The position numbers and the translations under genes were made by a program. 64,000 bases of DNA from Gemmatimonadaceae bacterium. Lineage in GTDB: Bacteria > Gemmatimonadota > Gemmatimonadetes > Gemmatimonadales > Gemmatimonadaceae. Positions 1 to 64,000 of this stretch are shown piece after piece; position 1 is the first letter of the stretch, and every line of letters begins with the position of its first letter. The notes below the pieces were generated by a model that worked only from the letters and a program-made list of their open reading frames with translations, did not search any database and was not told the DNA's origin. The stretch spans positions 1-64,000 of the forward strand of contig JADLCY010000007.1 of the NCBI GenBank assembly GCA_020846935.1, written 5' to 3'.

Positions 1-1
1 C

Positions 2-127
2 GATCTGCGTCGCAAGCTCATGCACTACATCCGCACCCACAACAAAACGTGCCAGCCGATCCAGTGGGGCTACACCGACATCACGCGCCGCATTCGTGCC
101 ACACGAACTTCAGTTACAATCCACTAG
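2..127 (+). mobile_element. C-terminal end of an IS630-type transposase (partial)
   Basis: The first 41 codons of the window are open to a TAG at 125-127. They end in the pattern DLRRKLMHYIRTHNK, then PIQWGYTD and TRRIRA, which looks like the end of IS630/Tc1-type DDE transposases: a yIrxyN segment, then PxxWxYxD. Only the tail is visible, because the gene starts left of the window, so I cannot judge whether it is intact. No terminal inverted repeat could be assigned between its stop and the next gene. The assignment rests on motif resemblance over a short piece. Confidence 0.6.
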
Positions 128-166
128 AGGCGTGGCGACGAAGAGACCATGCCGGGCATCATCCGT

Positions 167-379
167 CTAACAGCAGCGCGTGCCCGGCCTCGAATACCGG
201 TCCGTCAGGCGCTCGCGCACAAACGCGTCACGCGACAGCAGTGGCCGATCGGGGTGACATCGCGTGGCGTGGGCCACGTACGCATCGTAGTCCGGCGCGC
301 CGATGATGCGATGCAGCAGGCTCACGGCGTCCCTGAGTGTCTGCGACCAGGTGCGGGGGCCGCGTGGTGTGGCGCTCAT
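167..379 (-). CDS. ybdD: YbdD/YjiX family small protein (CstA partner)
   Basis: A 70-residue protein with the family core IIGAPDYDAYVAHATRCHPD, then a LSRDAFVRERL segment and the terminal Cys-Cys. It closely parallels E. coli YbdD and YjiX (about 65 residues), small proteins encoded next to the pyruvate/peptide transporters CstA and BtsT and thought to act with them. The ATG overlaps the stop of the upstream S9 peptidase as ATGA, so translation is probably coupled. The same frame stays open upstream, but family length and the ATGA overlap favour this start. In E. coli ybdD directly follows cstA; here a peptidase gene is inserted between them. Confidence 0.85.
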   Translation of the reverse strand: MSATPRGPRTWSQTLRDAVSLLHRIIGAPDYDAYVAHATRCHPDRPLLSRDAFVRERLTDRYSRPGTRCC

Positions 380-2712
380 CGCCGGCCTCCCTTCCGGATC
401 GTCGACTCGAACAGCTCGAAGATCCGGCGATACTCGTCGGTCCAGGAGTCCGGTCGGACGAACCCATGGTCCTCCACCGGATACACCGCCAGCTCCCACC
501 GCGTCTTTCCCAGCTCGATGAACCGCTCGGTGAGCCGCACGATGTCCTGGAAGTGCACGTTCACGTCCACCATGCCGTGCGCCATCAGCAGGGGATCCTC
601 GAGCTTCTCGGCGAAAAAGATTGGTGACGATCGCCGATAGGCCAGCGTATCGCTCTGCGGCTGGTTGAGGATGCGCGCCGTGTACCCGTGGTTGTAGTGC
701 GCCCAGTCGGTCACCGAACGCAGGGCGGCACCGGCACCGAACGACTTGGGCGCGTTGAACAGCGCCATCAGCGTGATGAATCCCCCGTAGCTGCCGCCGT
801 AGAGTCCGATGCGCTCGGGGTCGATGCCGAAGTTCTTCGTGAGGTACGCCGACCCATCGACCTGGTCCGCAAGGTCACGACCGCCCATCCAGCGGTAGAT
901 CGCGGTGCGCCAGTCGCGCCCGTACCCGGCCGAGGCGCGGTAGTCGATGTCGAGCACGACGTAGCCCCTGGACGCGAGGTACTGGTTGAACATGTACTCG
1001 CGGGAATAGCTCGACCAGTAATTGTGCACGTTGTGCAGGTAGCCCGCGCCGTGCACGAAGATCACCGCGGCGCCGTTAGGCCGCGCGCGCATGTCGCGCG
1101 GCCGGTAGATGCGTGCCGGCACCTGGACGCCGTCGGAGGCGGGGATCATCACGATCTCCGGCTTGATCCACCCGAAGCCGAGCCACTCCGCCGTGGGTGA
1201 CGTGGTGAGTTTCGAGAGTGCCGCGGCCGGGGCGTAGTTGCCAACGAACAGCTCGGGCGGCGTGTTGGACTGCGAATACACGTCGGCGATGAGCCGGCCG
1301 TCGGGGGACACGACGACCTGGTGCCCACCGACGGCGGTGGTGATGCGTTCGGTCGGCCCACCGGCGACGGGCATCCGGTAGAAGTGCTGCTCGAACGGTG
1401 AGACCTCCGACGTAGTGAGCTCGAACCAGCGCTGGTCGTCGGAGATGCGCGCCGAAAGCACTTCGTATTTGCCCTGTGTCAGCTGACGCCGGTCGCTGCC
1501 GTCGACATTCATCGTGTAGAGGTGCGCATAGCCGTCGGCCTCGCTCACGAACCACACGCGGTCACCGCCCGGGACAAAGCCGCCGCAGCCGAAACACGGT
1601 CCGCCGACCCACGCCGAGTCGCGCAGGACGTCGATGGATCGCAGGGCGCCGTTCGCGCCGTCCACGGTGTACAAATGGCGCGCCTTGAAGTCGGACTGCT
1701 CGACAAAGAGCAGGGCCGTCGTCCCGCTCGCGTTCCACCCCAGCGCGCGCACGCTTGCCGCGGTGCGCGACGTGTCGGTGGGATGAGGCCTGAGCCAGGT
1801 GACCTTGCCGCTGGGCAGCTCCATGAAGCCCGCGCGTCCGCCGCCCTGCGTGTCGCCCACCTTCGACCGGATGACGATGTCTTCGGTGTAGCCCGAGAGT
1901 GTCACGTAGTTGGGCACGATCGCCTGTCGGGCCCCGGGCGTGGCGAAGGTCGTCGTGAAGAGGAGCGAACGACCGGCGGGCGAAACGCTCAGCGACGTGA
2001 TGCGCTCGTTGGGCAGGAGGTAGAGCGCGCGCGGACGCGCGGCTTCGTCGGCCTCACGGTCAGCCCTGGCGATGGAATCCGTGCGCGCGCGTTCACGCAC
2101 GGCCTCGAACAGAAGCTTCTGATCGCCTTCGAGCGCGGCACGCTGCGGGTCGAGTCGCGGGGGCGTAGGCGGCGCCGGAGCCGGCCGGACGTCGGTCAAC
2201 TGCGCAATCGTTGGCGTGGCGAGGTCGAGCGACATCACGTTCGATCCCTCGCGCACGAAGTACACGGTGCGCCCGTCAGCCGAAAAGGCGGGGCTGGACT
2301 CGTTGATCGGCGGCGTGTGGGTCAGCCGTCGCGCCGTGCTCGCGCGCATGTCGACCAGCCACAGGTCTCCCCCGACCGACACCACGCGGCGCGCGCGATC
2401 GGGCGAAAGCGAGCCTGCGGCGAGCAACGGTGCGACAGAGTCCATGTGTGCCGGGCTCAGCGCCTCGGGGGCGGCGCCGGGCCGTGCCTGAACGCGCCAC
2501 GGTTTGAGGGGCTCGTTCCACGCGGTGCCCGGCGGGAGCCACTGGAAATAGATCCACGCCGCGTCGGGCGTGAAGCGCGGGCTCCCGGGTTCGCGGCCGT
2601 AGAGTTCCGGCCCGCGCATCATGTTCGCGATGGAGAAATCAAACCGACCCTGGCCCTGCAGACCGAGTGGGAACGCGGCCAGGACGATGGCGGACAGCAA
2701 ATGGCGTCGCAT
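376..2712 (-). CDS. Secreted prolyl-oligopeptidase family (S9) peptidase
   Basis: A 778-residue serine peptidase of the S9 (dipeptidyl-peptidase IV / acylaminoacyl peptidase) type. It starts with a signal peptide (about residues 1-20, ending LGLQGQG). A WD40-like beta-propeller follows (TolB-like SPDG and SADGR repeats), then an alpha/beta-hydrolase domain. The nucleophile motif GGSYGG places Ser at about 641, with Asp716 in HGMVDVN and His749 in VEDHGF completing the triad. It probably releases short peptides in the periplasm or outside the cell. It sits 3 bases after cstA and overlaps ybdD by ATGA, so the three genes form one operon. This suggests the products are taken up by CstA, which is inference. 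Confidence 0.93.
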   Translation of the reverse strand: MRRHLLSAIVLAAFPLGLQGQGRFDFSIANMMRGPELYGREPGSPRFTPDAAWIYFQWLPPGTAWNEPLKPWRVQARPGAAPEALSPAHMDSVAPLLAAGSLSPDRARRVVSVGGDLWLVDMRASTARRLTHTPPINESSPAFSADGRTVYFVREGSNVMSLDLATPTIAQLTDVRPAPAPPTPPRLDPQRAALEGDQKLLFEAVRERARTDSIARADREADEAARPRALYLLPNERITSLSVSPAGRSLLFTTTFATPGARQAIVPNYVTLSGYTEDIVIRSKVGDTQGGGRAGFMELPSGKVTWLRPHPTDTSRTAASVRALGWNASGTTALLFVEQSDFKARHLYTVDGANGALRSIDVLRDSAWVGGPCFGCGGFVPGGDRVWFVSEADGYAHLYTMNVDGSDRRQLTQGKYEVLSARISDDQRWFELTTSEVSPFEQHFYRMPVAGGPTERITTAVGGHQVVVSPDGRLIADVYSQSNTPPELFVGNYAPAAALSKLTTSPTAEWLGFGWIKPEIVMIPASDGVQVPARIYRPRDMRARPNGAAVIFVHGAGYLHNVHNYWSSYSREYMFNQYLASRGYVVLDIDYRASAGYGRDWRTAIYRWMGGRDLADQVDGSAYLTKNFGIDPERIGLYGGSYGGFITLMALFNAPKSFGAGAALRSVTDWAHYNHGYTARILNQPQSDTLAYRRSSPIFFAEKLEDPLLMAHGMVDVNVHFQDIVRLTERFIELGKTRWELAVYPVEDHGFVRPDSWTDEYRRIFELFESTIRKGGRR

Positions 2713-2715
2713 GCG

Positions 2716-4782
2716 TCAGTCTCCCGCCACCGCGACCCGTGGCTCGAAGGGAATTTCCGTGGACACCGCCGGTTTGCGACCCTGGAGCACGGCCAACCAT
2801 TCCCTGGCCGAGGCCGCGAGCACGACAATGACGGAAAGCAGGAAGAACGCCGTCACGCCGGCGTCGAGGCGGTCGTTGAAGATGAGGCGCCCTGCATCCG
2901 CCGCAGACCTGATGTTGGCGGGCAGGGTACCACTCGCGACCTGCCCTTCGAGCACACGTGCGTGGGAGAGGAACCCCAGGCGCGGATCGGCCGAGAAGAT
3001 CTTGAGCCACCCGGCGCTCATCGTGACAATCGTGAGCCACACGAGGGGAATGAGCGTCATGAACGCATACCGCTGCTTGCCCATCTTGATGATCACCGTG
3101 GTGCCGACGCAGAGGGCGACGAGCGCGAGGAGCTGGTTGGCGATGCCGAACAGCGGCCAGAGCGAGTTGATGCCACCCAGCGGGTCGACGACGCCCTGGT
3201 ACAGAAAGTAGCCCCACAGCGCGACGAACAGCGCACTCGAGAACACCACCGCCGGGTACCACGAAATGCGCCCGAGGGGTGCGTACACATGCTTGAGCAG
3301 ATCCTGCAGCATGAAACGCCCGACGCGGGTGCCGGCATCGAGCGTCGTGAGGATGAAGAGCGCCTCGAACATGATGGCGAAGTGGTACCAGAGCGCGAGC
3401 GTGTGCGCACCCATCCAGCCGGAGAACAATTGCGCCATGCCGACCGCGAGACTCGGTGCGCCACCGGTCCGCGAGAGCAGTCGGCTCTCGCCAATGTTGC
3501 GGGTCAGCTCGGTGAAGGCGGCGGGGTCGAGCGTGAAGCCCCAGTTGGCCACAGCGGCCGCCGCACTCTCCACGGTCGTGCCGATCGCTGCCGGCGGCGA
3601 GTTGATGGCGAAGAAGGTGCCGGGGGTGAGTACGCACGCGGCGATCAGGGCGAGCGTCGCGACGAGTGACTCGGTGAGCATCGCGCCGTAGCCGATGAAT
3701 CGCGCGTCGGGTTCGCGCTCGAGCAGCTTGGGCGTGGTGCCTGAAGAGATCAGCGCGTGGAACCCCGAGATCGCGCCGCACGCGATCGTGATGAAGCAAA
3801 ACGGGAACAACTTGCCGGCGAAGACGGGGCCGGTGCCGTCGATGAACCGCGTGACGGCCGGCATCTGCAGGTCGGGCATCACGACCAGGATCGCCACCGC
3901 CAGCGCGACGACGACGCCGATCTTGACGAACGCCGAGAGGTAGTCCCGTGGAGCCAGGAGCAGCCAGACCGGTAGCACGCTGGCCATGAAGCCGTAGACC
4001 ATGATCGTGATTGCGAGCGCCGGTCGCGACAGCGCGAAGCTCGGCGCCAGCGCCGGGTTCTCGGCGACTGCGCGGCCGATGAAGAGCGCGACCACGAGCA
4101 GGACAAGTCCACCCGCGGTGGCCTCCAGCACCTTGTGTGGCCGGATCCAGCGCATGTAGCCGCCCATGAGCAGCGCAATCGGGATCGTGAGGCCAACGGT
4201 CACGATGCCCCACGGGCTGTCGCCGAGCGCGTTCACCACGATGAGCGCGAGGACCGCGATGAGGACGATCATGATGCCCAGCACCGCGACGAGCGCGGTC
4301 ACGCCGGCGACGCTCCCGATCTCCTCCTTCGCCATCTGACCCAGCGTCTTGCCATTGCGGCGAACCGAGGCACAGAGGATGACGCAGTCCTGCACCGCGC
4401 CGCCGAGTACGACGCCGATGACGATCCAGAGTGCGCCAGGCAGGAAGCCGAACTGCGCGGCGAGCGTCGGACCAACGAGTGGTCCGGGGCCGGCGATGGC
4501 CGCGAAGTGGTGGCCGAAGACGACCCACCGGTTGGTCGGCACGTAATCGCGGCCGTCGTTGAGTCGCTCCGACGGCGTGCGCCGCGTGGCGTCGAGGGCA
4601 AAGATGTTGGCGGCGATGATCCTGCTGTAGAACCGATAGGCAACGGCGTAGAAACAGACCGCCGCGGTCACCAGCCATGCGGCGCTGACCGTTTCGCCTC
4701 GCGACAGCGCGAGCCAGGCAAAGGACGCCGTGCCGATCGCCGTGACGGCGACCCACGCGAGAACTTTCAGCGTTCGCTGCAT
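2716..4782 (-). CDS. cstA: Carbon starvation protein A, peptide/pyruvate transporter
   Basis: A 688-residue polytopic membrane protein matching CstA over its whole length (E. coli 701 residues). Family signatures include YRFYSRIIAANIFALD, DGRDYVPTNRWVVFGHHF, AIAGPGPLVGPTLAAQ and the GAVQDCVIL segment, followed by many hydrophobic helices. CstA-type carriers import peptides and/or pyruvate and are induced on carbon limitation in enterobacteria. The frame is open about 170 codons further upstream, but homology begins at the chosen ATG (MQRTLKVLAW), which is followed directly by the first membrane helix. It heads a minus-strand operon with the S9 peptidase and ybdD. Confidence 0.95.
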   Translation of the reverse strand: MQRTLKVLAWVAVTAIGTASFAWLALSRGETVSAAWLVTAAVCFYAVAYRFYSRIIAANIFALDATRRTPSERLNDGRDYVPTNRWVVFGHHFAAIAGPGPLVGPTLAAQFGFLPGALWIVIGVVLGGAVQDCVILCASVRRNGKTLGQMAKEEIGSVAGVTALVAVLGIMIVLIAVLALIVVNALGDSPWGIVTVGLTIPIALLMGGYMRWIRPHKVLEATAGGLVLLVVALFIGRAVAENPALAPSFALSRPALAITIMVYGFMASVLPVWLLLAPRDYLSAFVKIGVVVALAVAILVVMPDLQMPAVTRFIDGTGPVFAGKLFPFCFITIACGAISGFHALISSGTTPKLLEREPDARFIGYGAMLTESLVATLALIAACVLTPGTFFAINSPPAAIGTTVESAAAAVANWGFTLDPAAFTELTRNIGESRLLSRTGGAPSLAVGMAQLFSGWMGAHTLALWYHFAIMFEALFILTTLDAGTRVGRFMLQDLLKHVYAPLGRISWYPAVVFSSALFVALWGYFLYQGVVDPLGGINSLWPLFGIANQLLALVALCVGTTVIIKMGKQRYAFMTLIPLVWLTIVTMSAGWLKIFSADPRLGFLSHARVLEGQVASGTLPANIRSAADAGRLIFNDRLDAGVTAFFLLSVIVVLAASAREWLAVLQGRKPAVSTEIPFEPRVAVAGD

Positions 4783-4933
4783 AACGTGAGGTTGAGGGGC
4801 GAGCGGAGGCACGTGGCCGCTGCGGCGCAGCGTGCATGAAGTCCGGCGTACCGGGGGCAGAAATTGGACCGCGTGGCCGGGGGGGTCAACCAATCGGTGC
4901 CGTCGCGGTGAGCGTGCGGCTAGTTTTCGGTCC

Positions 4934-5620
4934 GTGACGCTTCTTCCCGGCCGTATCCGGCGCCTTGCCGCCCTGAGTCTCACGGGGGCGCTCGCGTGTG
5001 GCGGATCCGCGGCGCGCTCGGCGACGGGAACCACAGCGCCCGGCCAGGCCGCGACGGCGGCGACGAGCGCCGGGTCACTCAACCGCTTCGCGGCCGAACG
5101 CGTGATGGTGCTGCCGGCGCAGTCGGTCTCAGGGGTCGATCCGCTGGGATGGCGCGCGCGGGCCGGGGACGAGCAGGTGCTGCTGCGTCGCGTCGACTCC
5201 ACGCTGGCGGCGCAACTGGGTGAACGCGGACTCACGCAGTGGGCCTTCACCGCCGCGCTCGTGCGCGCCGCGCGGCGCAACCCGACGTACGTCACCGATC
5301 CCTATCAAGTGCGAGCGCTGGGGGCCATTCGCGCGGCGATGCGCTCGCGCGAGCAGATGGTGCTGGAACCCGTGTCGTCGCAGCTGCGTGCATTGGCGGG
5401 CGTGAGTGACGCGCGCTGGGCGCTGGTGCCGCTGGAGGTGGCGTTCGTGGGCGACGACGCGGGCGGACACGTCGCCCTCTCGATGGCGATCGTCGACGTG
5501 CGCGGCACACAGGTGCGGTGGAGCGGGAGCGTGGCCGGGGCACGGGCGTCCGACTATTCCTTCGCGGCCGTCGAGTCCGCGATCCACCGAGCGGCCGACC
5601 TCGTCGTGCCGCGTGACTGA
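4934..5620 (+). CDS. Predicted lipoprotein of unknown function
   Basis: A 228-residue protein starting at a GTG (VTLLPGRIRRLAALS). It has a basic N-terminus, a short hydrophobic stretch and a Cys in LTGALACGG, a lipobox-like site though not an ideal one. The mature part begins with a Ser/Thr/Ala-rich linker and then an alpha/beta segment (ERVMVLPAQSV, ALVPLEVAFVGD, RWSGSVAGARASDYSF). This resembles envelope proteins that build a nucleotide-binding-like or TolB-N-like fold, but I do not recognise a named family. An upstream ATG at 4832 in the same frame would add 34 residues lacking any signal character. It lies 8 bases before the isocitrate-dehydrogenase-like gene and diverges from cstA. Confidence 0.6.
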   Translation: MTLLPGRIRRLAALSLTGALACGGSAARSATGTTAPGQAATAATSAGSLNRFAAERVMVLPAQSVSGVDPLGWRARAGDEQVLLRRVDSTLAAQLGERGLTQWAFTAALVRAARRNPTYVTDPYQVRALGAIRAAMRSREQMVLEPVSSQLRALAGVSDARWALVPLEVAFVGDDAGGHVALSMAIVDVRGTQVRWSGSVAGARASDYSFAAVESAIHRAADLVVPRD

Positions 5621-5628
5621 TCGAATCC

Positions 5629-6648
5629 ATGGGCATTCCCTGCACGCTGATCCCCGGTGATGGCATCGGGCCGGACATCACTGAAGCCACCCTGCGCGTG
5701 CTCGAGGCGTCGGGGGCAGCCTTCGAATGGGACCGTCAGCTCGCGGGAATGGCCGCGGTCCAGGCGGTCAACAACCCCATTCCCGACGCGACGCTGGACT
5801 CGATCCGGCGCACGAAGCTGGCGCTCAAGGGGCCGCTGGAGACGCCGATCGGCGAGGGCTTTCGTTCGATCAACGTGGCGTTGCGCAAGACGTTCGACCT
5901 CTACGCCAATGTGCGGCCGTCGCGCGACCTGGTGCCCGGGGGGCGGTACGAGGGCGTCGACATCGTGCTGGTGCGCGAGAACACCGAGGGGCTCTACGCC
6001 GGCCTCGAGCACTACATCAAGATTGCAGAAGACGACAAGGCCGCGGCGCAGTCGATCGCGCTGATCACGCGCGTCGGGTCGGAGCGCGTCATTCGTTATG
6101 CGTTCGAGTACGCGCTGGCCCACGGACGGCGCAAGATCACGCTGGTGCACAAGGCGAACATCCTCAAGTACTCGCAGGGCCTGTTCCGCCAGGTCGGGCA
6201 GCAGATCGCCAGGGAGTTCGAGGGCCGCGTGGCGTACGACGAGCGGATCGTCGATGCCTGTGCGATGCAGCTGGTGATGAAGCCGGAGCAGTTCGACGTG
6301 ATCGTCACCACCAACCTCTTTGGCGACATCCTGTCCGACCTCGTGTCGGGCCTCGTCGGTGGGCTGGGGATGGCGCCCGGCTCGAACATCGGGGCGCACG
6401 CGGCGATCTTCGAGGCGGTCCACGGGACGGCGCCCGACATCGCTGGCCTTGGCGTCGCCAACCCGTCGGCCCTGCTGCTCGCCGCTTGCCTCATGCTCGA
6501 CCATGTGGGCGACGGCGCACGGGCGCACCGCATCCGTTCCGCGGTCGAGGCGGTCGTGCGTGAGGGGCGCGTCACCACGCGCGACCTGGGCGGCTCGGCG
6601 ACCACGGCGCAGTACGCCGACGCCGTGATCGCGCGCGTCACCGGCTGA
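5629..6648 (+). CDS. NAD-dependent isocitrate dehydrogenase family enzyme
   Basis: A 339-residue member of the isocitrate/isopropylmalate dehydrogenase superfamily. Visible motifs are IPGDGIGPDI, then KGPLETPIGEGFRSINVALR with DLYANVRP, RENTEGLYAGLEHY, VTTNLFGDILSDL and HGTAPDIAGLGVANPSA. The RENTEGLYAGLEH form and the GEGFRSINVALRK substrate loop (a Ser before N-V-x-L-R-K) are typical of NAD-dependent isocitrate dehydrogenases of the short type. This type performs oxidative decarboxylation of isocitrate to 2-oxoglutarate in the TCA cycle. 3-Isopropylmalate or homoisocitrate dehydrogenase cannot be fully excluded, but no leu genes are nearby. Confidence 0.88.
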   Translation: MGIPCTLIPGDGIGPDITEATLRVLEASGAAFEWDRQLAGMAAVQAVNNPIPDATLDSIRRTKLALKGPLETPIGEGFRSINVALRKTFDLYANVRPSRDLVPGGRYEGVDIVLVRENTEGLYAGLEHYIKIAEDDKAAAQSIALITRVGSERVIRYAFEYALAHGRRKITLVHKANILKYSQGLFRQVGQQIAREFEGRVAYDERIVDACAMQLVMKPEQFDVIVTTNLFGDILSDLVSGLVGGLGMAPGSNIGAHAAIFEAVHGTAPDIAGLGVANPSALLLAACLMLDHVGDGARAHRIRSAVEAVVREGRVTTRDLGGSATTAQYADAVIARVTG

Positions 6649-6656
6649 CGCGCCGC

Positions 6657-7502
6657 GTGCCGAGCGGAACCCTGCGACTGCTCCACGTCTCCGACCTGCA
6701 CTTCGGCAGACCGTGTATCCCGGAAGTGATCGACGCGATGGAGGCCCACGGCGCGTCGGCCGGTTACGACGCCGTGATCGTCTCGGGCGACGTGGCGCAA
6801 CGCTCGCTCTCGGGCGAGTTCCAGCGCGCGGCGGCGTTCATCCGTGACGTGCGCCGGCATCGACCCTTGCTCATCGTGCCCGGGAACCACGACGTGTCGT
6901 GGTGGATGTCCCCGCTGCACCTGCTGGGCACCGATGGGCTCTACACGCGCTACCGGCGCTACATCAGCGAGGACCTCGAACCGGCGATGTCGGTGCCCGG
7001 GGCGCGCGTGATCGGCGTGAACACCTCGCACGGCGTGGGTTGGTATACGCTCACCACGCGACCGCGGGACGTGTCCATCATCGGCGTAGTGACCGACGCT
7101 CAGCTCGATCGCGTGGCCGCCGAGTGCGCGGCAACGCCCACTGACACCGCGCGGATCGTGGTGATGCACCACAACCCCGTGCGCGGGCAGCTCTCGAACC
7201 GCTTCGGCATCAAACACCCCGGCAAGGTGATCGAGCGATATGCACGGGCGGGCGTCGACCTGGTGCTGTGCGGCCACGATCACCAGGAGGCGGTGCACCA
7301 TCTGCCCGAGCACGGCGGCATGGTCGTGTGCACCGCCGGGACGCTGTCGAACCGCTCACGCGGTGGGCGCCCCTGTTCGTTTCACGACATCACGGTGACC
7401 GACCGGCACATTGCGGTGACCACGCACTACTGGACCGATCGTGCGGCGTTCGAGCCTTCCCCGGTGCAATGCTTCGCTCGCTCCTCGCGCGTGCCGGCCT
7501 GA
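6657..7502 (+). CDS. Calcineurin-like metallophosphoesterase
   Basis: A 281-residue protein starting at GTG 8 bases after the previous gene. It has the complete binuclear-metal motif set in order: SDLHFG, SGDVAQ, PGNHDV, MHHNP and CGHDHQE. These correspond to the DxH, GDxx, GNHD, HH and GHxH blocks of the calcineurin-like phosphoesterase superfamily. No signal peptide is visible, so it is probably cytoplasmic. Substrates in the family range from cyclic nucleotides to phosphoproteins and UDP-sugars, and nothing here fixes the substrate. It overlaps the following SprT-like gene by 34 bases in another frame. Confidence 0.9.
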   Translation: MPSGTLRLLHVSDLHFGRPCIPEVIDAMEAHGASAGYDAVIVSGDVAQRSLSGEFQRAAAFIRDVRRHRPLLIVPGNHDVSWWMSPLHLLGTDGLYTRYRRYISEDLEPAMSVPGARVIGVNTSHGVGWYTLTTRPRDVSIIGVVTDAQLDRVAAECAATPTDTARIVVMHHNPVRGQLSNRFGIKHPGKVIERYARAGVDLVLCGHDHQEAVHHLPEHGGMVVCTAGTLSNRSRGGRPCSFHDITVTDRHIAVTTHYWTDRAAFEPSPVQCFARSSRVPA

Positions 7503-8158
7503 TTCGCGATCCGGGGCAGCTCGAACTCGCGTTCGATGCCTCCGGGACGTTGCTTGCGCGCCTGCAGCGACTCGGCATGCGCGGGGTGACGTCGCTGACG
7601 CTCACGCGGAATCGCGCCGTGTACGTGTCGTTCCGCGGCACGGGACTCCGCGTCCACGAGGCGTTCGTCGCGGCGCCGGAGGAGGTGCTGCGCGCGATCG
7701 TCGTGTTCGTGTGCGGACGCGGAGCCGCGCGCGCGGCGGCCCGACGCCTCATCCTCGCGTTCCCGGTGCCGCGTGGTGAACGGGCGCGACGCACCCGCGA
7801 ACGGTTGCACCCCGACGATCGGCCGCTGGCTGACCAGTTGACCAGAGCGCACGCACAGCTCAACGCGGAACGGTTCGCTGGCGCGCTCCGGCCGATACAG
7901 GTGCACGTGTCCCGGCGCATGCGCACGCGCCTCGGCCACTATGCGCCGGCCGCGACGCATGGCACGGCGCAGATCGCGGTGAGTCGACGGCACGTGCGGC
8001 GCCACGGCTGGGACGAGGCGCTCGACACGCTATTGCACGAGATGGTCCATCAATGGCAGGATGAAAGCGGACTCCCCGTGGATCACGGTGCCGCCTTCCG
8101 CCGCAAGGCGCGGGAAGTCGGCGCCCAGCCGCGCGCGAAGCGTGTCGTGACGCGGTAG
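7469..8158 (+). CDS. SprT-like zinc metalloprotein
   Basis: A 229-residue protein with an HExxH zinc site (LLHEMVHQWQ, His190-Glu191-His194) and a downstream DHGAAFRRKA whose His (about 206) is the expected third ligand. The arrangement matches SprT/Spartan-like domains: HExxH, then a glycine-containing loop, then HG..F. The N-terminal half (SLTLTRNRAVYVSFRGTG) is an added beta-rich region. Family relatives include the eukaryotic DNA-protein crosslink protease Spartan; bacterial functions are poorly defined. The start ATG lies inside the metallophosphoesterase gene, a 34-base overlap. An upstream in-frame start exists but translates a shadow of that gene. Confidence 0.8.
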   Translation: MLRSLLARAGLIRDPGQLELAFDASGTLLARLQRLGMRGVTSLTLTRNRAVYVSFRGTGLRVHEAFVAAPEEVLRAIVVFVCGRGAARAAARRLILAFPVPRGERARRTRERLHPDDRPLADQLTRAHAQLNAERFAGALRPIQVHVSRRMRTRLGHYAPAATHGTAQIAVSRRHVRRHGWDEALDTLLHEMVHQWQDESGLPVDHGAAFRRKAREVGAQPRAKRVVTR

Positions 8159-8232
8159 TTCCGCGGGGCTCGGGGCTGCGGGGTTGCGCCGCTGCCTTCC
8201 GCATGGGGCCTCGTGCATCAGTATCTTGGGCC

Positions 8233-10707
8233 ATGCGTCTTGTCTCCTTCCTCGTCGCCGTCGCGCTGCTGGTGGGCTCGCTGTGGGCCGGATTCCGGGG
8301 CGTGGGTCCGCTGCCACCCCTCGGCTCGCTCCTCGATCCGGCCCGCGGGGCCTGGGCCGCAGCCACCACGGGTGAGCACCCGTCGTCGGAGTCCGTCACG
8401 ATCGCGGGGCTCACGGGCCCGGTGGAGGTGCGCTACGACGCGCGGAGCGTCCCGCACGTTTTCGCCGCGACCGAAGACGACGCGATACGGGCGCTGGGCT
8501 TTGTGGTCGCGCGCGACCGGCTGTTCCAGCTCGAGCTGCAGGTACGCGCCGGCGCGGGTCGCCTGACGGAACTGGTGGGCGCGGCGGCGGTGCCCTCGGA
8601 CTCCCAGATGCGCGCCCTTGGACTTCCGCGGGCGGCCGAGCGCGCGCTCGCCAGCCTGGCGGCCAATGCGCCGGGCCGTCGGTTCGCGGACGCCTACGCG
8701 GCCGGGGTCAACGCATACCTCGACGCACTCACTCCCGATCGCGTGCCGGTCGAATACAAGCTGCTTGGTGCGACTCCGATGCGCTGGGAGCCGGTCAACG
8801 CCCTCCATCTCGCAAACCGGATGGCCTGGACGTTGAGCTATGCGCCTGACGAGCCCTCGCGTCTGGCCGCCGAGGGCCTTGTGGGCCGGGTGGCGGCCCG
8901 CGCGATCTTTCCCGTGGCGGCGCCAATCCAGGAGCCGATACAGCCCAATGGACATGCGGGTCCGCGCTACGACTTTCGGCGCATCCCGCCACCGGGAGCG
9001 CCGGACAGCGACGCCCTCGCGCTGTTGCCCATGCTGCCGCGCCGTGAGGTGGACGCCGATGCGGCGATCGCGCGCGTGTTTGCGTCGAACAACTGGGCCG
9101 TGGCGCCCTCGCGCAGTCGGTCGGGGCACGCGCTGCTCGCCGGCGATCCGCACCTCGAACTCACGCTCCCGAGCATCTGGTTCGAGACGCACCTGGTGGT
9201 GCCGGGCGTGCTCGACGCGTACGGCGTGACGATCCCCGGTTCGCCCGGGATCATCATCGGGTTCACGCGCCACCTCGCGTGGTCACTCACCAACACGGGC
9301 GCCGACGTGCTCGACTTCTACCGCGAGATCGTCGACGACGACGCCCGCCCGGTACGCTACCTGGTGGACGGCGCCTGGCGCGACATCGAATTGCGAGAGG
9401 AGGTCTACCGAGATCGTGCAGGCGTCGTGATTCGCACCGATACGGTGCGGTTCACCCACCGGGGCCCGCTGCGTCGCGGACAGGGAGGATGGCTCTCGAT
9501 GCGATGGACTGCGCTCGAACCGAGCGACCTCGCCGCAGGCTTCAGCGCCGCGGCCAAACAGGAGACAGCAGGGGCGTTCCTGGACAGCCTCGCCGCGCAC
9601 TACTTCGTGCCGGCGCAGAACATGCTCGTCGCGGATCGGCAGGGCACGATCGCCATCCGGTCGACGGGGCACTTTCCCATCCGTCCCGACCATGGCGATG
9701 GCGAAACCATTCGCGACGGATCGCGCACGGAGAGCGATTGGGTGGGCTACTGGCCGGTCGCATCCTATCCGCAGGCGATCAACCCGGCGCAGGGGTATCT
9801 CGCTTCGGCGAACCAGCAGCCCATCGACCCCGCCGTCGATGCGCGCTACCTCGGCACCGATCGCTCGTACGACGCCTGGCGCGCGCTGCAGATCAACCGG
9901 CTGCTGCGCGGCAACGCGCAGGTCACGCTGGACGACATGCGGAGGTACCAGACCGATCCGGGGAGCGTGCGCGCCGAGGCGTTCATGCCCTACTTCCTTG
10001 CGGCGACTGGTGCGCGGGCGGCCTCGGGGACCGCGACTCCGTCGCTGCGTACCGCCGACTCGGTCCTGCGCACGTGGGACCGGCGCTACACGGCCACCAA
10101 CGCATCGAGCGCGCTCTTCGAGCGGGCGATGCGCGAGCTGACGCGGCGCACCTGGGACGAACTCGTGCCGAAGGGGTCCACCGATCGTGTGGCGACACCG
10201 ACCGCCCACGTGCTCCTGGAGTTGCTCGCCGACTCGGCGAATGCGTGGTGGGATGTGGCGGCGACCGCGGACCGCATCGAACAGCGCAACGACGTGGTCG
10301 CCGACGCGCTGGCCGCGGGCTACGACAGCCTGGTGGCGCAACAGGGGCCGCCAAACGCGGAGCGTTGGGCCTGGGGTCGCACGGGCGCGGTGAACATCAA
10401 CCACCTGTTGCGTCTCGCCGGGTTCTCGCGGCGCGGCCTGGCGGTGAACGGGGGTCCCGGAACGCTCAATCCCTCATCGGCGGCCGGCTTCGGGTCGAGC
10501 TGGCGCATGGTGGTGGAGCTTGGCGATCGCGTGCGTGCGATGGGCACCTATCCGGGTGGGCAGAGCGGCAACCCGGCGAGTCCCCGCTACGCCGATCGTC
10601 TCGGGTTCTGGACGCGGGGCGAACTCGAGCTGCTGTATTCGCCGCCGGCCCTCGATTCCTTTGCGCCGGCGCAGGTGCGTGCCGCGCTCACCCTCACCCC
10701 GAGATAG
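8233..10707 (+). CDS. Penicillin acylase family (S45, Ntn-hydrolase) protein
   Basis: An 824-residue secreted or membrane-anchored protein with an N-terminal hydrophobic segment (MRLVSFLVAVALLVGSLWAG). The alpha-subunit hallmark is GFVVARDRLFQLELQ. Ser285 in FASNNWAV becomes the N-terminal nucleophile of the beta subunit after self-cleavage. GDPHLELTLPSIWFE and NTGADVLDFY are further family motifs. Members hydrolyse amides such as beta-lactam side chains, acyl-homoserine lactones and lipopeptides; the substrate is not predictable here. The chosen ATG precedes the signal anchor directly; an ATG 10 codons upstream is less likely. It is followed after 3 bases by a small membrane protein gene. 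Confidence 0.93.
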   Translation: MRLVSFLVAVALLVGSLWAGFRGVGPLPPLGSLLDPARGAWAAATTGEHPSSESVTIAGLTGPVEVRYDARSVPHVFAATEDDAIRALGFVVARDRLFQLELQVRAGAGRLTELVGAAAVPSDSQMRALGLPRAAERALASLAANAPGRRFADAYAAGVNAYLDALTPDRVPVEYKLLGATPMRWEPVNALHLANRMAWTLSYAPDEPSRLAAEGLVGRVAARAIFPVAAPIQEPIQPNGHAGPRYDFRRIPPPGAPDSDALALLPMLPRREVDADAAIARVFASNNWAVAPSRSRSGHALLAGDPHLELTLPSIWFETHLVVPGVLDAYGVTIPGSPGIIIGFTRHLAWSLTNTGADVLDFYREIVDDDARPVRYLVDGAWRDIELREEVYRDRAGVVIRTDTVRFTHRGPLRRGQGGWLSMRWTALEPSDLAAGFSAAAKQETAGAFLDSLAAHYFVPAQNMLVADRQGTIAIRSTGHFPIRPDHGDGETIRDGSRTESDWVGYWPVASYPQAINPAQGYLASANQQPIDPAVDARYLGTDRSYDAWRALQINRLLRGNAQVTLDDMRRYQTDPGSVRAEAFMPYFLAATGARAASGTATPSLRTADSVLRTWDRRYTATNASSALFERAMRELTRRTWDELVPKGSTDRVATPTAHVLLELLADSANAWWDVAATADRIEQRNDVVADALAAGYDSLVAQQGPPNAERWAWGRTGAVNINHLLRLAGFSRRGLAVNGGPGTLNPSSAAGFGSSWRMVVELGDRVRAMGTYPGGQSGNPASPRYADRLGFWTRGELELLYSPPALDSFAPAQVRAALTLTPR

Positions 10708-10710
10708 CCG

Positions 10711-11058
10711 ATGGGCTTCCTGCGGTTCCTCATCCTGACCATGGTGATCGCGTTAGGCACGGTGCTCGTGGCGTGGTGGGTGGTTCCGGTGGCGGGTGCG
10801 GCCTACGGCCTGCTCGGCGGTCGCGGGCGTCCGGCGTTGGTCGCGGCTGCCGCAGGCGCGGCCGCGTGGGGCGGGTACCTGTCGATCCTGTCCTTCGGCG
10901 GAGCGCCGGTCACCCGGTTCGCTGGTGATCTGGCTCACGCCATGACCCTGCCGTCGTGGGCGCCGCACGTGGCCACACTCGCGTTTCCCGCACTCCTGGC
11001 CGGCAGCGCGGCGGCGTTGACCGCCCGGTGGCGTCGCCCCGATACGAAGCGTCGCTAG
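10711..11058 (+). CDS. Small membrane protein, unknown
   Basis: A 115-residue hydrophobic protein with about three predicted transmembrane segments (FLRFLILTMVIALGTVLVAW; a glycine/alanine-rich stretch around residues 48-70; LATLAFPALLAGSAAALTA near the end) and a basic C-terminal tail. It starts 3 bases after the penicillin-acylase-type gene, so it is probably cotranscribed. I do not recognise a family. Codon use and GC match the neighbours. Confidence 0.65.
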   Translation: MGFLRFLILTMVIALGTVLVAWWVVPVAGAAYGLLGGRGRPALVAAAAGAAAWGGYLSILSFGGAPVTRFAGDLAHAMTLPSWAPHVATLAFPALLAGSAAALTARWRRPDTKRR

Positions 11059-11081
11059 TCACCCATAGATTTCGCTCCCAT

Positions 11082-12257
11082 ATGAGCCACGACTTCTTCA
11101 ACATCGACAGCGTCCTCTCCGAGGAGGAACGCGCCATCCGCGACAGCGTGCGAGCCTGGGTCGACGACCGCGTGTTGCCCATCATCGGCGCCTGCTACGT
11201 GGAGGGACGGTTCCCCAGGGATCTGATCCCGGAAATGGGGGCCCACGGGTACTTCGGCGCCAACCTGCCGGAGACCTACGGTTGCGCGGGGCTCAACAAC
11301 GTCTCGTACGGGCTGATCATGCAGGAGCTCGAGCGCGGCGATTCAGGCATTCGATCGTTTGCCTCCGTGCAGGGAGCGCTCGTGATGTACCCGATCTACG
11401 CGTTCGGAAGCGAAGCGCAGAAGCGCTACTGGTTGCCCAGGATGGCCACAGGCGAGGTGATCGGCTGCTTCGGGCTCACGGAGCCGGACTATGGCTCGAA
11501 CCCGTCGGGCATGGTCACGATGGCTCGACAGCAAGCCGATGGGACGTGGCTGCTCAACGGGGCGAAGATGTGGATCACCAACGGGTCCACGGCCAAGGTG
11601 GCCGTCGTGTGGGCCAAGACCAACGGCGATCCGGATCCGGCTTCGATCCGCGGCTTCATCGTACCCACCGACACGCAAGGCTTCACCGCGCGGGACCAGA
11701 AGGGCAAGCTCTCGCTCCGGGCGTCCGACACGAGTGAACTCGTGTTTTCGGACGTGCACCTGCCCGCCGACGCGATCCTGCCGGGCTCGGGCGGGCTCAA
11801 GTCACCGCTCATGTGCCTCACGCAGGCGCGATACGGAATTTCCTGGGGCGCGATCGGTGCTGCGATCGCGTGCTACGAGGAATGCCTCGCCTACGCGAAG
11901 AACCGCGTGATGTTCGACAAGCCGATCGCCGGCTTCCAGATCCAGCAGGAGCGCCTCGCCGACATGCTGACCGAGATCGTGAAGGCTCAGCTGGTGTCGC
12001 TGCACCTCGGGCGACTCAAGGATGCGGGGACCTTCACGCCGCAGCAGGTGTCGCTGGCCAAGCGCAACAACGTGAGCATTGCGACGGACATCGCGCGCGA
12101 GAGCCGGCGATTGTTGGGCGCCGTGGGCATTCTCGCCGAGTACGGCGCGATGCGGCACATGGCCAACCTGGAGAGTGTGTACACGTACGAAGGGACGCAC
12201 GACGTACACTCGCTCATCCTCGGCCAGGCGGTGACGGGCCTGAACGCGTTCAATTGA
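11082..12257 (+). CDS. gcdH: Glutaryl-CoA dehydrogenase (acyl-CoA dehydrogenase family)
   Basis: A 391-residue flavoenzyme. The C-terminal YEGTHDVHSLILG carries the catalytic glutamate at about 370, a context characteristic of glutaryl-CoA dehydrogenases rather than other acyl-CoA dehydrogenases. IRSFASVQGAL matches the substrate-carboxylate-binding region, and FGLTEPDYGSNPSGM and MWITNGS are general acyl-CoA dehydrogenase FAD/substrate motifs. It would oxidise and decarboxylate glutaryl-CoA to crotonyl-CoA in lysine, tryptophan or benzoate breakdown, passing electrons to ETF. etfBA (33.8 kb) and an EtfD-like reductase (52.3 kb) are in the same window. The start ATG (MSHDFFNIDS) fits family length; an upstream ATG would add 42 unrelated residues. 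Confidence 0.93.
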   Translation: MSHDFFNIDSVLSEEERAIRDSVRAWVDDRVLPIIGACYVEGRFPRDLIPEMGAHGYFGANLPETYGCAGLNNVSYGLIMQELERGDSGIRSFASVQGALVMYPIYAFGSEAQKRYWLPRMATGEVIGCFGLTEPDYGSNPSGMVTMARQQADGTWLLNGAKMWITNGSTAKVAVVWAKTNGDPDPASIRGFIVPTDTQGFTARDQKGKLSLRASDTSELVFSDVHLPADAILPGSGGLKSPLMCLTQARYGISWGAIGAAIACYEECLAYAKNRVMFDKPIAGFQIQQERLADMLTEIVKAQLVSLHLGRLKDAGTFTPQQVSLAKRNNVSIATDIARESRRLLGAVGILAEYGAMRHMANLESVYTYEGTHDVHSLILGQAVTGLNAFN

Positions 12258-12270
12258 GCGGCGAGGACGT

Positions 12271-12284
12271 GGGGGGGCCCCCCC
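12271..12284. other. G7C7 self-complementary tract
   Basis: Seven G followed by seven C lie 13 bases after the gcdH stop. This is a perfect palindrome without a loop. It could be part of a gene-end structure, but no T-tract follows. Such tracts are also prone to length errors in sequencing. Confidence 0.4.
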
Positions 12285-12382
12285 GACTTCAGAATAGCGC
12301 CGTCGGCCCCGGCCACCGGCACCATCCTGTCCCCGGTCGTATCGTTTTCCCGCCAGGCGCCGCGTTCCGGCGCCTGACCTTC

Positions 12383-13465
12383 GTGTGGTCCCTGTTCCTC
12401 CTGGGAATGGTCGCGCTCACGGATCCTGCCTCCGCGCAGGAGCAGCGCGGCGGTGGTGCGGGGGCCGATTCCACTGGTTCGGACAACCTTCAGCTGCGCC
12501 CTCAGCGCCCGGTGGTTTCAGGCCCGGGTCGCTGGCGCCCGAGCCTGAGGCTCGACAACGACGCCTACAACTTCTGGATCCACCCCGCGCACCGCACCGA
12601 CGAGGAGTTCACCAATGGGGTGGTCGCGTCGCTCGAGGCGCTCGGCGGGTCATTTTGGGGACCGCACCTCGCCCGGCGAACACCGGATTGCGCCGCAGAC
12701 ACCACGAGCCTCGGGCGGTGCCTCACGACCACCGTGTCGATCGGACAGGACATGTACACACCCCGCCTCACCCGGGCGCCGTACACCACGCCCACGTGGG
12801 CCGACGAGCGGCCATACGCCGGCTGGCTCTGGATCGGCGTCACCGGGAGTTCGGTCTCGAGGCGCAGCGCACGCACGGTGGACGTCCAACTCGGCGTGAC
12901 CGGCCGCCCGGCGCTCGGTCAGACGTCGCAACAGCTCTTTCACTGGATCAACCAGCGCTACACGAGAAGAGCCACCGGGTGGGAAACGCAAGTCGGCTTT
13001 CAGCCCGGCGTGCAACTCGGATACACCCACTCGCTTCTCGCGCTCCGTGGTGTGGTGGGCTCGAAGGCGCTCATCGACTTCGTCCCGTCGGCCCGTGTGG
13101 CGGTTGGTACCGTGCGCACCGCGGCCGACGTGGCGGGGCGCTTGCGCATTGGCTACAACCTGTCGCACGCGCTCGATCCGCGCGCGACGCGGCGGCGCAG
13201 TCCGCTCGAGTACTACCTGAGCGCGAGTGGCCGCACCGGATTCGTGGCCCGCGACTTCTCGCTCGATGGCAGCATCGTGGATCGGGAGCGCCACGTGGAT
13301 CGCGTGCCGGGCGTCAGGGAGTATGCGTTCGGCATGGGCCTGCGGCTGCACCACCTGCGTCTCCAGTGGGAGGCCACGACGCGCTCACGCCAGTACGCCA
13401 CGGGTCCACGGCACCACACGTTCTCGAGCATGACGGCGGCCTGGGAGTTCTTCGACGGGCATTGA
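12383..13465 (+). CDS. LpxR-like outer-membrane lipid A deacylase family protein
   Basis: About 360 residues from a GTG that begins a signal peptide (WSLFLLGMVALTDPASA before Q). The mature part follows the LpxR/DUF2219 pattern: LRLDNDAYNFW with the Asn-Asp pair, DEEFTNGVV, GQDMYTP, DERPYAGWLWIG and ALGQTSQQLFHWINQ with a conserved His. It ends as a beta-barrel with alternating strands and a terminal aromatic-rich strand (WEFFDGH). In Salmonella, LpxR removes the 3'-acyloxyacyl chain of lipid A at the outer membrane. The Asn-Asp and His positions look preserved; the metal site was not checked residue by residue. No better ATG is available, so the start is uncertain by several codons. Confidence 0.78.
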   Translation: MWSLFLLGMVALTDPASAQEQRGGGAGADSTGSDNLQLRPQRPVVSGPGRWRPSLRLDNDAYNFWIHPAHRTDEEFTNGVVASLEALGGSFWGPHLARRTPDCAADTTSLGRCLTTTVSIGQDMYTPRLTRAPYTTPTWADERPYAGWLWIGVTGSSVSRRSARTVDVQLGVTGRPALGQTSQQLFHWINQRYTRRATGWETQVGFQPGVQLGYTHSLLALRGVVGSKALIDFVPSARVAVGTVRTAADVAGRLRIGYNLSHALDPRATRRRSPLEYYLSASGRTGFVARDFSLDGSIVDRERHVDRVPGVREYAFGMGLRLHHLRLQWEATTRSRQYATGPRHHTFSSMTAAWEFFDGH

Positions 13466-13604
13466 GCCCGGCGGCCGTTGTACGAGCTCTGGACGCGGGC
13501 GGATCGACAGTAGCTCCCCACTGGCTGGGCGAGCAGGTGCCGGTGATGTCTTCCCAGGATCGGGTTCAGCGGAATTGCCGTCAGAGACCGCGCGCGCGCG
13601 ACCG

Positions 13605-14453
13605 TCAGCTCGGTTGTGCGATACGGGAGGCGTGCGTGTAGACGTTGGCGCTCTCTCCCCGCAGCAACCCAACCAGCGTGATGCCTGCGTCCGACGCCAT
13701 GCGGATGGCGAGACCGGTGGGCCGCGACACCGCCGCGACCAAGGGCACGCCACACACGGCGGCCTTCTGGATCAGTTCAAAGCTTGCGCGACTGGTGAGG
13801 AGGAGGAATCCCGTGGCGGGATCGACGCCGGCGCGCAGGAGGGCGCCGAGCGTCTTGTCGAGCGCGTTGTGGCGTCCGACGTCTTCGCGAACCATCTCCA
13901 GGGCGCCATCGCTGGTCGCCCACGCGGCCGCATGGATCGCGTTCGTTTCGCGGTTGAGGGGCTGGCGCGCGTCGAGGGCGGCGCCGGCCTTCCACAGGGC
14001 AGCCGGCGTGATCTGCATCGCGGAGTGCACCGGGTGCGTCGCCCGGATCGCATCGTCAATGGCTTCGACGCCGCACAGTCCGCATCCGGTGCGCCCGCTG
14101 ATCGCGCGCGCGCGCGCGGCCAGACGAGCGCCGGCGGCCGCCGGGATTTCGATGGACAGCTCCACGCCCCGCCGGTGGCGCGCCACCTCGATGCGCGAGA
14201 CCTCGCCAGCGGCGGCGATTTCCTCGGTCACGGTGAAGCCGATCGCGAGGTCCTCGAAGTCGGCCGGTGAACACATCATCACGACGTGCGGTCGCTGGTT
14301 GTACACAAAGGCGACCGGGACTTCCTCGGCGATGACGGCCTGCTGTGTCGTGCGCGCCGATCCCTCGAGTCGCACCAATTCGCGCGGCGAGACCGGAGCA
14401 CCGTACCCGACGCCGCGGCTCTCCGCGGTGTCGTCGTGCGGGATCTCAGCCAC
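13605..14453 (-). CDS. fdhD: Formate dehydrogenase accessory sulfurtransferase FdhD
   Basis: About 282 residues from a GTG that overlaps the stop of the upstream Fe-S subunit gene (GTGGCTGA). An ATG at 14501 in the same frame would add 16 residues. FdhD moves sulfur from IscS to the bis-MGD cofactor and is required for formate dehydrogenase activity. Features seen are the Cys loop TGCGLCGVE, then AMQITPAALWKAG, NRETNAIHAAA, REDVGRHNALDK and LLTSRASFELIQKA, all family signatures. It is the last gene of the fdh operon, which fits its job of maturing the molybdenum-site subunit encoded first. Confidence 0.95.
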   Translation of the reverse strand: MAEIPHDDTAESRGVGYGAPVSPRELVRLEGSARTTQQAVIAEEVPVAFVYNQRPHVVMMCSPADFEDLAIGFTVTEEIAAAGEVSRIEVARHRRGVELSIEIPAAAGARLAARARAISGRTGCGLCGVEAIDDAIRATHPVHSAMQITPAALWKAGAALDARQPLNRETNAIHAAAWATSDGALEMVREDVGRHNALDKTLGALLRAGVDPATGFLLLTSRASFELIQKAAVCGVPLVAAVSRPTGLAIRMASDAGITLVGLLRGESANVYTHASRIAQPS

Positions 14454-15459
14454 CGTCGCCGTTGGACTCGGGCGCGCGCGACTGCACGAATTGCCACCCA
14501 AAGCGGCCCTTCACGCAGAGATTGCCGAGCGTGATGTCGTGGTCGAGCGGTGACGTCGCCTTGACGATCCGGCCGTCCTGTACGTGGAGCGAGAGGGTGC
14601 AGCCCACGCCACAGTAGGGACAGATGGTGTCCGTGACCTGCTGGCTGGACTCATCCCACGTGCCCGCGACACGAAGGTCGTGTTCGGGTTTGGCCATGAG
14701 CGCGCCGGTCGGGCACACGGCAATACAGTTGCCGCAGTAGACGCACGCGCTGCCAGGCAGCGGGATGGCCATCTCGGTGGAGATGCGCGCGTTGAACCCG
14801 CGGCCGGCCACGGCGATGGCGAACGTGTTCTGATGATCGGGTCCGCAGGCTTCGACGCACTTGTAGCAGAGCACGCACTTGGAGTAGTCGCGCACATACA
14901 GGTCGTTATCGATCTTCACCGGCTGCGCGACGGTGGCGGCGAAGCCCGGCTCGGTGGCCACGTGGTGTCCCGCGATGGCAGCGTCACGTTCACCGGCAGC
15001 CGCCGTCGGCGCGGGCGGCCCGAATCGCTCGGGCTCGCAGGCGTACGTCTCCAGCAACTCCGGCATGCCGGGCGTCGTCGACAGGTCGACCGACGACGCC
15101 AGCATCTCCAGCACGAGCTTGCGGGAGTGTTTCACGCGCGGACTGTCGGTATGCACCTTCATTCCCGGCTCCACCGCACGTGAGCACGCCGGCGCGAGCA
15201 CGCGCGCGCCCTCGACCTCCACCACGCAGAGCCGGCATACGTTCACCGGCCGGAGGGTCTCGAGGTAACAGAGCGTCGGAACCTCCACGCCGATCGTCGC
15301 CGCTGCGCCGAGTAGCGTGGTGCCCTCGTCGACCGTCACCGGCTGGTCGTTGATCGTGAGCGATACCTGTGCCCGCGGAACACGCGATGGTCGACCGAGC
15401 TGCACCAGCGGTGGCAGGGGACGCGCTGTGCCCTCCTTCGGGTTGCCGGTCGTCGTCAT
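14446..15459 (-). CDS. Formate dehydrogenase Fe-S subunit carrying the detached N-terminal domains of the alpha subunit
   Basis: A 337-residue protein with, in order: a [2Fe-2S] ferredoxin domain (about 30-110, CYLETLRPVNVCRLC and later ACSRA); a linker in which the usual His-Cys3 cluster motif of NuoG/FdsA is not visible; two [4Fe-4S] motifs (CVLCYKCVEACG and CVYCGNCIAVCP, about 195-250); and the small [4Fe-4S] domain that normally opens a molybdopterin catalytic subunit (CPYCGVGC, with LCVKGRFG downstream, about 275-330). In FdsA/FdhA enzymes these domains are fused ahead of the catalytic part; here they form a separate polypeptide. The start overlaps the fdsGB-like stop by ATGA. It should relay electrons between the molybdenum site and the diaphorase subunit. 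Confidence 0.9.
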   Translation of the reverse strand: MTTTGNPKEGTARPLPPLVQLGRPSRVPRAQVSLTINDQPVTVDEGTTLLGAAATIGVEVPTLCYLETLRPVNVCRLCVVEVEGARVLAPACSRAVEPGMKVHTDSPRVKHSRKLVLEMLASSVDLSTTPGMPELLETYACEPERFGPPAPTAAAGERDAAIAGHHVATEPGFAATVAQPVKIDNDLYVRDYSKCVLCYKCVEACGPDHQNTFAIAVAGRGFNARISTEMAIPLPGSACVYCGNCIAVCPTGALMAKPEHDLRVAGTWDESSQQVTDTICPYCGVGCTLSLHVQDGRIVKATSPLDHDITLGNLCVKGRFGWQFVQSRAPESNGDGG

Positions 15460-17309
15460 GTCGTTGCCTCCTCGAACATTCGAAGCCGCTTGATGGCCGA
15501 CTCCACCGCCGAATACGCGGTCTGGCCCAGGCCACAGATCGACGCGTCACGCATGGCCACGCCCACTTCCTCGATCAGCGCGAGTTCACCCGCGATCCCA
15601 CCGCGCGTCTTTCCTGCCGCGATCCGGTGCAGGGCCTCCTGTTGCCGTACCGTGCCCACGCGACACGGCACACACTGGCCGCACGATTCGTCGCGAAAGA
15701 ACCCGGCGACGCGCAGGACCATGTCGCGCATGTCGGCGTCGGAGTCGAACGCCATCACCACGCCCGAGCCTAACGTGGCTCCTGCGGCACGCGCACCCTC
15801 GAGCGTGAGCGGGATGTCGAGTTCGTCGCCCCGCACAAAGGTGCCGGCCGCGCCACCGAGCAGCACCGCCCTGGGCACCCCTCCGCCCGCGAGCGCGAGC
15901 AGATCGCGCAGCGTCAGGCCGAATGGCACCTCATACACTCCTGGCCGCGCGACCGCGCCGCTCAGGCAGAACAAGCGCGTTCCGGTACTGCCCGAGGTGC
16001 CGACGGTGGCGTACGCGGCGCCGCCGTGTTGGAGGATCGGCAGAACGTTCGCGAGCGTCTCCACGTTGTTCACCACGGTGGGCTTGCCGAACAGCCCGGC
16101 GCTCACCGGAAACGGCGGCTTGCTGCGTGGTTCGCCGCGCTTTCCCTCGATCGACTCGAAGAGCGCGGTCTCTTCGCCGCAGATGTACGCGCCCGCACCC
16201 CGCCGCACCTCGATGTCGAAGTCGCCGAGCAGTCCCGCGGCCCTGGAGGCCGTGATCGCGTGCTCCATGCGTGCGGTGGCCAGCGGGTATTCGGCGCGGA
16301 TGTACAGGTAGCCCTTGCTGCACCCGGTGGCGAAGCCGGCAATGGTCATCGCCTCGACGATCGCGAACGGATCCTGTGCGAGGAGCACGCGGTCCTTGAA
16401 CGTCCCAGGCTCGGACTCGTCAGCGTTGCACACCAGATAGTGCGGCGTCGCGGGTTGAGTACGCACCGCGTCCCACTTGCGTCCGGTGGGGAAGGCCGCG
16501 CCGCCGCGTCCAACGAGCCGGGACGCGGTGACTTCGGCAATGACCCATTCGGCGCCACGCTCTCGCGCCTTCTCCAACGCGGAAAAGCCGCCCGCCGAGC
16601 GGTATGCTTCGAGTGACGTGGGATCGACCACGCCGCAGCGCGAGAGCAGCACGAGCGACGGGTCGCCGCGCTGCGGGAGATCCGGCGTTGCCGTCGCGTC
16701 GTCAGGCACCCGGCCGTCACGCAGCGCGCGCACCGCCGATTCAGGCGTCACCCGCCCCAGCAGCACCTCACGCGGCGCTTCGCCCGCTTCGGTGTAGAGC
16801 GCGGCGGGGGCCTGGTCGCAGAGGCCAAGGCAGGGTGAGTGCATCCAGGCCACGCCATTCGCGTCGACCGTCATGGCCTCGGCGGACGGCTCCGCGCCAA
16901 TGGCTTTGCCGCAGGCCTGTTCCAGCGCATGCTCGATGGCGTGCGCGCCGCGGCTCCGGCACCCGATGTCGTCGCAGACGTGGAGTACGCGACGCGGGCG
17001 CGGTGAGGTCGCCAACAACGCGTAAAACGTGGCCACGCCCCACGCCTCGGCGGGCGGAACGCTCAGGCGGCGGCACACGTAGCCCATGCCACCCTCCGAG
17101 ATCCAGCCGATGCGCTGCTGCAGGGCCTGCAGCGCCGGAACGAGCAGCGGCCGACGATCCCGCGCGAGTTTCCCGCCAACCGCGGTGTGCGCATCGCGAT
17201 GACTTCCACGCTCGCCGCCCTCCCATGAGGAGTCCGGCGGACCGAGGAGCGCATCGATGGCCGCGCGTTCCTCGGCGGTGGGTTCGGCGTCGACGTGACG
17301 GATATCCAT
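15456..17309 (-). CDS. Fused NuoE-NuoF-type diaphorase subunit of NAD-dependent formate dehydrogenase (FdsG-FdsB fusion)
   Basis: A 617-residue fusion. The first about 165 residues are a NuoE/FdsG thioredoxin-like [2Fe-2S] domain (CDDIGCR, and CLGLCDQAPA). From about 230 on it is a NuoF/FdsB flavoprotein: GRGGAAFPTGRKW for FMN/NADH, CNADESEPGTFKDR, GAGAYICGEETAL, VVNNVETLANV, and ESCGQCVPCR for a [4Fe-4S] cluster. It reduces NAD with electrons from formate, or the reverse. FdsG and FdsB are separate in Rhodobacter and Cupriavidus; such fusions occur in other NAD-linked hydrogenases and dehydrogenases. It lies 28 bases after the catalytic gene and overlaps the next Fe-S gene. Confidence 0.93.
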   Translation of the reverse strand: MDIRHVDAEPTAEERAAIDALLGPPDSSWEGGERGSHRDAHTAVGGKLARDRRPLLVPALQALQQRIGWISEGGMGYVCRRLSVPPAEAWGVATFYALLATSPRPRRVLHVCDDIGCRSRGAHAIEHALEQACGKAIGAEPSAEAMTVDANGVAWMHSPCLGLCDQAPAALYTEAGEAPREVLLGRVTPESAVRALRDGRVPDDATATPDLPQRGDPSLVLLSRCGVVDPTSLEAYRSAGGFSALEKARERGAEWVIAEVTASRLVGRGGAAFPTGRKWDAVRTQPATPHYLVCNADESEPGTFKDRVLLAQDPFAIVEAMTIAGFATGCSKGYLYIRAEYPLATARMEHAITASRAAGLLGDFDIEVRRGAGAYICGEETALFESIEGKRGEPRSKPPFPVSAGLFGKPTVVNNVETLANVLPILQHGGAAYATVGTSGSTGTRLFCLSGAVARPGVYEVPFGLTLRDLLALAGGGVPRAVLLGGAAGTFVRGDELDIPLTLEGARAAGATLGSGVVMAFDSDADMRDMVLRVAGFFRDESCGQCVPCRVGTVRQQEALHRIAAGKTRGGIAGELALIEEVGVAMRDASICGLGQTAYSAVESAIKRLRMFEEATT

Positions 17310-17337
17310 CAGGCAGGCAGCAGAAGGCGGGACATGA

Positions 17338-19290
17338 TCAGTCGCCGGCGGCGGACGCCGCTTCCGCGGCGACCTCGGCGCGTTCTACACGCACCGCGCA
17401 GGCCTTGAACTCGGCGGTACCGGACCTCGGGTCCGACACGTCGATCGTGAGCAGGTTCGTGGTGACGTCGTCGGGGAAGTGCAGCGTCATGAATACCAGG
17501 TTCTGGCGGAGCGCGGGATCGATGCGGGCGGGCGCCAGCACGCTGCCACGACGCGAAGAAACACGCACCATGTCGCCGGTCGCGATCCCAAGCCGCTCGG
17601 CGTCTTCGGGGGAAAGGTCGAGCGTCTCGCCGAAATGCAGTGGGGAGTTGTAGCCGCCCGACTGCACGCCTGTGTTGTACGACTCCAGCCGGCGCCCGGT
17701 CGTGAGGAGCATCGGGTACTCCGGGGTGCGTTCCTCGTGCGGCGGCGTGTGGTGCACCACGCTGAACGGAGCCAGCGGTCCGCGGGCCGGCTGTTCCCAG
17801 AGGCGACCGTGGAGGAATTGCGAGCCCGGGTGCGACGTGTCGGGGCACGGCCATTGGATCCCGTCGAGCGCATCCAGGCGTTCGTACGACATGCCACCCA
17901 CAAAGTCCGGAGCCAGCGCGCGGACCTCGTTCCAGACCTCTTCGGCCGTCGGCGTCGTCCAGGCGTGGCCCATGCGCCGCGCGAGTTCCGAGATGATCCA
18001 CAGCTCGTCGCGGGCGCCGGCCGGCGCATCCAGGGCCTTGCGCACGCGCTGCACGCGGCGCTCGCTGTTGGTCACGGTGCCCTCGCCCTCGCACCACGTC
18101 GCTGCTGCCGGAAGCACGACGTCGGCCAGCTCTGCCGTCTTTGTGAGAAAGATCTCCTGCACCACGAGGTGGTCCAGGCTCTCGAGCGCGTGTCGCACGT
18201 GATGCGCGTCGGCGTCTGATTGCGCCGGGTTCTCACCGATGCAGAGCAACGCCTTCATGCGGCCGTCGGCCATGGCGTGCAGCATCTGCGTGAGGTTGTA
18301 GCCGTAGGTGGGCTGGATCGGCACGCCCCACGCCTTCTCGAATCGGGCCCGCGCCTCGTGGTCCTGCTCGATGTCCTGGAATCCGGCGAGCTTGTTGGGA
18401 ATCGCGCCCATGTCACCGCCGCCCTGCACGTTGTTCTGGCCACGCAGCGGGTTGCAGCCCGCGCCCCAGCGCCCCACCTGGCCCGTCAGCAGGCACAGGT
18501 TGATGAGGGCCAGGACGTTGTCGACCGCGTTGTGGTGTTCGGTGATGCCGAGCGTCCAGCAGATCATCGCGCGGGGGGCGCGGGCGAAGGCGATCGCGGC
18601 TTCCCGAATCACGTCGCCCGGCACGCCCGTCAGGGTCTCGGCCACATCCAGCGTGTAGGGCTCGACGGCATCGCGGTAGGCCGCGAACCCTGTCGTGGAG
18701 TTCCCGATGAACGCCTCGTGCTGCAGCCCTTCGTGGATGATCACGCGGGCCATGGCGTTCGACAGCGCGACATCGCTGCCCACGCGCAGCCCACACCACA
18801 CGTCGGCCCACTGCGCACTGGAGGTACGCCGCGGGTCCATGACGTAGAGGCGCGTGCCGTGGTGCCGAATGCCCTTGAGAAGGTGATGGAACCAGATCGG
18901 GTGGGCCTCACGGGCGTTCGAGCCCCAGAGGAACACCACGTCGGTTTCCTCCACTTCTTCGTACGAGTTGGTCCCGCCACCCGCTCCAAACACTGTCGCC
19001 AGACCGACGACGCTGGGAGCGTGTCAGGTACGGTTGCAGCTATCGACGTTGTTGGTGCCGAACGCGACTCGACTGAGTTTGCCAGCCAGGAAGTTCACCT
19101 CGTTGGTGCTCTTCGAGCAGCTGAACGTCCCGATGGCGTTCGGGCCCAGGGTGTCCTTCACCCGGCGAAAGCCGGCGGCGGCGCGGTCCAGGGCCTCGTC
19201 CCATGTGGCGGGACGCAGGTGGCCGTTGTCGCGCACCAGCGGCTGCGTGAGCCGGGTGTAGGGGCGTGGAGCGTTTGATCGACGGGGCAT
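17338..19290 (-). CDS. fdhF: Formate dehydrogenase catalytic (molybdopterin) subunit, predicted selenoprotein with in-frame UGA
   Basis: Read through one TGA (19024-19026), the gene encodes 650 residues. The sequence around it is NNVDSCNRT-U-HAPSVVGL, which aligns with the active site of FdhF-type formate dehydrogenases, where Sec or Cys is followed by the catalytic His; the Sec would be residue 89. A hairpin with a GGUCU loop lies directly downstream (separate entry). Later motifs are VVFLWGSNAREAHP, LYVMDPRRTSSAQWAD, WTLGITEHHNAVDN, NPLRGQNNVQGGGDMGAIP and the C-terminal MGD-binding LTTGRRLESYNTG. The usual N-terminal [4Fe-4S] CxxCxxxC domain is absent: the protein starts at the domain boundary and an in-frame stop lies upstream. 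The reaction is formate to CO2. Simple gene callers would split it into an 88-residue and a 551-residue piece. Confidence 0.9.
18995..19026 (-). promoter_or_regulatory. UGA selenocysteine codon and bacterial SECIS-like hairpin
   Basis: The UGA is at 19024-19026 in mRNA orientation. Starting 12 bases after it, GUCGUC (19006-19011) pairs with GGCGAC (18995-19000), six pairs with one G-U, closing a five-base loop GGUCU (19001-19005). E. coli fdhF has a GGUCU apical loop bound by SelB, and its loop also begins after 18 bases following UGA (comparison from memory of that gene). The hairpin is part of the coding sequence, as in other bacterial SECIS elements. No selA, selB, selD or tRNA-Sec gene was seen in this window. 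Confidence 0.8.
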
Positions 19291-19465
19291 GCGACGGTGC
19301 GTGAATGAAGACTTTCCCTGCGCTGGAGTCTGGAGCCGGGGTAGGGCATAGGCAAGCTCGACGCGCGTTCTGCACCCGTGGCTACTTCACGCCGCGCCGT
19401 GATCGTGCCATCATCATGCGTTCCGGAAAATCAGCGGTTCTGCCACGACCACCATACCGGGTGCT

Positions 19466-20587
19466 GTGTCGCGAGCCAGAAAGGCGCATCAGCGCAAACC
19501 CCTCCTCGTGTGGGTCCTCGTACCGCACGTGGAAGCCACCGATCCCACGCTCGCCTGCTACAGTGACTTCAGCCAGAGTCACGGCGAGTTCCAGCGCGCC
19601 TTCGAGCACCTCGAGCTCGCCTGGCGGTGGCAGCCCGTCACCATGCGGGACTACCGCGACGTGATCGACCGGATCGCGAGGGACACGGCCATGCATGCGC
19701 CCGTCGTGTTCAACCTCTGCGATGGTGACGAGGTCAACAGCGTCCCGGGTATCTCGGTGGTGCGTTACCTCGATGAGGTCGGGCTCCCCTATACGGGCGC
19801 AGACGCGTCGTTCTACCACGTGACGACGTCGAAGATCGACATGAAGCACGCGTTCGATGCGGCGGGAGTGCCCACGTCGCCGTGGTCGGTCGTGACGCCT
19901 TCCACGCGGCCGCTGGGCGGGCTGTTCAACCGGCACGGCAAGCCGCTGATCGTGAAGCCCGCCGTCTCGGCCGGCAGCCTGGGGATCTCGGTCAAGTCGG
20001 TCGTCGAAACGGTGACGGCCCTCAGGACGCAGCTCAGCACGCTCGAGGCCGGGTATCACGGCTGGAACCTTGCGAGCGGCGGTGTCTTCGTGGAGCGCTT
20101 CATCAAGGGGCCGGAGTTCACGACGCTCATCGTGGGATCCACCGACGCTCCCGAGCGGGCCACGATCTACCCCGCCGTGGAACGTGTCTTCCATGATGGA
20201 CTGCCGGCCACCGAGCAGTTCCTGTCGTTCGATCGCCTGTGGGAGGTGTACGAAGAGGAGTCGCCGATCGAAGGGGGCGAGTGGCTGTGGGAGTACCAGC
20301 CGGCCCCCGCCGCGCTCCAGCAGCGGATCGCCGAGGTGAGCTGGGCGGCCTATGCGTCCGTTGGCGGCCGCGGGTACGGCAGGGTCGACCTGCGGATGGA
20401 CGCACGCACGCGGGAACTGTTCGTCCTCGAGGTCAACGCCCAGTGCGGCCTTTCCGAGGACGAGAACTACACGTCGATCGGCGCCATCCTGCGCTTTGCC
20501 GACCGTACGTTCGCCAGCATGGTCCGCGAGATCGTGGATGGCGCACTCACCAGCCACGTCGCAGTGCCGCTGCGGAGGCGTGCATGA
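19466..20587 (+). CDS. ATP-grasp ligase (D-Ala-D-Ala ligase-like), first of a tandem pair
   Basis: A 373-residue protein from GTG. It has an N-terminal alpha/beta region (LLVWVLVPHVEATDP; VVFNLCDGDEVNSVPGIS), then an ATP-grasp domain: PLIVKPAVSAGSLGISV (ATP-binding Lys and glycine loop), VERFIKGPEFTTLIVG, GRVDLRMD and LEVNAQCGLSEDEN, which carries the Asp / Glu-x-Asn magnesium ligands. It is built like D-Ala-D-Ala ligase, which joins an acyl-phosphate to an amine, but the substrate-binding part is different, so the product is probably another amide or peptide. It overlaps the next gene by ATGA, and that gene is a clear paralogue (both share VNLC/FNLC, LPxTG, YHV and MK landmarks). No peptidoglycan genes are adjacent. 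Confidence 0.88.
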   Translation: MSRARKAHQRKPLLVWVLVPHVEATDPTLACYSDFSQSHGEFQRAFEHLELAWRWQPVTMRDYRDVIDRIARDTAMHAPVVFNLCDGDEVNSVPGISVVRYLDEVGLPYTGADASFYHVTTSKIDMKHAFDAAGVPTSPWSVVTPSTRPLGGLFNRHGKPLIVKPAVSAGSLGISVKSVVETVTALRTQLSTLEAGYHGWNLASGGVFVERFIKGPEFTTLIVGSTDAPERATIYPAVERVFHDGLPATEQFLSFDRLWEVYEEESPIEGGEWLWEYQPAPAALQQRIAEVSWAAYASVGGRGYGRVDLRMDARTRELFVLEVNAQCGLSEDENYTSIGAILRFADRTFASMVREIVDGALTSHVAVPLRRRA

Positions 20588-22059
20588 AGGTCTGCGTGCT
20601 GCAGCCGGACTATTCCACCTCGAACGTCGACTACAAGAACTACGATCCCCCGCGCGACCTCGCGCGACTCCTGCCTGACGACACGGTCGATCACGTCGCA
20701 CTCAACAAGCTGACCACCTACCGTCAGCTGCGTGACCTGTCGACGCAGGGCTATGACGTGTTCGTAAACCTCTGCGAGGGCTATCTGGAGTGGGACGTAC
20801 CGTCCATCGACGTCGTGGACACGCTCGAGCGGCTGAACCTCCCCTTCACCGGGCCCGTGTCCAAGCTCTATCACGTGCCGAAGCCCCTCATGAAGTACGT
20901 GGCGTACACCGCGGGCGTCACCACACCACGGCACGCGCTCGTTCGTCATGCGCCCGAGGCACACGGCCTCACGAGTGGGCTCCGCTACCCGCTGTTTGTC
21001 AAGCCTTCGCACGCCGGTGACAGTCTGGGCATCGACGAGCGGTCGCTCGTGCGCGACCCGGCGGATCTCGAACCGCAGGTCGCGCGCATTCTGGCCGACT
21101 ATCCCGAAGTGCTCATCGAAGAGTTCATCGAGGGTCGTGAGTTCACGGTGCTCGTCCTCGGCGCGATCGAGGAAAAGGGAGATCCCGTGGCGCTGACTCC
21201 GGTCGAGTTCGTGTTCCCCGCCGACACCCACTTCAAGACCTACGCGTTCAAGACGTCCGAGCTGCATCCCGACGCCAACGTTCCCGTGCGCGACGGGGAC
21301 CTCGCCGCGCGGCTCAAGGACGCCGCCATCAAGGTGTTCCGGGCGTTCGGCGGCATGGGGTACGCGCGCATGGACTTCCGTTGCGACGCGGGCGGCACGA
21401 TCCACTTTCTCGAAGTGAACTTCACGTGCTCCGTCTTCTACCAGGACGGCTACGAAGGTTCGGCGGACTACGTGCTTGCCCACGACGGGATGGGACAGGC
21501 TGGCTTTGCGCAGCACATCATCGCCGAAGCGATCGCGCGTCATCGCCGGGCACAACCGCCCTACGCCATGCAGGGCAACGCCATTTCGGGATACGGCATC
21601 TTTGCCACGCGCGACCTTGAACCCGGGGATCTTGTCTTTCGCGGCGAGGAGCGGGCGCAGCGCGTCGTGACCGCTCGACACGTGGATCGCACGTGGCACG
21701 CCGACGATCGCTCGATGTTGCGGCGCTATGGCTACCCGCTGGGCAACGACCTGTTCGTCCTGTGGGATGACGACCCCACGCAATGGGCGCCCACCAACCA
21801 CTCGTGCGAGCCCAACGCGGCCTTTGATGGGCTCAACGTGGTGGCGATGCGGCGGGTCCGCCGTGGCGAAGAGATCACACTCGATTACGGCGCCTTTCTC
21901 GATGAGGCCTCGGAGCCGTTCCGCTGTACCTGCGGCGCCGTGTCCTGCCGGGGGCTGGTCAAGGGCTCGCGCGGTACGTCGGTCGCTGCGCCGCCCAGGC
22001 CAGCGCGCAAGCGCCGCTCTGCGCGGACGCCGGTTGGCGTCTCGCGCTCACCGGACTGA
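20584..22059 (+). CDS. ATP-grasp ligase fused to a SET methyltransferase domain
   Basis: A 491-residue two-domain protein. Residues 1 to about 325 are a D-Ala-D-Ala-ligase-like ATP-grasp (FVNLCEGYLEWDVPSID, LFVKPSHAGDSLGI, IEEFIEGREFTVLVLG, ARMDFRCD, HFLEVNFTCSVFYQDGY). Residues about 329-460 are a SET domain: GYGIFATRDLEPGDLVFRG, the SAM-site NHSCEPN (405-411), GEEITLDYG with the catalytic-type Tyr435, and a post-SET-like CTCGAVSCRG. A basic tail (PARKRRSARTP) follows. SET enzymes methylate lysine side chains, so the fusion could methylate the ligase product or a carrier protein. The gene is translationally coupled to the preceding ATP-grasp gene and overlaps convergent gluQ by 12 bases. Confidence 0.9.
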   Translation: MKVCVLQPDYSTSNVDYKNYDPPRDLARLLPDDTVDHVALNKLTTYRQLRDLSTQGYDVFVNLCEGYLEWDVPSIDVVDTLERLNLPFTGPVSKLYHVPKPLMKYVAYTAGVTTPRHALVRHAPEAHGLTSGLRYPLFVKPSHAGDSLGIDERSLVRDPADLEPQVARILADYPEVLIEEFIEGREFTVLVLGAIEEKGDPVALTPVEFVFPADTHFKTYAFKTSELHPDANVPVRDGDLAARLKDAAIKVFRAFGGMGYARMDFRCDAGGTIHFLEVNFTCSVFYQDGYEGSADYVLAHDGMGQAGFAQHIIAEAIARHRRAQPPYAMQGNAISGYGIFATRDLEPGDLVFRGEERAQRVVTARHVDRTWHADDRSMLRRYGYPLGNDLFVLWDDDPTQWAPTNHSCEPNAAFDGLNVVAMRRVRRGEEITLDYGAFLDEASEPFRCTCGAVSCRGLVKGSRGTSVAAPPRPARKRRSARTPVGVSRSPD

Positions 22060-22869
22060 GTCGCGCCACACGACGTCGTCGAATCGCCACCCCTGCTCGC
22101 GGAGCGAGCGCAGCGAGAGCGGCAGGTGTCGCTTGGCAAGGCGGCGACCTTCGGCATCGCGAAGCAATGGCTCGTGGCACCAGGCCGGTGGCGTTGCGCC
22201 CAACGCCCGATAGATCAGGAGCTGGCGCGCCGTTGACCTGAGGAGATCCTCGCCCCGAACGACCTCGGTGATGCCCATCGCGATGTCGTCAGCGACCACG
22301 GCGAGCTCGTAGGCCGGCACGCCATCCTTGCGCCACACGACGAAATCCCCGAAGTCCACCCCGGCCGTAAACGACTGCTCCCCGCGGCGCGCGTCGGTAA
22401 ACCGCACGACCTCGCCATCGGGCACGCGGAACCGCCAGGCCACGTTCCACGGTGCGTCGAATCGACGTGCCTCGCGGACATCGCCACGAAGCTCGGGCGG
22501 GAAGATCGGCTCGGCCGCTTCCTCGTCTTCGTGGGGCGCGTGCGCGGCGTCGCGCACCTCGCGACGCGAAACCTCTGACGCGTACAGCACGCCGGCGTCG
22601 CGCAGCCGCGTCCATGTGTCGACAAACACGGGCGTGCGCTGCGACTGGTACACCGGCCCTTCCGTCCAGGTGATGCCCATCCACCGGAGGTCCTCGATCA
22701 TGCCCTCGGTGTATTCCGGGCGGCAGCGCAGCGGGTCGAGATCTTCGATGCGCAGCACGAGCTCGCCACCAGCCTCCATGGCGCGACGCCACGCCGCGTG
22801 GAAGGTACGCGCGTGTCCGAGGTGCATGTCGCCGGTGGGCGTCGGTGCGATGCGACCCCGATAGGTCAT
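22048..22869 (-). CDS. gluQ: Glutamyl-Q tRNA(Asp) synthetase-like protein
   Basis: A 273-residue truncated glutamyl-tRNA-synthetase paralogue without the anticodon-binding domain. Motifs are the class I HIGH-type PTPTGDMHLGHARTF, RIEDLDPLRC, WRKDGVPAYELAVVADD, VVRGEDLLRSTARQ and the KMSKS-type RRLAKRH. GluQRS attaches glutamate to queuosine in tRNA-Asp. The zinc-binding Cys-x-Cys...Tyr...Cys cluster of the E. coli enzyme is missing (LYASEVSRREV instead). It is the last gene of a minus-strand unit; its ATG overlaps the TGA that would end the MATE gene if the amber codon there were sense. Confidence 0.9.
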   Translation of the reverse strand: MTYRGRIAPTPTGDMHLGHARTFHAAWRRAMEAGGELVLRIEDLDPLRCRPEYTEGMIEDLRWMGITWTEGPVYQSQRTPVFVDTWTRLRDAGVLYASEVSRREVRDAAHAPHEDEEAAEPIFPPELRGDVREARRFDAPWNVAWRFRVPDGEVVRFTDARRGEQSFTAGVDFGDFVVWRKDGVPAYELAVVADDIAMGITEVVRGEDLLRSTARQLLIYRALGATPPAWCHEPLLRDAEGRRLAKRHLPLSLRSLREQGWRFDDVVWRDSVR

Positions 22870-23030
22870 TCGACGCCTGCGCCCGATGCGTCCAGGAGGT
22901 CAGCGGCTCGCGGTGGCGGAGCGGTGGCCGGCACGCCGACGCGGAGGCGCAGCTCGCGGCGAAGCAGCCACAGGCTGAACCCGACGTGCAGCGGCACGGT
23001 GGTCACCGAAAGGATCCAGAGCTGCCGCAG
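22866..23030 (-). pseudogene. Cut-off C-terminal end of the MATE transporter (after amber codon)
   Basis: After the TAG at 23031-23033 the same frame stays open for 54 codons to TGA at 22866-22868. The residues (LRQLWILSVTTVPLHVGFSL, then WLLRRELRLRV) are what a MATE protein has at its end: a last transmembrane helix and a basic tail. The TGA overlaps the gluQ start as ATGA, the same arrangement as at the other gene boundary of this unit. This strongly suggests it was the true gene end. Confidence 0.75.
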
Positions 23031-24266
23031 CTAGAAGCCAGGCCGCGTCGAGAGCCACACCGCCGGGAGGACAAACAGCGCAAAGCGGAACGCGCTGCTG
23101 AACAACGAGGGAATCGTGTTGCCCAGCGCCTGGAACATCCCCGACACGGTGAAGATCAGTCCCTGCGCCACAAAGTTCCACGAGAGGATGCGGAGATATT
23201 CCGCCGCGACGGCGACCACGCCGCTCTCGCTGGTAAAAGGCGTGATGAGGAGGGCCGGCCGAACCTGACAAACGAGCGTCAGCGCGAGCATGATTGCGCT
23301 GCCCATCATCGCGGACACGCGAAACGTCTCGCGTACCCGGTCGAATCGGCGCGCGCCAACGTTCTGCCCGGCGAGCGGCGCCGTGGCAAAGGCCACCGCC
23401 ATGGCTGGCAAGAAGATGGCCTGCATCACCCGGGAGCCAAGGCCGTACCCGGCCTGCGCCTCCGCCCCAAACTGTCGGATGATCCAGTAGACCACGCCGA
23501 GGTTCAGGAACAGGAGGGCAAACTCGCCGCCCGGTGGCAGACCGATGCGAAAGATGCGCTTCCACGTGGCCACGTGCGGTCGCATCAGCGAGGCATCGAT
23601 GCGCACGGTGCGTTCGAGTCGCGCGAAGGTGGCCCACATCGCCACGACAGCGAACACCATGGCAATCGTCGTCGCAAGCCCGGCGCCCGCGACCCCGAGC
23701 GGTCGCCCCGTGCCCCAGCCGGCGATGAGGATCGGGGCGAGCACGGCGTTCAGCACCACCGACGCGACTTGTACCACCATCGTGGGACGCACGATGCCGG
23801 TGCCCCGGAGCGCTGACCCCATGGTGACCAGCGCGAACTGGAGCGCCAGACCGGGGATGAACCATCGGAGGTAGCTCGTCCCCGCCGCGATCGTCGCCGC
23901 GTCCGCGCCGAGCGTGCCCATGTACGCGCGAGCGAGACTGCCGCCGGCAATGAGCGTCGAGGCGAGGGCGATCGCCGCGAGCACCAGGCTCTGGTTGAAC
24001 ACGAGGTTGGCGTCGTGCTCATCCCGGCGTCCGGCGGCATGGGCAATCAGCGCCATGGTTCCCACGCCGAGCACCTGCGTCGCCGCCATCACGATGAACT
24101 GCAGGTTGCCAGCCGCGCCCACTCCGGCGATCGCGGCGTCGCCCAGCCGCGAGACGAAGTACAGGTCGACGAGGTAATAGAGCGTCTGGAAGATCATGCC
24201 CGCGGCCATGGGCACCGCGAGCCGGACCAGATGACGCGGGATCGAGCCCTGCGTGAGGTCCGTCAT
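23031..24266 (-). CDS. MATE family efflux transporter, truncated by an in-frame amber codon
   Basis: 411 residues from the ATG overlapping the DUF2239-like gene by 4 bases (MTDLTQGSIPRHLVRLAVPM). Typical MATE features are PMAAGMIFQTLYYLVDLYFV, GALGxGT-like repeats such as LVTMGSALRGTGIVRPTM, GLPPGGEFALLFLN and AMFLPAMAVAFATAPLAGQN-like segments, with eleven or so hydrophobic helices. MATE proteins export cationic drugs and metabolites using Na+ or H+ gradients. The family's last helix is encoded after a TAG stop (see the neighbouring entry), so this product lacks it. A real mutation, a sequencing error or stop suppression are all possible; the tail looks undecayed, which favours a recent event or an error. 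Confidence 0.88.
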   Translation of the reverse strand: MTDLTQGSIPRHLVRLAVPMAAGMIFQTLYYLVDLYFVSRLGDAAIAGVGAAGNLQFIVMAATQVLGVGTMALIAHAAGRRDEHDANLVFNQSLVLAAIALASTLIAGGSLARAYMGTLGADAATIAAGTSYLRWFIPGLALQFALVTMGSALRGTGIVRPTMVVQVASVVLNAVLAPILIAGWGTGRPLGVAGAGLATTIAMVFAVVAMWATFARLERTVRIDASLMRPHVATWKRIFRIGLPPGGEFALLFLNLGVVYWIIRQFGAEAQAGYGLGSRVMQAIFLPAMAVAFATAPLAGQNVGARRFDRVRETFRVSAMMGSAIMLALTLVCQVRPALLITPFTSESGVVAVAAEYLRILSWNFVAQGLIFTVSGMFQALGNTIPSLFSSAFRFALFVLPAVWLSTRPGF

Positions 24267-24847
24267 GGCGCTGGCTCCTGTGGGGTGGTGCCGTCGGACA
24301 CGGTCAGGAGCCGCAACAGCTGCGCGCGAACGTCGGCCGGCCATCGTGCGATGAGTCGCGAAAAACGCGCCGTGTCGCCGGCAAAGAGCGCACGACTTGC
24401 CTCTTCGAAGCCTCGGCGATCCCCGGCCATGGCAACCATGAAGCGGTAGGTCGCCTCGCGCGCGCGGCGCACGCGGCCAGCGTCCACGGTGGCGCGGCGC
24501 GCCTCGTCGACGAGCTTGCGGAGCGTGACCGACGCGCCGCCGGGTTGCTCACCGAGCCAGTCCCAATGGCGGGGAAGGAGCGTCACCTCGCGCGCCACGA
24601 CGCCAAGTCTTGGGCGTCCCGCCGTGCGCACGGTGGGCGGCGCCAGGCGCGCCATGACTTCCGCATCGCTGCCGCGCACATCGAGGTCGATGCGCTCGCT
24701 GGTCTCGGCGTCAAAAACCAGCACGGTGGCGTGGGTCCCGCGATCGACGGCGCGCTTGACGCGGAGCGCCACGTCGGCGAGGGGCCCATCAGCGATGCGT
24801 CGGGTGCCCGCGAAGGCGATGCCGCGGCGCGGCTCGTTGGTTGCCAT
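24263..24847 (-). CDS. DUF2239-like protein
   Basis: A 194-residue soluble protein matching the DUF2239 pattern: an N-terminal beta-rich part with FDAETSERIDLDVRGS, then LLPRHWDWLGEQPGGASVTL, LVDEARRA, YRFMVAMAGDRRGFEEASRA, LFAGDTARF and the WPADVR ending. The function of the family is unknown. It is the first gene of a unit with MATE and gluQ (each junction an ATGA overlap) and has its own strong promoter only a few bases upstream. Being encoded ahead of an efflux pump under an operator-like promoter suggests a stress-response role, which is inference. Confidence 0.8.
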   Translation of the reverse strand: MATNEPRRGIAFAGTRRIADGPLADVALRVKRAVDRGTHATVLVFDAETSERIDLDVRGSDAEVMARLAPPTVRTAGRPRLGVVAREVTLLPRHWDWLGEQPGGASVTLRKLVDEARRATVDAGRVRRAREATYRFMVAMAGDRRGFEEASRALFAGDTARFSRLIARWPADVRAQLLRLLTVSDGTTPQEPAP

Positions 24848-24855
24848 GGGGACGC

Positions 24856-24901
24856 ATTGTATCCGGGTAATATTGGTGTGTCAATATCATCCGGGTGATA
24901 T
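24856..24901 (-). promoter_or_regulatory. Near-consensus promoter with operator-like repeats, giving a near-leaderless mRNA
   Basis: On the minus strand TTGACA (24879-24884) and TACAAT (24856-24861) are 17 bases apart. The start point expected about 7 bases on lies at most a couple of bases before the ATG at 24847, so the mRNA is nearly leaderless. Overlapping repeats cover it: ATATTG-N6-CAATAT at 24870-24887 across the -35 box, ATATCA-N6-TGATAT at 24884-24901, and a direct repeat ATCCGGGTRATAT at 24861-24873 and 24889-24901. This is a good candidate for repressor binding; the regulator is unknown. Confidence 0.7.
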
Positions 24902-25020
24902 ATGCCCCCGTTTGTGCCGGCGAGCACGCGAATACCGCGTCGTCGAGCGCGCGATTCGGTCGCCGTTGTCCTCGGTCTCGCCTACCTCGAAGGAAGGCCC
25001 GGGCCCCGCGGTCGAGCGCG

Positions 25021-25776
25021 CTATCCGCGCCGTCGCTCGCCCTGCAGCTCACGCGCGAGCGCGCGTCGCGCGTCGTCGATGATCGCCCGCGTGCGCTCTC
25101 GCAGCGTGGCGACGTCGTCGACGGTGAGTCCGGTCGTGTCGATCGGGTCGAGCACGCGCACGCGGGCGCGCGCGCGCTGGAAGCGGAACGTGCCCTTGGC
25201 CATGGCGGTGCGCGTGCCGGCCACCACGATCGGGAGGATCGGAACGCCCGCCTCGAGCGCGAGACGGAACGCGCCATCCTTGAAGGGCAGGAGGTCAGCG
25301 CCGCGCGACCGCGTTCCCTCGGGGAAGATCATCACGCTCACGCGCTTCCGGAGGCGGTCGCGCGCGGCCTCCATGGCCTTCACCGTGCTTGTTCGCTCGC
25401 CACGGGTGATGGAGATGTCACCGGCCATGTGCATCATCCACCCGAAGAAGGGGATGCGGAACATGGTCTCCTTGGAGATCCATTTCATCTCCCACGGCAG
25501 GTGGGAGATGAGGAAGATGTCGGCGTAGGACTCGTGGTTCGACACCGCCACATAGGGGCGGCGAGGGTCGCGGATGAATGTTCCCGCCGTGTCGAAGCGC
25601 CAGAGCGGATTGAGCTTGACCGAGGTGACGCCGAGCAGCCGAAAGAGGCGCCCGGTGAGATAGCGTCCGCGGTCGAAGGGCGTGGTGACGCAGTAGACGG
25701 CAAACACCACCGGTGTCCCGAGCAGCACCAGGGTCACCGTGGAGATCCATGCCCAGGCGTTGAGCAGCGTACTCAT
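25021..25776 (-). CDS. plsC: 1-acyl-sn-glycerol-3-phosphate acyltransferase
   Basis: A 251-residue membrane-associated acyltransferase. An N-terminal hydrophobic helix (WAWISTVTLVLLGTPVVFAV) precedes the PlsC motif blocks: NHESYADIF (HX4D catalytic block I), GDISITRGER, IFPEGTRSRG (block III) and PILPIVVAGT (block IV). It makes phosphatidic acid from lysophosphatidate in the inner membrane. It lies 30 bases after the GMC small-subunit gene in the same direction, so it may be cotranscribed with that unrelated pair. Confidence 0.92.
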   Translation of the reverse strand: MSTLLNAWAWISTVTLVLLGTPVVFAVYCVTTPFDRGRYLTGRLFRLLGVTSVKLNPLWRFDTAGTFIRDPRRPYVAVSNHESYADIFLISHLPWEMKWISKETMFRIPFFGWMMHMAGDISITRGERTSTVKAMEAARDRLRKRVSVMIFPEGTRSRGADLLPFKDGAFRLALEAGVPILPIVVAGTRTAMAKGTFRFQRARARVRVLDPIDTTGLTVDDVATLRERTRAIIDDARRALARELQGERRRG

Positions 25777-25806
25777 GGCGCCGCGAAACCTAGCGCCTCT
25801 GGCGCC

Positions 25807-26424
25807 CTATGCGTGAGAGGCCCAGATCGTCTCACCGGCCGTGTACGGGACGCAGGGGTCGAACCGCCCCGGCGACTCGCGATAGCGCATCGCCTGCGTG
25901 ACGCCGATCTCCGAGGTGAAGTAGCCGACCAGCGTCAGCTCCTTCATCATGCGGAAGAAGTGATTCGGATCGCTGCCCTTCTTTGCGTCCTGATAGGCCT
26001 TCTGCTCGCGATCCAGCGTCTCGAGCAACGCGAGCCGCTGCGCCGGCGTCGCGGCGAGGAAGTCCGCGCCGTGCGCCTTGCGTGCGGCGTCTTCCAGCTG
26101 CGTCATGCCGGCGCGGAAGATCTGCTGGTCCTTCGGGTCGTAGGTATCGGTCACCATCACGGCCATGAAGTGGCCGACGGCCGCTGCCTTCGCTCCCGGC
26201 GTAGCCGTGGTCGGGACGATGGTGTCTGCCACCTCATCGAGCCAGGCGATATCGGCCGATGTGAAGGTTCCATAGCCGGCTGCGCTGGTGGCGGTGCGTT
26301 CGCGGTTGCACGCCGCGATCAGGGTGGTCCCGCCGATGAGCGTCGCGCCCCCGAGGAGCGCCGTCACGCGTCGGATGGCCTCGCGCCGGCCGATCGTGCG
26401 ATCCTGTTCGGTCTGGTGTGACAT
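25807..26424 (-). CDS. Gluconate 2-dehydrogenase subunit 3 family protein (small subunit of GMC dehydrogenase)
   Basis: A 205-residue protein with a Tat-like N-terminus (GRREAIRRVTALLGGATLIG) ending in a lipobox-like LIAAC. The mature part (ADIAWLDEVADTIVPTTATP, GAKAAAVGHFMAVMV, HFFRMMKELTLVGYFTSE, MRYRESPGRFDPCVPY) matches the gluconate 2-dehydrogenase subunit 3 family. Such small subunits pair with FAD-containing GMC subunits and often carry the only Tat signal, so the large subunit is exported as a hitchhiker. It follows the GMC gene by 26 bases, in agreement. Confidence 0.88.
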   Translation of the reverse strand: MSHQTEQDRTIGRREAIRRVTALLGGATLIGGTTLIAACNRERTATSAAGYGTFTSADIAWLDEVADTIVPTTATPGAKAAAVGHFMAVMVTDTYDPKDQQIFRAGMTQLEDAARKAHGADFLAATPAQRLALLETLDREQKAYQDAKKGSDPNHFFRMMKELTLVGYFTSEIGVTQAMRYRESPGRFDPCVPYTAGETIWASHA

Positions 26425-26450
26425 GGGTGAAAGCGAAGGAGTGGGCGCCG

Positions 26451-28130
26451 CTACAGGTTGCGCTTGTTCAACTCGTTCACCGCGTGGTCCGCGGCGCGTG
26501 CCGTGAGAGCCATGTAGGTCAGGGACGGATTCTGGCATCCGGCCGACGCCATGCAGGAGCCGTCCGTGACGAAGACGTTCATGGCGTCCCAGACCTGGTT
26601 CCAGCGATTCAGCACCGACGACCTGGCATCGCGGCCCATCCGGGCGGTGCCCATCTCGTGGATGCCCATGCCGGGGAAGTACCCGGAGTCGAACGTCTTC
26701 ACGTCCTTCACGCCGACCTCGGTCAGCATCTCCGCCATGTCGTTGATCATGTCCACCCGCATCAGGCGCTCGTTCTCGCCCGTGGCGCAGTCGATGCTCA
26801 ACACCGGCAGTCCCCATTTGTCCTTCTTCGTCGCATCGAGCGTGACGCGGTTTGCGTGGTTGGGCAGCATCTCACCGAACGCGGTGGCGCCGATGCCCCA
26901 TCCGCCCGGCGTCGCCATCATATCCTTGAACGCCGCGCCCACGCCGAGTTCGCGCACCGCGCGCGACCAATCGGATCGGCTCGCGCTCCCCTGATAGCCG
27001 AAGCCGCGCAGGTACCCGCGCCGGTCGCCGGCAAGATTCCGGTAGCGCGGGATGTAGAAGCCCGTGGGTCGTCGCCCAAAGTAGTACTTGTCCTCGAGGC
27101 CCTCGATCTTTCCGTTCGCGCCACACCGGAAATGGTGATCCATCAGGTTGTGACCTAACTGGCCGGAGCTACTGCCGAGTCCTCCCGGCCACACGTCCGT
27201 TGCCGAACGCATGAGGAGCCAGGTGCTGTTCAGCGTCGACGCACAGAGGAAGATCACCCGGGCTTTGTAGTCCGTCGTCTGGTTGGAGACGGCATCCAGC
27301 ACGCGCACGCCCGACGCACGCTTCAGGTCCTTGTCGTAGAGAACCTCGGTCACGATCGCCCACGGCTTGAGCGTGAGTCGCCCGGTGGCCATCGCCGCGG
27401 GCAGGGTCGAGGACTGCGTGCTGAAGTACGCGCCGTAGGGACAACCGAGCCAGCACGCATTGCGGTGCTGACACGGACTGCGGCCCGGCAGCGGCGCGGT
27501 GAGATTGGCCGTGCGCCCGGGAATGATGCGACGGCGGCCGCCGAACTTCTGCCTGAGCTTGCCCGCGATGAGTTCCTCGCCGCAGTTGAGCGGCATCGCT
27601 GGCTGGAACTTTCCATCGGGCAACTGGGGCAGCCCTTCGACCGATCCGGAGATCCCGGCATGCTGCTCGACGAGATCGTACCACGGCGCCAGTTCGGCGT
27701 AGCGAACGGGCCAATCTCCGCCGACGCCGTCCCTCGCGTTGGCGGAGAGATCCATTTCGCTCAACCGATAACTCTGGCGTCCCCACATGAGCGAGCGACC
27801 GCCGACCTGATACCCGCGGTACCAGTCGAAGCGCCTGACTTCGGTGTAGGGCGACTCGGTGTCCTTCACCCAGAAGTCGAGGTTCTTCTCGTTCAGGGGG
27901 TAGTCTCGCTTGAGCACGGGGTATTCGGCTTCCATCGCTTTGGTCCGCCCGCCGCGATGGGGATACTCCCACACGCCCTTGGTCGCGTTGACGTAGTCCT
28001 TGATATGCTCGACGTTGCGTCCACGCTCGAGCAGCAGGACCCGCAGTCCCTTTTCGGTCAGCTCCTTGGCGGCCCAGCCGCCCGAGATGCCGGAGCCCAC
28101 GACGATTGCATCGAACTCGACCGATTGCAC
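26451..28130 (-). CDS. GMC family FAD-dependent oxidoreductase, large subunit
   Basis: 559 residues from a GTG preceded by GGAGG at 5-base spacing, which decides the start; the open frame extends about 110 codons further without family similarity. The N-terminal dinucleotide-binding VVGSGISGGWAAKELTEKG and ERGRNVEHIKDY, then GGRSLMWGRQSYRLSEMD and the C-terminal GSCMASAGCQNPSLTYMALT identify a glucose-methanol-choline oxidoreductase. Members oxidise sugar or alcohol groups; paired with the subunit-3 protein, it is probably a periplasmic sugar dehydrogenase feeding the respiratory chain. It has no signal of its own, consistent with export together with the Tat partner. No cytochrome c gene is adjacent. 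Confidence 0.92.
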   Translation of the reverse strand: MQSVEFDAIVVGSGISGGWAAKELTEKGLRVLLLERGRNVEHIKDYVNATKGVWEYPHRGGRTKAMEAEYPVLKRDYPLNEKNLDFWVKDTESPYTEVRRFDWYRGYQVGGRSLMWGRQSYRLSEMDLSANARDGVGGDWPVRYAELAPWYDLVEQHAGISGSVEGLPQLPDGKFQPAMPLNCGEELIAGKLRQKFGGRRRIIPGRTANLTAPLPGRSPCQHRNACWLGCPYGAYFSTQSSTLPAAMATGRLTLKPWAIVTEVLYDKDLKRASGVRVLDAVSNQTTDYKARVIFLCASTLNSTWLLMRSATDVWPGGLGSSSGQLGHNLMDHHFRCGANGKIEGLEDKYYFGRRPTGFYIPRYRNLAGDRRGYLRGFGYQGSASRSDWSRAVRELGVGAAFKDMMATPGGWGIGATAFGEMLPNHANRVTLDATKKDKWGLPVLSIDCATGENERLMRVDMINDMAEMLTEVGVKDVKTFDSGYFPGMGIHEMGTARMGRDARSSVLNRWNQVWDAMNVFVTDGSCMASAGCQNPSLTYMALTARAADHAVNELNKRNL

Positions 28131-28562
28131 AGCGTCCTCCCGTGCCAGGGTGTCGCCTAACGAACGCCGGAGCCGGCGCATGCGTGACCTCGGTGCAGGC
28201 CGTGCCCCTGCCGCGCAATATGTCCGGCGGCCTCGCCGAGCGCGATACGCGGCTGCGGCGCGCCGACGAGGGCCGCCCGTCAGCGGCCGGCGCGCGCCGT
28301 GGTGTTCAGGACGCCCTCGCCGCGAGCGACTCGCACAGCATCCGGGTGCGCCGATTGCGGCGCAGGCAGGCTCTGTGCGGGCGGGAAGAGCACCCAGGCG
28401 GTGGCTCGGCGTTCCCCGGCTGGCGCGGTTCATCCGGTCGTACGCCGTGATGACCTTCACCTCGTCGTCAGGTCATCGCGCGGGCGTGCTGCCGAAGCTC
28501 TCGTAGAAGGGCTGGAGGTTCGGGTTCTCCCCCGACCGGCCCCGAGCGTTAGCTTAGCGGAC
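28131..28562. other. Divergent intergenic region between GMC oxidoreductase and response regulator genes
   Basis: 432 bases with no supported gene. Open frames exist on both strands, as expected at this GC, but their translations are Arg/Ala-rich and lack recognisable motifs. It must contain the promoters for both directions. The GGAGG ribosome site of the GMC gene is at its left edge, and one copy of the octamer GCCTAACG lies at 28155-28162. I see no convincing -35/-10 pair. Confidence 0.6.
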
Positions 28563-29279
28563 ATGCGGATCCTCATCGCCGAAGATGACAAGCCGTTGCG
28601 GGCCGCAATCGCGCGAGGGCTTCACGAAGCGGGATACCACGTGGAACAGGCCAGCACCGGCGCCGAAGCCCTCGCGATGGCCTCAGCGACGGCCTTCGAT
28701 GCGATCGTCCTCGACGTTCTTCTGCCGGAACCCAGCGGGATCGTTGTGTGCACGACGATCCGCGAGACGGGCCACCGCACCCCGATCCTCATGCTCACCG
28801 CGCTCGATGCGGTGGAGCACCGGATCGCGGGCCTCGACGCCGGCGCGGACGACTACCTCACCAAGCCGTTCGACTTTGGCGAACTCCTCGCTCGGCTCCG
28901 CGCCCTCATCCGCAGGCACCACGAGCTGCCGGCTCCGCTGCTGGTCGTCGGTGACCTGGCCATCGACGCCCAGAGACATCGCGTGCGCCGCGGCGAGCGG
29001 GAGGTCGAGCTCACCGGCAAGGAGTACGACCTGCTGCTCCACCTGGCGCGCAATGCCGGCCGCGTCGTGACACGCGCCGAGCTGATGTCCAGCGTCTGGG
29101 ACGACTCCCGGACCACGTACTCCAACATCATCGACGTGTACGCGAGCCGGCTCCGCCGCAAGATCGATGATGGGGAAGCCGTCCCGTTGTTCACGACCGT
29201 GCGTGGCGCCGGGTTCATGCTGGTTGCGCCGGACGAAAGCGCGGTGCGCCGCAAGGGCGCCGGTCGCCGCGTCCCCTGA
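28563..29279 (+). CDS. OmpR/PhoB-family response regulator
   Basis: A 238-residue regulator. The receiver domain (1-120) has the acidic pair EDD (7-9), phospho-acceptor Asp51 in VLDVLLPEPSG, Thr79 in LMLTA and Lys101 in LTKPFDFGEL. The winged-helix DNA-binding domain (about 130-225) has VELTGKEYDLLLHLARNAG, VTRAELMSSVWDD, NIIDVYASRLRRKID and TVRGAGFML. It is followed after 5 bases by its sensor kinase. The order and sequence type resemble CusR/QseB-like systems for envelope or metal stress, but no target can be named. Confidence 0.95.
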   Translation: MRILIAEDDKPLRAAIARGLHEAGYHVEQASTGAEALAMASATAFDAIVLDVLLPEPSGIVVCTTIRETGHRTPILMLTALDAVEHRIAGLDAGADDYLTKPFDFGELLARLRALIRRHHELPAPLLVVGDLAIDAQRHRVRRGEREVELTGKEYDLLLHLARNAGRVVTRAELMSSVWDDSRTTYSNIIDVYASRLRRKIDDGEAVPLFTTVRGAGFMLVAPDESAVRRKGAGRRVP

Positions 29280-29284
29280 GTCGC

Positions 29285-30721
29285 ATGCGTGGGTGGCCCT
29301 CCTCCCTGCGGGCGCGACTCACGCTCTGGTACACGCTGTGGCTCGCGCTCCCGCTCGTCGGCTTCGCGGTGCTCGGGTACGTCGTGTTCTCGCGTACGCT
29401 GATCGAGCGGACCGACCGTTTCATCGACGAAGCCCTCACCGCCTTCTCCCGCGAAGTGGTCGCCGAGCGCCGAGTCCTCCTGAGCGTGGGCAACGCCTTC
29501 AGGTCGGCGGTCACCGAGGTGCGCTTCCGCGACCTTCGCATCGTCGTCCGCGACTCCATGGGGCGCCTCGTCGCCGAGAGCGGAGAGGGAAGCCATCCGC
29601 CGCCGCCCGCGGAACGTGACTGGCTGCTGATCGCGCTCGCGCGCCGACCCGCGCTGGACAGCGCGTCGTTTGACGTCGAGGGCCGTGCGTCGGCGCATCG
29701 AGTCGTGGCCAGGCCGCTCACGATGGATCGCGATCGCTACGCCCTCGCCGGCGCGTTTCCGCTCAACGACGTCGAAGCAGTGCTCGCCCGCATCCGACGC
29801 CTGTTCTTCGTCGCCGTGCCGCTGCTTCTCGCAGTGGCGGCGACGGCCGGCTCGGCGCTTGCGCGGCGCGGGCTTGCCCCGGTCGCCAGCATGGCCGAGC
29901 GCGCCGCCGAGATCAGCGCGTCCACACTGCACGAACGGCTGCCGGTGGTTGGGGGCGACGAACTGGTGCGCCTCGCGCGCGTCGTGAACGACCTGCTCGA
30001 TCGGCTGGAAGCGGCCTTCACGCAGCAGCGACGGTTCATGGCCGATGCGTCACACGAACTGCGCACTCCCACGGCGATTCTGCGCGCCGAGGCCGAGGTG
30101 ACGCTCTCGCGGCCACAGCGCACGGAGGCGGAGTACCGCGAATCGGTGCAGGTGATGCAGGAGGCCGCGCACCGTCTCAACCGCATCGTCGACGACCTGT
30201 TCCTCATCGGTCGCGCCGATGCCGGGCACCTGATCGTGCATCGCGACGCGTTGTATCTGGAGGAACTGGTGCACGGCGCCGCCCGGGCCATCCGCCACGT
30301 CGGCGAGCAGCGTGGCGTGCGCGTCGAAGTGCGTGAACTGGCGGCTGCACCGATCGTTGGCGATGCGTCGCTCCTCGACCGGCTGCTGCTGAACCTGCTC
30401 GACAACGCGATCAAGTACGCGCCCTCGGGTACAGCGGTCGAGCTCGCGATGTCGGTGCACGGCGATCACTGCTCGGTGGCGGTGATCGACGCGGGTCCGG
30501 GCATTCCGGCCGAGCTGCAGGCGCGTGTGTTCGAACGGTTCTTTCGCGTCGACACGGCGCGGGCACGCGCGAGCGGGAGCACCACGAGCGGCGCCGGCCT
30601 GGGGCTCGCCATCGCGCAGCGCATCGCCGAGTTGCACGGAGGGACGCTGGAGATCGCCGAGTCGCGTCCCGGGCGCACGGAGTTCCGGCTCACGCTGCCG
30701 CTCGCAGCGGGCAACGCCTAA
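29285..30721 (+). CDS. Sensor histidine kinase
   Basis: A 478-residue inner-membrane kinase: TM1 (about 13-35), a periplasmic region of about 130 residues, TM2 (about 173-193) and a HAMP linker (GLAPVASMAERAAEISASTL). The dimerisation domain has His257 in DASHELRTPTAIL. The catalytic domain has N box LLLNLLDNAIKYAP, G1 DAGPGIP, F box FERFFRVD and G2 GAGLGLAIA. All residues needed for autophosphorylation are present. It forms a two-gene operon with the response regulator and overlaps the convergent SDR gene by 4 bases; both stop codons fall within one copy of GCCTAACG. Confidence 0.95.
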   Translation: MRGWPSSLRARLTLWYTLWLALPLVGFAVLGYVVFSRTLIERTDRFIDEALTAFSREVVAERRVLLSVGNAFRSAVTEVRFRDLRIVVRDSMGRLVAESGEGSHPPPPAERDWLLIALARRPALDSASFDVEGRASAHRVVARPLTMDRDRYALAGAFPLNDVEAVLARIRRLFFVAVPLLLAVAATAGSALARRGLAPVASMAERAAEISASTLHERLPVVGGDELVRLARVVNDLLDRLEAAFTQQRRFMADASHELRTPTAILRAEAEVTLSRPQRTEAEYRESVQVMQEAAHRLNRIVDDLFLIGRADAGHLIVHRDALYLEELVHGAARAIRHVGEQRGVRVEVRELAAAPIVGDASLLDRLLLNLLDNAIKYAPSGTAVELAMSVHGDHCSVAVIDAGPGIPAELQARVFERFFRVDTARARASGSTTSGAGLGLAIAQRIAELHGGTLEIAESRPGRTEFRLTLPLAAGNA

Positions 30722-31503
30722 CGACTTTCTTCGCGCGTACGCTGGTAGGATTGCGCCTGACGCCTGAGCAGCCGGCGCGGCAGGTGCCGGATCAACGCAA
30801 CGATGGCGCGCCAGCGGCGACCGGGAATCACCAGCGACGGACCTCCGGCGTCCATGGCCGCGAGCGAGGCCCGCACTACGTCGCCAGCATTCAGCCACAG
30901 CCACGCGGGAATGCGCTCCATGCGCATGGCTGCCCGATCGTGGAACTCGGTGCGGGTGAACCCGGGGCACAGCGCCTGCACGTGGACCCCGCTGCCAGCG
31001 ACCTCGAGGCTCAGGGACTCCATCAACACGCGTTGATAGGCCTTGGTCGCGCAGTAGTTCACGTTGTTGGCGCTTGTCGTGTAGCTGGCCACCGAGCTGA
31101 CCGTGATGATCGCGCCGTGACCGCGCGCCACCATGCCGGGGAGCACCGCCATGGTCAGCCGGTTCGTCGCGGTCACGTGGAGGTGCACCATCGCCCGCTG
31201 AGCCTCGGGCGCCGTCCGGGCGAGCGGACCCCTCGTGCCGAAGCCGGCGTTGTTCACGAGCACGTCGATCTGATGACCTGCGATGAGCGATTCGACGTGC
31301 TCGACCCCTTCGGCGGTGGCGAGGTCTGCCTGGAGGATCGTGACCGCGACGTGGTACGTCTCGCGCAACTGCGCGGCCACGGCGTCAAGTCGCGCCAGGT
31401 CGCGGGCCACGAGCGTGACCGCGCATCCGCGCGCCGCGAGCTGACGCGCGAACTCCAGGCCGATGCCGGACGTTGCACCGGTGATGAGGGCGGTGGCTGT
31501 CAT
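30718..31503 (-). CDS. Short-chain dehydrogenase/reductase
   Basis: A 261-residue Rossmann enzyme of the classical SDR type: TGATSGIGLEFA (cofactor loop), NNAGFGTRG, SSVASYTTSANNVNY (catalytic Ser) and YCATKAY (Tyr-xxx-Lys). The C-terminus LRRQAQSYQRTREES is polar. The set is close to DltE/YqjQ-like SDRs of unknown substrate (LCPGFTRTEFHDRA). No biosynthetic partners are adjacent, so the substrate cannot be stated. Confidence 0.93.
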   Translation of the reverse strand: MTATALITGATSGIGLEFARQLAARGCAVTLVARDLARLDAVAAQLRETYHVAVTILQADLATAEGVEHVESLIAGHQIDVLVNNAGFGTRGPLARTAPEAQRAMVHLHVTATNRLTMAVLPGMVARGHGAIITVSSVASYTTSANNVNYCATKAYQRVLMESLSLEVAGSGVHVQALCPGFTRTEFHDRAAMRMERIPAWLWLNAGDVVRASLAAMDAGGPSLVIPGRRWRAIVALIRHLPRRLLRRQAQSYQRTREESR

Positions 31504-31537
31504 CGGGCGGCGACCGCTTGCGATCCTTTCTGTTCGT

Positions 31538-33547
31538 CTATGGCGTGACTTTCGGCTTCGGCTCCAGCTTCGCCGCCCACAGCCCGCTGTTGAAGTCCGT
31601 GAACAGCACGCGACCCTTCCACGGCATCGCGTTCATCACGAACGGCGCATTGGCGGTGTACCCCTTGGGATCGAACGGCTTGAACACGGCAATCTCGCGG
31701 CGCTGCTCGGCGAGGTTCCCCAGCAGTTCGCCCGACACGTCCACGACGCGAACGCCGCCGTCGTAGTACGCCTGGTAGAGCACGTCGTCCTCGACGATGA
31801 TGTCGTGCGAGCCGTAGTCCTCCAGGTGGTAGCGTCCCACCTTCTGCATGTTCATCGGATCGGTCGCGTCGACGATGTGCACGTAGCCGCCCGAGGTCTG
31901 CGCAATGCCGCCCTTTTCGGTCATGTTGTTGATGTAGTTCGTGCCTTCCCAGACGCGGCCCTGTCGGCTCATCTCCTCGTCGCCCAGGAACAGGTACGTC
32001 TTGCCCGTGCTCTTCTGGAAATACGGATAGATCTCGTGCCCCGAGTTGATCGGGAACACGTTGATCAGCTTCGGCTTCTGCGGCGTGCCACCCCACTTGC
32101 CGTTGCCGACGTCCACGATCACTGCGCCCGCGCCACCCTGGGCAGAGTAGGCAATGCCGTTGTTGACCCAGAGGTCGTGGATGTAGGCTCCGGGGTGCTG
32201 GTATTCGCCGGTGTACTTCGGGTTGTAGATGTCCTTTACGTCGATGATGACGTACTTCTGCCCGCCGGAGATCGCGTACAGGTAGTCGTTGGTCGCGAAG
32301 GCGTTGTGGACGCCGCCGGTGAGGCTCTGGTCGAACGTCGAGGCCACCTTGGGATGCGCCGGATTCGCGAGGTCGAGGATGACAACGCCGTTCACGCGGT
32401 TGGAGGCGCCCTCGCGCGTCAGCACGCCGTAGCGTCCGTCGGGCGACACGGTCACGTCGTTGATGGTCCGGGCATCCACCTTGATGGAGTCCGTCTTCAC
32501 GATGGCGTCCATGTTCGTGATGTCGAACACGAGCGCGTAGCCGTCACCACCCCAAGTCCCGACGAGCACGTAGTCGCGGCCGTCCTTGCCCGTCCACGGC
32601 CACAGGTCCGAGGTATGCGTCGTGTGCACGGTGCCGCGCCCTGACACGGTGATGCGCCGTCGCACGTCACGCGGCTTCACGTCGATCACGCGCTGCGCGA
32701 ACACGTTCCCCGACTGGGCGATGAGCGTGTACTGCCCGGGCGCGTTGGCCGCGAAGACCGGCTTGCCGAGCACGTGGTCGATGATTCCCTGGCCACCCGG
32801 GGCCGCCGTCGTGTCGTCCGGGACGTAGCGATAGCTCCACGCGATCTTCGCGTCGGCCACCGCCTGGCCGTTGGCGCGCTTCGCCGTTGCCGCCAGGTGC
32901 ACCACGTCGCCGGTGTTGACCGTGCGCTCGGCGATTCCGAGTTCGAGCGAGGCCACGGGATTTGCCGTCACCGTGTAGGCCTTACGTGCCGTGACCCCTT
33001 CGGCTTCGGCGCTGATCGTGACCGGGCCGGGCCGCAACGCGAGCACGTTCCCGAATCGATCGACCGTGGCGACCTGCTCGTTGGAACTGCGCCATGTCGC
33101 GGTGAGCGTCGGGCGCGGCGAACCGTCGGCGTGTGTGCCCTTGAGCGCGTGGGCGAGCGTGGTGCCCACGTAGAGCCGCGAGGATTCACCGTCGATGGTG
33201 AGCGCGGTCAGGTCGGGCCACGTCACGAGGACCGGGATCTCGATATTCACGGGCGTGCCGCTCCCGCCAACGGCTGCGGCAAACGCCGTCCACGAGCCGG
33301 CCTGTTTGGCCGTGAGCATGCCGTTGGACCAGCTCACGGAGAGCCGAGGACCGCCGACGAACAGTTGCGCGTTGGGGATCGGGTTGCCCTGGGCATCGTA
33401 GGCGGTGATCCGGAGCGGCACCGACTGACCGGCCTTCATTGTGATCCGCGCCGGTTCGGCGACGACCTTGGCGACGGCGGGGGGCGTCGCCTGTTGAGCG
33501 GCAAGCGCCACTGGGAGCGTCAGCAACAACGCGGAGGCGAGTCTCAT
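31538..33547 (-). CDS. Secreted Ig-like plus LVIVD-repeat beta-propeller protein
   Basis: A 669-residue protein with a signal peptide (MRLASALLLTLPVALAAQ). The first about 300 residues hold Ig-like/BIG2-type segments (ITMKAGQSVPLRITAYDAQG; ATWRSSNEQVATVDRFGNVL). The rest is a propeller with LVIVD repeats: VVILDLANPAHPKVAS, YVIIDVKDIYNPKYTGEY, YVHIVDATDPMNMQKVGRY and GVRVVDVSGELLGNLAEQ. LVIVD proteins are extracytoplasmic and of unknown function. An upstream start at 33646 would place 33 extra residues before the signal peptide. It diverges from etfB across a 253-base gap containing a CRP-like palindrome. Confidence 0.82.
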   Translation of the reverse strand: MRLASALLLTLPVALAAQQATPPAVAKVVAEPARITMKAGQSVPLRITAYDAQGNPIPNAQLFVGGPRLSVSWSNGMLTAKQAGSWTAFAAAVGGSGTPVNIEIPVLVTWPDLTALTIDGESSRLYVGTTLAHALKGTHADGSPRPTLTATWRSSNEQVATVDRFGNVLALRPGPVTISAEAEGVTARKAYTVTANPVASLELGIAERTVNTGDVVHLAATAKRANGQAVADAKIAWSYRYVPDDTTAAPGGQGIIDHVLGKPVFAANAPGQYTLIAQSGNVFAQRVIDVKPRDVRRRITVSGRGTVHTTHTSDLWPWTGKDGRDYVLVGTWGGDGYALVFDITNMDAIVKTDSIKVDARTINDVTVSPDGRYGVLTREGASNRVNGVVILDLANPAHPKVASTFDQSLTGGVHNAFATNDYLYAISGGQKYVIIDVKDIYNPKYTGEYQHPGAYIHDLWVNNGIAYSAQGGAGAVIVDVGNGKWGGTPQKPKLINVFPINSGHEIYPYFQKSTGKTYLFLGDEEMSRQGRVWEGTNYINNMTEKGGIAQTSGGYVHIVDATDPMNMQKVGRYHLEDYGSHDIIVEDDVLYQAYYDGGVRVVDVSGELLGNLAEQRREIAVFKPFDPKGYTANAPFVMNAMPWKGRVLFTDFNSGLWAAKLEPKPKVTP

Positions 33548-33771
33548 GGGTCGTGAGGAGGGCAGGGTCGGGAGAGGCGTGCGGGGCGCGTAAGAGGCTA
33601 AGCAATGGCGCGCGGGGCGGAAATACCCTCGCGCAGGGGTTGGCACCGTTCACCGCTCTTCCTTCCTTCCCCCGTCCGCGTGCGCTGACGATCGGTGCGT
33701 CACGAGGCGCGGCTTCGAGGGCGCCGAACCGCAGGCCCTCTTACCGTTTCGGGTCGTGCGCTATGTTTCCT

Positions 33772-33787
33772 TGTGAATTCTTTCACA
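33772..33787 (+). promoter_or_regulatory. CRP/FNR-like palindrome upstream of etfB
   Basis: TGTGA-N6-TCACA, a perfect match to the CRP half-sites, ends 13 bases before the etfB GTG. A possible -10 (TATGTT, 33762-33767) lies just upstream, which would place the site at or downstream of the start point, a repressor-like location. Which CRP/FNR-family protein would bind is unknown; none is encoded in this window. Confidence 0.55.
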
Positions 33788-33800
33788 TAGGGAGTCGGCG

Positions 33801-34553
33801 GTGAAGATCGCTGTCTGCATCAAGCGCGTCCCGGAGATGGACGGCGCCTTCAGGATCGCGGCGTCTGGCCTGGCGGTCGACGAAACGGGCCTCAAGTGGG
33901 ACATCTCGGATTTCGATGGTTATGCCGTGGAGGCCGCGCTGCAGCTCACGGAGAAGGCCGGCGCCGGGGAGGTCACGGTCATCTCGTTAGGCCCGGTCGT
34001 TGTGCAGGAGACGCTGCGCAAGGCGCTCTCGATGGGCTGCGCGAAGGCCGTGCATCTGGCGTGTGACCAGGTGCCGGTGGATCCCTTCGCCATCGCGACG
34101 GCTCTCGCCGCGGAACTGCAGGGTGGCGGCTACGACCTCGTGATGTTCGGCAAGATGTCCATCGACTCGGCCAACGGCGCCGTGGGCCTGATGGTCGCCG
34201 AGCTGCTTGGATTGCCCATGGTGCACGCGTGCTCGAAGCTCGACATCGCCGGCGCGTCGGGCACGGCGCGCCGCGAGGTCGAAGGCGGTGGCGAGCTGGT
34301 CCGGTTCCCTCTGCCGGCCGTGGTGTCGATCGACGAAGGCATCGCGCGCCCGAGGTACCCGTCCCTCAAGGGCATCATGGCGGCAAAGAAGAAGCCGCTC
34401 GATTCGCGGCCGGCGCAACTCGGCAACGTAGCGCTTTCGGTGGTCCGCATGGAGCTGCCGTCTGCGCGCGCCGCGGGACGCATCATCGGCGAGGGCGCGG
34501 CGGCCGTGCCGGAACTCGTGCGACTCCTTCAGACCGAAGCCAAGGTACTCTGA
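33801..34553 (+). CDS. etfB: Electron transfer flavoprotein beta subunit
   Basis: A 250-residue protein from GTG. It shows the EtfB pattern: KIAVCIKRVPEMDGAFRI at the start, LKWDISDFDGYAVEAALQL, TVISLGPVVVQETLRKALSM, FGKMSIDSANGAVGLMVAEL, and the C-terminal ARPRYPSLKGIMAAKKK signature. With EtfA it shuttles electrons from acyl-CoA dehydrogenases, such as the glutaryl-CoA dehydrogenase at 11 kb, to a membrane quinone reductase. The stop overlaps the etfA start (TGATG), so the two are translated together. Confidence 0.95.
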   Translation: MKIAVCIKRVPEMDGAFRIAASGLAVDETGLKWDISDFDGYAVEAALQLTEKAGAGEVTVISLGPVVVQETLRKALSMGCAKAVHLACDQVPVDPFAIATALAAELQGGGYDLVMFGKMSIDSANGAVGLMVAELLGLPMVHACSKLDIAGASGTARREVEGGGELVRFPLPAVVSIDEGIARPRYPSLKGIMAAKKKPLDSRPAQLGNVALSVVRMELPSARAAGRIIGEGAAAVPELVRLLQTEAKVL

Positions 34554-35533
34554 TGTCCGACGTCCTCGTCATAGCTGAAGCGCGCGGTGGTGAGCCGCGC
34601 AAGATCGCCCTCGAGGCGCTCGCCGTTGCGCGGCCGCTCGCCGACCAGCTCGGTGGCAGTGTGCATGTGCTGTTGGCAGGCGCGCCCGGGGTCGGGGCAG
34701 GAGCCGTCACGTTAGGCGCCCACGGGGCGGACGCCGTGCTCGTGGCGGAGCACCCGGGGCTGGTCAACTACGACGCCGAGTCGCAGGCGGCGCTCGTGGC
34801 CGGCCGCGTGAAGTCGGGTGCGTATCGCGTGGTGGTATTCGGCGCGAGTGCCCAGGGTCGCGACCTCGCCCCGCGCACCGCGGCCAGGCTGCGCACCACG
34901 CTGGCCAGCGACGTTACGTCGGTCACGCTCGATGGCGACGCGCTGGTCGTCACGCATCCAGGCTATACCGGCAAGGTGATCCTCACGTTGCGACTGTCGG
35001 CAAACCCTGCGCTCGTTTCCGTCCGACCGGGCGCCGTTCAGCCGAAGCCCGTGGCGAAGGCCGGCGCGGTCGAGCAGGTCGCGCTCCCCGTCGAACCCGC
35101 CGCCTCTCGCGTGGTGACGACGGAGACGGTGCTTGGCGACACTCGGCAGTTGGACCTGGGCGAGGCGCCGGTGATCATCGCCGGTGGACGCGGACTCAAG
35201 GCCGCAGAGCACTTCGCCCTCGTCGAGGATCTCGCCACAGCGTTCGGCAACGCGGCCGTCGGCGCAACGCGCGCGGTGACGGACGAGGGCTGGCGGCCGC
35301 ACTCGGACCAGATCGGCCAGACCGGGCGGCTCGTGAGCCCCGATCTGTACGTGGCGGTCGGCATCTCCGGCGCGATCCAGCATCTCGCCGGCATGCGGAC
35401 GTCGCGGTGCATCGTCGCGATCAACAAGGACAAGGAGGCCCCGATCTTCAAGGTGGCCGACTATGGCATCGTGGGCGACGTTTTCGAGGTGGTCCCCGCG
35501 CTCACCGCGGCGGTGAGGACGGCCAGAGGGTAG
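34553..35533 (+). CDS. etfA: Electron transfer flavoprotein alpha subunit
   Basis: A 326-residue protein starting in the TGATG overlap with etfB. The N-terminal domain (VLVIAEARGGEPRKIALEAL; YRVVVFGASAQGRDLAPRTA) is followed by the C-terminal FAD domain: IIAGGRGLKAAEHFALVEDL, GATRAVTDEGWRPHSDQIGQ, TGRLVSPDLYVAVGISGAIQ and AINKDKEAPIFKVADYGIVG. The FAD-binding motifs are complete. The frame is open upstream of the chosen start, but that part is the etfB gene in another frame. Confidence 0.95.
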   Translation: MSDVLVIAEARGGEPRKIALEALAVARPLADQLGGSVHVLLAGAPGVGAGAVTLGAHGADAVLVAEHPGLVNYDAESQAALVAGRVKSGAYRVVVFGASAQGRDLAPRTAARLRTTLASDVTSVTLDGDALVVTHPGYTGKVILTLRLSANPALVSVRPGAVQPKPVAKAGAVEQVALPVEPAASRVVTTETVLGDTRQLDLGEAPVIIAGGRGLKAAEHFALVEDLATAFGNAAVGATRAVTDEGWRPHSDQIGQTGRLVSPDLYVAVGISGAIQHLAGMRTSRCIVAINKDKEAPIFKVADYGIVGDVFEVVPALTAAVRTARG

Positions 35534-35827
35534 CAAGAAAGGCGCGGGGGCAGGGAGAAGGGCAGCTGCCCGCACTGCGCCGGCGGCGCTGCCCGTTTCG
35601 GTCTGCGAACAGGATGCCGCGTACCGGGGTCGTCGTAAGCCCCGGTGCGCACGGTCGCTGCCAGCAAGGATGCCCTCGTCCCGAGGAGTCGCCTGGCATG
35701 CGGGGTGGTTCGCACGACGCCCGGGCAGGGCTCGCGTCCCGGCCTGCGCGCGGTTGATTATCCCCGTCGACGACGCCCCCACCTTCCACCCTCCTGATCG
35801 TTGGCTGACGACCGACCGACGCGGGCC

Positions 35828-37009
35828 ATGCGCGACACCCTGGAATGGGCGATTCGCCGCACGGGCCTCCCGTTGCCGACGCCGGTGTTCGGCCCTCGCG
35901 ACGCGTGGCCAGCGGAGGAGGCCGAGCGGGCGCCAACGGCGGCGGAGCGCAATGGCGCCGTTGCCGCTGCCGCGCTTGCGCTGATCGCGGCGCTGGGGCT
36001 GCTCTACACGCTCTACCTCGCGCGGCAGGTGATCCTGCCCGTCGTGATCGCCATCCTGCTCTCGTTCCTGCTGCGTGGGCCGGTGCGGTGGCTCCGGCGG
36101 CACCGCGTGCGCGAGCCCGTGGGTGCCGCGCTCGTCGTCTTTGGCGGGTTGATCGTGGCGGTGGTCGTGATGCTGTTGCTCGTTGGGCCAGCGACCAGTT
36201 GGCTGGCGCGCGCCCCGACCGTGGTGGAACAGGCCGACCAGAAACTGCGCACGCTCGTGCGCCCGTTGCTGCGGTTCGAGGCGACCGCCGCGCGCGTGGA
36301 GCAGATCGCGTCGGGTGCTACCACGGGGACAGGAGCAGCAGCACCTGCCGCGCCGGTCGCGTCGCCCACCGGCGGCATCCTGCGCAAGGCGTTCGGCGGC
36401 GCTGCCAACCTGCTCGTCGTGGCGGTGAGCATCATCTTCCTCACGTACTTTCTGTTGGCCTCGGGCGACCTGTTCATGCGCAAGCTCATGAAGGTGCTGC
36501 CCTACCGCGAGGAGCACTCGGGGGTTCCACAGCGCATCAGCGATGAGGTGGAGGCCGCGGTATCCGCATACCTCCGCACGTCCCTGCTCATCAACGTGGG
36601 ACTCGGCTTCGCCACGTGGGGGATCCTTCAGCTGCTCGGCATGCCCAACGCCGGGCTCTGGGGCGCGATGGCCGGCGTGCTCAACGTGGTGCCCTACCTC
36701 GGCGCGCTGCTCACCGCCGGCGTGCTGGCCGTGGCCGCGATCACCGTCTTCGATTCCATCGGGCACGCGCTGCTCGTTCCCATGGCCTTCTTCTTCCTCA
36801 ACATCATCGAGAGCAACGTGGTGACGCCGATGCTGATGGGGCGCACGTTTCCGCTCAACCCCGTCGCGTTGTTCATCGGTGTGCTCGTGTGGGGCTTCGT
36901 CTGGGGTATTCCCGGCGCGATCCTCGCCGTGCCCATCATGGTCACGCTCAAGATCCTCTGCGACCACATCCCCGCGCTGCGTCCGTTCGGAGAGTTCCTG
37001 GGTCAGTAG
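35828..37009 (+). CDS. AI-2E family (PerM/YdiK-type) transporter
   Basis: About 393 residues from ATG; a TTG 9 codons upstream is an alternative, and neither has an obvious ribosome site. Segments include a paired N-terminal hairpin of helices (AVAAAALALIAALGLLYTLY; LPVVIAILLSFLLRGPVRWL), GAALVVFGGLIVAVVVMLLL and a central soluble linker with low-complexity Ala/Pro. The C-terminal helices carry GILQLLGMPNAGLWGAMAGV, NVVPYLGALLTAG and NVVTPMLMGRTFPLNPVALF. The family was named for AI-2 export, but most members have unknown substrates or work as Na+/H+ antiporters. Confidence 0.9.
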   Translation: MRDTLEWAIRRTGLPLPTPVFGPRDAWPAEEAERAPTAAERNGAVAAAALALIAALGLLYTLYLARQVILPVVIAILLSFLLRGPVRWLRRHRVREPVGAALVVFGGLIVAVVVMLLLVGPATSWLARAPTVVEQADQKLRTLVRPLLRFEATAARVEQIASGATTGTGAAAPAAPVASPTGGILRKAFGGAANLLVVAVSIIFLTYFLLASGDLFMRKLMKVLPYREEHSGVPQRISDEVEAAVSAYLRTSLLINVGLGFATWGILQLLGMPNAGLWGAMAGVLNVVPYLGALLTAGVLAVAAITVFDSIGHALLVPMAFFFLNIIESNVVTPMLMGRTFPLNPVALFIGVLVWGFVWGIPGAILAVPIMVTLKILCDHIPALRPFGEFLGQ

Positions 37010-37151
37010 TCGAGGGCGCCAGGTCGGCGCGGCGCCTCAGGTCATCTGCTCACGTTTGGAGTTCCTGCCGAAGGCATCATCGAGGTTGCCTCACGCACCT
37101 GGCAGGGCGAATGTATGCGCACGGCCTACACCGACTCTGGAGGAATTGCGC

Positions 37152-37802
37152 ATGCGCAGCACCGTGCCTCTCGCGCTACTCGGCACCGCGTTGATGGCGA
37201 TCAGCACCGCAGGTGCCCAGGCACCAAAGACCACGTTTTTCATCACGAGCGCCGGCCCCGGGAAGGGCGCCGACCTTGGCGGCCTCGCCGGCGCCGACCG
37301 CCATTGCCGCGATCTGGCCGAAGCGGCGGGCATCACTGGCGTCACGTGGCACGCCTACCTGAGTCAGGCCGCGCGCGCCGGTCAGCCGGCGATCAACGCG
37401 CGTGACCGCATCGGACGCGGGCCGTGGTACAACGCCAAGGGCGTGATGGTGGCGCAGAATGTGGCCGACCTCCACTCCGACGCGAACAAGTTGTCCAAGG
37501 AGAACAGCCTGACGGAAAAGGGCGCCATGGTGAACGGGCGGGGCGACACGCCGAACATGCACGACGTGCTTACCGGCAGCCGACTCGACGGCACCGTCGC
37601 GCCGGACAGCACCGACACCACCTGCGGCAACTGGACGCGCAGCGATTCGACCGGCAGCGCCTTTGTCGGTCACCATGATCGACAGGGCGGTGGCGCCAAC
37701 CCCACGTCATGGAACATGGCGCACCCCTCCCGCGGTTGCGGCCAGCGTAACCTGCAGGCCACCGGTGGCAACGGCCTCTACTACTGCTTCGGCGTGTCCT
37801 GA
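37152..37802 (+). CDS. Secreted protein with endostatin/lectin-like domain
   Basis: A 216-residue protein with a signal peptide (MRSTVPLALLGTALMAISTA, then GAQ). The mature part (FFITSAGPGKGADLGGLAGA, DRHCRDLAEAAG, TWHAYLSQ, INARDRIGRGPWYNAKGVMV, SWNMAHPSRGCGQ, LYYCFGVS) resembles bacterial proteins assigned to the endostatin/C-type-lectin-like fold. Four Cys residues probably make two disulfides. A start upstream in the same frame would overlap the transporter gene. A strong terminator follows 24 bases after the stop. The function is unknown. Confidence 0.7.
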   Translation: MRSTVPLALLGTALMAISTAGAQAPKTTFFITSAGPGKGADLGGLAGADRHCRDLAEAAGITGVTWHAYLSQAARAGQPAINARDRIGRGPWYNAKGVMVAQNVADLHSDANKLSKENSLTEKGAMVNGRGDTPNMHDVLTGSRLDGTVAPDSTDTTCGNWTRSDSTGSAFVGHHDRQGGGANPTSWNMAHPSRGCGQRNLQATGGNGLYYCFGVS

Positions 37803-37826
37803 TCGACGCCCGGCGCACCCATAGGC

Positions 37827-37854
37827 GAAACGCCCGGGATTCCCCGGGCGTTTC
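37827..37854 (+). terminator. Hairpin terminator after the lectin-like gene
   Basis: GAAACGCCCGGG pairs perfectly with CCCGGGCGTTTC (12 bp) around a 4-base loop ATTC, followed by TGTTTG. It is a strong intrinsic-terminator shape although the T-run is interrupted. By symmetry (GAAA on the other side) it could act in both directions. Confidence 0.8.
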
Positions 37855-37900
37855 TGTTTGCGCGCCGCCCGATCCCCACCTGACGTTACCTCTCCGGGTG

Positions 37901-38055
37901 CTCGCGCCTGATGTTCTGCCGCGTCCTCGCGCCTGAACTTTCCGCCGAGCGCTCACGCCTTACGCTTCGCGCGGGCGCGTTCATGCCTGGTAGTTTGTGG
38001 AGACGCGCTCACACCTCATCGGCCGTGCTCACGCGTGCGTTTCCGCTCACGCAGA
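37901..38055. repeat. Degenerate tandem repeat, about seven copies
   Basis: A core like CTCRCGCCTN recurs at 37901, 37926, 37952, 37980, 38008, 38028 and 38046, with spacings of 25, 26, 28, 28, 20 and 18 bases. The intervals are T/G-rich and end in GCG. No frame gives a convincing protein. It lies between the terminator and the BIG2 lipoprotein gene, in a 376-base gap (37803-38178) with no supported gene. It may be a decayed minisatellite or a regulatory array. Confidence 0.5.
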
Positions 38056-38178
38056 CGGGCGTTCTGACCGCCTGACGAACCCCGTCGCCTCCGCCTGGCG
38101 AACCCTGTTGGCGGGCACGCGCCATGCATATGGTTGTCGCAGAACCGGCCTGTCCGGCGGACCTCAGAGCGCCCGTCG

Positions 38179-39579
38179 ATGCGCGAGCAGAACAACACAG
38201 ACCCGAGGTGGGTGAGGCGACAGCTTCGCCTCGACGCGCGCGGCGTTGCCGCCATCGCCATGGCCGTCGCCGTCCTCTCGTGCCACGAGGTCATCCCTGC
38301 CGACTCGATCGTGTCCCGCGTGGAGCTCTCGCCCATCGACGTGTCGCTCCTCGTAGGGCGTGACACGGCGTTGCGTGCCAGGGTGCAGCTGGGCTCCGGC
38401 ACGTTCCTGGAGCCTGGAGGCGTGTTCTGGTCGTCGGCCGATCCGGCGGTCGCGTCGGTCGATGCTGCCGGTCGCGTGAGCGCCGTCTCGGCCGGTAGTA
38501 CGCGCATAGCCGCGAGCGCGGGCGGCAAGTCGGCGCTCGCACTGATCACGGTCGCAGTGCCCCCGATCACCATCGTCCGTGTGGCGCCGGCCTCGTCGGG
38601 CGTGACGGTTGGCTCGTCGGTGACGCTGCGCGCCAATGCGCTCCTCTCGACCGGCGACACGGTCAAGGGACGCCCGGTGGCGTGGCGCACGAGCGCGTCG
38701 GGCGTGGCCACCGTGTCGACGGCGGGCGCCGTACAGGCGATGGCGCCGGGTTCGGCCACCATTACCGCCACGGTGGACGGCGTGAGCGGCACCGCGACGA
38801 TCAGCGTGACGCCGGTGCCGGTGGCCGCGGTCGCCGTCACGCCGGCACGGGCGTCGGTCATCGTGACAAACTCGGCGCAGCTTGCCGCCGCCACTCAGTC
38901 AGCGACCGGTGCGGTGCTCACGGGTCGAGTGGTGACCTGGTCGACGGACGCGCCGACGATCGCCACCGTGTCGACGACCGGCCTCGTCACGACGCTCAAC
39001 ACCGGCACCGCGACGATCACCGCGACCAGCGAGGGTCGGCGCGGGACTTCGCGGATCACCGTGCTGCCGATTCCTGTGCGCTCGGTGAGCATCCTGCCCA
39101 CGAGCGTCGACCTGCTGGTCGGCGCGACCGCGCGGCTGACCGCGGTGCCTCGTGATTCGGCGGGCACGGCGCTCCCCGGCCGACGGGTCAGCTGGAGCAG
39201 CTCCCAGCCATCGATCGCCACAGTGGACTCCACCGGCCTCGCGGTGGCCGTCGCGCCCGGTGTCGCGAGCATCACCGCGACCGCGGAGGGACGAAGCGCG
39301 TCGTCCCAGCTCACGGCGACGCTGCCACCGGTGGCCGCCGTGACGGTGGCACCGGCCACGCTGTCGATGAGCCGCAATCGGTCCCTGCAGTTCGTTGCCA
39401 CCCCGCGCGACGCGCACGGTCAGCCGCTCACCGGCCGCGTGGTGACCTGGCTCTCCGGATCGCCCTCGATCGCCCGGGTGGACGCCAATGGGCTCGTCAC
39501 GTCCCTAACGGTCGGCACCGTGCTGATCATTGCGACGTCCGAGGGGCAGCGCGGAATCGCCACCGTCACGGTGCGCTGA
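38179..39579 (+). CDS. Surface lipoprotein with tandem BIG2 (Ig-like) domains
   Basis: A 466-residue protein beginning with a basic region and a hydrophobic stretch ending in a lipobox (AIAMAVAVLSC). It then has about five repeats of an Ig-like group 2 domain of about 80-85 residues, each with the patterns VxWxSSxPxxATVDxxGxVxA and GxAxITATxEG (for example ASVDAAGRVSAVSAGSTRIA; ATVSTTGLVTTLNTGTATIT; ATVDSTGLAVAVAPGVASIT). Such repeats form elongated stalks in adhesins. No enzyme domain is present. A TTG 15 codons upstream is an alternative start. Thr/Ser/Ala/Val richness is normal for the family. Confidence 0.85.
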   Translation: MREQNNTDPRWVRRQLRLDARGVAAIAMAVAVLSCHEVIPADSIVSRVELSPIDVSLLVGRDTALRARVQLGSGTFLEPGGVFWSSADPAVASVDAAGRVSAVSAGSTRIAASAGGKSALALITVAVPPITIVRVAPASSGVTVGSSVTLRANALLSTGDTVKGRPVAWRTSASGVATVSTAGAVQAMAPGSATITATVDGVSGTATISVTPVPVAAVAVTPARASVIVTNSAQLAAATQSATGAVLTGRVVTWSTDAPTIATVSTTGLVTTLNTGTATITATSEGRRGTSRITVLPIPVRSVSILPTSVDLLVGATARLTAVPRDSAGTALPGRRVSWSSSQPSIATVDSTGLAVAVAPGVASITATAEGRSASSQLTATLPPVAAVTVAPATLSMSRNRSLQFVATPRDAHGQPLTGRVVTWLSGSPSIARVDANGLVTSLTVGTVLIIATSEGQRGIATVTVR

Positions 39580-39648
39580 GGCGCCATTCGACAGGGCGCG
39601 GCACCGGGCGTACGTTGAGGCGTTGCGTCCTCCGAACCGGAGCTGTCC

Positions 39649-41703
39649 ATGCGTCCCCTCTGTCTGTTCCCGCTCGTTGCCGCCTGCGTCGCGATCGCGC
39701 CCGTCGTGGTCGCGCAGGAAAGGCCGTCGGATACCCTGCTCACCGTCAATCACTATCTCGACTTCGAGACGGTCAGCGATGCGAAGATCGCCCCGGACGG
39801 CCGGCGCGTGATCTACTCGCGCCGGTTCGTCGACAAACAGAAGGATGCCTTCGAGTCGGCGCTCTGGATCATGAACGCCGACGGCTCGGAGAATCGCTTC
39901 CTGGCGCGCGGCTCGAGCCCGGTGTGGTCTCCGGACGGCACGAGGATCGCCTACGTTGCCGAGGGAGAACCCCGGGGTCCGCAGGTGTTCGTACGATGGA
40001 TGAACGCGGAGGGGGCGACGTCACAGGTGACGCGCGTGGAGTATGGGCCGGCTGACGTGCAGTGGTCGCCCGATGGTCGGTGGATCGGCTTTTCCATGTT
40101 TGCGCCGAAGCCGAATGTGTGGGCGATCGACATGCCGTCCCCTCCGCCGGGCGCGACGTGGACGCCGGCGCCCCGTTACGTGAACACGCTGCACTATCGC
40201 GCCGATCGTCGAGGGTTTCTGGAATCGGGTTTCGTGCACCTGTACGTGGTGCCCGCGGAGGGTGGGACGCCCCGGCAGCTCACGAAGGGCGACTGGAACG
40301 CGGGCTCGCGGTTCGACGGTCAGCCCGGATCGGTGGGCTGGAGCTGGACGCCCGACGGGCGTTCGATCGTGTTCGACGGGCTGATGGACCCGAAGGCCGA
40401 CCTCAACTACCGCGACTCGGATATCAACGTCGTCGATGTCGCGACCGGCGCGCTGCGCAAGCTGACGGCCCAGCGGGGCTCGTGGTCGCGGCCCGCGGTG
40501 TCGCCCGACGGCCAGTGGATCGCGTTCTCCGGCTACGCCGCGACGCCGCAGACCTACAAGACGTCCGAGCTGTTCGTCATGAAGCTCGACGGTTCGGCCC
40601 AACGAAAGCTCTCGGCCGACCTCGACCGTGATGTGGGCGACCTCACCTGGGCGCGGGACAACAGCGGCGTGTACTTCAGCGCCGCGGACCGGGGAACGAG
40701 CAACGTGCACTTCGCGGCGCTGAACGGCGGCGTGCGCCCGGTGACGACGGGCACGCACATGCTCTCGTTAGGCTCGGCGGCCACGACCGGCGTCGCGGCC
40801 GGCATCCGCTCGGCGCCGAGCGAGCCGCCGGATGTGGTCAAGTTCGCGCTCACCGGCGCGGGCGGCCTCACGAAGCTCACGAGCGTGAACGCCGACATCC
40901 TGGGCAACAAGGCGCTCGCAACGCTCGAGGAGCTGGTGGTGACGTCGACCAGCGGGACGAAGGTGCAGGGCTGGATCGTCAAGCCGCCCGGCTTCGACGC
41001 GTCGAAGAAGTGGCCGCTGATCATGGAGATCCACGGCGGGCCGCACGGCATGTACAACGTCGGCTTCAGCTACATGTACCAGAACTTCGCGGCCAACGGC
41101 TACGTGGTGCTCTACACGAACCCGCGTGGCTCGACGGGCTACGGCACCGACTTCGGCAACGCGATCAACAAGAAGTATCCCGGCGTCGACTACGACGATC
41201 TCATGGCTGCCGTGGACTCCGTCGTGGGGCGCGGCTACGTGGACGTGTCACGCATGTACGTTGGCGGCTGTTCCGGCGGCGGTGTGCTGTCGAGCTGGGT
41301 GATCGGTCACACGAACAAGTTCGCGGGTGCGGCGGTGCGTTGCCCGGTGATGAACTGGATCTCGTTCGCCGGCAACGCCGACATTCCGTACTTTGGCCAT
41401 GCGTGGTTCGAGAAGCCCTATTGGGAGGATCCCAAGCCGTGGCTCGAACAGTCGCCCCTGATGTACGTGGGGAACGTCACGACGCCGACGGTGATCATGA
41501 CCGGGGAACTCGACCTGCGAACGCCGATGGCGCAGTCGGAGGAGTATTACACCGCGCTCAAGATGCGCGGCGTGCCGACGGCGCTGCTGCGGTTTGCCGG
41601 CGAGTTTCACGGCACGGGGTCGAAGCCGAGCAACTTCATGAGGACCCAGCTGTACATGATGAGCTGGTACCAGCAGCACAAGCGCGATCGAGCGTCGATG
41701 TGA
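39649..41703 (+). CDS. Secreted S9 family peptidase (acylaminoacyl-peptidase/DPP type)
   Basis: A 684-residue protein with a signal peptide (LFPLVAACVAIAPVVVAQ). A seven-bladed WD40-like propeller (APDGRRVIYSRR, SPDGTRIAYV, SPDGRWIGFS, TPDGRSIVFDG, SPDGQWIAFSG) precedes the hydrolase domain. The triad is Ser542 in GGCSGGG, Asp622 in GELDLRTP and His654 in GEFHG. IHGGPHGMYNVGFSYMYQNF supplies the oxyanion part. It is the second S9 peptidase here (the other is at 376-2712) and fits a peptide-scavenging lifestyle. The stop overlaps the next gene's GTG. Confidence 0.94.
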   Translation: MRPLCLFPLVAACVAIAPVVVAQERPSDTLLTVNHYLDFETVSDAKIAPDGRRVIYSRRFVDKQKDAFESALWIMNADGSENRFLARGSSPVWSPDGTRIAYVAEGEPRGPQVFVRWMNAEGATSQVTRVEYGPADVQWSPDGRWIGFSMFAPKPNVWAIDMPSPPPGATWTPAPRYVNTLHYRADRRGFLESGFVHLYVVPAEGGTPRQLTKGDWNAGSRFDGQPGSVGWSWTPDGRSIVFDGLMDPKADLNYRDSDINVVDVATGALRKLTAQRGSWSRPAVSPDGQWIAFSGYAATPQTYKTSELFVMKLDGSAQRKLSADLDRDVGDLTWARDNSGVYFSAADRGTSNVHFAALNGGVRPVTTGTHMLSLGSAATTGVAAGIRSAPSEPPDVVKFALTGAGGLTKLTSVNADILGNKALATLEELVVTSTSGTKVQGWIVKPPGFDASKKWPLIMEIHGGPHGMYNVGFSYMYQNFAANGYVVLYTNPRGSTGYGTDFGNAINKKYPGVDYDDLMAAVDSVVGRGYVDVSRMYVGGCSGGGVLSSWVIGHTNKFAGAAVRCPVMNWISFAGNADIPYFGHAWFEKPYWEDPKPWLEQSPLMYVGNVTTPTVIMTGELDLRTPMAQSEEYYTALKMRGVPTALLRFAGEFHGTGSKPSNFMRTQLYMMSWYQQHKRDRASM

Positions 41704-42134
41704 GGCGCCGGCGTGTCGCGGTCGCGTGGGTCGCCGCGCTTCCCCTCGCGCCGTTGTCCATGGCGGCGCAGGGACAACCGACGGGCTGCGTGCGCATGAC
41801 GTTCGGTGTCTGGACACCGCCGCTCGACTGGCAGCACAACGGGCACCCGGATGCCATCGCACATGTGGCGGCTCGGTTGCGAGCCGTTCGGGACTCGGTC
41901 TACGCGGGCGCCGCGTCCGCGCAGGGGCGCGATGAGATGCAGTGGCTCGAGTCCCGCGGCACGCGCCAACTGCTCGTTTCACCCGCGTGGTGGCCGGCGG
42001 GCGTGCTCGTGACTTTCGACGCGGCTTCGCGCGGTGACACGCTCGACGGCGACGCCATTGCCCTCGTGGCCGATGGTGCGCGAGCTGCCCCGCGAGCCCG
42101 AGCCCGGGTGATTCGGCGACCGTGCAATGGCTGA
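41700..42134 (+). CDS. Small secreted protein, unknown
   Basis: 144 residues from a GTG overlapping the peptidase stop (GTGA). The N-terminus is Arg-rich then hydrophobic (VAVAWVAALPLAPLSMAAQG), so it is probably a signal peptide. The mature part includes VRMTFGVWTPPLDWQHNGHP, RQLLVSPAWWPAGVLVTFDA and DAIALVADGARAAPRARARV, ending near a Cys. I recognise no family. The coupling suggests coexpression with the S9 peptidase. Confidence 0.6.
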   Translation: MRRRRVAVAWVAALPLAPLSMAAQGQPTGCVRMTFGVWTPPLDWQHNGHPDAIAHVAARLRAVRDSVYAGAASAQGRDEMQWLESRGTRQLLVSPAWWPAGVLVTFDAASRGDTLDGDAIALVADGARAAPRARARVIRRPCNG

Positions 42135-42173
42135 TCGACGCCAGCTTCGGTACTCGCTGGGTGGTGGGGCCCC

Positions 42174-42932
42174 GTGAGCGTCTCCGTGCGAGCGGCGAGC
42201 CTCGAGGAGATCGCACCGTTGCGCCAGCGGTACGTCGACGCGCTGGCGTGTCAGGTGGTGCGCGACTCCATCCACGCTCGCCCTGGATGGACGACGGAAT
42301 ACGCCATCATCGGGGAGGAATCGATCATTGGATACGCCTCGGTGGCGGTGGGTGGACCGTGGTCCGGGATGCCCACCGTCTACGAGTACCATGTCGAGCC
42401 TCGCTGGCGGTCATCGGCATTCACCTGCTTCGAGGCATTCCTCGCGGTGTGTCGCCCGGGAGCCATGACGGCGCAGAGCAACGATATCCTCGCCACCGTC
42501 ATGCTGCACACCTATGCCCGGGACGTGTCGGTCGAGGCCATCCTGTTTGCCGACGTCGGTGCGACATCGCACTGTCCGGACGGCGCGACATTCCGGCAAC
42601 CGAACCCGGGGGAGATCGGCGACATCGCCGACCCGACGGGGAAATGGCGCGGAGTCGTGGAGTGGCACGGAGAGATCGTGGCAACGGGCGGCGCGCACCT
42701 TCACTACAACCACCCGTACGCTGACCTCTTCATGGAGACGTCGGAGCCGCATCGACGACGCGGCTTTGGCGCATTCCTGGTACAGGAGCTCAAGCGCATG
42801 TGCTACGCCGAAGGTCGCATCCCCGCGGCCCGGTGCAACGTGGGGAACGAAGCGTCGAGACGTACCCTGACCAGCGCGGGCTTCGCGCCGTGCGGGCACC
42901 TTCTGGTCGGCGCGCTGGACTGTGGTGGATGA
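42174..42932 (+). CDS. GNAT family N-acetyltransferase
   Basis: 252 residues from GTG. The acetyl-CoA-binding signature is in the C-terminal half: TSEPHRRRGFGAFLVQELKR (the R-R-x-G-F/Y-G motif), then CNVGNEASRRTLTSAGFAPC. The N-terminal half (VRAASLEEIAPLRQRYVDAL; VAVGGPWSGMPTVYEYHVEP) resembles a second, degenerate GNAT-like fold. Substrates cannot be predicted. It is convergent with the M1 peptidase gene. Confidence 0.85.
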   Translation: MSVSVRAASLEEIAPLRQRYVDALACQVVRDSIHARPGWTTEYAIIGEESIIGYASVAVGGPWSGMPTVYEYHVEPRWRSSAFTCFEAFLAVCRPGAMTAQSNDILATVMLHTYARDVSVEAILFADVGATSHCPDGATFRQPNPGEIGDIADPTGKWRGVVEWHGEIVATGGAHLHYNHPYADLFMETSEPHRRRGFGAFLVQELKRMCYAEGRIPAARCNVGNEASRRTLTSAGFAPCGHLLVGALDCGG

Positions 42933-42995
42933 GATGTCACCGTGTTCCTGGTGGCAGCGCGCCATCGTCGCCGCCACCGGAGGACTCACGGGAGA

Positions 42996-45047
42996 CTAAC
43001 GAGCACAGCTGACGCCCCCCGGACGATTGGGCACCGCCTGGGCCGGCGCCGCCTGACCGGTTTGACGCGGCCACACGTTGTCGCTCGGGTCGCGATCCGG
43101 GAACCGGCACCCGGGGTCAAACAACACCTTCTCCACCGCACGCCCGAACGTCAGCTCGGCATCGAACGTTCGCCTGCCGCTGAACCACACATCGACCGGC
43201 CACGTCACGTCGTAGGTCGTCTCGTTCACCTTGACCGCATTCGCCATCGCCCGCACCGGCGCGCCGGACGCGGACAGCTGCACCCGCAGCACCACGGGTG
43301 ACGGCATCTGCCCGGCCTGCCGCACCGTCACCACCGTCTTCGCGCCGCTCGCCTTCACGTCCACGATCGAACCGTCCACGCTCTCCGTGCCGAACAACCA
43401 CGCGTTCCAGAACCACCCGAGGTCGCGCTTGAGCGCGTTCTGCATGAAGAACATCCAGTCCCACGGCGACGGGTGCTTGTACTTCCAGGCCACGGCCCAT
43501 TCCCGGTGTGCCCGCTGCACCGCCGTGTCTCCCACCACGCCCCCAAGCATCGACAGCATCAACGGCGTCTTGGTGTACGTCTGGAATCCGTAGAACCCGG
43601 GGCCCGCGTAGTTCGCGTTCCACATCATCGGCGGCTCGGCTTCGTTCCCCGCCGTGCGGCCGTACGACTGGCCATAGCCATCGAGCACCGGGGCACGCTG
43701 CTGCGCATCAGCAGCCGAAAGGATGTTCATGTACTGATTGAATCCCTCGTCCATCCATCCATACCACGTCTCGTTGTTGCTCACGACCATCGGCCACCAC
43801 TGGTGCGCCGCCTCGTGATCGGCCGCCCCGACGTTCGAGTTGATGACCATCGGGTACTCCATCCCGGCGCTCGGCCCGTCCTGCAGCGTGAGCTGCGGGA
43901 ACTCGTAGGGGAACCACAGTCTGGAGTAGAACTCGAGCGCGTGGCGTGACACCGGCCCGGCCTGGGTGAAGAGTCGCTCGCGGCCAGGCAGATACATCAT
44001 GTGGATCGGCACGACACCCTTGCCCGGGATCGTCGCGCGCGTCGCGGTCCAGACGTACTTCCGCGCCGTCGCCCACGCAAAGTCGTTCACGTTTTCGGCG
44101 ACTTTGTGCCAGACGAGCCGGTCGCCCGCCGCCGTGGCCGCACCCGGGCCGATCTCGTCGGGGCCCACGATCGTCGTGATGTCGTCGGTGGTCAGGGCCT
44201 TTGACAACCGCTCGCGTGCCGCCGGAGTCAGCACCTCGGCGGGGTTCTGCAACTCTCCGGTGCCGCTGACGATCCAGCCGGCGGGGACGTCGATCTTCAC
44301 GTCGTAGCGCCCGAAGTCGTTGTAGAACTCCGACGGGCCGAGGTAGAGTTCAGTGTCCCATCCGCGCAGGTCGTCGTAGACCGCGACTCGGGGAAACCAC
44401 TGCGTGGGTTGGTAGAGCGAGTCGGCCCAGCGCATCGTCATGCGATGCCCGGACCCCGGACCGCCGGGCAGCTTGTACGTCCAGTCGATCTCGATCGACG
44501 CGCTGGCGCCCGGTGCGAGCGCGCTCGCGAGGGCGATGCGCGCCGCGGTACTGCGGCCGCTCACGAGCGTCGGCTCGGCGGCCAGCACCGTTGGCGGCGG
44601 CGCGTTGCCGGTCGGCGTGAGCTTCCCCGCCGCGCCATTGACAGCGAGCCGCGTCACGACCATGCCGTCGGTGTTCTCCGCCGGCACCCACGGCGCCGCC
44701 CGCGGACTCTCGAACAGAAAGTGGTTGCCGGGGAGTCGGAGCCCGATCGACTTCAGGGTGTCCGGACTCCCGTTATGCACGGCGATCGTCTCGGTCCCGG
44801 TGAGCCGCGCCGTCGCGACGTCGAGCTTCACCTGGATCGTGTAGTCCGTCTTGAGCTGCCAATAGTTGCGGCCCGGGCGACCCGTCGAGTCGCGCGTACC
44901 GGCGGCGAAGGCGCGCCGGATCGCGTTGGTCATCGGGATGTCGCGCCGCACCGCGCGCTCGGGCCAGGTGGCGCGCGTCTGCGCCGCGAGCGGGGAGGTC
45001 AGCGCAACGAGCGCGAGCAGGGCAGGGCGACGCATGAGTCGAGGCAT
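42996..45047 (-). CDS. M1 family (aminopeptidase N-like) metallopeptidase, secreted
   Basis: 683 residues with a signal peptide (MRRPALLALVALTSPLAAQ; the first ATG is 4 codons earlier). The zinc site is HEAAH at 411-415 with third ligand Glu434 in WMDEGFNQY, exactly 18 residues between. SAGMEYPMV is the GxMEN-like exopeptidase motif in altered form. The N-terminal beta-domain (YTIQVKLDVATARLTGTETI, VHNGSPDTLKSIGLRLPG) is typical of M1. It is a third secreted peptidase type in this window. The altered GAMEN-like motif makes the exact cleavage specificity uncertain. Confidence 0.92.
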   Translation of the reverse strand: MPRLMRRPALLALVALTSPLAAQTRATWPERAVRRDIPMTNAIRRAFAAGTRDSTGRPGRNYWQLKTDYTIQVKLDVATARLTGTETIAVHNGSPDTLKSIGLRLPGNHFLFESPRAAPWVPAENTDGMVVTRLAVNGAAGKLTPTGNAPPPTVLAAEPTLVSGRSTAARIALASALAPGASASIEIDWTYKLPGGPGSGHRMTMRWADSLYQPTQWFPRVAVYDDLRGWDTELYLGPSEFYNDFGRYDVKIDVPAGWIVSGTGELQNPAEVLTPAARERLSKALTTDDITTIVGPDEIGPGAATAAGDRLVWHKVAENVNDFAWATARKYVWTATRATIPGKGVVPIHMMYLPGRERLFTQAGPVSRHALEFYSRLWFPYEFPQLTLQDGPSAGMEYPMVINSNVGAADHEAAHQWWPMVVSNNETWYGWMDEGFNQYMNILSAADAQQRAPVLDGYGQSYGRTAGNEAEPPMMWNANYAGPGFYGFQTYTKTPLMLSMLGGVVGDTAVQRAHREWAVAWKYKHPSPWDWMFFMQNALKRDLGWFWNAWLFGTESVDGSIVDVKASGAKTVVTVRQAGQMPSPVVLRVQLSASGAPVRAMANAVKVNETTYDVTWPVDVWFSGRRTFDAELTFGRAVEKVLFDPGCRFPDRDPSDNVWPRQTGQAAPAQAVPNRPGGVSCAR

Positions 45048-45258
45048 GGGGTGTCGGAAGGAGCCGGCCGGAAATATGATGCCTGCGGTGACGTTGCGTT
45101 GGTGGGCCCGCCGCGCGGGTGCAGTCCGACGTCGCGCGTCCACGCCCGTTGCTCAACGGAGGACCCGCCTTCGCCTCGGCCACGGGCATACGGGCCGCCG
45201 AGTCCAGGTCCCCGGCTCATCGCTGCATCATCGATCCCTTCATCCGAATCGCCGTTCC

Positions 45259-45843
45259 GTGTCCTTTGCCTCCGCCGCCCTGACGTTGTTCCTCGTCATG
45301 GATCCGCTCGGGAACATCCCGTTCTTCCTGTCGGCGCTGCAGGGCGTGCCCGCGCACCGGCACAACCGCGTGGTCGTGCGCGAGCTGCTCATCGCGTTCG
45401 GGATCATGATCGGGTTCCTGTTCACCGGGGGACCGCTGCTGGCGTTGCTGTCGATCTCGGAGTCGGCGCTCACGCTCGCCGGCGGCATCATCCTGTTCCT
45501 GATCGCGATCCGCATGGTCTTTCCGCCGGTGGCGGGCACCGCACACGAGGAGCTGGCGGGCGAGCCATTCATCGTGCCCCTGGCCATCCCCTACGTCGCC
45601 GGCCCCTCGGTGCTCGCGACGGAGATGCTGCTCATGCGTGGCGATCCGGCGCGCTGGACCGAGTGGCTCGCCGCACTCGCGATCGCGTGGGCCGCGAGCG
45701 CCGTGATCCTCATCGCGGGCGCCCGTCTGCGCGCCGTGCTCGGTCCGCGTGCCATGATCGCCATCGAGCGCCTCATGGGGATGATCCTGGTTGCGGTCTC
45801 GGTGCAGATGTTTCTCTCCGGGCTCGAGCGATACTTTCGCTGA
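45259..45843 (+). CDS. MarC family integral membrane protein
   Basis: 194 residues from GTG, with six predicted helices. The family signature LFLVMDPLGNIPFFLSAL opens the protein; VVVRELLIAFGIMIGFLF, LAGGIILFLIAIRMVFPP, FIVPLAIPYVAGPSVLATEM and LMGMILVAVSVQMFLSGL follow. MarC proteins were once linked to multiple antibiotic resistance, but their function remains unknown. No better ATG exists before the signature. It diverges from the M1 peptidase gene. Confidence 0.88.
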   Translation: MSFASAALTLFLVMDPLGNIPFFLSALQGVPAHRHNRVVVRELLIAFGIMIGFLFTGGPLLALLSISESALTLAGGIILFLIAIRMVFPPVAGTAHEELAGEPFIVPLAIPYVAGPSVLATEMLLMRGDPARWTEWLAALAIAWAASAVILIAGARLRAVLGPRAMIAIERLMGMILVAVSVQMFLSGLERYFR

Positions 45844-45904
45844 CGCGCGGACACCGCGACGCGTGGCGGGAACCGGGAGTCGGCGGGGCCGATAGACTAC
45901 GGTC

Positions 45905-47824
45905 ATGACGTCGCCACGCCCCCGTCGCGGGGGCCCGATGTACCGCGATCCAGGCGCGCCCCGGCCCACGTTCCGGGAGCGCGTGCAGGCGTTGCGCTAC
46001 GTCCCGAAACTCGCGCGCCTCGTATGGGAGACGCATCGCGGTCTGTCCGTCGCGATGGGCGCGCTCCGCCTGGTCCGCGGCCTCGTGCCGATCGCGTCGC
46101 TCTGGGTCGGCAAGCTCATCATCGACGGCATCCTCGAGGCGCAGCGGAGCGGAGGCTCGTGGCGCACGGTGCTTCCCCTCATCGGGCTGGAGATCGCCAT
46201 CGTCGTCTTTGGCGAACTGCTCTCGCGCGCGTCGATGCTCGTGGACGGCCAACTCGCGGACCTCTTCACCATCCGGACGTCGGTGCGTCTGATGGAGCAC
46301 GCGGCGACGCTCGACCTCGCGCAGTTCGAGGATCCGGCCTTCTACGACCACCTCGATCGCGCCCGGCGCCAGACGTCGGGTCGCCTGAGCCTCCTGGGCT
46401 CCCTGTGGGGCATCGCCGAATCGCTCGTGACGCTGGCCACCATGGCGGCGGTCCTCCTGGCGTTCAACCCGTGGCTGATGCTGCTCCTCGTGGTGACCAT
46501 CCTGCCACGGTTCGTGAGCGAATCGCATTTTGCCTCTCGCCAGTACTCGTTGATGTTCAGCTGGACGCCTCGGCGCCGCGAACTCGACTACCTGCGGTTT
46601 GCGGGCGCGAGTGACGAGACGGCCAAGGAGGTCCAGCTCTTCGGCCTCGCGCCATGGCTGATCGATCGCTTCCGGCGGCTCTCGGAGCGCTACTACCGGG
46701 AGAACCGCGCACTCGCCGTGCGCCGGTCCGTCGTCGGCAGCGCGCTCTCGCTCCTCAGCACGTTCGGCTACTACGTCGCCTACGTAGTCATCATTGCCCA
46801 GGCGGTGACCGGTGCCATCACCCTCGGTACGCTGACGTTCCTCGCCGCGTCCTTCGTGCGCGGGCGCGACCTGATCCAGTCGCTCCTGGGTTCGGTCAGC
46901 TCGATCCATGAGGAGAGTCTCTACCTCCGGGACCTCTTCCTGTTTTTCGAGATGCGACCCACCATCGCGGTGAAGTCGGGCGCGCCGCCGGTCCCGGAGC
47001 CAATGCGGGAAGGGTTCCGCTTCGAGGACGTGGGGTTCCAGTATCCCGGAAGCGAGCGATGGGCCGTGCGTCACCTGAGCTTCACGTTGCGCCCGGGCGA
47101 GCGCGTTGCCCTCGTGGGTGAAAACGGAGCAGGAAAGACGACGCTCACCAAGCTGCTGGCGCGCCTGTACGATCCAACCGAGGGTCGCATCCTCCTCGAC
47201 GGTGTTGACTTGCGGGACTACGATGTCGCCTCGCTCCGGCGCGCGATCGGCGTGATCTTCCAGGACTTCGTGCGCTACGACATGCGCATGGCGGAGAACG
47301 TGGGCGTCGGCGAGATCGACGTCGCCCGCGACTGGCTCGACGCCGATCGCAACGGCGCCGCGGCCGACGACGACGAGCCGCGAGCGCGACCCGCGATCCC
47401 TCGCGACCTCGAACACGCTGCCGAGAAGTCGCTTGCTGCGTCCGTGATCGAGCGAGTCCCAGATGGATGGCACCAGATGCTTGGTCGCCGATTTCATGAC
47501 GGGGTCGAGCTGTCGGGAGGCGAGTGGCAGAAAGTCGCGCTGGCGCGCTCCTACATGCGCGAGGCACAGCTCATCATCCTCGACGAGCCCACCGCCGCGC
47601 TCGACGCGCGCGCCGAGGCCGAGGTGTTCCAGCGGTTCGCGCAGCTGACGACCGACCGCAGTGCGGTGATCATTTCGCACCGATTCTCGACGGTCCGCAT
47701 GGCTGATCGGATCCTCGTGCTCCGACACGGCGAGCTGCTGGAAGACGGAACCCACGAGGTCCTGGTCGCCTCTGGCGGCCTGTACGCTGAGCTGTTCGCC
47801 CTTCAGGCCGCTGGCTACCGCTAA
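45905..47824 (+). CDS. ABC exporter, fused membrane and ATPase domains
   Basis: A 639-residue half-transporter. The membrane domain (about 30-340, six helices) is followed by a nucleotide-binding domain with Walker A GENGAGKTTLTKLL, Q loop VIFQDFVRYDMRMAENVG, signature LSGGEWQKVALARSY, Walker B LIILDEPTAALDARAE and switch His in ISHRFSTVR. An unusual acidic and Arg-rich insert (about 475-520, with ADDDEPRARP) lies between the Q loop and the signature. It would work as a homodimer or with a partner; export of lipid, peptide or drug substrates is possible. There is no adjacent substrate gene. Confidence 0.93.
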   Translation: MTSPRPRRGGPMYRDPGAPRPTFRERVQALRYVPKLARLVWETHRGLSVAMGALRLVRGLVPIASLWVGKLIIDGILEAQRSGGSWRTVLPLIGLEIAIVVFGELLSRASMLVDGQLADLFTIRTSVRLMEHAATLDLAQFEDPAFYDHLDRARRQTSGRLSLLGSLWGIAESLVTLATMAAVLLAFNPWLMLLLVVTILPRFVSESHFASRQYSLMFSWTPRRRELDYLRFAGASDETAKEVQLFGLAPWLIDRFRRLSERYYRENRALAVRRSVVGSALSLLSTFGYYVAYVVIIAQAVTGAITLGTLTFLAASFVRGRDLIQSLLGSVSSIHEESLYLRDLFLFFEMRPTIAVKSGAPPVPEPMREGFRFEDVGFQYPGSERWAVRHLSFTLRPGERVALVGENGAGKTTLTKLLARLYDPTEGRILLDGVDLRDYDVASLRRAIGVIFQDFVRYDMRMAENVGVGEIDVARDWLDADRNGAAADDDEPRARPAIPRDLEHAAEKSLAASVIERVPDGWHQMLGRRFHDGVELSGGEWQKVALARSYMREAQLIILDEPTAALDARAEAEVFQRFAQLTTDRSAVIISHRFSTVRMADRILVLRHGELLEDGTHEVLVASGGLYAELFALQAAGYR

Positions 47825-48184
47825 GGAGGTTGAGCAGGGGGCGCCTCCAACCGTTCAGAATGTTGGCGACCTGGAGCGCTGCGCCTCTTGCCAGGCGTTC
47901 GAGATACAGCTAGCGTGGTCGCGCGCCACGAGCGATATCGGGCATGCTGCTGAGGACGTCGTGGAAGGGTTGAGATTCCGACCGCGGCCCTCGATCGCCG
48001 CGATGACTAGGCATCGAGATTGCACGTGGCCGTGCAACGTCGGCTCGGGCCGTTGGGGTGCTTCGTCGACTTGCAGCTCCTAGTTGCGGTCCCAGGGGGA
48101 TGGCAACGCATGCTCATCCGAAGCGATGCGTTCCCGGAATGCGAGCGACACAGGATAGGAGGTGCGAAGGAGAAACCCTACGCC
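47825..48184. other. Non-coding left flank of a low-GC island
   Basis: 360 bases without a supported gene. Open frames here translate to sequences I cannot match. Base composition falls toward the island that follows. A ribosome-site-like AGGAG (48168-48172) lies just before the predicted fulvocin-type gene. Confidence 0.5.
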
Positions 48185-48761
48185 GTGCTTGCAGCTATCG
48201 TGCTTCCTGCCTTCGTTGGAGTTGATGCCACAGGGGCAGGCGGCGACCGTGAGCCTGAATGCGAAGTAGCGGTTCGGTGGGCGACGTCCAGCGCGGCCTC
48301 TTTGCCCAAAGACCTCAAGCGCTTCAGTTCGCACAGGGCCGTCTATCGGAAAGCCATCTACAGGACGCTCACTCGCGACGAGAAGTTGCGTCTCTGGGAA
48401 GAGCAGTTGCGCCACTACGCAGCTTCGTCGGAGCTATCGCCGGAGCAGCGAGCCTTCGTCGGAAGCGTTGTGCCCGCCCTCCCCATGCTGCTGGAGGATC
48501 GTGCGCCGAGGGCTGTCGCTTCGGGAACGCGCCGTGCGCATTCTGGGCAAGGAGTGGGCGCGGCGTGTGTTCGCTGACCTGGGGGTGAGTGCCCCTGACC
48601 AGCTCGTCCCGACGTCGTCGGAGGACGTTGGTTGCACATGCTCGATGAAGGACGACTACTGCCTGACCGCCTGTACGAATGCGCAGCCATGCACGATCCT
48701 AACAAGCGCTTGCGGTACGTTGTGGTGTGAGGACTGTAACGGCCTCTGCAGTGAGTCATAG
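48185..48761 (+). pseudogene. Fulvocin-C-like cysteine-rich bacteriocin-related gene, frameshifted
   Basis: Frame 1 (GTG 48185, hydrophobic VLAAIVLPAFVGV signal) carries LPKDLKRFSSHRAVYRKAIY and LTRDEKLRLWEEQLRHYAAS, LSPEQRAF up to about 48500. A different frame then continues with RERAVRILGKEWARRVFADL and a Cys-rich end, VGCTCSMKDDYC, PCTILTSACGTLW, CEDCNGLCSES. The two halves match the plan of 'bacteriocin fulvocin C-related' proteins: a helical N-terminal part, then a small domain with 8-9 cysteines. One extra base (or two missing) between about 48490 and 48525 explains the break. It may be a real mutation, a sequencing error or programmed frameshifting. A second short break near 48265 is possible. 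GC is lower than its surroundings. Confidence 0.65.
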
Positions 48762-48821
48762 TGTCCCGGGGAGCAGGGCTGCCCGTGAACGATCTGCATC
48801 GTACCGAACGGCGAAGAGCTG

Positions 48822-49358
48822 ATGGCGTCAAGCGTAGGGCATGCGTTGGTTGCGCTATCGATTGCGAAGAACCTCCAGGGCCCGCTTCGCGTGGGACTTG
48901 GAGGTTGGCTTGCAGTGGCCCTCGTTGGCAATCTTCCCGACGTTGACAGGCTGCTCCCAGGTGCGCTCCGGGAGTTTCATCCGCTGTTTCGGCACAGAGG
49001 CCTCACGCACTCGTTGATATTCGCTTGTATCGCGGGTTTGGCGATGGCCCTGGTCTGGACGCTGGTGCGTCGCGAGCGCGAGGAGTGGATGAGAGTCTAC
49101 GCGATATCGTGTCTGGCAGTGGGGGCGCACGCCCTCATCGACATGGCTACAGAGTATGGTGATGGAGTAGCTGTGCTATACCCGATCAGTGACGAAACCA
49201 TGAAGTTCCAATGGCAGCCGCTCGGCGCCGTAGACCTCAAACGATATCCAAGTCGCAGCCTGAAGGTCGCCATGGTTCTCGGCAACGAAGTCATTCTCGT
49301 GTGGCTGCCTGCTGTTCTGGCACTTGCCGTGGCGCAGTGGCGGAGGCGCCAGAGCTGA
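48822..49358 (+). CDS. YdjM/DUF457-like membrane-bound metal-dependent hydrolase
   Basis: A 178-residue membrane protein. SSVGHALVALSIAK at the start, LVGNLPDVDRLLP, and HRGLTHSLIFACIAGLAMAL give the His/Asp pattern (GH, DxD, HRGxTHS) of the YdjM family; GAHALIDMATEYGDGVAVLY supplies a further HxxxD. Helices cover most of the length. YdjM is LexA-regulated in E. coli, and relatives are annotated as metal-dependent hydrolases without proven activity. Lower GC than the window average marks it as part of the island. The end overlaps the next gene by 22 bases. Confidence 0.82.
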   Translation: MASSVGHALVALSIAKNLQGPLRVGLGGWLAVALVGNLPDVDRLLPGALREFHPLFRHRGLTHSLIFACIAGLAMALVWTLVRREREEWMRVYAISCLAVGAHALIDMATEYGDGVAVLYPISDETMKFQWQPLGAVDLKRYPSRSLKVAMVLGNEVILVWLPAVLALAVAQWRRRQS

Positions 49359-50476
49359 AGATTGCGGTTGTGCTCCTTCTGGTTCTCCCGCTCCCGGCAG
49401 CGTCCGGCAGCGCCCAGGAATCGTGGATCATCGCGGCGACGCCCAGAAACCGGGTTGTCCATGACCTGACTCAGGACTTCACCCTTCATCAGCCTGCTGG
49501 GGCGGTGCGTCTGCGGGCTGGCGCCCTTGTGGTTGCAGATGCGCATGCCGGTGGGCTGGCGGTAGTGCGTCGAAACGGGACATTCGAGCGACGAGTTGGG
49601 CGGAGCGGCACGGGCCCCGGAGAGTTCCGGCATATTGCGTGGCTCTCCCGTTGCCGAGGGGACTCCTTGTTTGTGTGGGACAAGAACCGACGTCGAATGA
49701 TCGTGTACTCGGTGTGGGGCGAACTCGCGAGAGAGTTTCCTTTGCCCGGTAGCCCTCAGGAGGCATGGTCGGCTGAAACGGTGACCTGCTCACGGAGGGG
49801 CTGGTTCGGGGTTCAAGCGGCGCCAGAGCGACTTGAACGGAAGGCCGAGAAAGACGGAACTGTGATCCTGAAGGGCGCGACCTCGATCGTGATCGCCAAT
49901 GCGAACGGCGTGTCACAAACACGCGTCGACTCCATCGGTGCAATCGAACGAGTGGTTCTGGGTGGCGGAGGAGCTCAGCGCCCGCTTGGCGTTGCAACGC
50001 ACATCGCAGCTTCCGACTCGCTTCTATTCGTGGGTACGACGGATTCGGAGCGAATTCAAGTCCTCGGAGCAGATGGGCGCAGACGCGGAGTGATACGCGT
50101 ACCGGGTTCCGTCCGGGAGCCGACCGGTCGGCACGTTGACGCTGCGATTGAGCAGATCGTTGCGCAGATTCGCGGCGGCATCGCTCAGTCGATTGAGACC
50201 CGCCTGAAGGCGCTAACTCCACCGCCTCGCCTGCCTCGATGGAGTGGCATGGTGGTCGACTCTGAGGGATATCTCTGGGTCACGGTCAGCATTCCCGGCG
50301 ATCCGATGGCTGACGTACGAGTCTTCGACAGCGCCGGTGTCGTGATCGCGACCGTTCAGTTGCCTGGAAGTGTGCGCTTGTTCGAAGTCGGGCACGACTA
50401 CGTGCTAGCCACAAAGTTCAATGCCGATGTCGGCGTGGCTGAGGTGGTGGAGTTGGGGCTTATCCGCAGCAAGTAG
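49337..50476 (+). CDS. Secreted six-bladed beta-propeller protein
   Basis: 379 residues from a GTG inside the previous gene's end. A signal peptide (KIAVVLLLVLPLPAASGSAQ) leads to NHL/6-bladed-propeller repeats: GALVVADAHAGGLAVVRRNG, FERRVGRSGTGPGEFRHIAW, LFVWDKNRRRMIVYSVWGEL, LLFVGTTDSERIQVLGADGR and YLWVTVSIPGDPMADVRVFD. The GTGPGEF turn is typical of these secreted propellers. Function unknown. Only the propeller fold is clear; the start is less certain. Confidence 0.78.
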   Translation: MAEAPELKIAVVLLLVLPLPAASGSAQESWIIAATPRNRVVHDLTQDFTLHQPAGAVRLRAGALVVADAHAGGLAVVRRNGTFERRVGRSGTGPGEFRHIAWLSRCRGDSLFVWDKNRRRMIVYSVWGELAREFPLPGSPQEAWSAETVTCSRRGWFGVQAAPERLERKAEKDGTVILKGATSIVIANANGVSQTRVDSIGAIERVVLGGGGAQRPLGVATHIAASDSLLFVGTTDSERIQVLGADGRRRGVIRVPGSVREPTGRHVDAAIEQIVAQIRGGIAQSIETRLKALTPPPRLPRWSGMVVDSEGYLWVTVSIPGDPMADVRVFDSAGVVIATVQLPGSVRLFEVGHDYVLATKFNADVGVAEVVELGLIRSK

Positions 50477-50487
50477 CGCACATGCCA

Positions 50488-50509
50488 GGCGCTCGAGTTG
50501 TCGAGCGCC
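50488..50509 (+). terminator. Perfect 9-bp hairpin after the propeller gene
   Basis: GGCGCTCGA and TCGAGCGCC pair around GTTG, 11 bases after the stop. No T-run follows, so intrinsic termination is uncertain. The rest of the 309-base gap 50477-50785 shows no gene. Confidence 0.45.
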
Positions 50510-50785
50510 ATTGAGTTGAGCCCGCTGCGCCGTCGGTTGTCGCCGGCGTGGGAGCAGCGCGCTTGGGCTGCCGAGCTCCAGGCGCAGACCGCCGCCATGC
50601 TCGAGGCGACGCCCGTGACCCGTTACCCCGCGTGGTCACCGGTCCATCGGGCCCGACCGGGCGAACCGACCCCTCTTCGCTCGCCTTGGACAAGATTGAC
50701 GGCACCCAGAAAGGCACACGGCGGGTAGGTTGCCCTGAGCAGCGCTACCGCTAGCCACTCGTCCGCGACTCACCCCACCCAACAA

Positions 50786-52219
50786 GTGCTCCCCGAAGAG
50801 TTCCGCCACTGGGCCACGCGCGCCGCCGAATGGGGCGTCGACTACCGCGAAACGTTGCGCGACCGGCCCGTGCGTGCGCCGGTGTCGCCAGGCGACGTCC
50901 GCGCGCAACTCCCCGCGACCGCACCGGAACTCGGCGAGTCGATGGACGCGATCTTTGCCGACTTCGAGCGCATCATCGTACCCGGCATGACGCACTGGCA
51001 GCATCCGCGCTTTTTTGCCTACTTCCCGGCCAACGCTGCTCCAGCCTCGATCGTCGCCGAGTCGCTCGTCACGGCCATGGCGGCCCAGTGCATGCTCTGG
51101 CAGACGTCGCCCGCCGCCACCGAACTCGAGACGGTAGTCCTCGACTGGTTTCGTCAGGCACTCGGACTCCCCGACGAGTTCACGGGCGTCATCCAGGACA
51201 CCGCATCGTCGGCGACACTCGCCGCGGTCCTCGTGATGCGCGAGCGCGCGTCGGGTTGGGCCGGCAACCGCGAGGGCCTTTCGCGGCAACCGCGGCTGCG
51301 CGTGTACGCGTCCGATCAGGTCCACTCCTCGATCGACCGCGCGATCTGGGTGTCCGGGATCGGGGAGGAGAACCTCGTGCGCATCCCGACGCGCGGAGCG
51401 GCGCGGGCCATGGACGTCGCCGCACTCGACGCCAGGGTGCGCGAGGATCGCGAGGCCGGACACCTTCCCGTCGGTGTGATCCCCTGCGTCGGTGGAACGA
51501 GCGTCGGCGCCACCGATGAGGTAGGCGCCGTCTGTGATGTGGCGCAGCGTCACGGCCTCTTCACGCACGTGGACGCGGCGTGGGCGGGCGCAGCGATGAT
51601 CTGCCCGGAGTATCGAACGCTCTGGGCCGGCGTCGAGCGCGCCGACAGCGTGGTGCTCAATCCGCACAAATGGCTCGGCGCCCAGTTCGACTGCTCCACG
51701 CACTTCGTTCGCGATCCGGCATCGCTCGTGCGCACGCTGGCCATCCAGCCCGAATACCTCAGGACGCACGGCAAGGGCGACGTCATCAATTACAGCGAGT
51801 GGCACATCCCGCTCGGCCGTCGGTTCCGCGCGCTCAAGCTGTGGTTTCTCCTGCGCTCGCACGGGCTCGAAGGGTTGCGTGCCATGATCCGCCAGCACGT
51901 CACATGGTCGCGCGCGTTATGTGAACGCCTGCGCGCGGAGCCGTCGTTTGACGTGACCAGCGAGCCCGTGCTCTCCCTGTTCTCGTTCCGCCATGCGCCG
52001 GCAGGCGTCGCTGATCTCGATGCGCACAACGTCGCGCTCGTGAACGCGATCAACGACGACGGCCGCATCTACCTCACGCAGACCAGGGTCGATGGGCGCG
52101 TCGTGATTCGATTCCAGGTGGGCGCATTTGACGCGACCGAAGCCGATGTGCACGCTGCCTTCGAGGTCATCGTGGACGTGGCGCGAAGCACGCTGGCTCG
52201 GACCCCCGCGCGCCAGTAG
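50786..52219 (+). CDS. Group II PLP-dependent decarboxylase (aromatic-L-amino-acid type)
   Basis: 477 residues from GTG. MTHWQHPRFFAYFPANAAPA is the substrate-end motif; VGGTSVGATDEVGAV, HVDAAWAGAAMICPEYR and NPHKWLGAQFDCS (PLP-binding Lys) identify the DOPA/tryptophan/phenylalanine/histidine decarboxylase group. INYSEWHIPLGRRFRALKLW and the C-terminal YLTQTRVDGRVVIRFQVGAF also fit. It probably makes an aromatic amine such as tyramine, tryptamine or phenylethylamine; which one cannot be read from sequence. It is the first gene right of the low-GC island. Confidence 0.93.
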   Translation: MLPEEFRHWATRAAEWGVDYRETLRDRPVRAPVSPGDVRAQLPATAPELGESMDAIFADFERIIVPGMTHWQHPRFFAYFPANAAPASIVAESLVTAMAAQCMLWQTSPAATELETVVLDWFRQALGLPDEFTGVIQDTASSATLAAVLVMRERASGWAGNREGLSRQPRLRVYASDQVHSSIDRAIWVSGIGEENLVRIPTRGAARAMDVAALDARVREDREAGHLPVGVIPCVGGTSVGATDEVGAVCDVAQRHGLFTHVDAAWAGAAMICPEYRTLWAGVERADSVVLNPHKWLGAQFDCSTHFVRDPASLVRTLAIQPEYLRTHGKGDVINYSEWHIPLGRRFRALKLWFLLRSHGLEGLRAMIRQHVTWSRALCERLRAEPSFDVTSEPVLSLFSFRHAPAGVADLDAHNVALVNAINDDGRIYLTQTRVDGRVVIRFQVGAFDATEADVHAAFEVIVDVARSTLARTPARQ

Positions 52220-52267
52220 CTTCGGATCGTCTCTGACACCTGACATGACATCCTGTCGCGCTGACTG

Positions 52268-54325
52268 ATGCCGGTTTCGAACGCGATCTTCCTGCTCATC
52301 CTGCTCCTTGGCGCAGGCATGTTTTCGTACAGCGCCCAGCGGCTCGTGCGATACCTCCGGCTGGGTCAGGCGACCTTTCGGCTGAACGACCTCCCGCGTC
52401 GGCTCTGGAACCTGCTCACGATCGGCATCGCGCAGACAAAAATCCTGCGCGATCCCGTAGCCGGGCCCCTGCACGCGTTGGTGTTCTGGGGATTTGTCGT
52501 GCTGCAGGTCGGGGCCATCGAGATCCTCGTGCAGGGCGTGATCCCCGGCTTTTCGTACGCGAGCATCCTCCCGCGGCCGCTGCACTACCTGTTCCTCGCG
52601 TCGCAGGAAACAACCGCGGGCGCCGTGCTCGCCGCGGTTGCCGTGCTGCTCTACCGTCGTATCGTGGTGAAGCCGCGTCGCCTCCAGGGCGATGGTGTGC
52701 ATTCCGGTGACGCGATCCTGATCCTCTCGATGATCGGCGCCCTGATGGTCACGCTGATTCTCGTCGCCGCGGGCGATCGCCTCGTGACGCCACACTACCC
52801 GATGGCGGTGCAGCCCGTCTCCACGCCGGTGGCGCTGGCGCTCGGCTGGATGTCGCCCGGCTCAGCCACGGCGATGCGCGACGTCGCGTGGTGGGTCCAC
52901 GCGCTGCTCATTCTCGCGTTCCTCAACTACCTGCCGTATTCGAAGCACCTGCACGTCATCGTGTCGCTACCCAACACGTTTCTGTCCAACACGAGCGGGC
53001 CTGGTGTGATCGGCGCGATGAAGCCGATGGACCTGGAGACAGAAGCGGAGGTGTTTGGCGCGGCGGACGTAACGCACCTGTCGTGGAAGAACCTGCTCGA
53101 CGGCTTCGCGTGTACGGAGTGCGGCCGCTGCACCGCGGTGTGTCCGGCGAACCTGACGGGCAAGCCGCTTTCGCCGCGCAAGATCGTGATCGACACGCGG
53201 CAGCGGCTGTGGGAGGTCGCGCCAACGCTCGTGGGCGGTGACGACGTGTTTGGCCTGCCCCTGATCGGCTCGGCCCGAACCGACGGCGACGCGGACGTGC
53301 GCCAGCACACGCTGCTCGATCACTTCATCACCGAAGACGAGTTGTGGGCGTGCACGTCGTGCCGAGCCTGCGTGCACGAGTGCCCTGTGTCGATCGATCA
53401 GCTGGAGATCATCAACGAGATGCGGCGCAATCTCGTGCTGACAGAGTCGCGATTCCCTGAAGAGGTGCTTCCCGCGTTCGAAGCGCTGGAGCGCAACGGC
53501 GCGCCCTGGGCCTTTCAGCCGGCGGATCGTGCCCGATGGGCGGAGGGCATGGACATCCCGACGCTCGCCGAGCTGCAGGCGCGCGGAGAAACGGCGGACC
53601 TGCTGTTCTGGGTCGGTTGCATGGGATCGTTCGACGACCGCGCAAAGAAGACCACCGTGGCGTTCGCGCGCATCATGCAGGCGGCGGGCATTCGGTTCGC
53701 CATCCTTGGCCAGGAGGAGGCGTGCCACGGCGACCCGGCACGCCGCATGGGAAACGAGTACCTCTATCAGGTGCTGGCAAAGCAGGCGATCGAGACGCTC
53801 GATCGCTATGCCGTGACGACGATCGTGACGTCATGCCCGCACTGTTTTCATCAGATCGGGAACGAGTTCCCGCATTTCGGCGGGCACTACGAGGTCGTCC
53901 ACCATTCGACCTATATCGAGCACCTCCTCGCCGAGGGGCGCGTGCCGCTCAGGACGTCCGAGGGCGAGAAGCTCGTGATGGCCTACCACGATTCGTGTTA
54001 CCTCGGTCGCTACAACGACATCTACGATGCACCGCGCGAGACGCTCAAGCGTGCGCTCCCGGTGGTGCAGCTCGTCGAAGCGGCGCGATCGAAGGATCGT
54101 GGGCTCTGCTGCGGGGCGGGCGGCGGCCGCATGTGGATGGAGGAGCGGGTGGGCGAGCGCATCAACGTCGAACGCAAGAAGGAACTGCTCGCCACCGGCG
54201 CCGAGGCGATTGCGGTGGCGTGCCCGTTCTGCATGACGATGCTGGGTGATGCCGGGAAGAAGCTCGGTTCGGAGGTTCCGGTCTACGATATCGCCGAGGT
54301 GGTCGCGGATCGCCTCGCGACATGA
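52268..54325 (+). CDS. EtfD-like membrane Fe-S/heme b protein (ETF:quinone oxidoreductase type)
   Basis: 685 residues. An N-terminal NarI-like membrane part (five or six helices, residues 1 to about 240, with HALVFWGFVVLQVG and WWVHALLILAFLNYLPYSKH supplying heme-His candidates) precedes two [4Fe-4S] motifs (CTECGRCTAVCP and CTSCRACVHECP). Two CCG domains follow (WVGCMGSFD, TSCPHCFHQIGNEF, HDSCYLGRYN, GLCCGAGGGRMW) that hold a noncubane-type cluster in relatives. This is the HdrD-like EtfD design proposed to pass electrons from ETF to menaquinone. It would complete a chain with gcdH (11 kb) and etfBA (33.8 kb). Overlaps the next gene by ATGA. Confidence 0.9.
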   Translation: MPVSNAIFLLILLLGAGMFSYSAQRLVRYLRLGQATFRLNDLPRRLWNLLTIGIAQTKILRDPVAGPLHALVFWGFVVLQVGAIEILVQGVIPGFSYASILPRPLHYLFLASQETTAGAVLAAVAVLLYRRIVVKPRRLQGDGVHSGDAILILSMIGALMVTLILVAAGDRLVTPHYPMAVQPVSTPVALALGWMSPGSATAMRDVAWWVHALLILAFLNYLPYSKHLHVIVSLPNTFLSNTSGPGVIGAMKPMDLETEAEVFGAADVTHLSWKNLLDGFACTECGRCTAVCPANLTGKPLSPRKIVIDTRQRLWEVAPTLVGGDDVFGLPLIGSARTDGDADVRQHTLLDHFITEDELWACTSCRACVHECPVSIDQLEIINEMRRNLVLTESRFPEEVLPAFEALERNGAPWAFQPADRARWAEGMDIPTLAELQARGETADLLFWVGCMGSFDDRAKKTTVAFARIMQAAGIRFAILGQEEACHGDPARRMGNEYLYQVLAKQAIETLDRYAVTTIVTSCPHCFHQIGNEFPHFGGHYEVVHHSTYIEHLLAEGRVPLRTSEGEKLVMAYHDSCYLGRYNDIYDAPRETLKRALPVVQLVEAARSKDRGLCCGAGGGRMWMEERVGERINVERKKELLATGAEAIAVACPFCMTMLGDAGKKLGSEVPVYDIAEVVADRLAT

Positions 54326-54762
54326 GGCGATGCCTGGTGTCGGTCGTTGGAGTCGCGATGGCGGCGGCGTGTGGTCGCGCATCTCCGCCGGCGGCGGCCG
54401 GTAGCCTCGCGTCGGGTTCCACGGAACCCGACATCGTCTCGGCAACCGACACGACGGCTCCTGAGCCGGTTGATCCTTCGTTCAGGCTGGTCGGCACCGA
54501 GCCGTTCTGGGCGCTGCACATCGATGCCACCGGCATGCGCTTCACGACGCCCGAGGACACCGCCGGCCTGCGGTTCGACGCCGCACGTGCGGTCATGGTT
54601 GGCGATTCTCTGCGCTGGAACAGCATCGGCGATCGCGGCACGATCGAGGCGGTCATCACGCGCACGTCGTGCAGCGATGGCATGTCGGACAAGCAATGGC
54701 CGTACCGCGCCCGTGTGGAGATAGGGGAGACGAAGTACGAGGGGTGCGCCGAGCAGCGGTGA
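54322..54762 (+). CDS. COG3650-like predicted lipoprotein
   Basis: A 146-residue protein beginning MRRCLVSVVGVAMAAACG with a lipobox Cys. The domain FRLVGTEPFWALHIDATGMR, then RTSCSDGMSDKQWPYRARVE and KYEGCAEQR is the pattern of COG3650-type uncharacterised envelope proteins, including two conserved Cys (CSDGMSD and GCA). It is coupled to the EtfD-like gene by ATGA overlap. Role unknown. Confidence 0.78.
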   Translation: MRRCLVSVVGVAMAAACGRASPPAAAGSLASGSTEPDIVSATDTTAPEPVDPSFRLVGTEPFWALHIDATGMRFTTPEDTAGLRFDAARAVMVGDSLRWNSIGDRGTIEAVITRTSCSDGMSDKQWPYRARVEIGETKYEGCAEQR

Positions 54763-54786
54763 CTCGCGAGCGGGGACCGTAGGCTG

Positions 54787-54812
54787 GGGGTGACGGCGCG
54801 ATCCGTCACCCC
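54787..54812 (+). terminator. Hairpin after the COG3650-like gene
   Basis: GGGGTGACGG pairs with CCGTCACCCC (10 bp, loop CGCGAT), starting 24 bases after the stop and followed by TTCGCGTT. It is a plausible terminator for the EtfD-like unit, though the T-run is weak. Confidence 0.55.
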
Positions 54813-54956
54813 TTCGCGTTCACGCGACCCAGGGGGCCGTCTATCAGGCGCGCTATGGCGCACCGTGATCAGCGTCGTCGGCAAGCAGGTTGCTGTTCAG
54901 TTGACACAGTTCGCGCATCGGTCGCGTCATGGGTTCCGCGCGCGCCTGGCCCTTGC

Positions 54957-55002
54957 TGTCGGAACTCGACAGCAACAACTTCCGTAGTGTCGAAATCCGA
55001 CA
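54957..55002 (+). promoter_or_regulatory. Paired TGTCG-N5-CGACA operators upstream of padR
   Basis: Two copies of the same palindrome, 54957-54971 (arms extend to GCTGTCG/CGACAGC) and 54988-55002, are spaced 31 bases centre to centre, three helical turns. They end 19 bases before the PadR start. This is expected of an autoregulatory operator for the following PadR/permease operon; no proof of binding. A TTGACA at 54901 has no good -10 partner at the usual distance. Confidence 0.65.
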
Positions 55003-55021
55003 ACACCTGCCGCCCGTTCCC

Positions 55022-55345
55022 ATGCCCGAGTCCGACGTCCTCCGAGGCACCCTCGACCTGCTCATCCTCAAGGTGCTGAGCGCAGAACCCATGCACGGCT
55101 GGGGTGTCAGTCAGCGCATCCAGGAACGTTCACGCGGCGTGCTCGACGTGAACCAGGGCTCGCTCTACCCCGCGCTCCAGCGACTCGAACAGCGCGGGCT
55201 CGTCGACAGCGAGTGGCAGGTCACCGAACAGAACCGGCGCGCCAGGTACTACCGGCTCACGGCCGCTGGGCGCCGGGCGGTGGGGCAGGAAACGGCAAAC
55301 TGGCGGCGTTACGTCACCGCGGTCGAGTACATCCTCGAGGCCTGA
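55022..55345 (+). CDS. PadR family transcriptional regulator
   Basis: A 107-residue winged-helix protein: RGTLDLLILKVLSAEPMHGW, GVSQRIQERSRGVLDVNQGS, LYPALQRLEQRGLVDSEW and ARYYRLTAAGRRAVGQE are PadR hallmarks. It is 4 bases upstream of a MacB-like permease, a pairing seen many times in Acidobacteria and Gemmatimonadota. It probably represses its own operon through the two palindromes in front of it. Confidence 0.92.
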   Translation: MPESDVLRGTLDLLILKVLSAEPMHGWGVSQRIQERSRGVLDVNQGSLYPALQRLEQRGLVDSEWQVTEQNRRARYYRLTAAGRRAVGQETANWRRYVTAVEYILEA

Positions 55346-55349
55346 GCCC

Positions 55350-58001
55350 ATGGGATTCCGCAACGCCTGGATGCGCGTGCGCGCCAATTTCCGCCGCGCG
55401 AGCGACGAGCAGGACCTGCAGGACGAGATCCAGTTCCACCTCGATCAGGAAACCGCGAAGCACGTTCGCCATGGAATCCCGCCTGACGAGGCCCGTCGAC
55501 GCGCGCTGGCGGCGTTCGGCGGCGTCGAGCGGACCAAGGAGACGTATCGCGATGGGCGTGGCGACCGGCCACTGGCGGACGTCGGCGCCGACCTCGGGTT
55601 TGCGCTCCGCCTGCTGCGGCGCAACCCGACGTTGGCGGGCACGGTGATCCTCACGCTGGCCCTCGGCATGGGCTCGGTCGTGGCGATCTTCTCGGCGGTG
55701 AGCGCGGTCATCCTCCGCCCGCTGCCGTTCACCCAACCCGATCGACTCGTTGCGCTCTGGGAGAACAACGACGTGAAGGGGTGGCGTGGAGAGACGGCGG
55801 CGCCGGCGAACATGCTCGACTGGCGCGAACGCGTGTCGTCGTTCAGCGGGGTCGAGGCGTGGACGAACTTCACGGAGGAAGCGATCGTCGTGGGCGCCGG
55901 CGATCCCACGGCGCTGCGCGCCGTTGCGGTTACGGGCGGGTTCTTCAGGCTGCTCGGTGTGCGCCCCGCGTTAGGCGCCGGTTTCGATGACGGCGACACG
56001 TGGTCGACCGGCCGTCGCGTGGTGCTGCTCAGCCACCGCGCGTGGCGCGACAAGTTCGGCTCCGACTCCTCCGTGGTCGGTCGGACGCTCCGGGTCGACG
56101 GGCGCGACGCCGAAGTCGTGGGCGTGATGCCAGGGAGCTTCGGCCTGCCCTCCGAGGACACGGAGATGTGGACGCCGTCGCACTGGGATCCGCAGGACCG
56201 CGGGCAGGACTGGTTCCGTCGGGCGCACTTCATGCGGCCGGTGGCACGACTCGCCGCCGGTGTCTCCATCGAGCAGGCTCGCGCCGAGCTGATGACGGTG
56301 ATGAGCGCGCTCGAACGCGAGCACCCCAGGATCAACGCGAGCATGAAAGCCGACCTCGGCCCGCTGCACGAGTACCTCGTGGGGTCCACGCGGCGCCCGT
56401 TGATGATCCTCCTGGGCGCGACGGGCCTGCTGCTGCTCATCGCGTGCGCCAACGTGGGCAATCTGCTGCTCGTCCGCGCCGCGGCGCGCGAGCGCGAGGT
56501 CGTCCTCCGTCGTGCGCTCGGCGCCAGCTGGGGACGCATCGTCAGGCAGGCGCTCACCGAAAGCGCTCTGCTGTCGCTGATCGGGGGAACGGTGGGCCTG
56601 GCGATCGGCTGGTGGGGCACGCGCGTGCTCGTCGCGTGGCAGCCTGCCGGACTGCTGCCGGTATCGAACGTTCAGCCCGATGCACGCGTCGTTGCGGTCG
56701 TGCTCATGCTGTGCGCCGCAAGCGCCGCGATCTTTGGCACGGCCCCGGCACTCTGGTCGGCGCAACGTCCAGCGGCCGATGCGCTCAAGGACGGCATGCG
56801 TGGCAGCAGTGCCGGGCGCAAGGCGCACCTGTGGGTGCACGGCCTCGCCGTGGGTGAAGTTGCTCTGGCCGTGACGCTCACCGTGGCCGCCGGCCTGTTC
56901 GTCCGCAGCTACCAGCGCCTCACGTTGGTCGACCCGGGGTTCGTGACGAGCGGCACGGTCGCGCTCACGCTGAGCCTTCCCACGCGCCGCGACGACCCGC
57001 CGCAGGCCCTCACCGCCTTCTACGACCAGCTGCTGGCGCGGCTGCGCGCGATCCCCGGCGTCGAGTATGCGGCGCTGACCTCGCACGTCCCGCTCACGGC
57101 CACCGGCCTCACGATGGACTTTGCGATCCGTGGTCGCGGAAGCGACGGCGCCGGTCGCGAGGTGCTGCACCGCCGGATGAGCCGCGACTATTTCAAGGCG
57201 ATGGGCGTGCCACTCATCGCGGGCCGCACGTTCGAGGACGCCGACGGCATCGGTGGCGAGCCCGTGATCATCATCAACCAGACGCTTGCCACGCGATACT
57301 TTGCCGGACGCGACCCGATCGGGCAGTACATCGCGAATGACTTCACTCCCGACTCGTCATCCGTCTGGCGCCGTGTGATCGGGGTGGTCGGCGACGAACG
57401 GCAGGTCGCCGTCGGGACGCCGCCACAGATCGAGATCATCGACCCGATCTACCAGGACCCGCGCACGGGATTCCACGTCGTGGTGCGCGGGCGCGGCGAT
57501 CCATCGGCGCTTTTTCGCCCCATCGAGTCGGCGATCTCCGCGTTGGACCCGATGCTGCCCGTGCTCTCCATCCGCACCATGGAGGGCATCGTCGACCGTT
57601 CGCTCGTGCGCGAACGGTTCATGGCGCTGCTGCTGGCCGCGTTCGCGGTCGTGGGCGCCATTCTCGCGGTCATCGGCGTGTACGGCGTCGTGGCGCAAGC
57701 GGCACAGCGCCGTATCCCCGAGATCGGCATCCGGCTCGCGCTCGGCGCCGCACCCGCCCACGTGCGATGGCTCATCCTTCGCCACGGGCTCGCGCTGACC
57801 GCTGCCGGGGCGGTCGTCGGATCCCTTGTCGCCTTCGCGGCCGGCGGCGTCCTGCGGCAGCTGCTCTTCGGCGTGTCTCCGCGCGATGCGTTCACCTTCG
57901 CCACGGTAATCGCGGCGATCGTCGTCACCGGTGTGTGTGCCGCGTGGTTCCCGGCGCGCCGCGTGCTGCGCCGCGGGGCATCGGAGGTCCTCAACCGTTA
58001 G
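55350..58001 (+). CDS. MacB/FtsX-type ABC permease of the ADOP (duplicated orphan permease) type
   Basis: An 883-residue protein. An N-terminal permease-prefix region (RVRANFRRASDEQDLQDEIQ, FHLDQETAKHVRHGIPPDEA, RRRALAAFGG) precedes two MacB-periplasmic plus FtsX halves. Helices include ILTLALGMGSVVAIFSAVSA, LLLIACANVGNLLLVRAAAR with EREVVLRRALGASWGRI, and IGVYGVVAQAAQRRIPEIGI. No ATPase is encoded beside it, which is the 'orphan' feature. The substrate is unknown. The final codons overlap the convergent methyltransferase gene by 11 bases. Confidence 0.93.
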   Translation: MGFRNAWMRVRANFRRASDEQDLQDEIQFHLDQETAKHVRHGIPPDEARRRALAAFGGVERTKETYRDGRGDRPLADVGADLGFALRLLRRNPTLAGTVILTLALGMGSVVAIFSAVSAVILRPLPFTQPDRLVALWENNDVKGWRGETAAPANMLDWRERVSSFSGVEAWTNFTEEAIVVGAGDPTALRAVAVTGGFFRLLGVRPALGAGFDDGDTWSTGRRVVLLSHRAWRDKFGSDSSVVGRTLRVDGRDAEVVGVMPGSFGLPSEDTEMWTPSHWDPQDRGQDWFRRAHFMRPVARLAAGVSIEQARAELMTVMSALEREHPRINASMKADLGPLHEYLVGSTRRPLMILLGATGLLLLIACANVGNLLLVRAAAREREVVLRRALGASWGRIVRQALTESALLSLIGGTVGLAIGWWGTRVLVAWQPAGLLPVSNVQPDARVVAVVLMLCAASAAIFGTAPALWSAQRPAADALKDGMRGSSAGRKAHLWVHGLAVGEVALAVTLTVAAGLFVRSYQRLTLVDPGFVTSGTVALTLSLPTRRDDPPQALTAFYDQLLARLRAIPGVEYAALTSHVPLTATGLTMDFAIRGRGSDGAGREVLHRRMSRDYFKAMGVPLIAGRTFEDADGIGGEPVIIINQTLATRYFAGRDPIGQYIANDFTPDSSSVWRRVIGVVGDERQVAVGTPPQIEIIDPIYQDPRTGFHVVVRGRGDPSALFRPIESAISALDPMLPVLSIRTMEGIVDRSLVRERFMALLLAAFAVVGAILAVIGVYGVVAQAAQRRIPEIGIRLALGAAPAHVRWLILRHGLALTAAGAVVGSLVAFAAGGVLRQLLFGVSPRDAFTFATVIAAIVVTGVCAAWFPARRVLRRGASEVLNR

Positions 58002-58650
58002 GCGCATCCCGCACCAGCGTCACGATACGCACGTCGTGGCGCTGCGCGTCGAGCGCGTGCGGCACGGTCCACGCCTCGTCCACGGACAAGCGACGCTCCC
58101 GGCACGCCTGGAGGAACGCATCGAACCCCACGCGACCCGGGTCGGCGATGAACGCCACGCCGCGCGGACCGATCGTCGCCGCCAGCGCGTCTGCCACGAG
58201 TGGGCCGTAGCCGCGCTCGTACAGCACGTCGGCGCCCACGACCAGATCGAAGCGCCCGAGGTCCCGGGGAAGCTGGCGCCAGTCGACCAGGCGCGTCGTG
58301 ATCGACACGCCCGTCGCGCGCAGCACGTTCGCCGCCGTGAACGCGAGCGCATCCTCGTAGTAATCGGTGGCCGTCAGCCGATACCCCGCACAGGCGAGCG
58401 CACACGCCACGAGTCCGCTCCCGCAACCGAGCTCCAGGGCCGTTCGACCGTCGCCCTGGTGCCTGACGAGCACGTCGGCCAGCACGCGCGCCGACGGCCA
58501 GATGTCGGCCCAGTACGGCAGCCGCTCGTCCCGCTCGAAATCGGGCTCGCTGATCAGCGCCTCGGCGCTGCGCGGATGTTCGAGCGTCCACGCATGGTCG
58601 CCGACACGGATCGTCGTTTCCGCGACGTCGAACCGGTCACGCAGGCTCAT
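57991..58650 (-). CDS. Class I SAM-dependent methyltransferase (EEF1A-KMT/nicotinamide N-methylase-like)
   Basis: 219 residues. PYWADIWPSARVLADVLV, ALELGCGSGLVACALACAGY (motif I), ATDYYEDALAFTAANV and FDLVVGADVLYERGYGPLV fit the family-16/ETFB-lysine-type methyltransferase fold. Substrates include protein lysines and small molecules. It begins directly after the moeA stop (0 bases), so it is probably in that operon. Confidence 0.87.
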   Translation of the reverse strand: MSLRDRFDVAETTIRVGDHAWTLEHPRSAEALISEPDFERDERLPYWADIWPSARVLADVLVRHQGDGRTALELGCGSGLVACALACAGYRLTATDYYEDALAFTAANVLRATGVSITTRLVDWRQLPRDLGRFDLVVGADVLYERGYGPLVADALAATIGPRGVAFIADPGRVGFDAFLQACRERRLSVDEAWTVPHALDAQRHDVRIVTLVRDAPNG

Positions 58651-59901
58651 CTACAGCAAGAACTCCGCGGAGAGCGATGCGTCTTCGCTCGTCAGGAACG
58701 CGTTGACTCGCGAACCGGCCGCCACGTGTGATGGCTCCTCCGGGATGATGAGCAACGCGTTGGCCCGCGACATCGAGGTGAGGATGCCGGAGCCCTGGGG
58801 CCCGGTCAGTCGTGCCCCCAGCATGCCGTCGGGGCGGACGCTCACGATGGCGCGCAGGAAGTGCGTGAGGCGGGCCGCGATCGCCACGGGCTCCTCCAGC
58901 AGCACCGGCACGGGCCGACGATGCACGCGCGCGTGACCGAGCATGCGGCGGATCACCGGTCGCACAAATAGCTCGAAGGTGACCATCGCCGACACGGGAT
59001 TTCCGGGCAGCGCAATCCACGGCGTGCCACCGAGCGTGCCGAACCCGATCGGTGCTCCGGGACGCATCTTCACCTTCCAGAAGTCGAGCGTGGCACCCGA
59101 CGAGGCGAGCACGGCCCGGGTATGGTCGAACGCCCCTACACTCGCACCCGCCGAGGTGACTACCAGGTCTGCGCCGCGCGCCCGCGCCAGCAGGGCACGC
59201 AATGCCTCCGGGTCGTCGGGCGAGTTGCCGAGGAGCCGCGGCACACCGCCGTTGGCGCGAACGAGCGCCGAGAGCGTGTACGAGTTGGACGACACGATCT
59301 TGCGCCCGGCGAGGACGTCGTGGAACCGGTCGAGGTCCACGAGTTCGTCCCCCGAACCGAGGATCGCGACGATCGGCTGGCGGTGCACCGACACCGACCC
59401 GAGCCCCAACGACGCGAGCACGCCCACCTGCGCCGGCGCGATGGGCGTTCCGCGGGGGACGACGGTCGCGCCCGCGGGAAAGTCCTCGCCTCGCGGCCGG
59501 AGGTTCTTGCCGCTGTCGCGCGTGTCGCGGATTGCGACGGACTCGACGCCGTCGTCGGTGTCCTCCACGCGAACCACCGTGTCGGCCCCCTCGGGCACCG
59601 GTGCGCCCGTCATGATGCGCGTTGCCTCGCCTGGGCCGACGGGCCGCGAGGGAAACGCGCCGGCCGCCACCGTCTCCAGCACGCGCAGGAGCACGGGCGC
59701 GTTCGCGCTGGCGCCGGCTATGTCCGCGGCGCGCACGGCATAACCATCCATGGCCGAGTTGGTCCACGGAGGCATCGTGTACCCGGCGATCGCGTCCTCG
59801 GCCAGCACGCGCCCCACGGCGTCCAGAAGAGCGACGCGCTCGGGGTCCAACGGCAGAATGCCGGCGGTGACGCGCGCCGCGGCCTCGGCGACGGGAAGCA
59901 T
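58651..59901 (-). CDS. moeA: Molybdopterin molybdenumtransferase
   Basis: 416 residues. LPVAEAAARVTAGILPLDPE, NSAMDGYAVRAADI, FPSRPVGPGEATRIMTGAPV, PRGEDFPAGATVV, SSGDEL-like GSGDELVDL, SAGASVGAFDHTRAVLA and GLPGNPVSAMVTFELFVRPV-like segments (PWIALPGNPVSAMVTFELFV) are MoeA motifs. It inserts molybdate into adenylylated molybdopterin. Together with mobA upstream and fdhD it serves the formate dehydrogenase encoded at 17 kb. The start overlaps dacB by one base (TGATG). Confidence 0.94.
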   Translation of the reverse strand: MLPVAEAAARVTAGILPLDPERVALLDAVGRVLAEDAIAGYTMPPWTNSAMDGYAVRAADIAGASANAPVLLRVLETVAAGAFPSRPVGPGEATRIMTGAPVPEGADTVVRVEDTDDGVESVAIRDTRDSGKNLRPRGEDFPAGATVVPRGTPIAPAQVGVLASLGLGSVSVHRQPIVAILGSGDELVDLDRFHDVLAGRKIVSSNSYTLSALVRANGGVPRLLGNSPDDPEALRALLARARGADLVVTSAGASVGAFDHTRAVLASSGATLDFWKVKMRPGAPIGFGTLGGTPWIALPGNPVSAMVTFELFVRPVIRRMLGHARVHRRPVPVLLEEPVAIAARLTHFLRAIVSVRPDGMLGARLTGPQGSGILTSMSRANALLIIPEEPSHVAAGSRVNAFLTSEDASLSAEFLL

Positions 59902-61409
59902 CAGCGGCGCCCTCCGAGCTGCGACAGCCGCACCGCGATCGCCTCGTGCAGCGCATCGACCTCGCGCGTGGGCACGGTGAAGTTGTTCGCGAGCAGGCTG
60001 AAGAGCAGCAGGCGCCCATCGGCGGTGGTCACGTATCCCGAGAGCGAACGAACCATGTCCAGCGTGCCGGTCTTTGCATGCACGTTTCCCTGCGCGGGTG
60101 TGCCCCGCATGCGCGTGCCAATCGTGCCGTCCACGCCGGCGATGGGAAGCGCACGGCGGAAGGTCTCGAAGAGCGGCCCCTGGCGCATGGCGTCGAGCAC
60201 CGTGATGATCGTCGCCGGCGTCACCACGTTGTGCCGTGAGAGACCGCTCCCGTCACGCACCACGAAACCATCGGGTGCCGCACCCCACGCCACGAGCTGA
60301 TCCCGCACGACACGGGCCCCGCTGTCGGCGGTCCCGGCGCCGCGCTTTGCTCGGCCCAGCGACTTGAGCAGGATCTCCCCGATCTGGTTCTGCGAAGGCT
60401 TTTCGAACGCGACCAGGATCTCCGACAGTGGAGGCGACGCCACGGAGAACAACAGTGTACCGGCGGGCTCGGTCCAGGCGGTCGGCGGCGCCGGCGTGCG
60501 CTCGCCGATGCCGCCATCGACCAGGATGCCGCGATCGCGCAGCGCGGTGCGTGCCGCTTCGAGCCACGCGCGTGCCTGATCGCGGTGCGTCAGCTCCACC
60601 CGCTGTGAATCACCGATCGCGATCGCGCCGTCCACGATGACCGCAAGCGCGTCCGTGCTGTCGTGCGACGCTCGCACGCGCGGCCGCTCGCCCGGCGTGG
60701 TGCGCTCCACGGTGGTCGCCTGCACACGCACGTTGGGGAACGCGGGATTCGGCCGGACGCGCATCGCGGGCAGTTCACCGGCGCTCCGCCCGCCGATCAC
60801 ATCGATCGCCAGGAAGCCCTCATTGAAGTACAACTCGTCCACGCCCGCCGAATACGCGAAATCCACGTCATCCCACGCCCAGCCGAACCCCCATGTGGCG
60901 TCGGGAAAGGCGTCGCGGCCGGGCACGAGCGCGCCGCGGATCCGCACGACCCCACGGGCGGCGAGCGAATCGGCGAGTGCGCGCAGCGGACGCATGGCGT
61001 CGCCCGCCATGTGGTCGCTCATGCTGGGATCGCCCATCCCCTCGAACCGCAGGTTCCCGAACACGACGCCGTCGGCGATCGGGCCATCGGCGAACACCGA
61101 TGTGGAGAATCGGAAGTCGGGGCCGAGTTGGGTGAGCGCCACGGCGCCGGTCAGCAGCTTCTGGTTGGAGGCGGGGATGAAGAGCTTGCCGGCGTTGCGC
61201 GAGACGAGCGTGTCCCCGCGCGCGGGGTCGACCACGAGCACGCCCAGCGCTGCTGAACGGAATCGCGGCTGGGCGAGGAGCGAGTCAGTGGCGCGGCGAA
61301 GTTCGCGCACGGGCTCCGTTGCGCGACCACCGCGCAACGACGCGCACCCGGCGAGGGCCGCAAACAGCGCAAGCGCAGCGGGGCGCAGGGAGACGCGAGG
61401 CAGGGTCAT
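59901..61409 (-). CDS. dacB: D-alanyl-D-alanine carboxypeptidase/endopeptidase (PBP4, S13)
   Basis: 502 residues with a signal/lipobox-like start (LALFAALAGCASLRGG). The penicillin-binding motifs are SNQK (SxxK, in KLFIPASNQKLLTGAVAL), SGLSRHN (SxN type, in RDGSGLSRHNVVTP) and KTG (HAKTGTLDMVRSLSGYV). It trims peptidoglycan stem peptides in the periplasm. It sits between mobA and moeA, so a cell-wall gene splits the molybdenum-cofactor pair. Confidence 0.93.
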   Translation of the reverse strand: MTLPRVSLRPAALALFAALAGCASLRGGRATEPVRELRRATDSLLAQPRFRSAALGVLVVDPARGDTLVSRNAGKLFIPASNQKLLTGAVALTQLGPDFRFSTSVFADGPIADGVVFGNLRFEGMGDPSMSDHMAGDAMRPLRALADSLAARGVVRIRGALVPGRDAFPDATWGFGWAWDDVDFAYSAGVDELYFNEGFLAIDVIGGRSAGELPAMRVRPNPAFPNVRVQATTVERTTPGERPRVRASHDSTDALAVIVDGAIAIGDSQRVELTHRDQARAWLEAARTALRDRGILVDGGIGERTPAPPTAWTEPAGTLLFSVASPPLSEILVAFEKPSQNQIGEILLKSLGRAKRGAGTADSGARVVRDQLVAWGAAPDGFVVRDGSGLSRHNVVTPATIITVLDAMRQGPLFETFRRALPIAGVDGTIGTRMRGTPAQGNVHAKTGTLDMVRSLSGYVTTADGRLLLFSLLANNFTVPTREVDALHEAIAVRLSQLGGRR

Positions 61410-61457
61410 GGTGCAGCAAAGATCGCGACCGCGCGACCGGCGCGCGACCGGTGCCGC

Positions 61458-62081
61458 CTAGCGGGACGCGATGGCCTGGGCGCGGGCCAGATCGTCGGTC
61501 GTGTTCACGTTGAGGAAGAGCTCCGACGGGTCACCGAACGTGCGCACTTCGCCCTCGGGCAGCACGGTGAGTCGCACCAGGTGATGGAACCCGACCATGG
61601 CACGCTCGCCCGCATCGAGGCATCTCGTGATGACCGGGAGGCACGCCGGGGCGTACCAGGCGCACAGCGGTTCGACGCCGCGTGGCCCCGGACTCCACGG
61701 CAGCACGGCGTCAGCCGTCGGGTCGCAGGTGCGCAGGCGCTGGAGCAGGGCACCGGTCACGAACGGCATGTCCCACGCCACGACGATCACCGGCGCGGCG
61801 GCATGCGTGAGTGCGGCATGCAGCCCACCGAGGCCACCCTCGTTCGGCCGCACGTCGCGCCGCACGGTCACGCCCGGGATCCAGCGCTCCGCCTCGGGGT
61901 CGTTGGCGACCAGCAGGAGGTCATCACAACACGTGCGCAGCGCGTCGGCGACGCGGTCGATCAGCCGCGCGCGGCCGACGCGTTCAAGACCCTTGGGGCG
62001 CCCGCCGAACCGCGTGGAACCCCCGCCGGCCATGATCACGCCGATGCATCGGTCCACATCGTGGCGGTGGCCCATGGTCAC
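61458..62081 (-). CDS. mobA: Molybdenum cofactor guanylyltransferase
   Basis: 207 residues from GTG, with an ATG two codons later as alternative. The GTP-binding IMAGGGSTRFGGRPKGLE, VRPNEGGLGGLHAAL, VVAWDMPFVTGALLQRL, and the C-terminal FLNVNTTDDLARAQ identify MobA. It adds GMP to molybdopterin to make MGD, needed by the bis-MGD formate dehydrogenase catalytic subunit. Lies 48 bases before dacB. Confidence 0.93.
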   Translation of the reverse strand: MTMGHRHDVDRCIGVIMAGGGSTRFGGRPKGLERVGRARLIDRVADALRTCCDDLLLVANDPEAERWIPGVTVRRDVRPNEGGLGGLHAALTHAAAPVIVVAWDMPFVTGALLQRLRTCDPTADAVLPWSPGPRGVEPLCAWYAPACLPVITRCLDAGERAMVGFHHLVRLTVLPEGEVRTFGDPSELFLNVNTTDDLARAQAIASR

Positions 62082-62112
62082 GCGCCCCCGGTGACTCGTG
62101 TGTGGCGGTCGC

Positions 62113-62799
62113 CTAACGACCGAAGCTGCGCGTGACCCCGATCGTGATCGCGAGGTTGCGCTTCCAGTAGTTGCGAGCGGACCCCGGCGGCAACACCGGA
62201 TCGTCGGCGCCGGTCTTCACGAAATACGTCTCGGGATAGCGCACGCGGTAGAAGTAGTTCGTTGCGTCGAGTCGTCCCTGCCAGCGCCCGCGCGCCGCGA
62301 ACTTGAGGCCGGGCCGGACGGTCACGACGAACGGGTAACCAAAACGGTACCCGCCCGCGTCGAGGCTCTCGAAGCTCGTGGCGATGCCCCCGCCACCACC
62401 CAGGACCGGGATCAGGCCGTGCCAGCTCTTGAAGCCGGTCAGGTTGAGCGAGAAGCCCAGGTCCGTGAGCAGGAACGGCACCGACTTCTCGCCAAGATTG
62501 CGGTTCACCAGCTCGAGCTTGGGGTCGATCACGGTGCGATTCGCGAAGACGCCAACCATCCGCGCAGTGAGGTACGCCGGGCCACCCACGCGGAACTCGT
62601 AGTGCGCGCCGACCATCGGTCCCCCGGTCGGTGCCACGCGCGCCGGGTCGATCGCGGCATCGAAGCTGCCACCGAGGAAGGTCAGCTCCTGGCGATACTC
62701 GAGGTCGCGGTACGGTGACCGTGCCGGGACGTGTCCCACCTGCGCGATCGCGGCCGCGGGAGCCAGGAGCGAGAAGGCGAGGAGCAATCGATTCTGCAT
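62113..62799 (-). CDS. Outer-membrane beta-barrel protein, unknown
   Basis: 228 residues with a signal peptide (NRLLLAFSLLAPAAAIAQ). Alternating hydrophobic strands (YEFRVGGPAYLTARMVGVFA, LLTDLGFSLNLTG, YPFVVTVRPGLKFAARGRWQ, RNLAITIGVTRSFGR) suggest an eight-or-so stranded barrel with a final aromatic-free strand ending in Arg. Family unknown. The stop TAG lies inside one copy of CGTTAGGC. It follows gpmI by 8 bases. Confidence 0.72.
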   Translation of the reverse strand: MQNRLLLAFSLLAPAAAIAQVGHVPARSPYRDLEYRQELTFLGGSFDAAIDPARVAPTGGPMVGAHYEFRVGGPAYLTARMVGVFANRTVIDPKLELVNRNLGEKSVPFLLTDLGFSLNLTGFKSWHGLIPVLGGGGGIATSFESLDAGGYRFGYPFVVTVRPGLKFAARGRWQGRLDATNYFYRVRYPETYFVKTGADDPVLPPGSARNYWKRNLAITIGVTRSFGR

Positions 62800-62807
62800 G
62801 TGGTGAC

Positions 62808-64000
62808 TCACGCCGGGCCGGACCGGAGGTCGCGTCCCGTCATCTCGGAAGGTTGGTCGATGCCGAGCATCGAAAGAATCGTGGGGCCCACGTCGCAGAG
62901 CGCGCCCCCGGATCGCAGGGCACGCTCCCCCGCGGGGTCGACGACGACGAACGGCACCGGATTGGTCGTGTGCGCCGTGTGCGGTCCACCCGTCGCCGGG
63001 TCGATCATCACTTCGCAGTTGCCATGATCGGCCGTGACCAGCAGCCGCGCTCCGGCCTGCTCGGCGGCCTTCACCACTCGCGTGAGGCACGCGTCGACGC
63101 ATTCGAGCGCCGCGATCACCGCCGGGATCGAGCCGGTGTGCCCGACCATGTCCGCATTCGCGTAGTTGCAGAGGGTGAAATCGTACGTGCCCCGCGCGAT
63201 CGCATGGCACAACACGTCGGTCACACCTGGCGCCGACATCTCCGGCTGCAGGTCGTAGGTTGCCACCTTCGGGCTCGCGACCAGATTGCGCTCCTCGCCG
63301 GCGAACGGAGTCTCGATGCCGCCATTGTAGAAGTACGTCACGTGCGGGTACTTCTCGGTTTCCGCCGTACGAAACATCGTCATCCCGCGCTCCGAGATCA
63401 CCTCCGCCATGATCCGCGCCATCGAGAAGGGCGGGAACGCGACCGGAAACGAGTACGACTCGTCGTACGATGTCATCGTCGCGAGCGAGAGCTGCGGTCG
63501 ATCGCGCACGTCAAACCCCGTGAAGCCGGGATCCATCATGGCACGCGTGATCTGCCGCATGCGGTCGGACCGATAGTTGAACGCGATCACGGCATCTCCA
63601 TCGCGCATCGGCGCGACGGGCTGGCCGTCCCGGGTCACCACGAGCGGCTCGATGAACTCGTCCGTCACGCCGGCATCGTAGGACGCCTGGATCGCCGCCA
63701 CCGGATCCTCGGTCGTGGTCCCGCGGCCTCGCACGGCGACGTCGTACCATCTCACCACGCGCTCCCAGCGCTTGTCGCGGTCCATGCCGAAATAGCGCCC
63801 GCCGAGCGATCCGACGACGACCCGGCCGGCCGCATGGGCCAGTGTGGCGCGCAGGTAGCCGAGCCCACTCGTCGGGAGGGTGTCGCGGCCGTCGATCAAC
63901 GCGTGCAGCGCGATGCGGGGAACGCCCTGCGCGTGAACCAGGTCGATGAGCGCAAACAGGTGGCGGTCCATCGCGTGCACGCCACCATCCCCGAGCAGCC
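62808..64000 (-). CDS. gpmI: 2,3-bisphosphoglycerate-independent phosphoglycerate mutase (partial, start beyond window)
   Basis: The visible C-terminal about 390 residues match GpmI of the alkaline phosphatase superfamily: GGVHAMDRHLFALID, HALIDGRDTLPTSGLGYL, GRYFGMDRDKRWER, AFNYRSDRMRQI, YFYNGGIETPFAGEERNLV, NYANADMVGHTGSIPAVIAA and VTADHGNCEVMIDP (metal-site DHGN). It interconverts 3- and 2-phosphoglycerate. The N-terminus with the catalytic Ser lies right of the window. Confidence 0.95.
   Translation of the reverse strand, partial: LLGDGGVHAMDRHLFALIDLVHAQGVPRIALHALIDGRDTLPTSGLGYLRATLAHAAGRVVVGSLGGRYFGMDRDKRWERVVRWYDVAVRGRGTTTEDPVAAIQASYDAGVTDEFIEPLVVTRDGQPVAPMRDGDAVIAFNYRSDRMRQITRAMMDPGFTGFDVRDRPQLSLATMTSYDESYSFPVAFPPFSMARIMAEVISERGMTMFRTAETEKYPHVTYFYNGGIETPFAGEERNLVASPKVATYDLQPEMSAPGVTDVLCHAIARGTYDFTLCNYANADMVGHTGSIPAVIAALECVDACLTRVVKAAEQAGARLLVTADHGNCEVMIDPATGGPHTAHTTNPVPFVVVDPAGERALRSGGALCDVGPTILSMLGIDQPSEMTGRDLRSGPA

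Follow-up and report, generated by a model that had tools for sequence, protein, structure and literature searches.

The window, the whole stretch of 64,000 nucleotides of Gemmatimonadaceae DNA that we analyzed, contains two coupled genes between positions 19466 and 22059, here called P1 and P2. Both had been placed at these coordinates in a preliminary description of the sequence and both were present there, with the stop codon of P1 and the start codon of P2 overlapping in the tetranucleotide ATGA. The features of the locus are as follows.

19466..20587, + strand: P1, stand-alone Ddl-like ATP-grasp carboxylate-amine ligase (PF07478, alignment, TIGR01205 below cut-off)
20574..20578, + strand: GGAGG, ribosome-binding site of P2, within the 3' end of P1 (sequence)
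20584..22059, + strand: P2, ATP-grasp ligase-SET methyltransferase fusion, 491 aa (Pfam, homologue alignment)
20584..21549, + strand: ATP-grasp half of P2, residues 1-322 (AlphaFold model, Ddl fold)
21550..21978, + strand: SET and post-SET domain of P2, residues 323-465 (PF00856, invariant residues)

P1 runs from a GTG codon at 19466 to a TGA at 20587 (373 aa), and P2 from an ATG at 20584 to a stop at 22059. The mechanical ORF of P2 opens earlier, at 20239, but its homologues all start at the methionine encoded at 20584. Together with the ATGA overlap and the GGAGG located five bases 5' of the ATG, this identifies 20584, and not 20239, as the start of P2. By gene names assigned on reading the sequence, the pair is preceded by a divergent formate dehydrogenase operon and followed by a convergent gluQ-like gene, so that P1 and P2 look like a self-contained transcription unit. 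Promoter and terminator scans gave no signal above chance, and a search of the window for tRNA genes found none.

The adjacent formate dehydrogenase genes showed features of their own. The catalytic subunit (19290-17338, - strand) contains an in-frame TGA at 19024-19026, in the context NRT-TGA-HAPSVVG, which we take to be the selenocysteine position of E. coli FdhF (RVUHGPSV). The subunit is thus probably a selenoprotein whose gene is interrupted in standard ORF calls. The iron-sulfur N-terminal part is a gene of its own, and a single 617-aa ORF combines NuoE- and NuoF-like parts (these genes cover 15459-14446 and 17309-15456, - strand).

To characterize the ligases, we compared both proteins with Pfam and TIGRFAM models and determined residue conservation from 25 homologues from Gemmatimonadota and Bacteroidota. 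P1 and P2 matched Dala_Dala_lig_C (PF07478) above the gathering cut-off, with E-values of 1.2e-12 and 1e-21, respectively. The active-site residues K164, R306, D308, E322 and N324 of P1 are kept in the 25-sequence alignment; in the ligase half of P2, K140, R262, D264 and N279 are invariant and E277 is nearly so. In the Ddl family, residues of this kind are expected to bind ATP and Mg. In the AlphaFold model of P2 (mean pLDDT 80), residues 1 to ~325 adopt the Ddl fold, and the best VIA match of this half was DdlA (8evx; Z 29.2, rmsd 2.7 over 280 residues). Thus, by profile match, fold and invariant residues, P2 carries a Ddl-type ATP-grasp domain with its ATP/Mg site. On the other hand, scores against the D-alanine--D-alanine ligase model TIGR01205 were only 63.2 bits for P1 and 80.4 bits for P2, far below the cut-off of 245.65, indicating that neither is a true Ddl enzyme. 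An assignment as true Ddl or Van ligase was rejected on these family cut-offs, and the view of the pair as tandem Ddl-like ligases distinct from Ddl itself, put forward in the preliminary description, was borne out.

The two proteins therefore have the ATP-grasp fold and the ATP/Mg residues in common with Ddl and VanA/VanG (COG1181, TIGR01205), but differ from them in family score, in the fusion to SET, in the absence of a cell-wall context and in the end of the substrate motif, which reads NAQCGLSEDE in P1 and NFTCSVFY in P2. In the P1 motif, which lies near the second-substrate site, the usual Ddl serine is apparently replaced by an acidic residue. Read against Ddl, this replacement would suit a cationic partner substrate.

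The C-terminal part of P2 matched the Pfam SET model (PF00856) with E=1.7e-10 and 41.7 bits (cut-off 22.4). It contains the motifs GYG (336-338), NHSCEPN (405-411), GEEITLDYG (428-436) and CTCGAVSC (448-455), and residues G336, G338, N405, H406, C408, Y435, C448, C450 and C455 are invariant among the 25 homologues. They correspond to what is expected of SET enzymes, namely a SAM site, a catalytic tyrosine and, for the post-SET zinc, four ligand cysteines. With its GxG and NHxCxPN motifs, tyrosine and post-SET cysteines, P2 is a member of the SET methyltransferases, consistent with the full C-terminal SET domain recognized earlier. The basic tail that had been described behind it is real in this P2, but it varies among homologues and is modeled with a pLDDT below 50; we rejected it as a functional part of the protein.

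Which known SET enzymes the fused domain resembles most was less clear-cut. In single-sequence comparison it scored 47.8 bits with MLL1 and 33.4 bits with BurB, and in profile comparison 47.6 bits with KMT2D and 46.5 bits with BurB. At the sequence level its resemblance to lysine methyltransferases of the MLL type is thus no weaker than that to BurB, and it is not clearly nearer to BurB than to MLL. With the H3K4 methyltransferases of the MLL/KMT2 group, its best single-sequence match, it shares the canonical SET and post-SET zinc residues, but in P2 the hairpin between the NHSCxPN and GEE motifs is 8 residues shorter, and P2 is bacterial and fused to a ligase. A short hairpin after NHSCxPN is shared with BurB, as read from alignments. 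Note that the SET part of the AlphaFold model is of moderate confidence, and that the matches listed in a structure search with the whole P2 model were Ddl chains, so that this search barely probed the SET half.

A search for the ATP-grasp-SET architecture across genomes, which the preliminary description had proposed as a check, found that the fusion recurs in Gemmatimonadota and Bacteroidota and also in green sulfur bacteria. When named genomes were searched by pattern, 35 loci were obtained from Gemmatimonadota and Bacteroidota (Chitinophagaceae, Cyclobacteriaceae and others), with P1 directly upstream of P2 in all 35. Across phyla, homologues of P1 and P2 share 44-66% identity and have intact active sites, indicating that the feature is not due to chance. 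Mean pairwise identity across phyla was 63% for the ligase half of P2, 54% for its SET half and 52% for P1. The divergence of P1 and that of P2 were correlated (r=0.81, Mantel p<0.0005). In one locus (L032), the module is GC-rich and Gemmatimonadota-like, but the title of the record is Candidatus Kuenenia stuttgartiensis; the contig is possibly mis-binned.

P2 homologues fell into two types, type I scoring over 700 bits and the diverged type II scoring 350-450 bits. Among 298 Gemmatimonadota genomes, 31 encode P2, 22 of type I and 9 of type II (one partial). P1 was present in all 22 type I genomes and in none of the 9 with type II; its single further occurrence, in diverged form, was in genome G286. 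Type I was found in 6 and type II in 11 of 395 Bacteroidota genomes, a sample that includes the chosen centre genome. Nine of these 11 type II genomes encode the FMO antenna protein, identifying them as green sulfur bacteria. Type II is a diverged form of the fusion that occurs solo in green sulfur bacteria and in further Gemmatimonadota. In a maximum-likelihood tree, P1, P2-I and P2-II were separate and the outgroups sat on long branches. P2-I and P2-II formed sister groups, so the ligase-SET fusion is older than their split.

We analyzed the gene neighborhoods of these relatives. In 22 of the 35 loci the pair is accompanied by a stand-alone SET gene, which most Bacteroidota have upstream of P1 and some Gemmatimonadota downstream of P2. 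In 13 of the 35, a gene for a PF13748 membrane protein, without an ATPase domain of its own, follows directly downstream; about two thirds of the type I loci are missing the transporter. Genome G517 has P2 alone on one contig, and P1 and the stand-alone SET together on another. The type II operon of green sulfur bacteria has the order stand-alone SET, ATP-grasp-SET, full ABC exporter (PF00664+PF00005) and a third small SET, giving three SET domains in three genes (L117:6848-11112, and similarly L115 and L118-L124). This operon is complete in six genomes, and three more, cut by contig ends or ORF choice, are consistent with it. A third, unfused arrangement occurs in G286 (L137:4062-9863), with a BurB-like stand-alone SET, an ABC exporter and three ATP-grasp ligases (one P1-like, one P2-like without SET, and a further Ddl-like one). 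Thus, ligases, SET enzymes and transporters co-occur in three arrangements, the transporters belonging to two families. The lack of biosynthetic neighbors stated in the preliminary description accordingly holds for the window but not for relatives, which carry one or two more SETs and a transporter. Cell-wall genes did not adjoin the module in the window, nor were they conserved neighbors, in line with the preliminary description.

The genome of the window contains only the two-gene core. A search of this genome for the stand-alone SET and the PF13748 gene found neither, and their presence elsewhere in it was rejected; the argument from context therefore rests on the relatives. The ABC_membrane_3 (PF13748) protein is rare, with one copy each in three of eight genomes searched (G300, G303 and G304), in two of which the gene lies within this operon. 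In a single case an ABC ATPase (NBD) gene is inserted between P1 and P2 on the opposite strand (L016:6967-7959, - strand).

Several other kinds of system were considered. Housekeeping genes aside, no conserved small ORF that might encode a precursor peptide was found within 1.5 kb of the module at 29 loci, and a RiPP or graspetide cluster was rejected. PADLOC defence models gave no match up to an E-value of 0.01, and an anti-phage defence system was rejected likewise, as was a plasmid-borne element, since plasmid sequences gave no match at 1e-20.

The stand-alone SET of the relatives could be placed more clearly than the fused one. BurB was its best match by profile (74 bits, compared with 39 for the next chain), in Foldseek (5e-11 and 5e-7, respectively) and in VIA-align (Z 14.7 and 11.3). 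This SET, which neither the window nor the rest of its genome encodes, is thus closest to BurB, in sequence and fold, rather than to histone methyltransferases. BurB converts free methionine to S-methylmethionine (PMC7496086), and its structure and methionine methylation have been described (PMC12542666). Positions that are invariant in the stand-alone SET family are matched in BurB by T73, Q75, Y124, S126 and E128 (the T-x-Q and Y-x-S-x-E positions) and by a G-A pair that follows the last zinc cysteine. As BurB binds methionine mostly via main chains, these matches support kinship and not a particular substrate. BurB, the closest solved structure, acts in the malleicyprol/DMSP pathway and provides a precedent for a SET enzyme in a biosynthetic cluster with a free amino acid as substrate; however, it is not fused to a ligase, and its partners are a decarboxylase, a transaminase, a dehydrogenase and an NRPS-PKS. 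The lysine methylation posited in the preliminary description was accordingly an assumption, since the accompanying SETs are nearest to BurB and the fused SET is undecided between MLL-type enzymes and BurB. Ligation before methylation, the order given in the same description, was likewise an assumption.

We consider it probable that P1 and P2 form the core of a small gene cluster that synthesizes a methylated, peptide-like small molecule. With ATP, each ATP-grasp domain would convert a carboxylate to an acyl phosphate and join it to an amine, so that the two domains could make two amide bonds. The SET domain of P2 would use SAM to methylate an amine (or thioether), either on the same building block or on the peptide. 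In many relatives, the separate BurB-like SET would prepare or finish another methyl group and the membrane transporter, where present, would move the product. In the genome of the window the two-gene core stands alone. This reading draws on the domains, the intact active-site residues, the coupling and co-inheritance of the genes and the SETs and transporters that recur in relatives. We infer from these that the substrates would be free amino acids or small peptides, and likewise how many bonds are made, which atom is methylated and that the product is exported. A methylated peptide-like metabolite had already been suggested as one of two possibilities, beside modification of a protein, and the recurrence of SETs and transporters with the ligases in relatives supports the metabolite. 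More tentatively, the SET domains fused to or beside Ddl-like ligases might install a permanent charge, as methylsulfonium or quaternary ammonium groups, on amino acids of exported di- or tripeptides. Such a new class of natural-product cluster would span Gemmatimonadota and Bacteroidota as well as green sulfur bacteria, and its accessory SET would be distantly related to BurB.

Alternatively, the module might modify a protein, the ligases adding amino acids to a cellular protein, as RimK and tubulin ligases do, and the SET domain methylating its lysine. Protein lysines are the usual substrates of SET enzymes, and the 47.8-bit match of the fused SET to MLL1 is in line with this. Some ATP-grasp enzymes act on proteins, as predicted for the CDC123 group (PMC4431377), and in human TTLL12 a SET-like domain is combined with a TTL (ATP-grasp) domain (PMC3520985). 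However, no conserved candidate target gene was found among the neighbors of the module, although the target may be encoded elsewhere. Moreover, SETs of the same clusters are nearest to a small-molecule methyltransferase, transporters recur with the module, and the ligase fold is that of Ddl (Z 29). We therefore regard protein modification as rather unlikely. A cell-wall role, in which a modified dipeptide from the ligases would enter peptidoglycan or another envelope polymer and the methyl group would serve as a marker or protection, seems improbable: the nearest characterized enzymes are indeed Ddl and Van ligases, but the scores lie far below the cut-offs of these families, cell-wall genes do not accompany the module, and its distribution is patchy (31 of 298 genomes). 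Slightly less probable still is a regulatory role, in which the SET domain would methylate the ligases or another protein outside the product chemistry; the fusion would set it beside a possible protein substrate, but the two to three SET domains per cluster in relatives, and the cluster in which the SET enzyme is separate from the ligases, fit methylation of the product better.

Among the closest known parallels are the tandem ATP-grasp amidoligase operons for peptide-derived metabolites, in which linked ligases carry out successive ligations, as would P1 and P2; in the accessible text of the account, a SET partner is not described (PMC4431377). In a full-text literature search, TTLL12 was the only protein found to combine SET and ATP-grasp-type domains. 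In contrast to P2, it is eukaryotic, has the opposite domain order and is of TTL rather than Ddl type (PMC3520985); it lacks critical residues and was reported to be inactive in vitro (PMC3520985). None of the family models and defence models names an ATP-grasp-SET module. Two older surveys, that of amidoligases by Iyer et al. 2009 and that of bacterial SET genes by Alvarez-Venegas et al. 2007, might mention SET-ligase links and thus contain prior notice of the architecture; the latter discusses Chlorobium, according to PMC3980110. In the literature searched outside these two surveys, no paper was found that describes the module or assigns it a product, in agreement with the earlier statement that no system of such design has been characterized.

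In conclusion, the module belongs to a known kind of chemistry, ATP-grasp peptide or amide biosynthesis, and there is a real chance that it represents a new natural-product class. To our knowledge, almost all known SET enzymes methylate lysines of histones or other proteins, BurB being a rare small-molecule case. If the proposed function is correct, the conserved ligase-SET fusion, the extra SETs and the exporters would establish small-molecule chemistry as a regular function of SET domains in bacteria, a caution that not every bacterial SET protein should be taken for a methyltransferase of chromatin or proteins. An ATP-grasp domain adjoining SET would then provide a genome-mining handle on an undescribed group of metabolites in poorly studied phyla.
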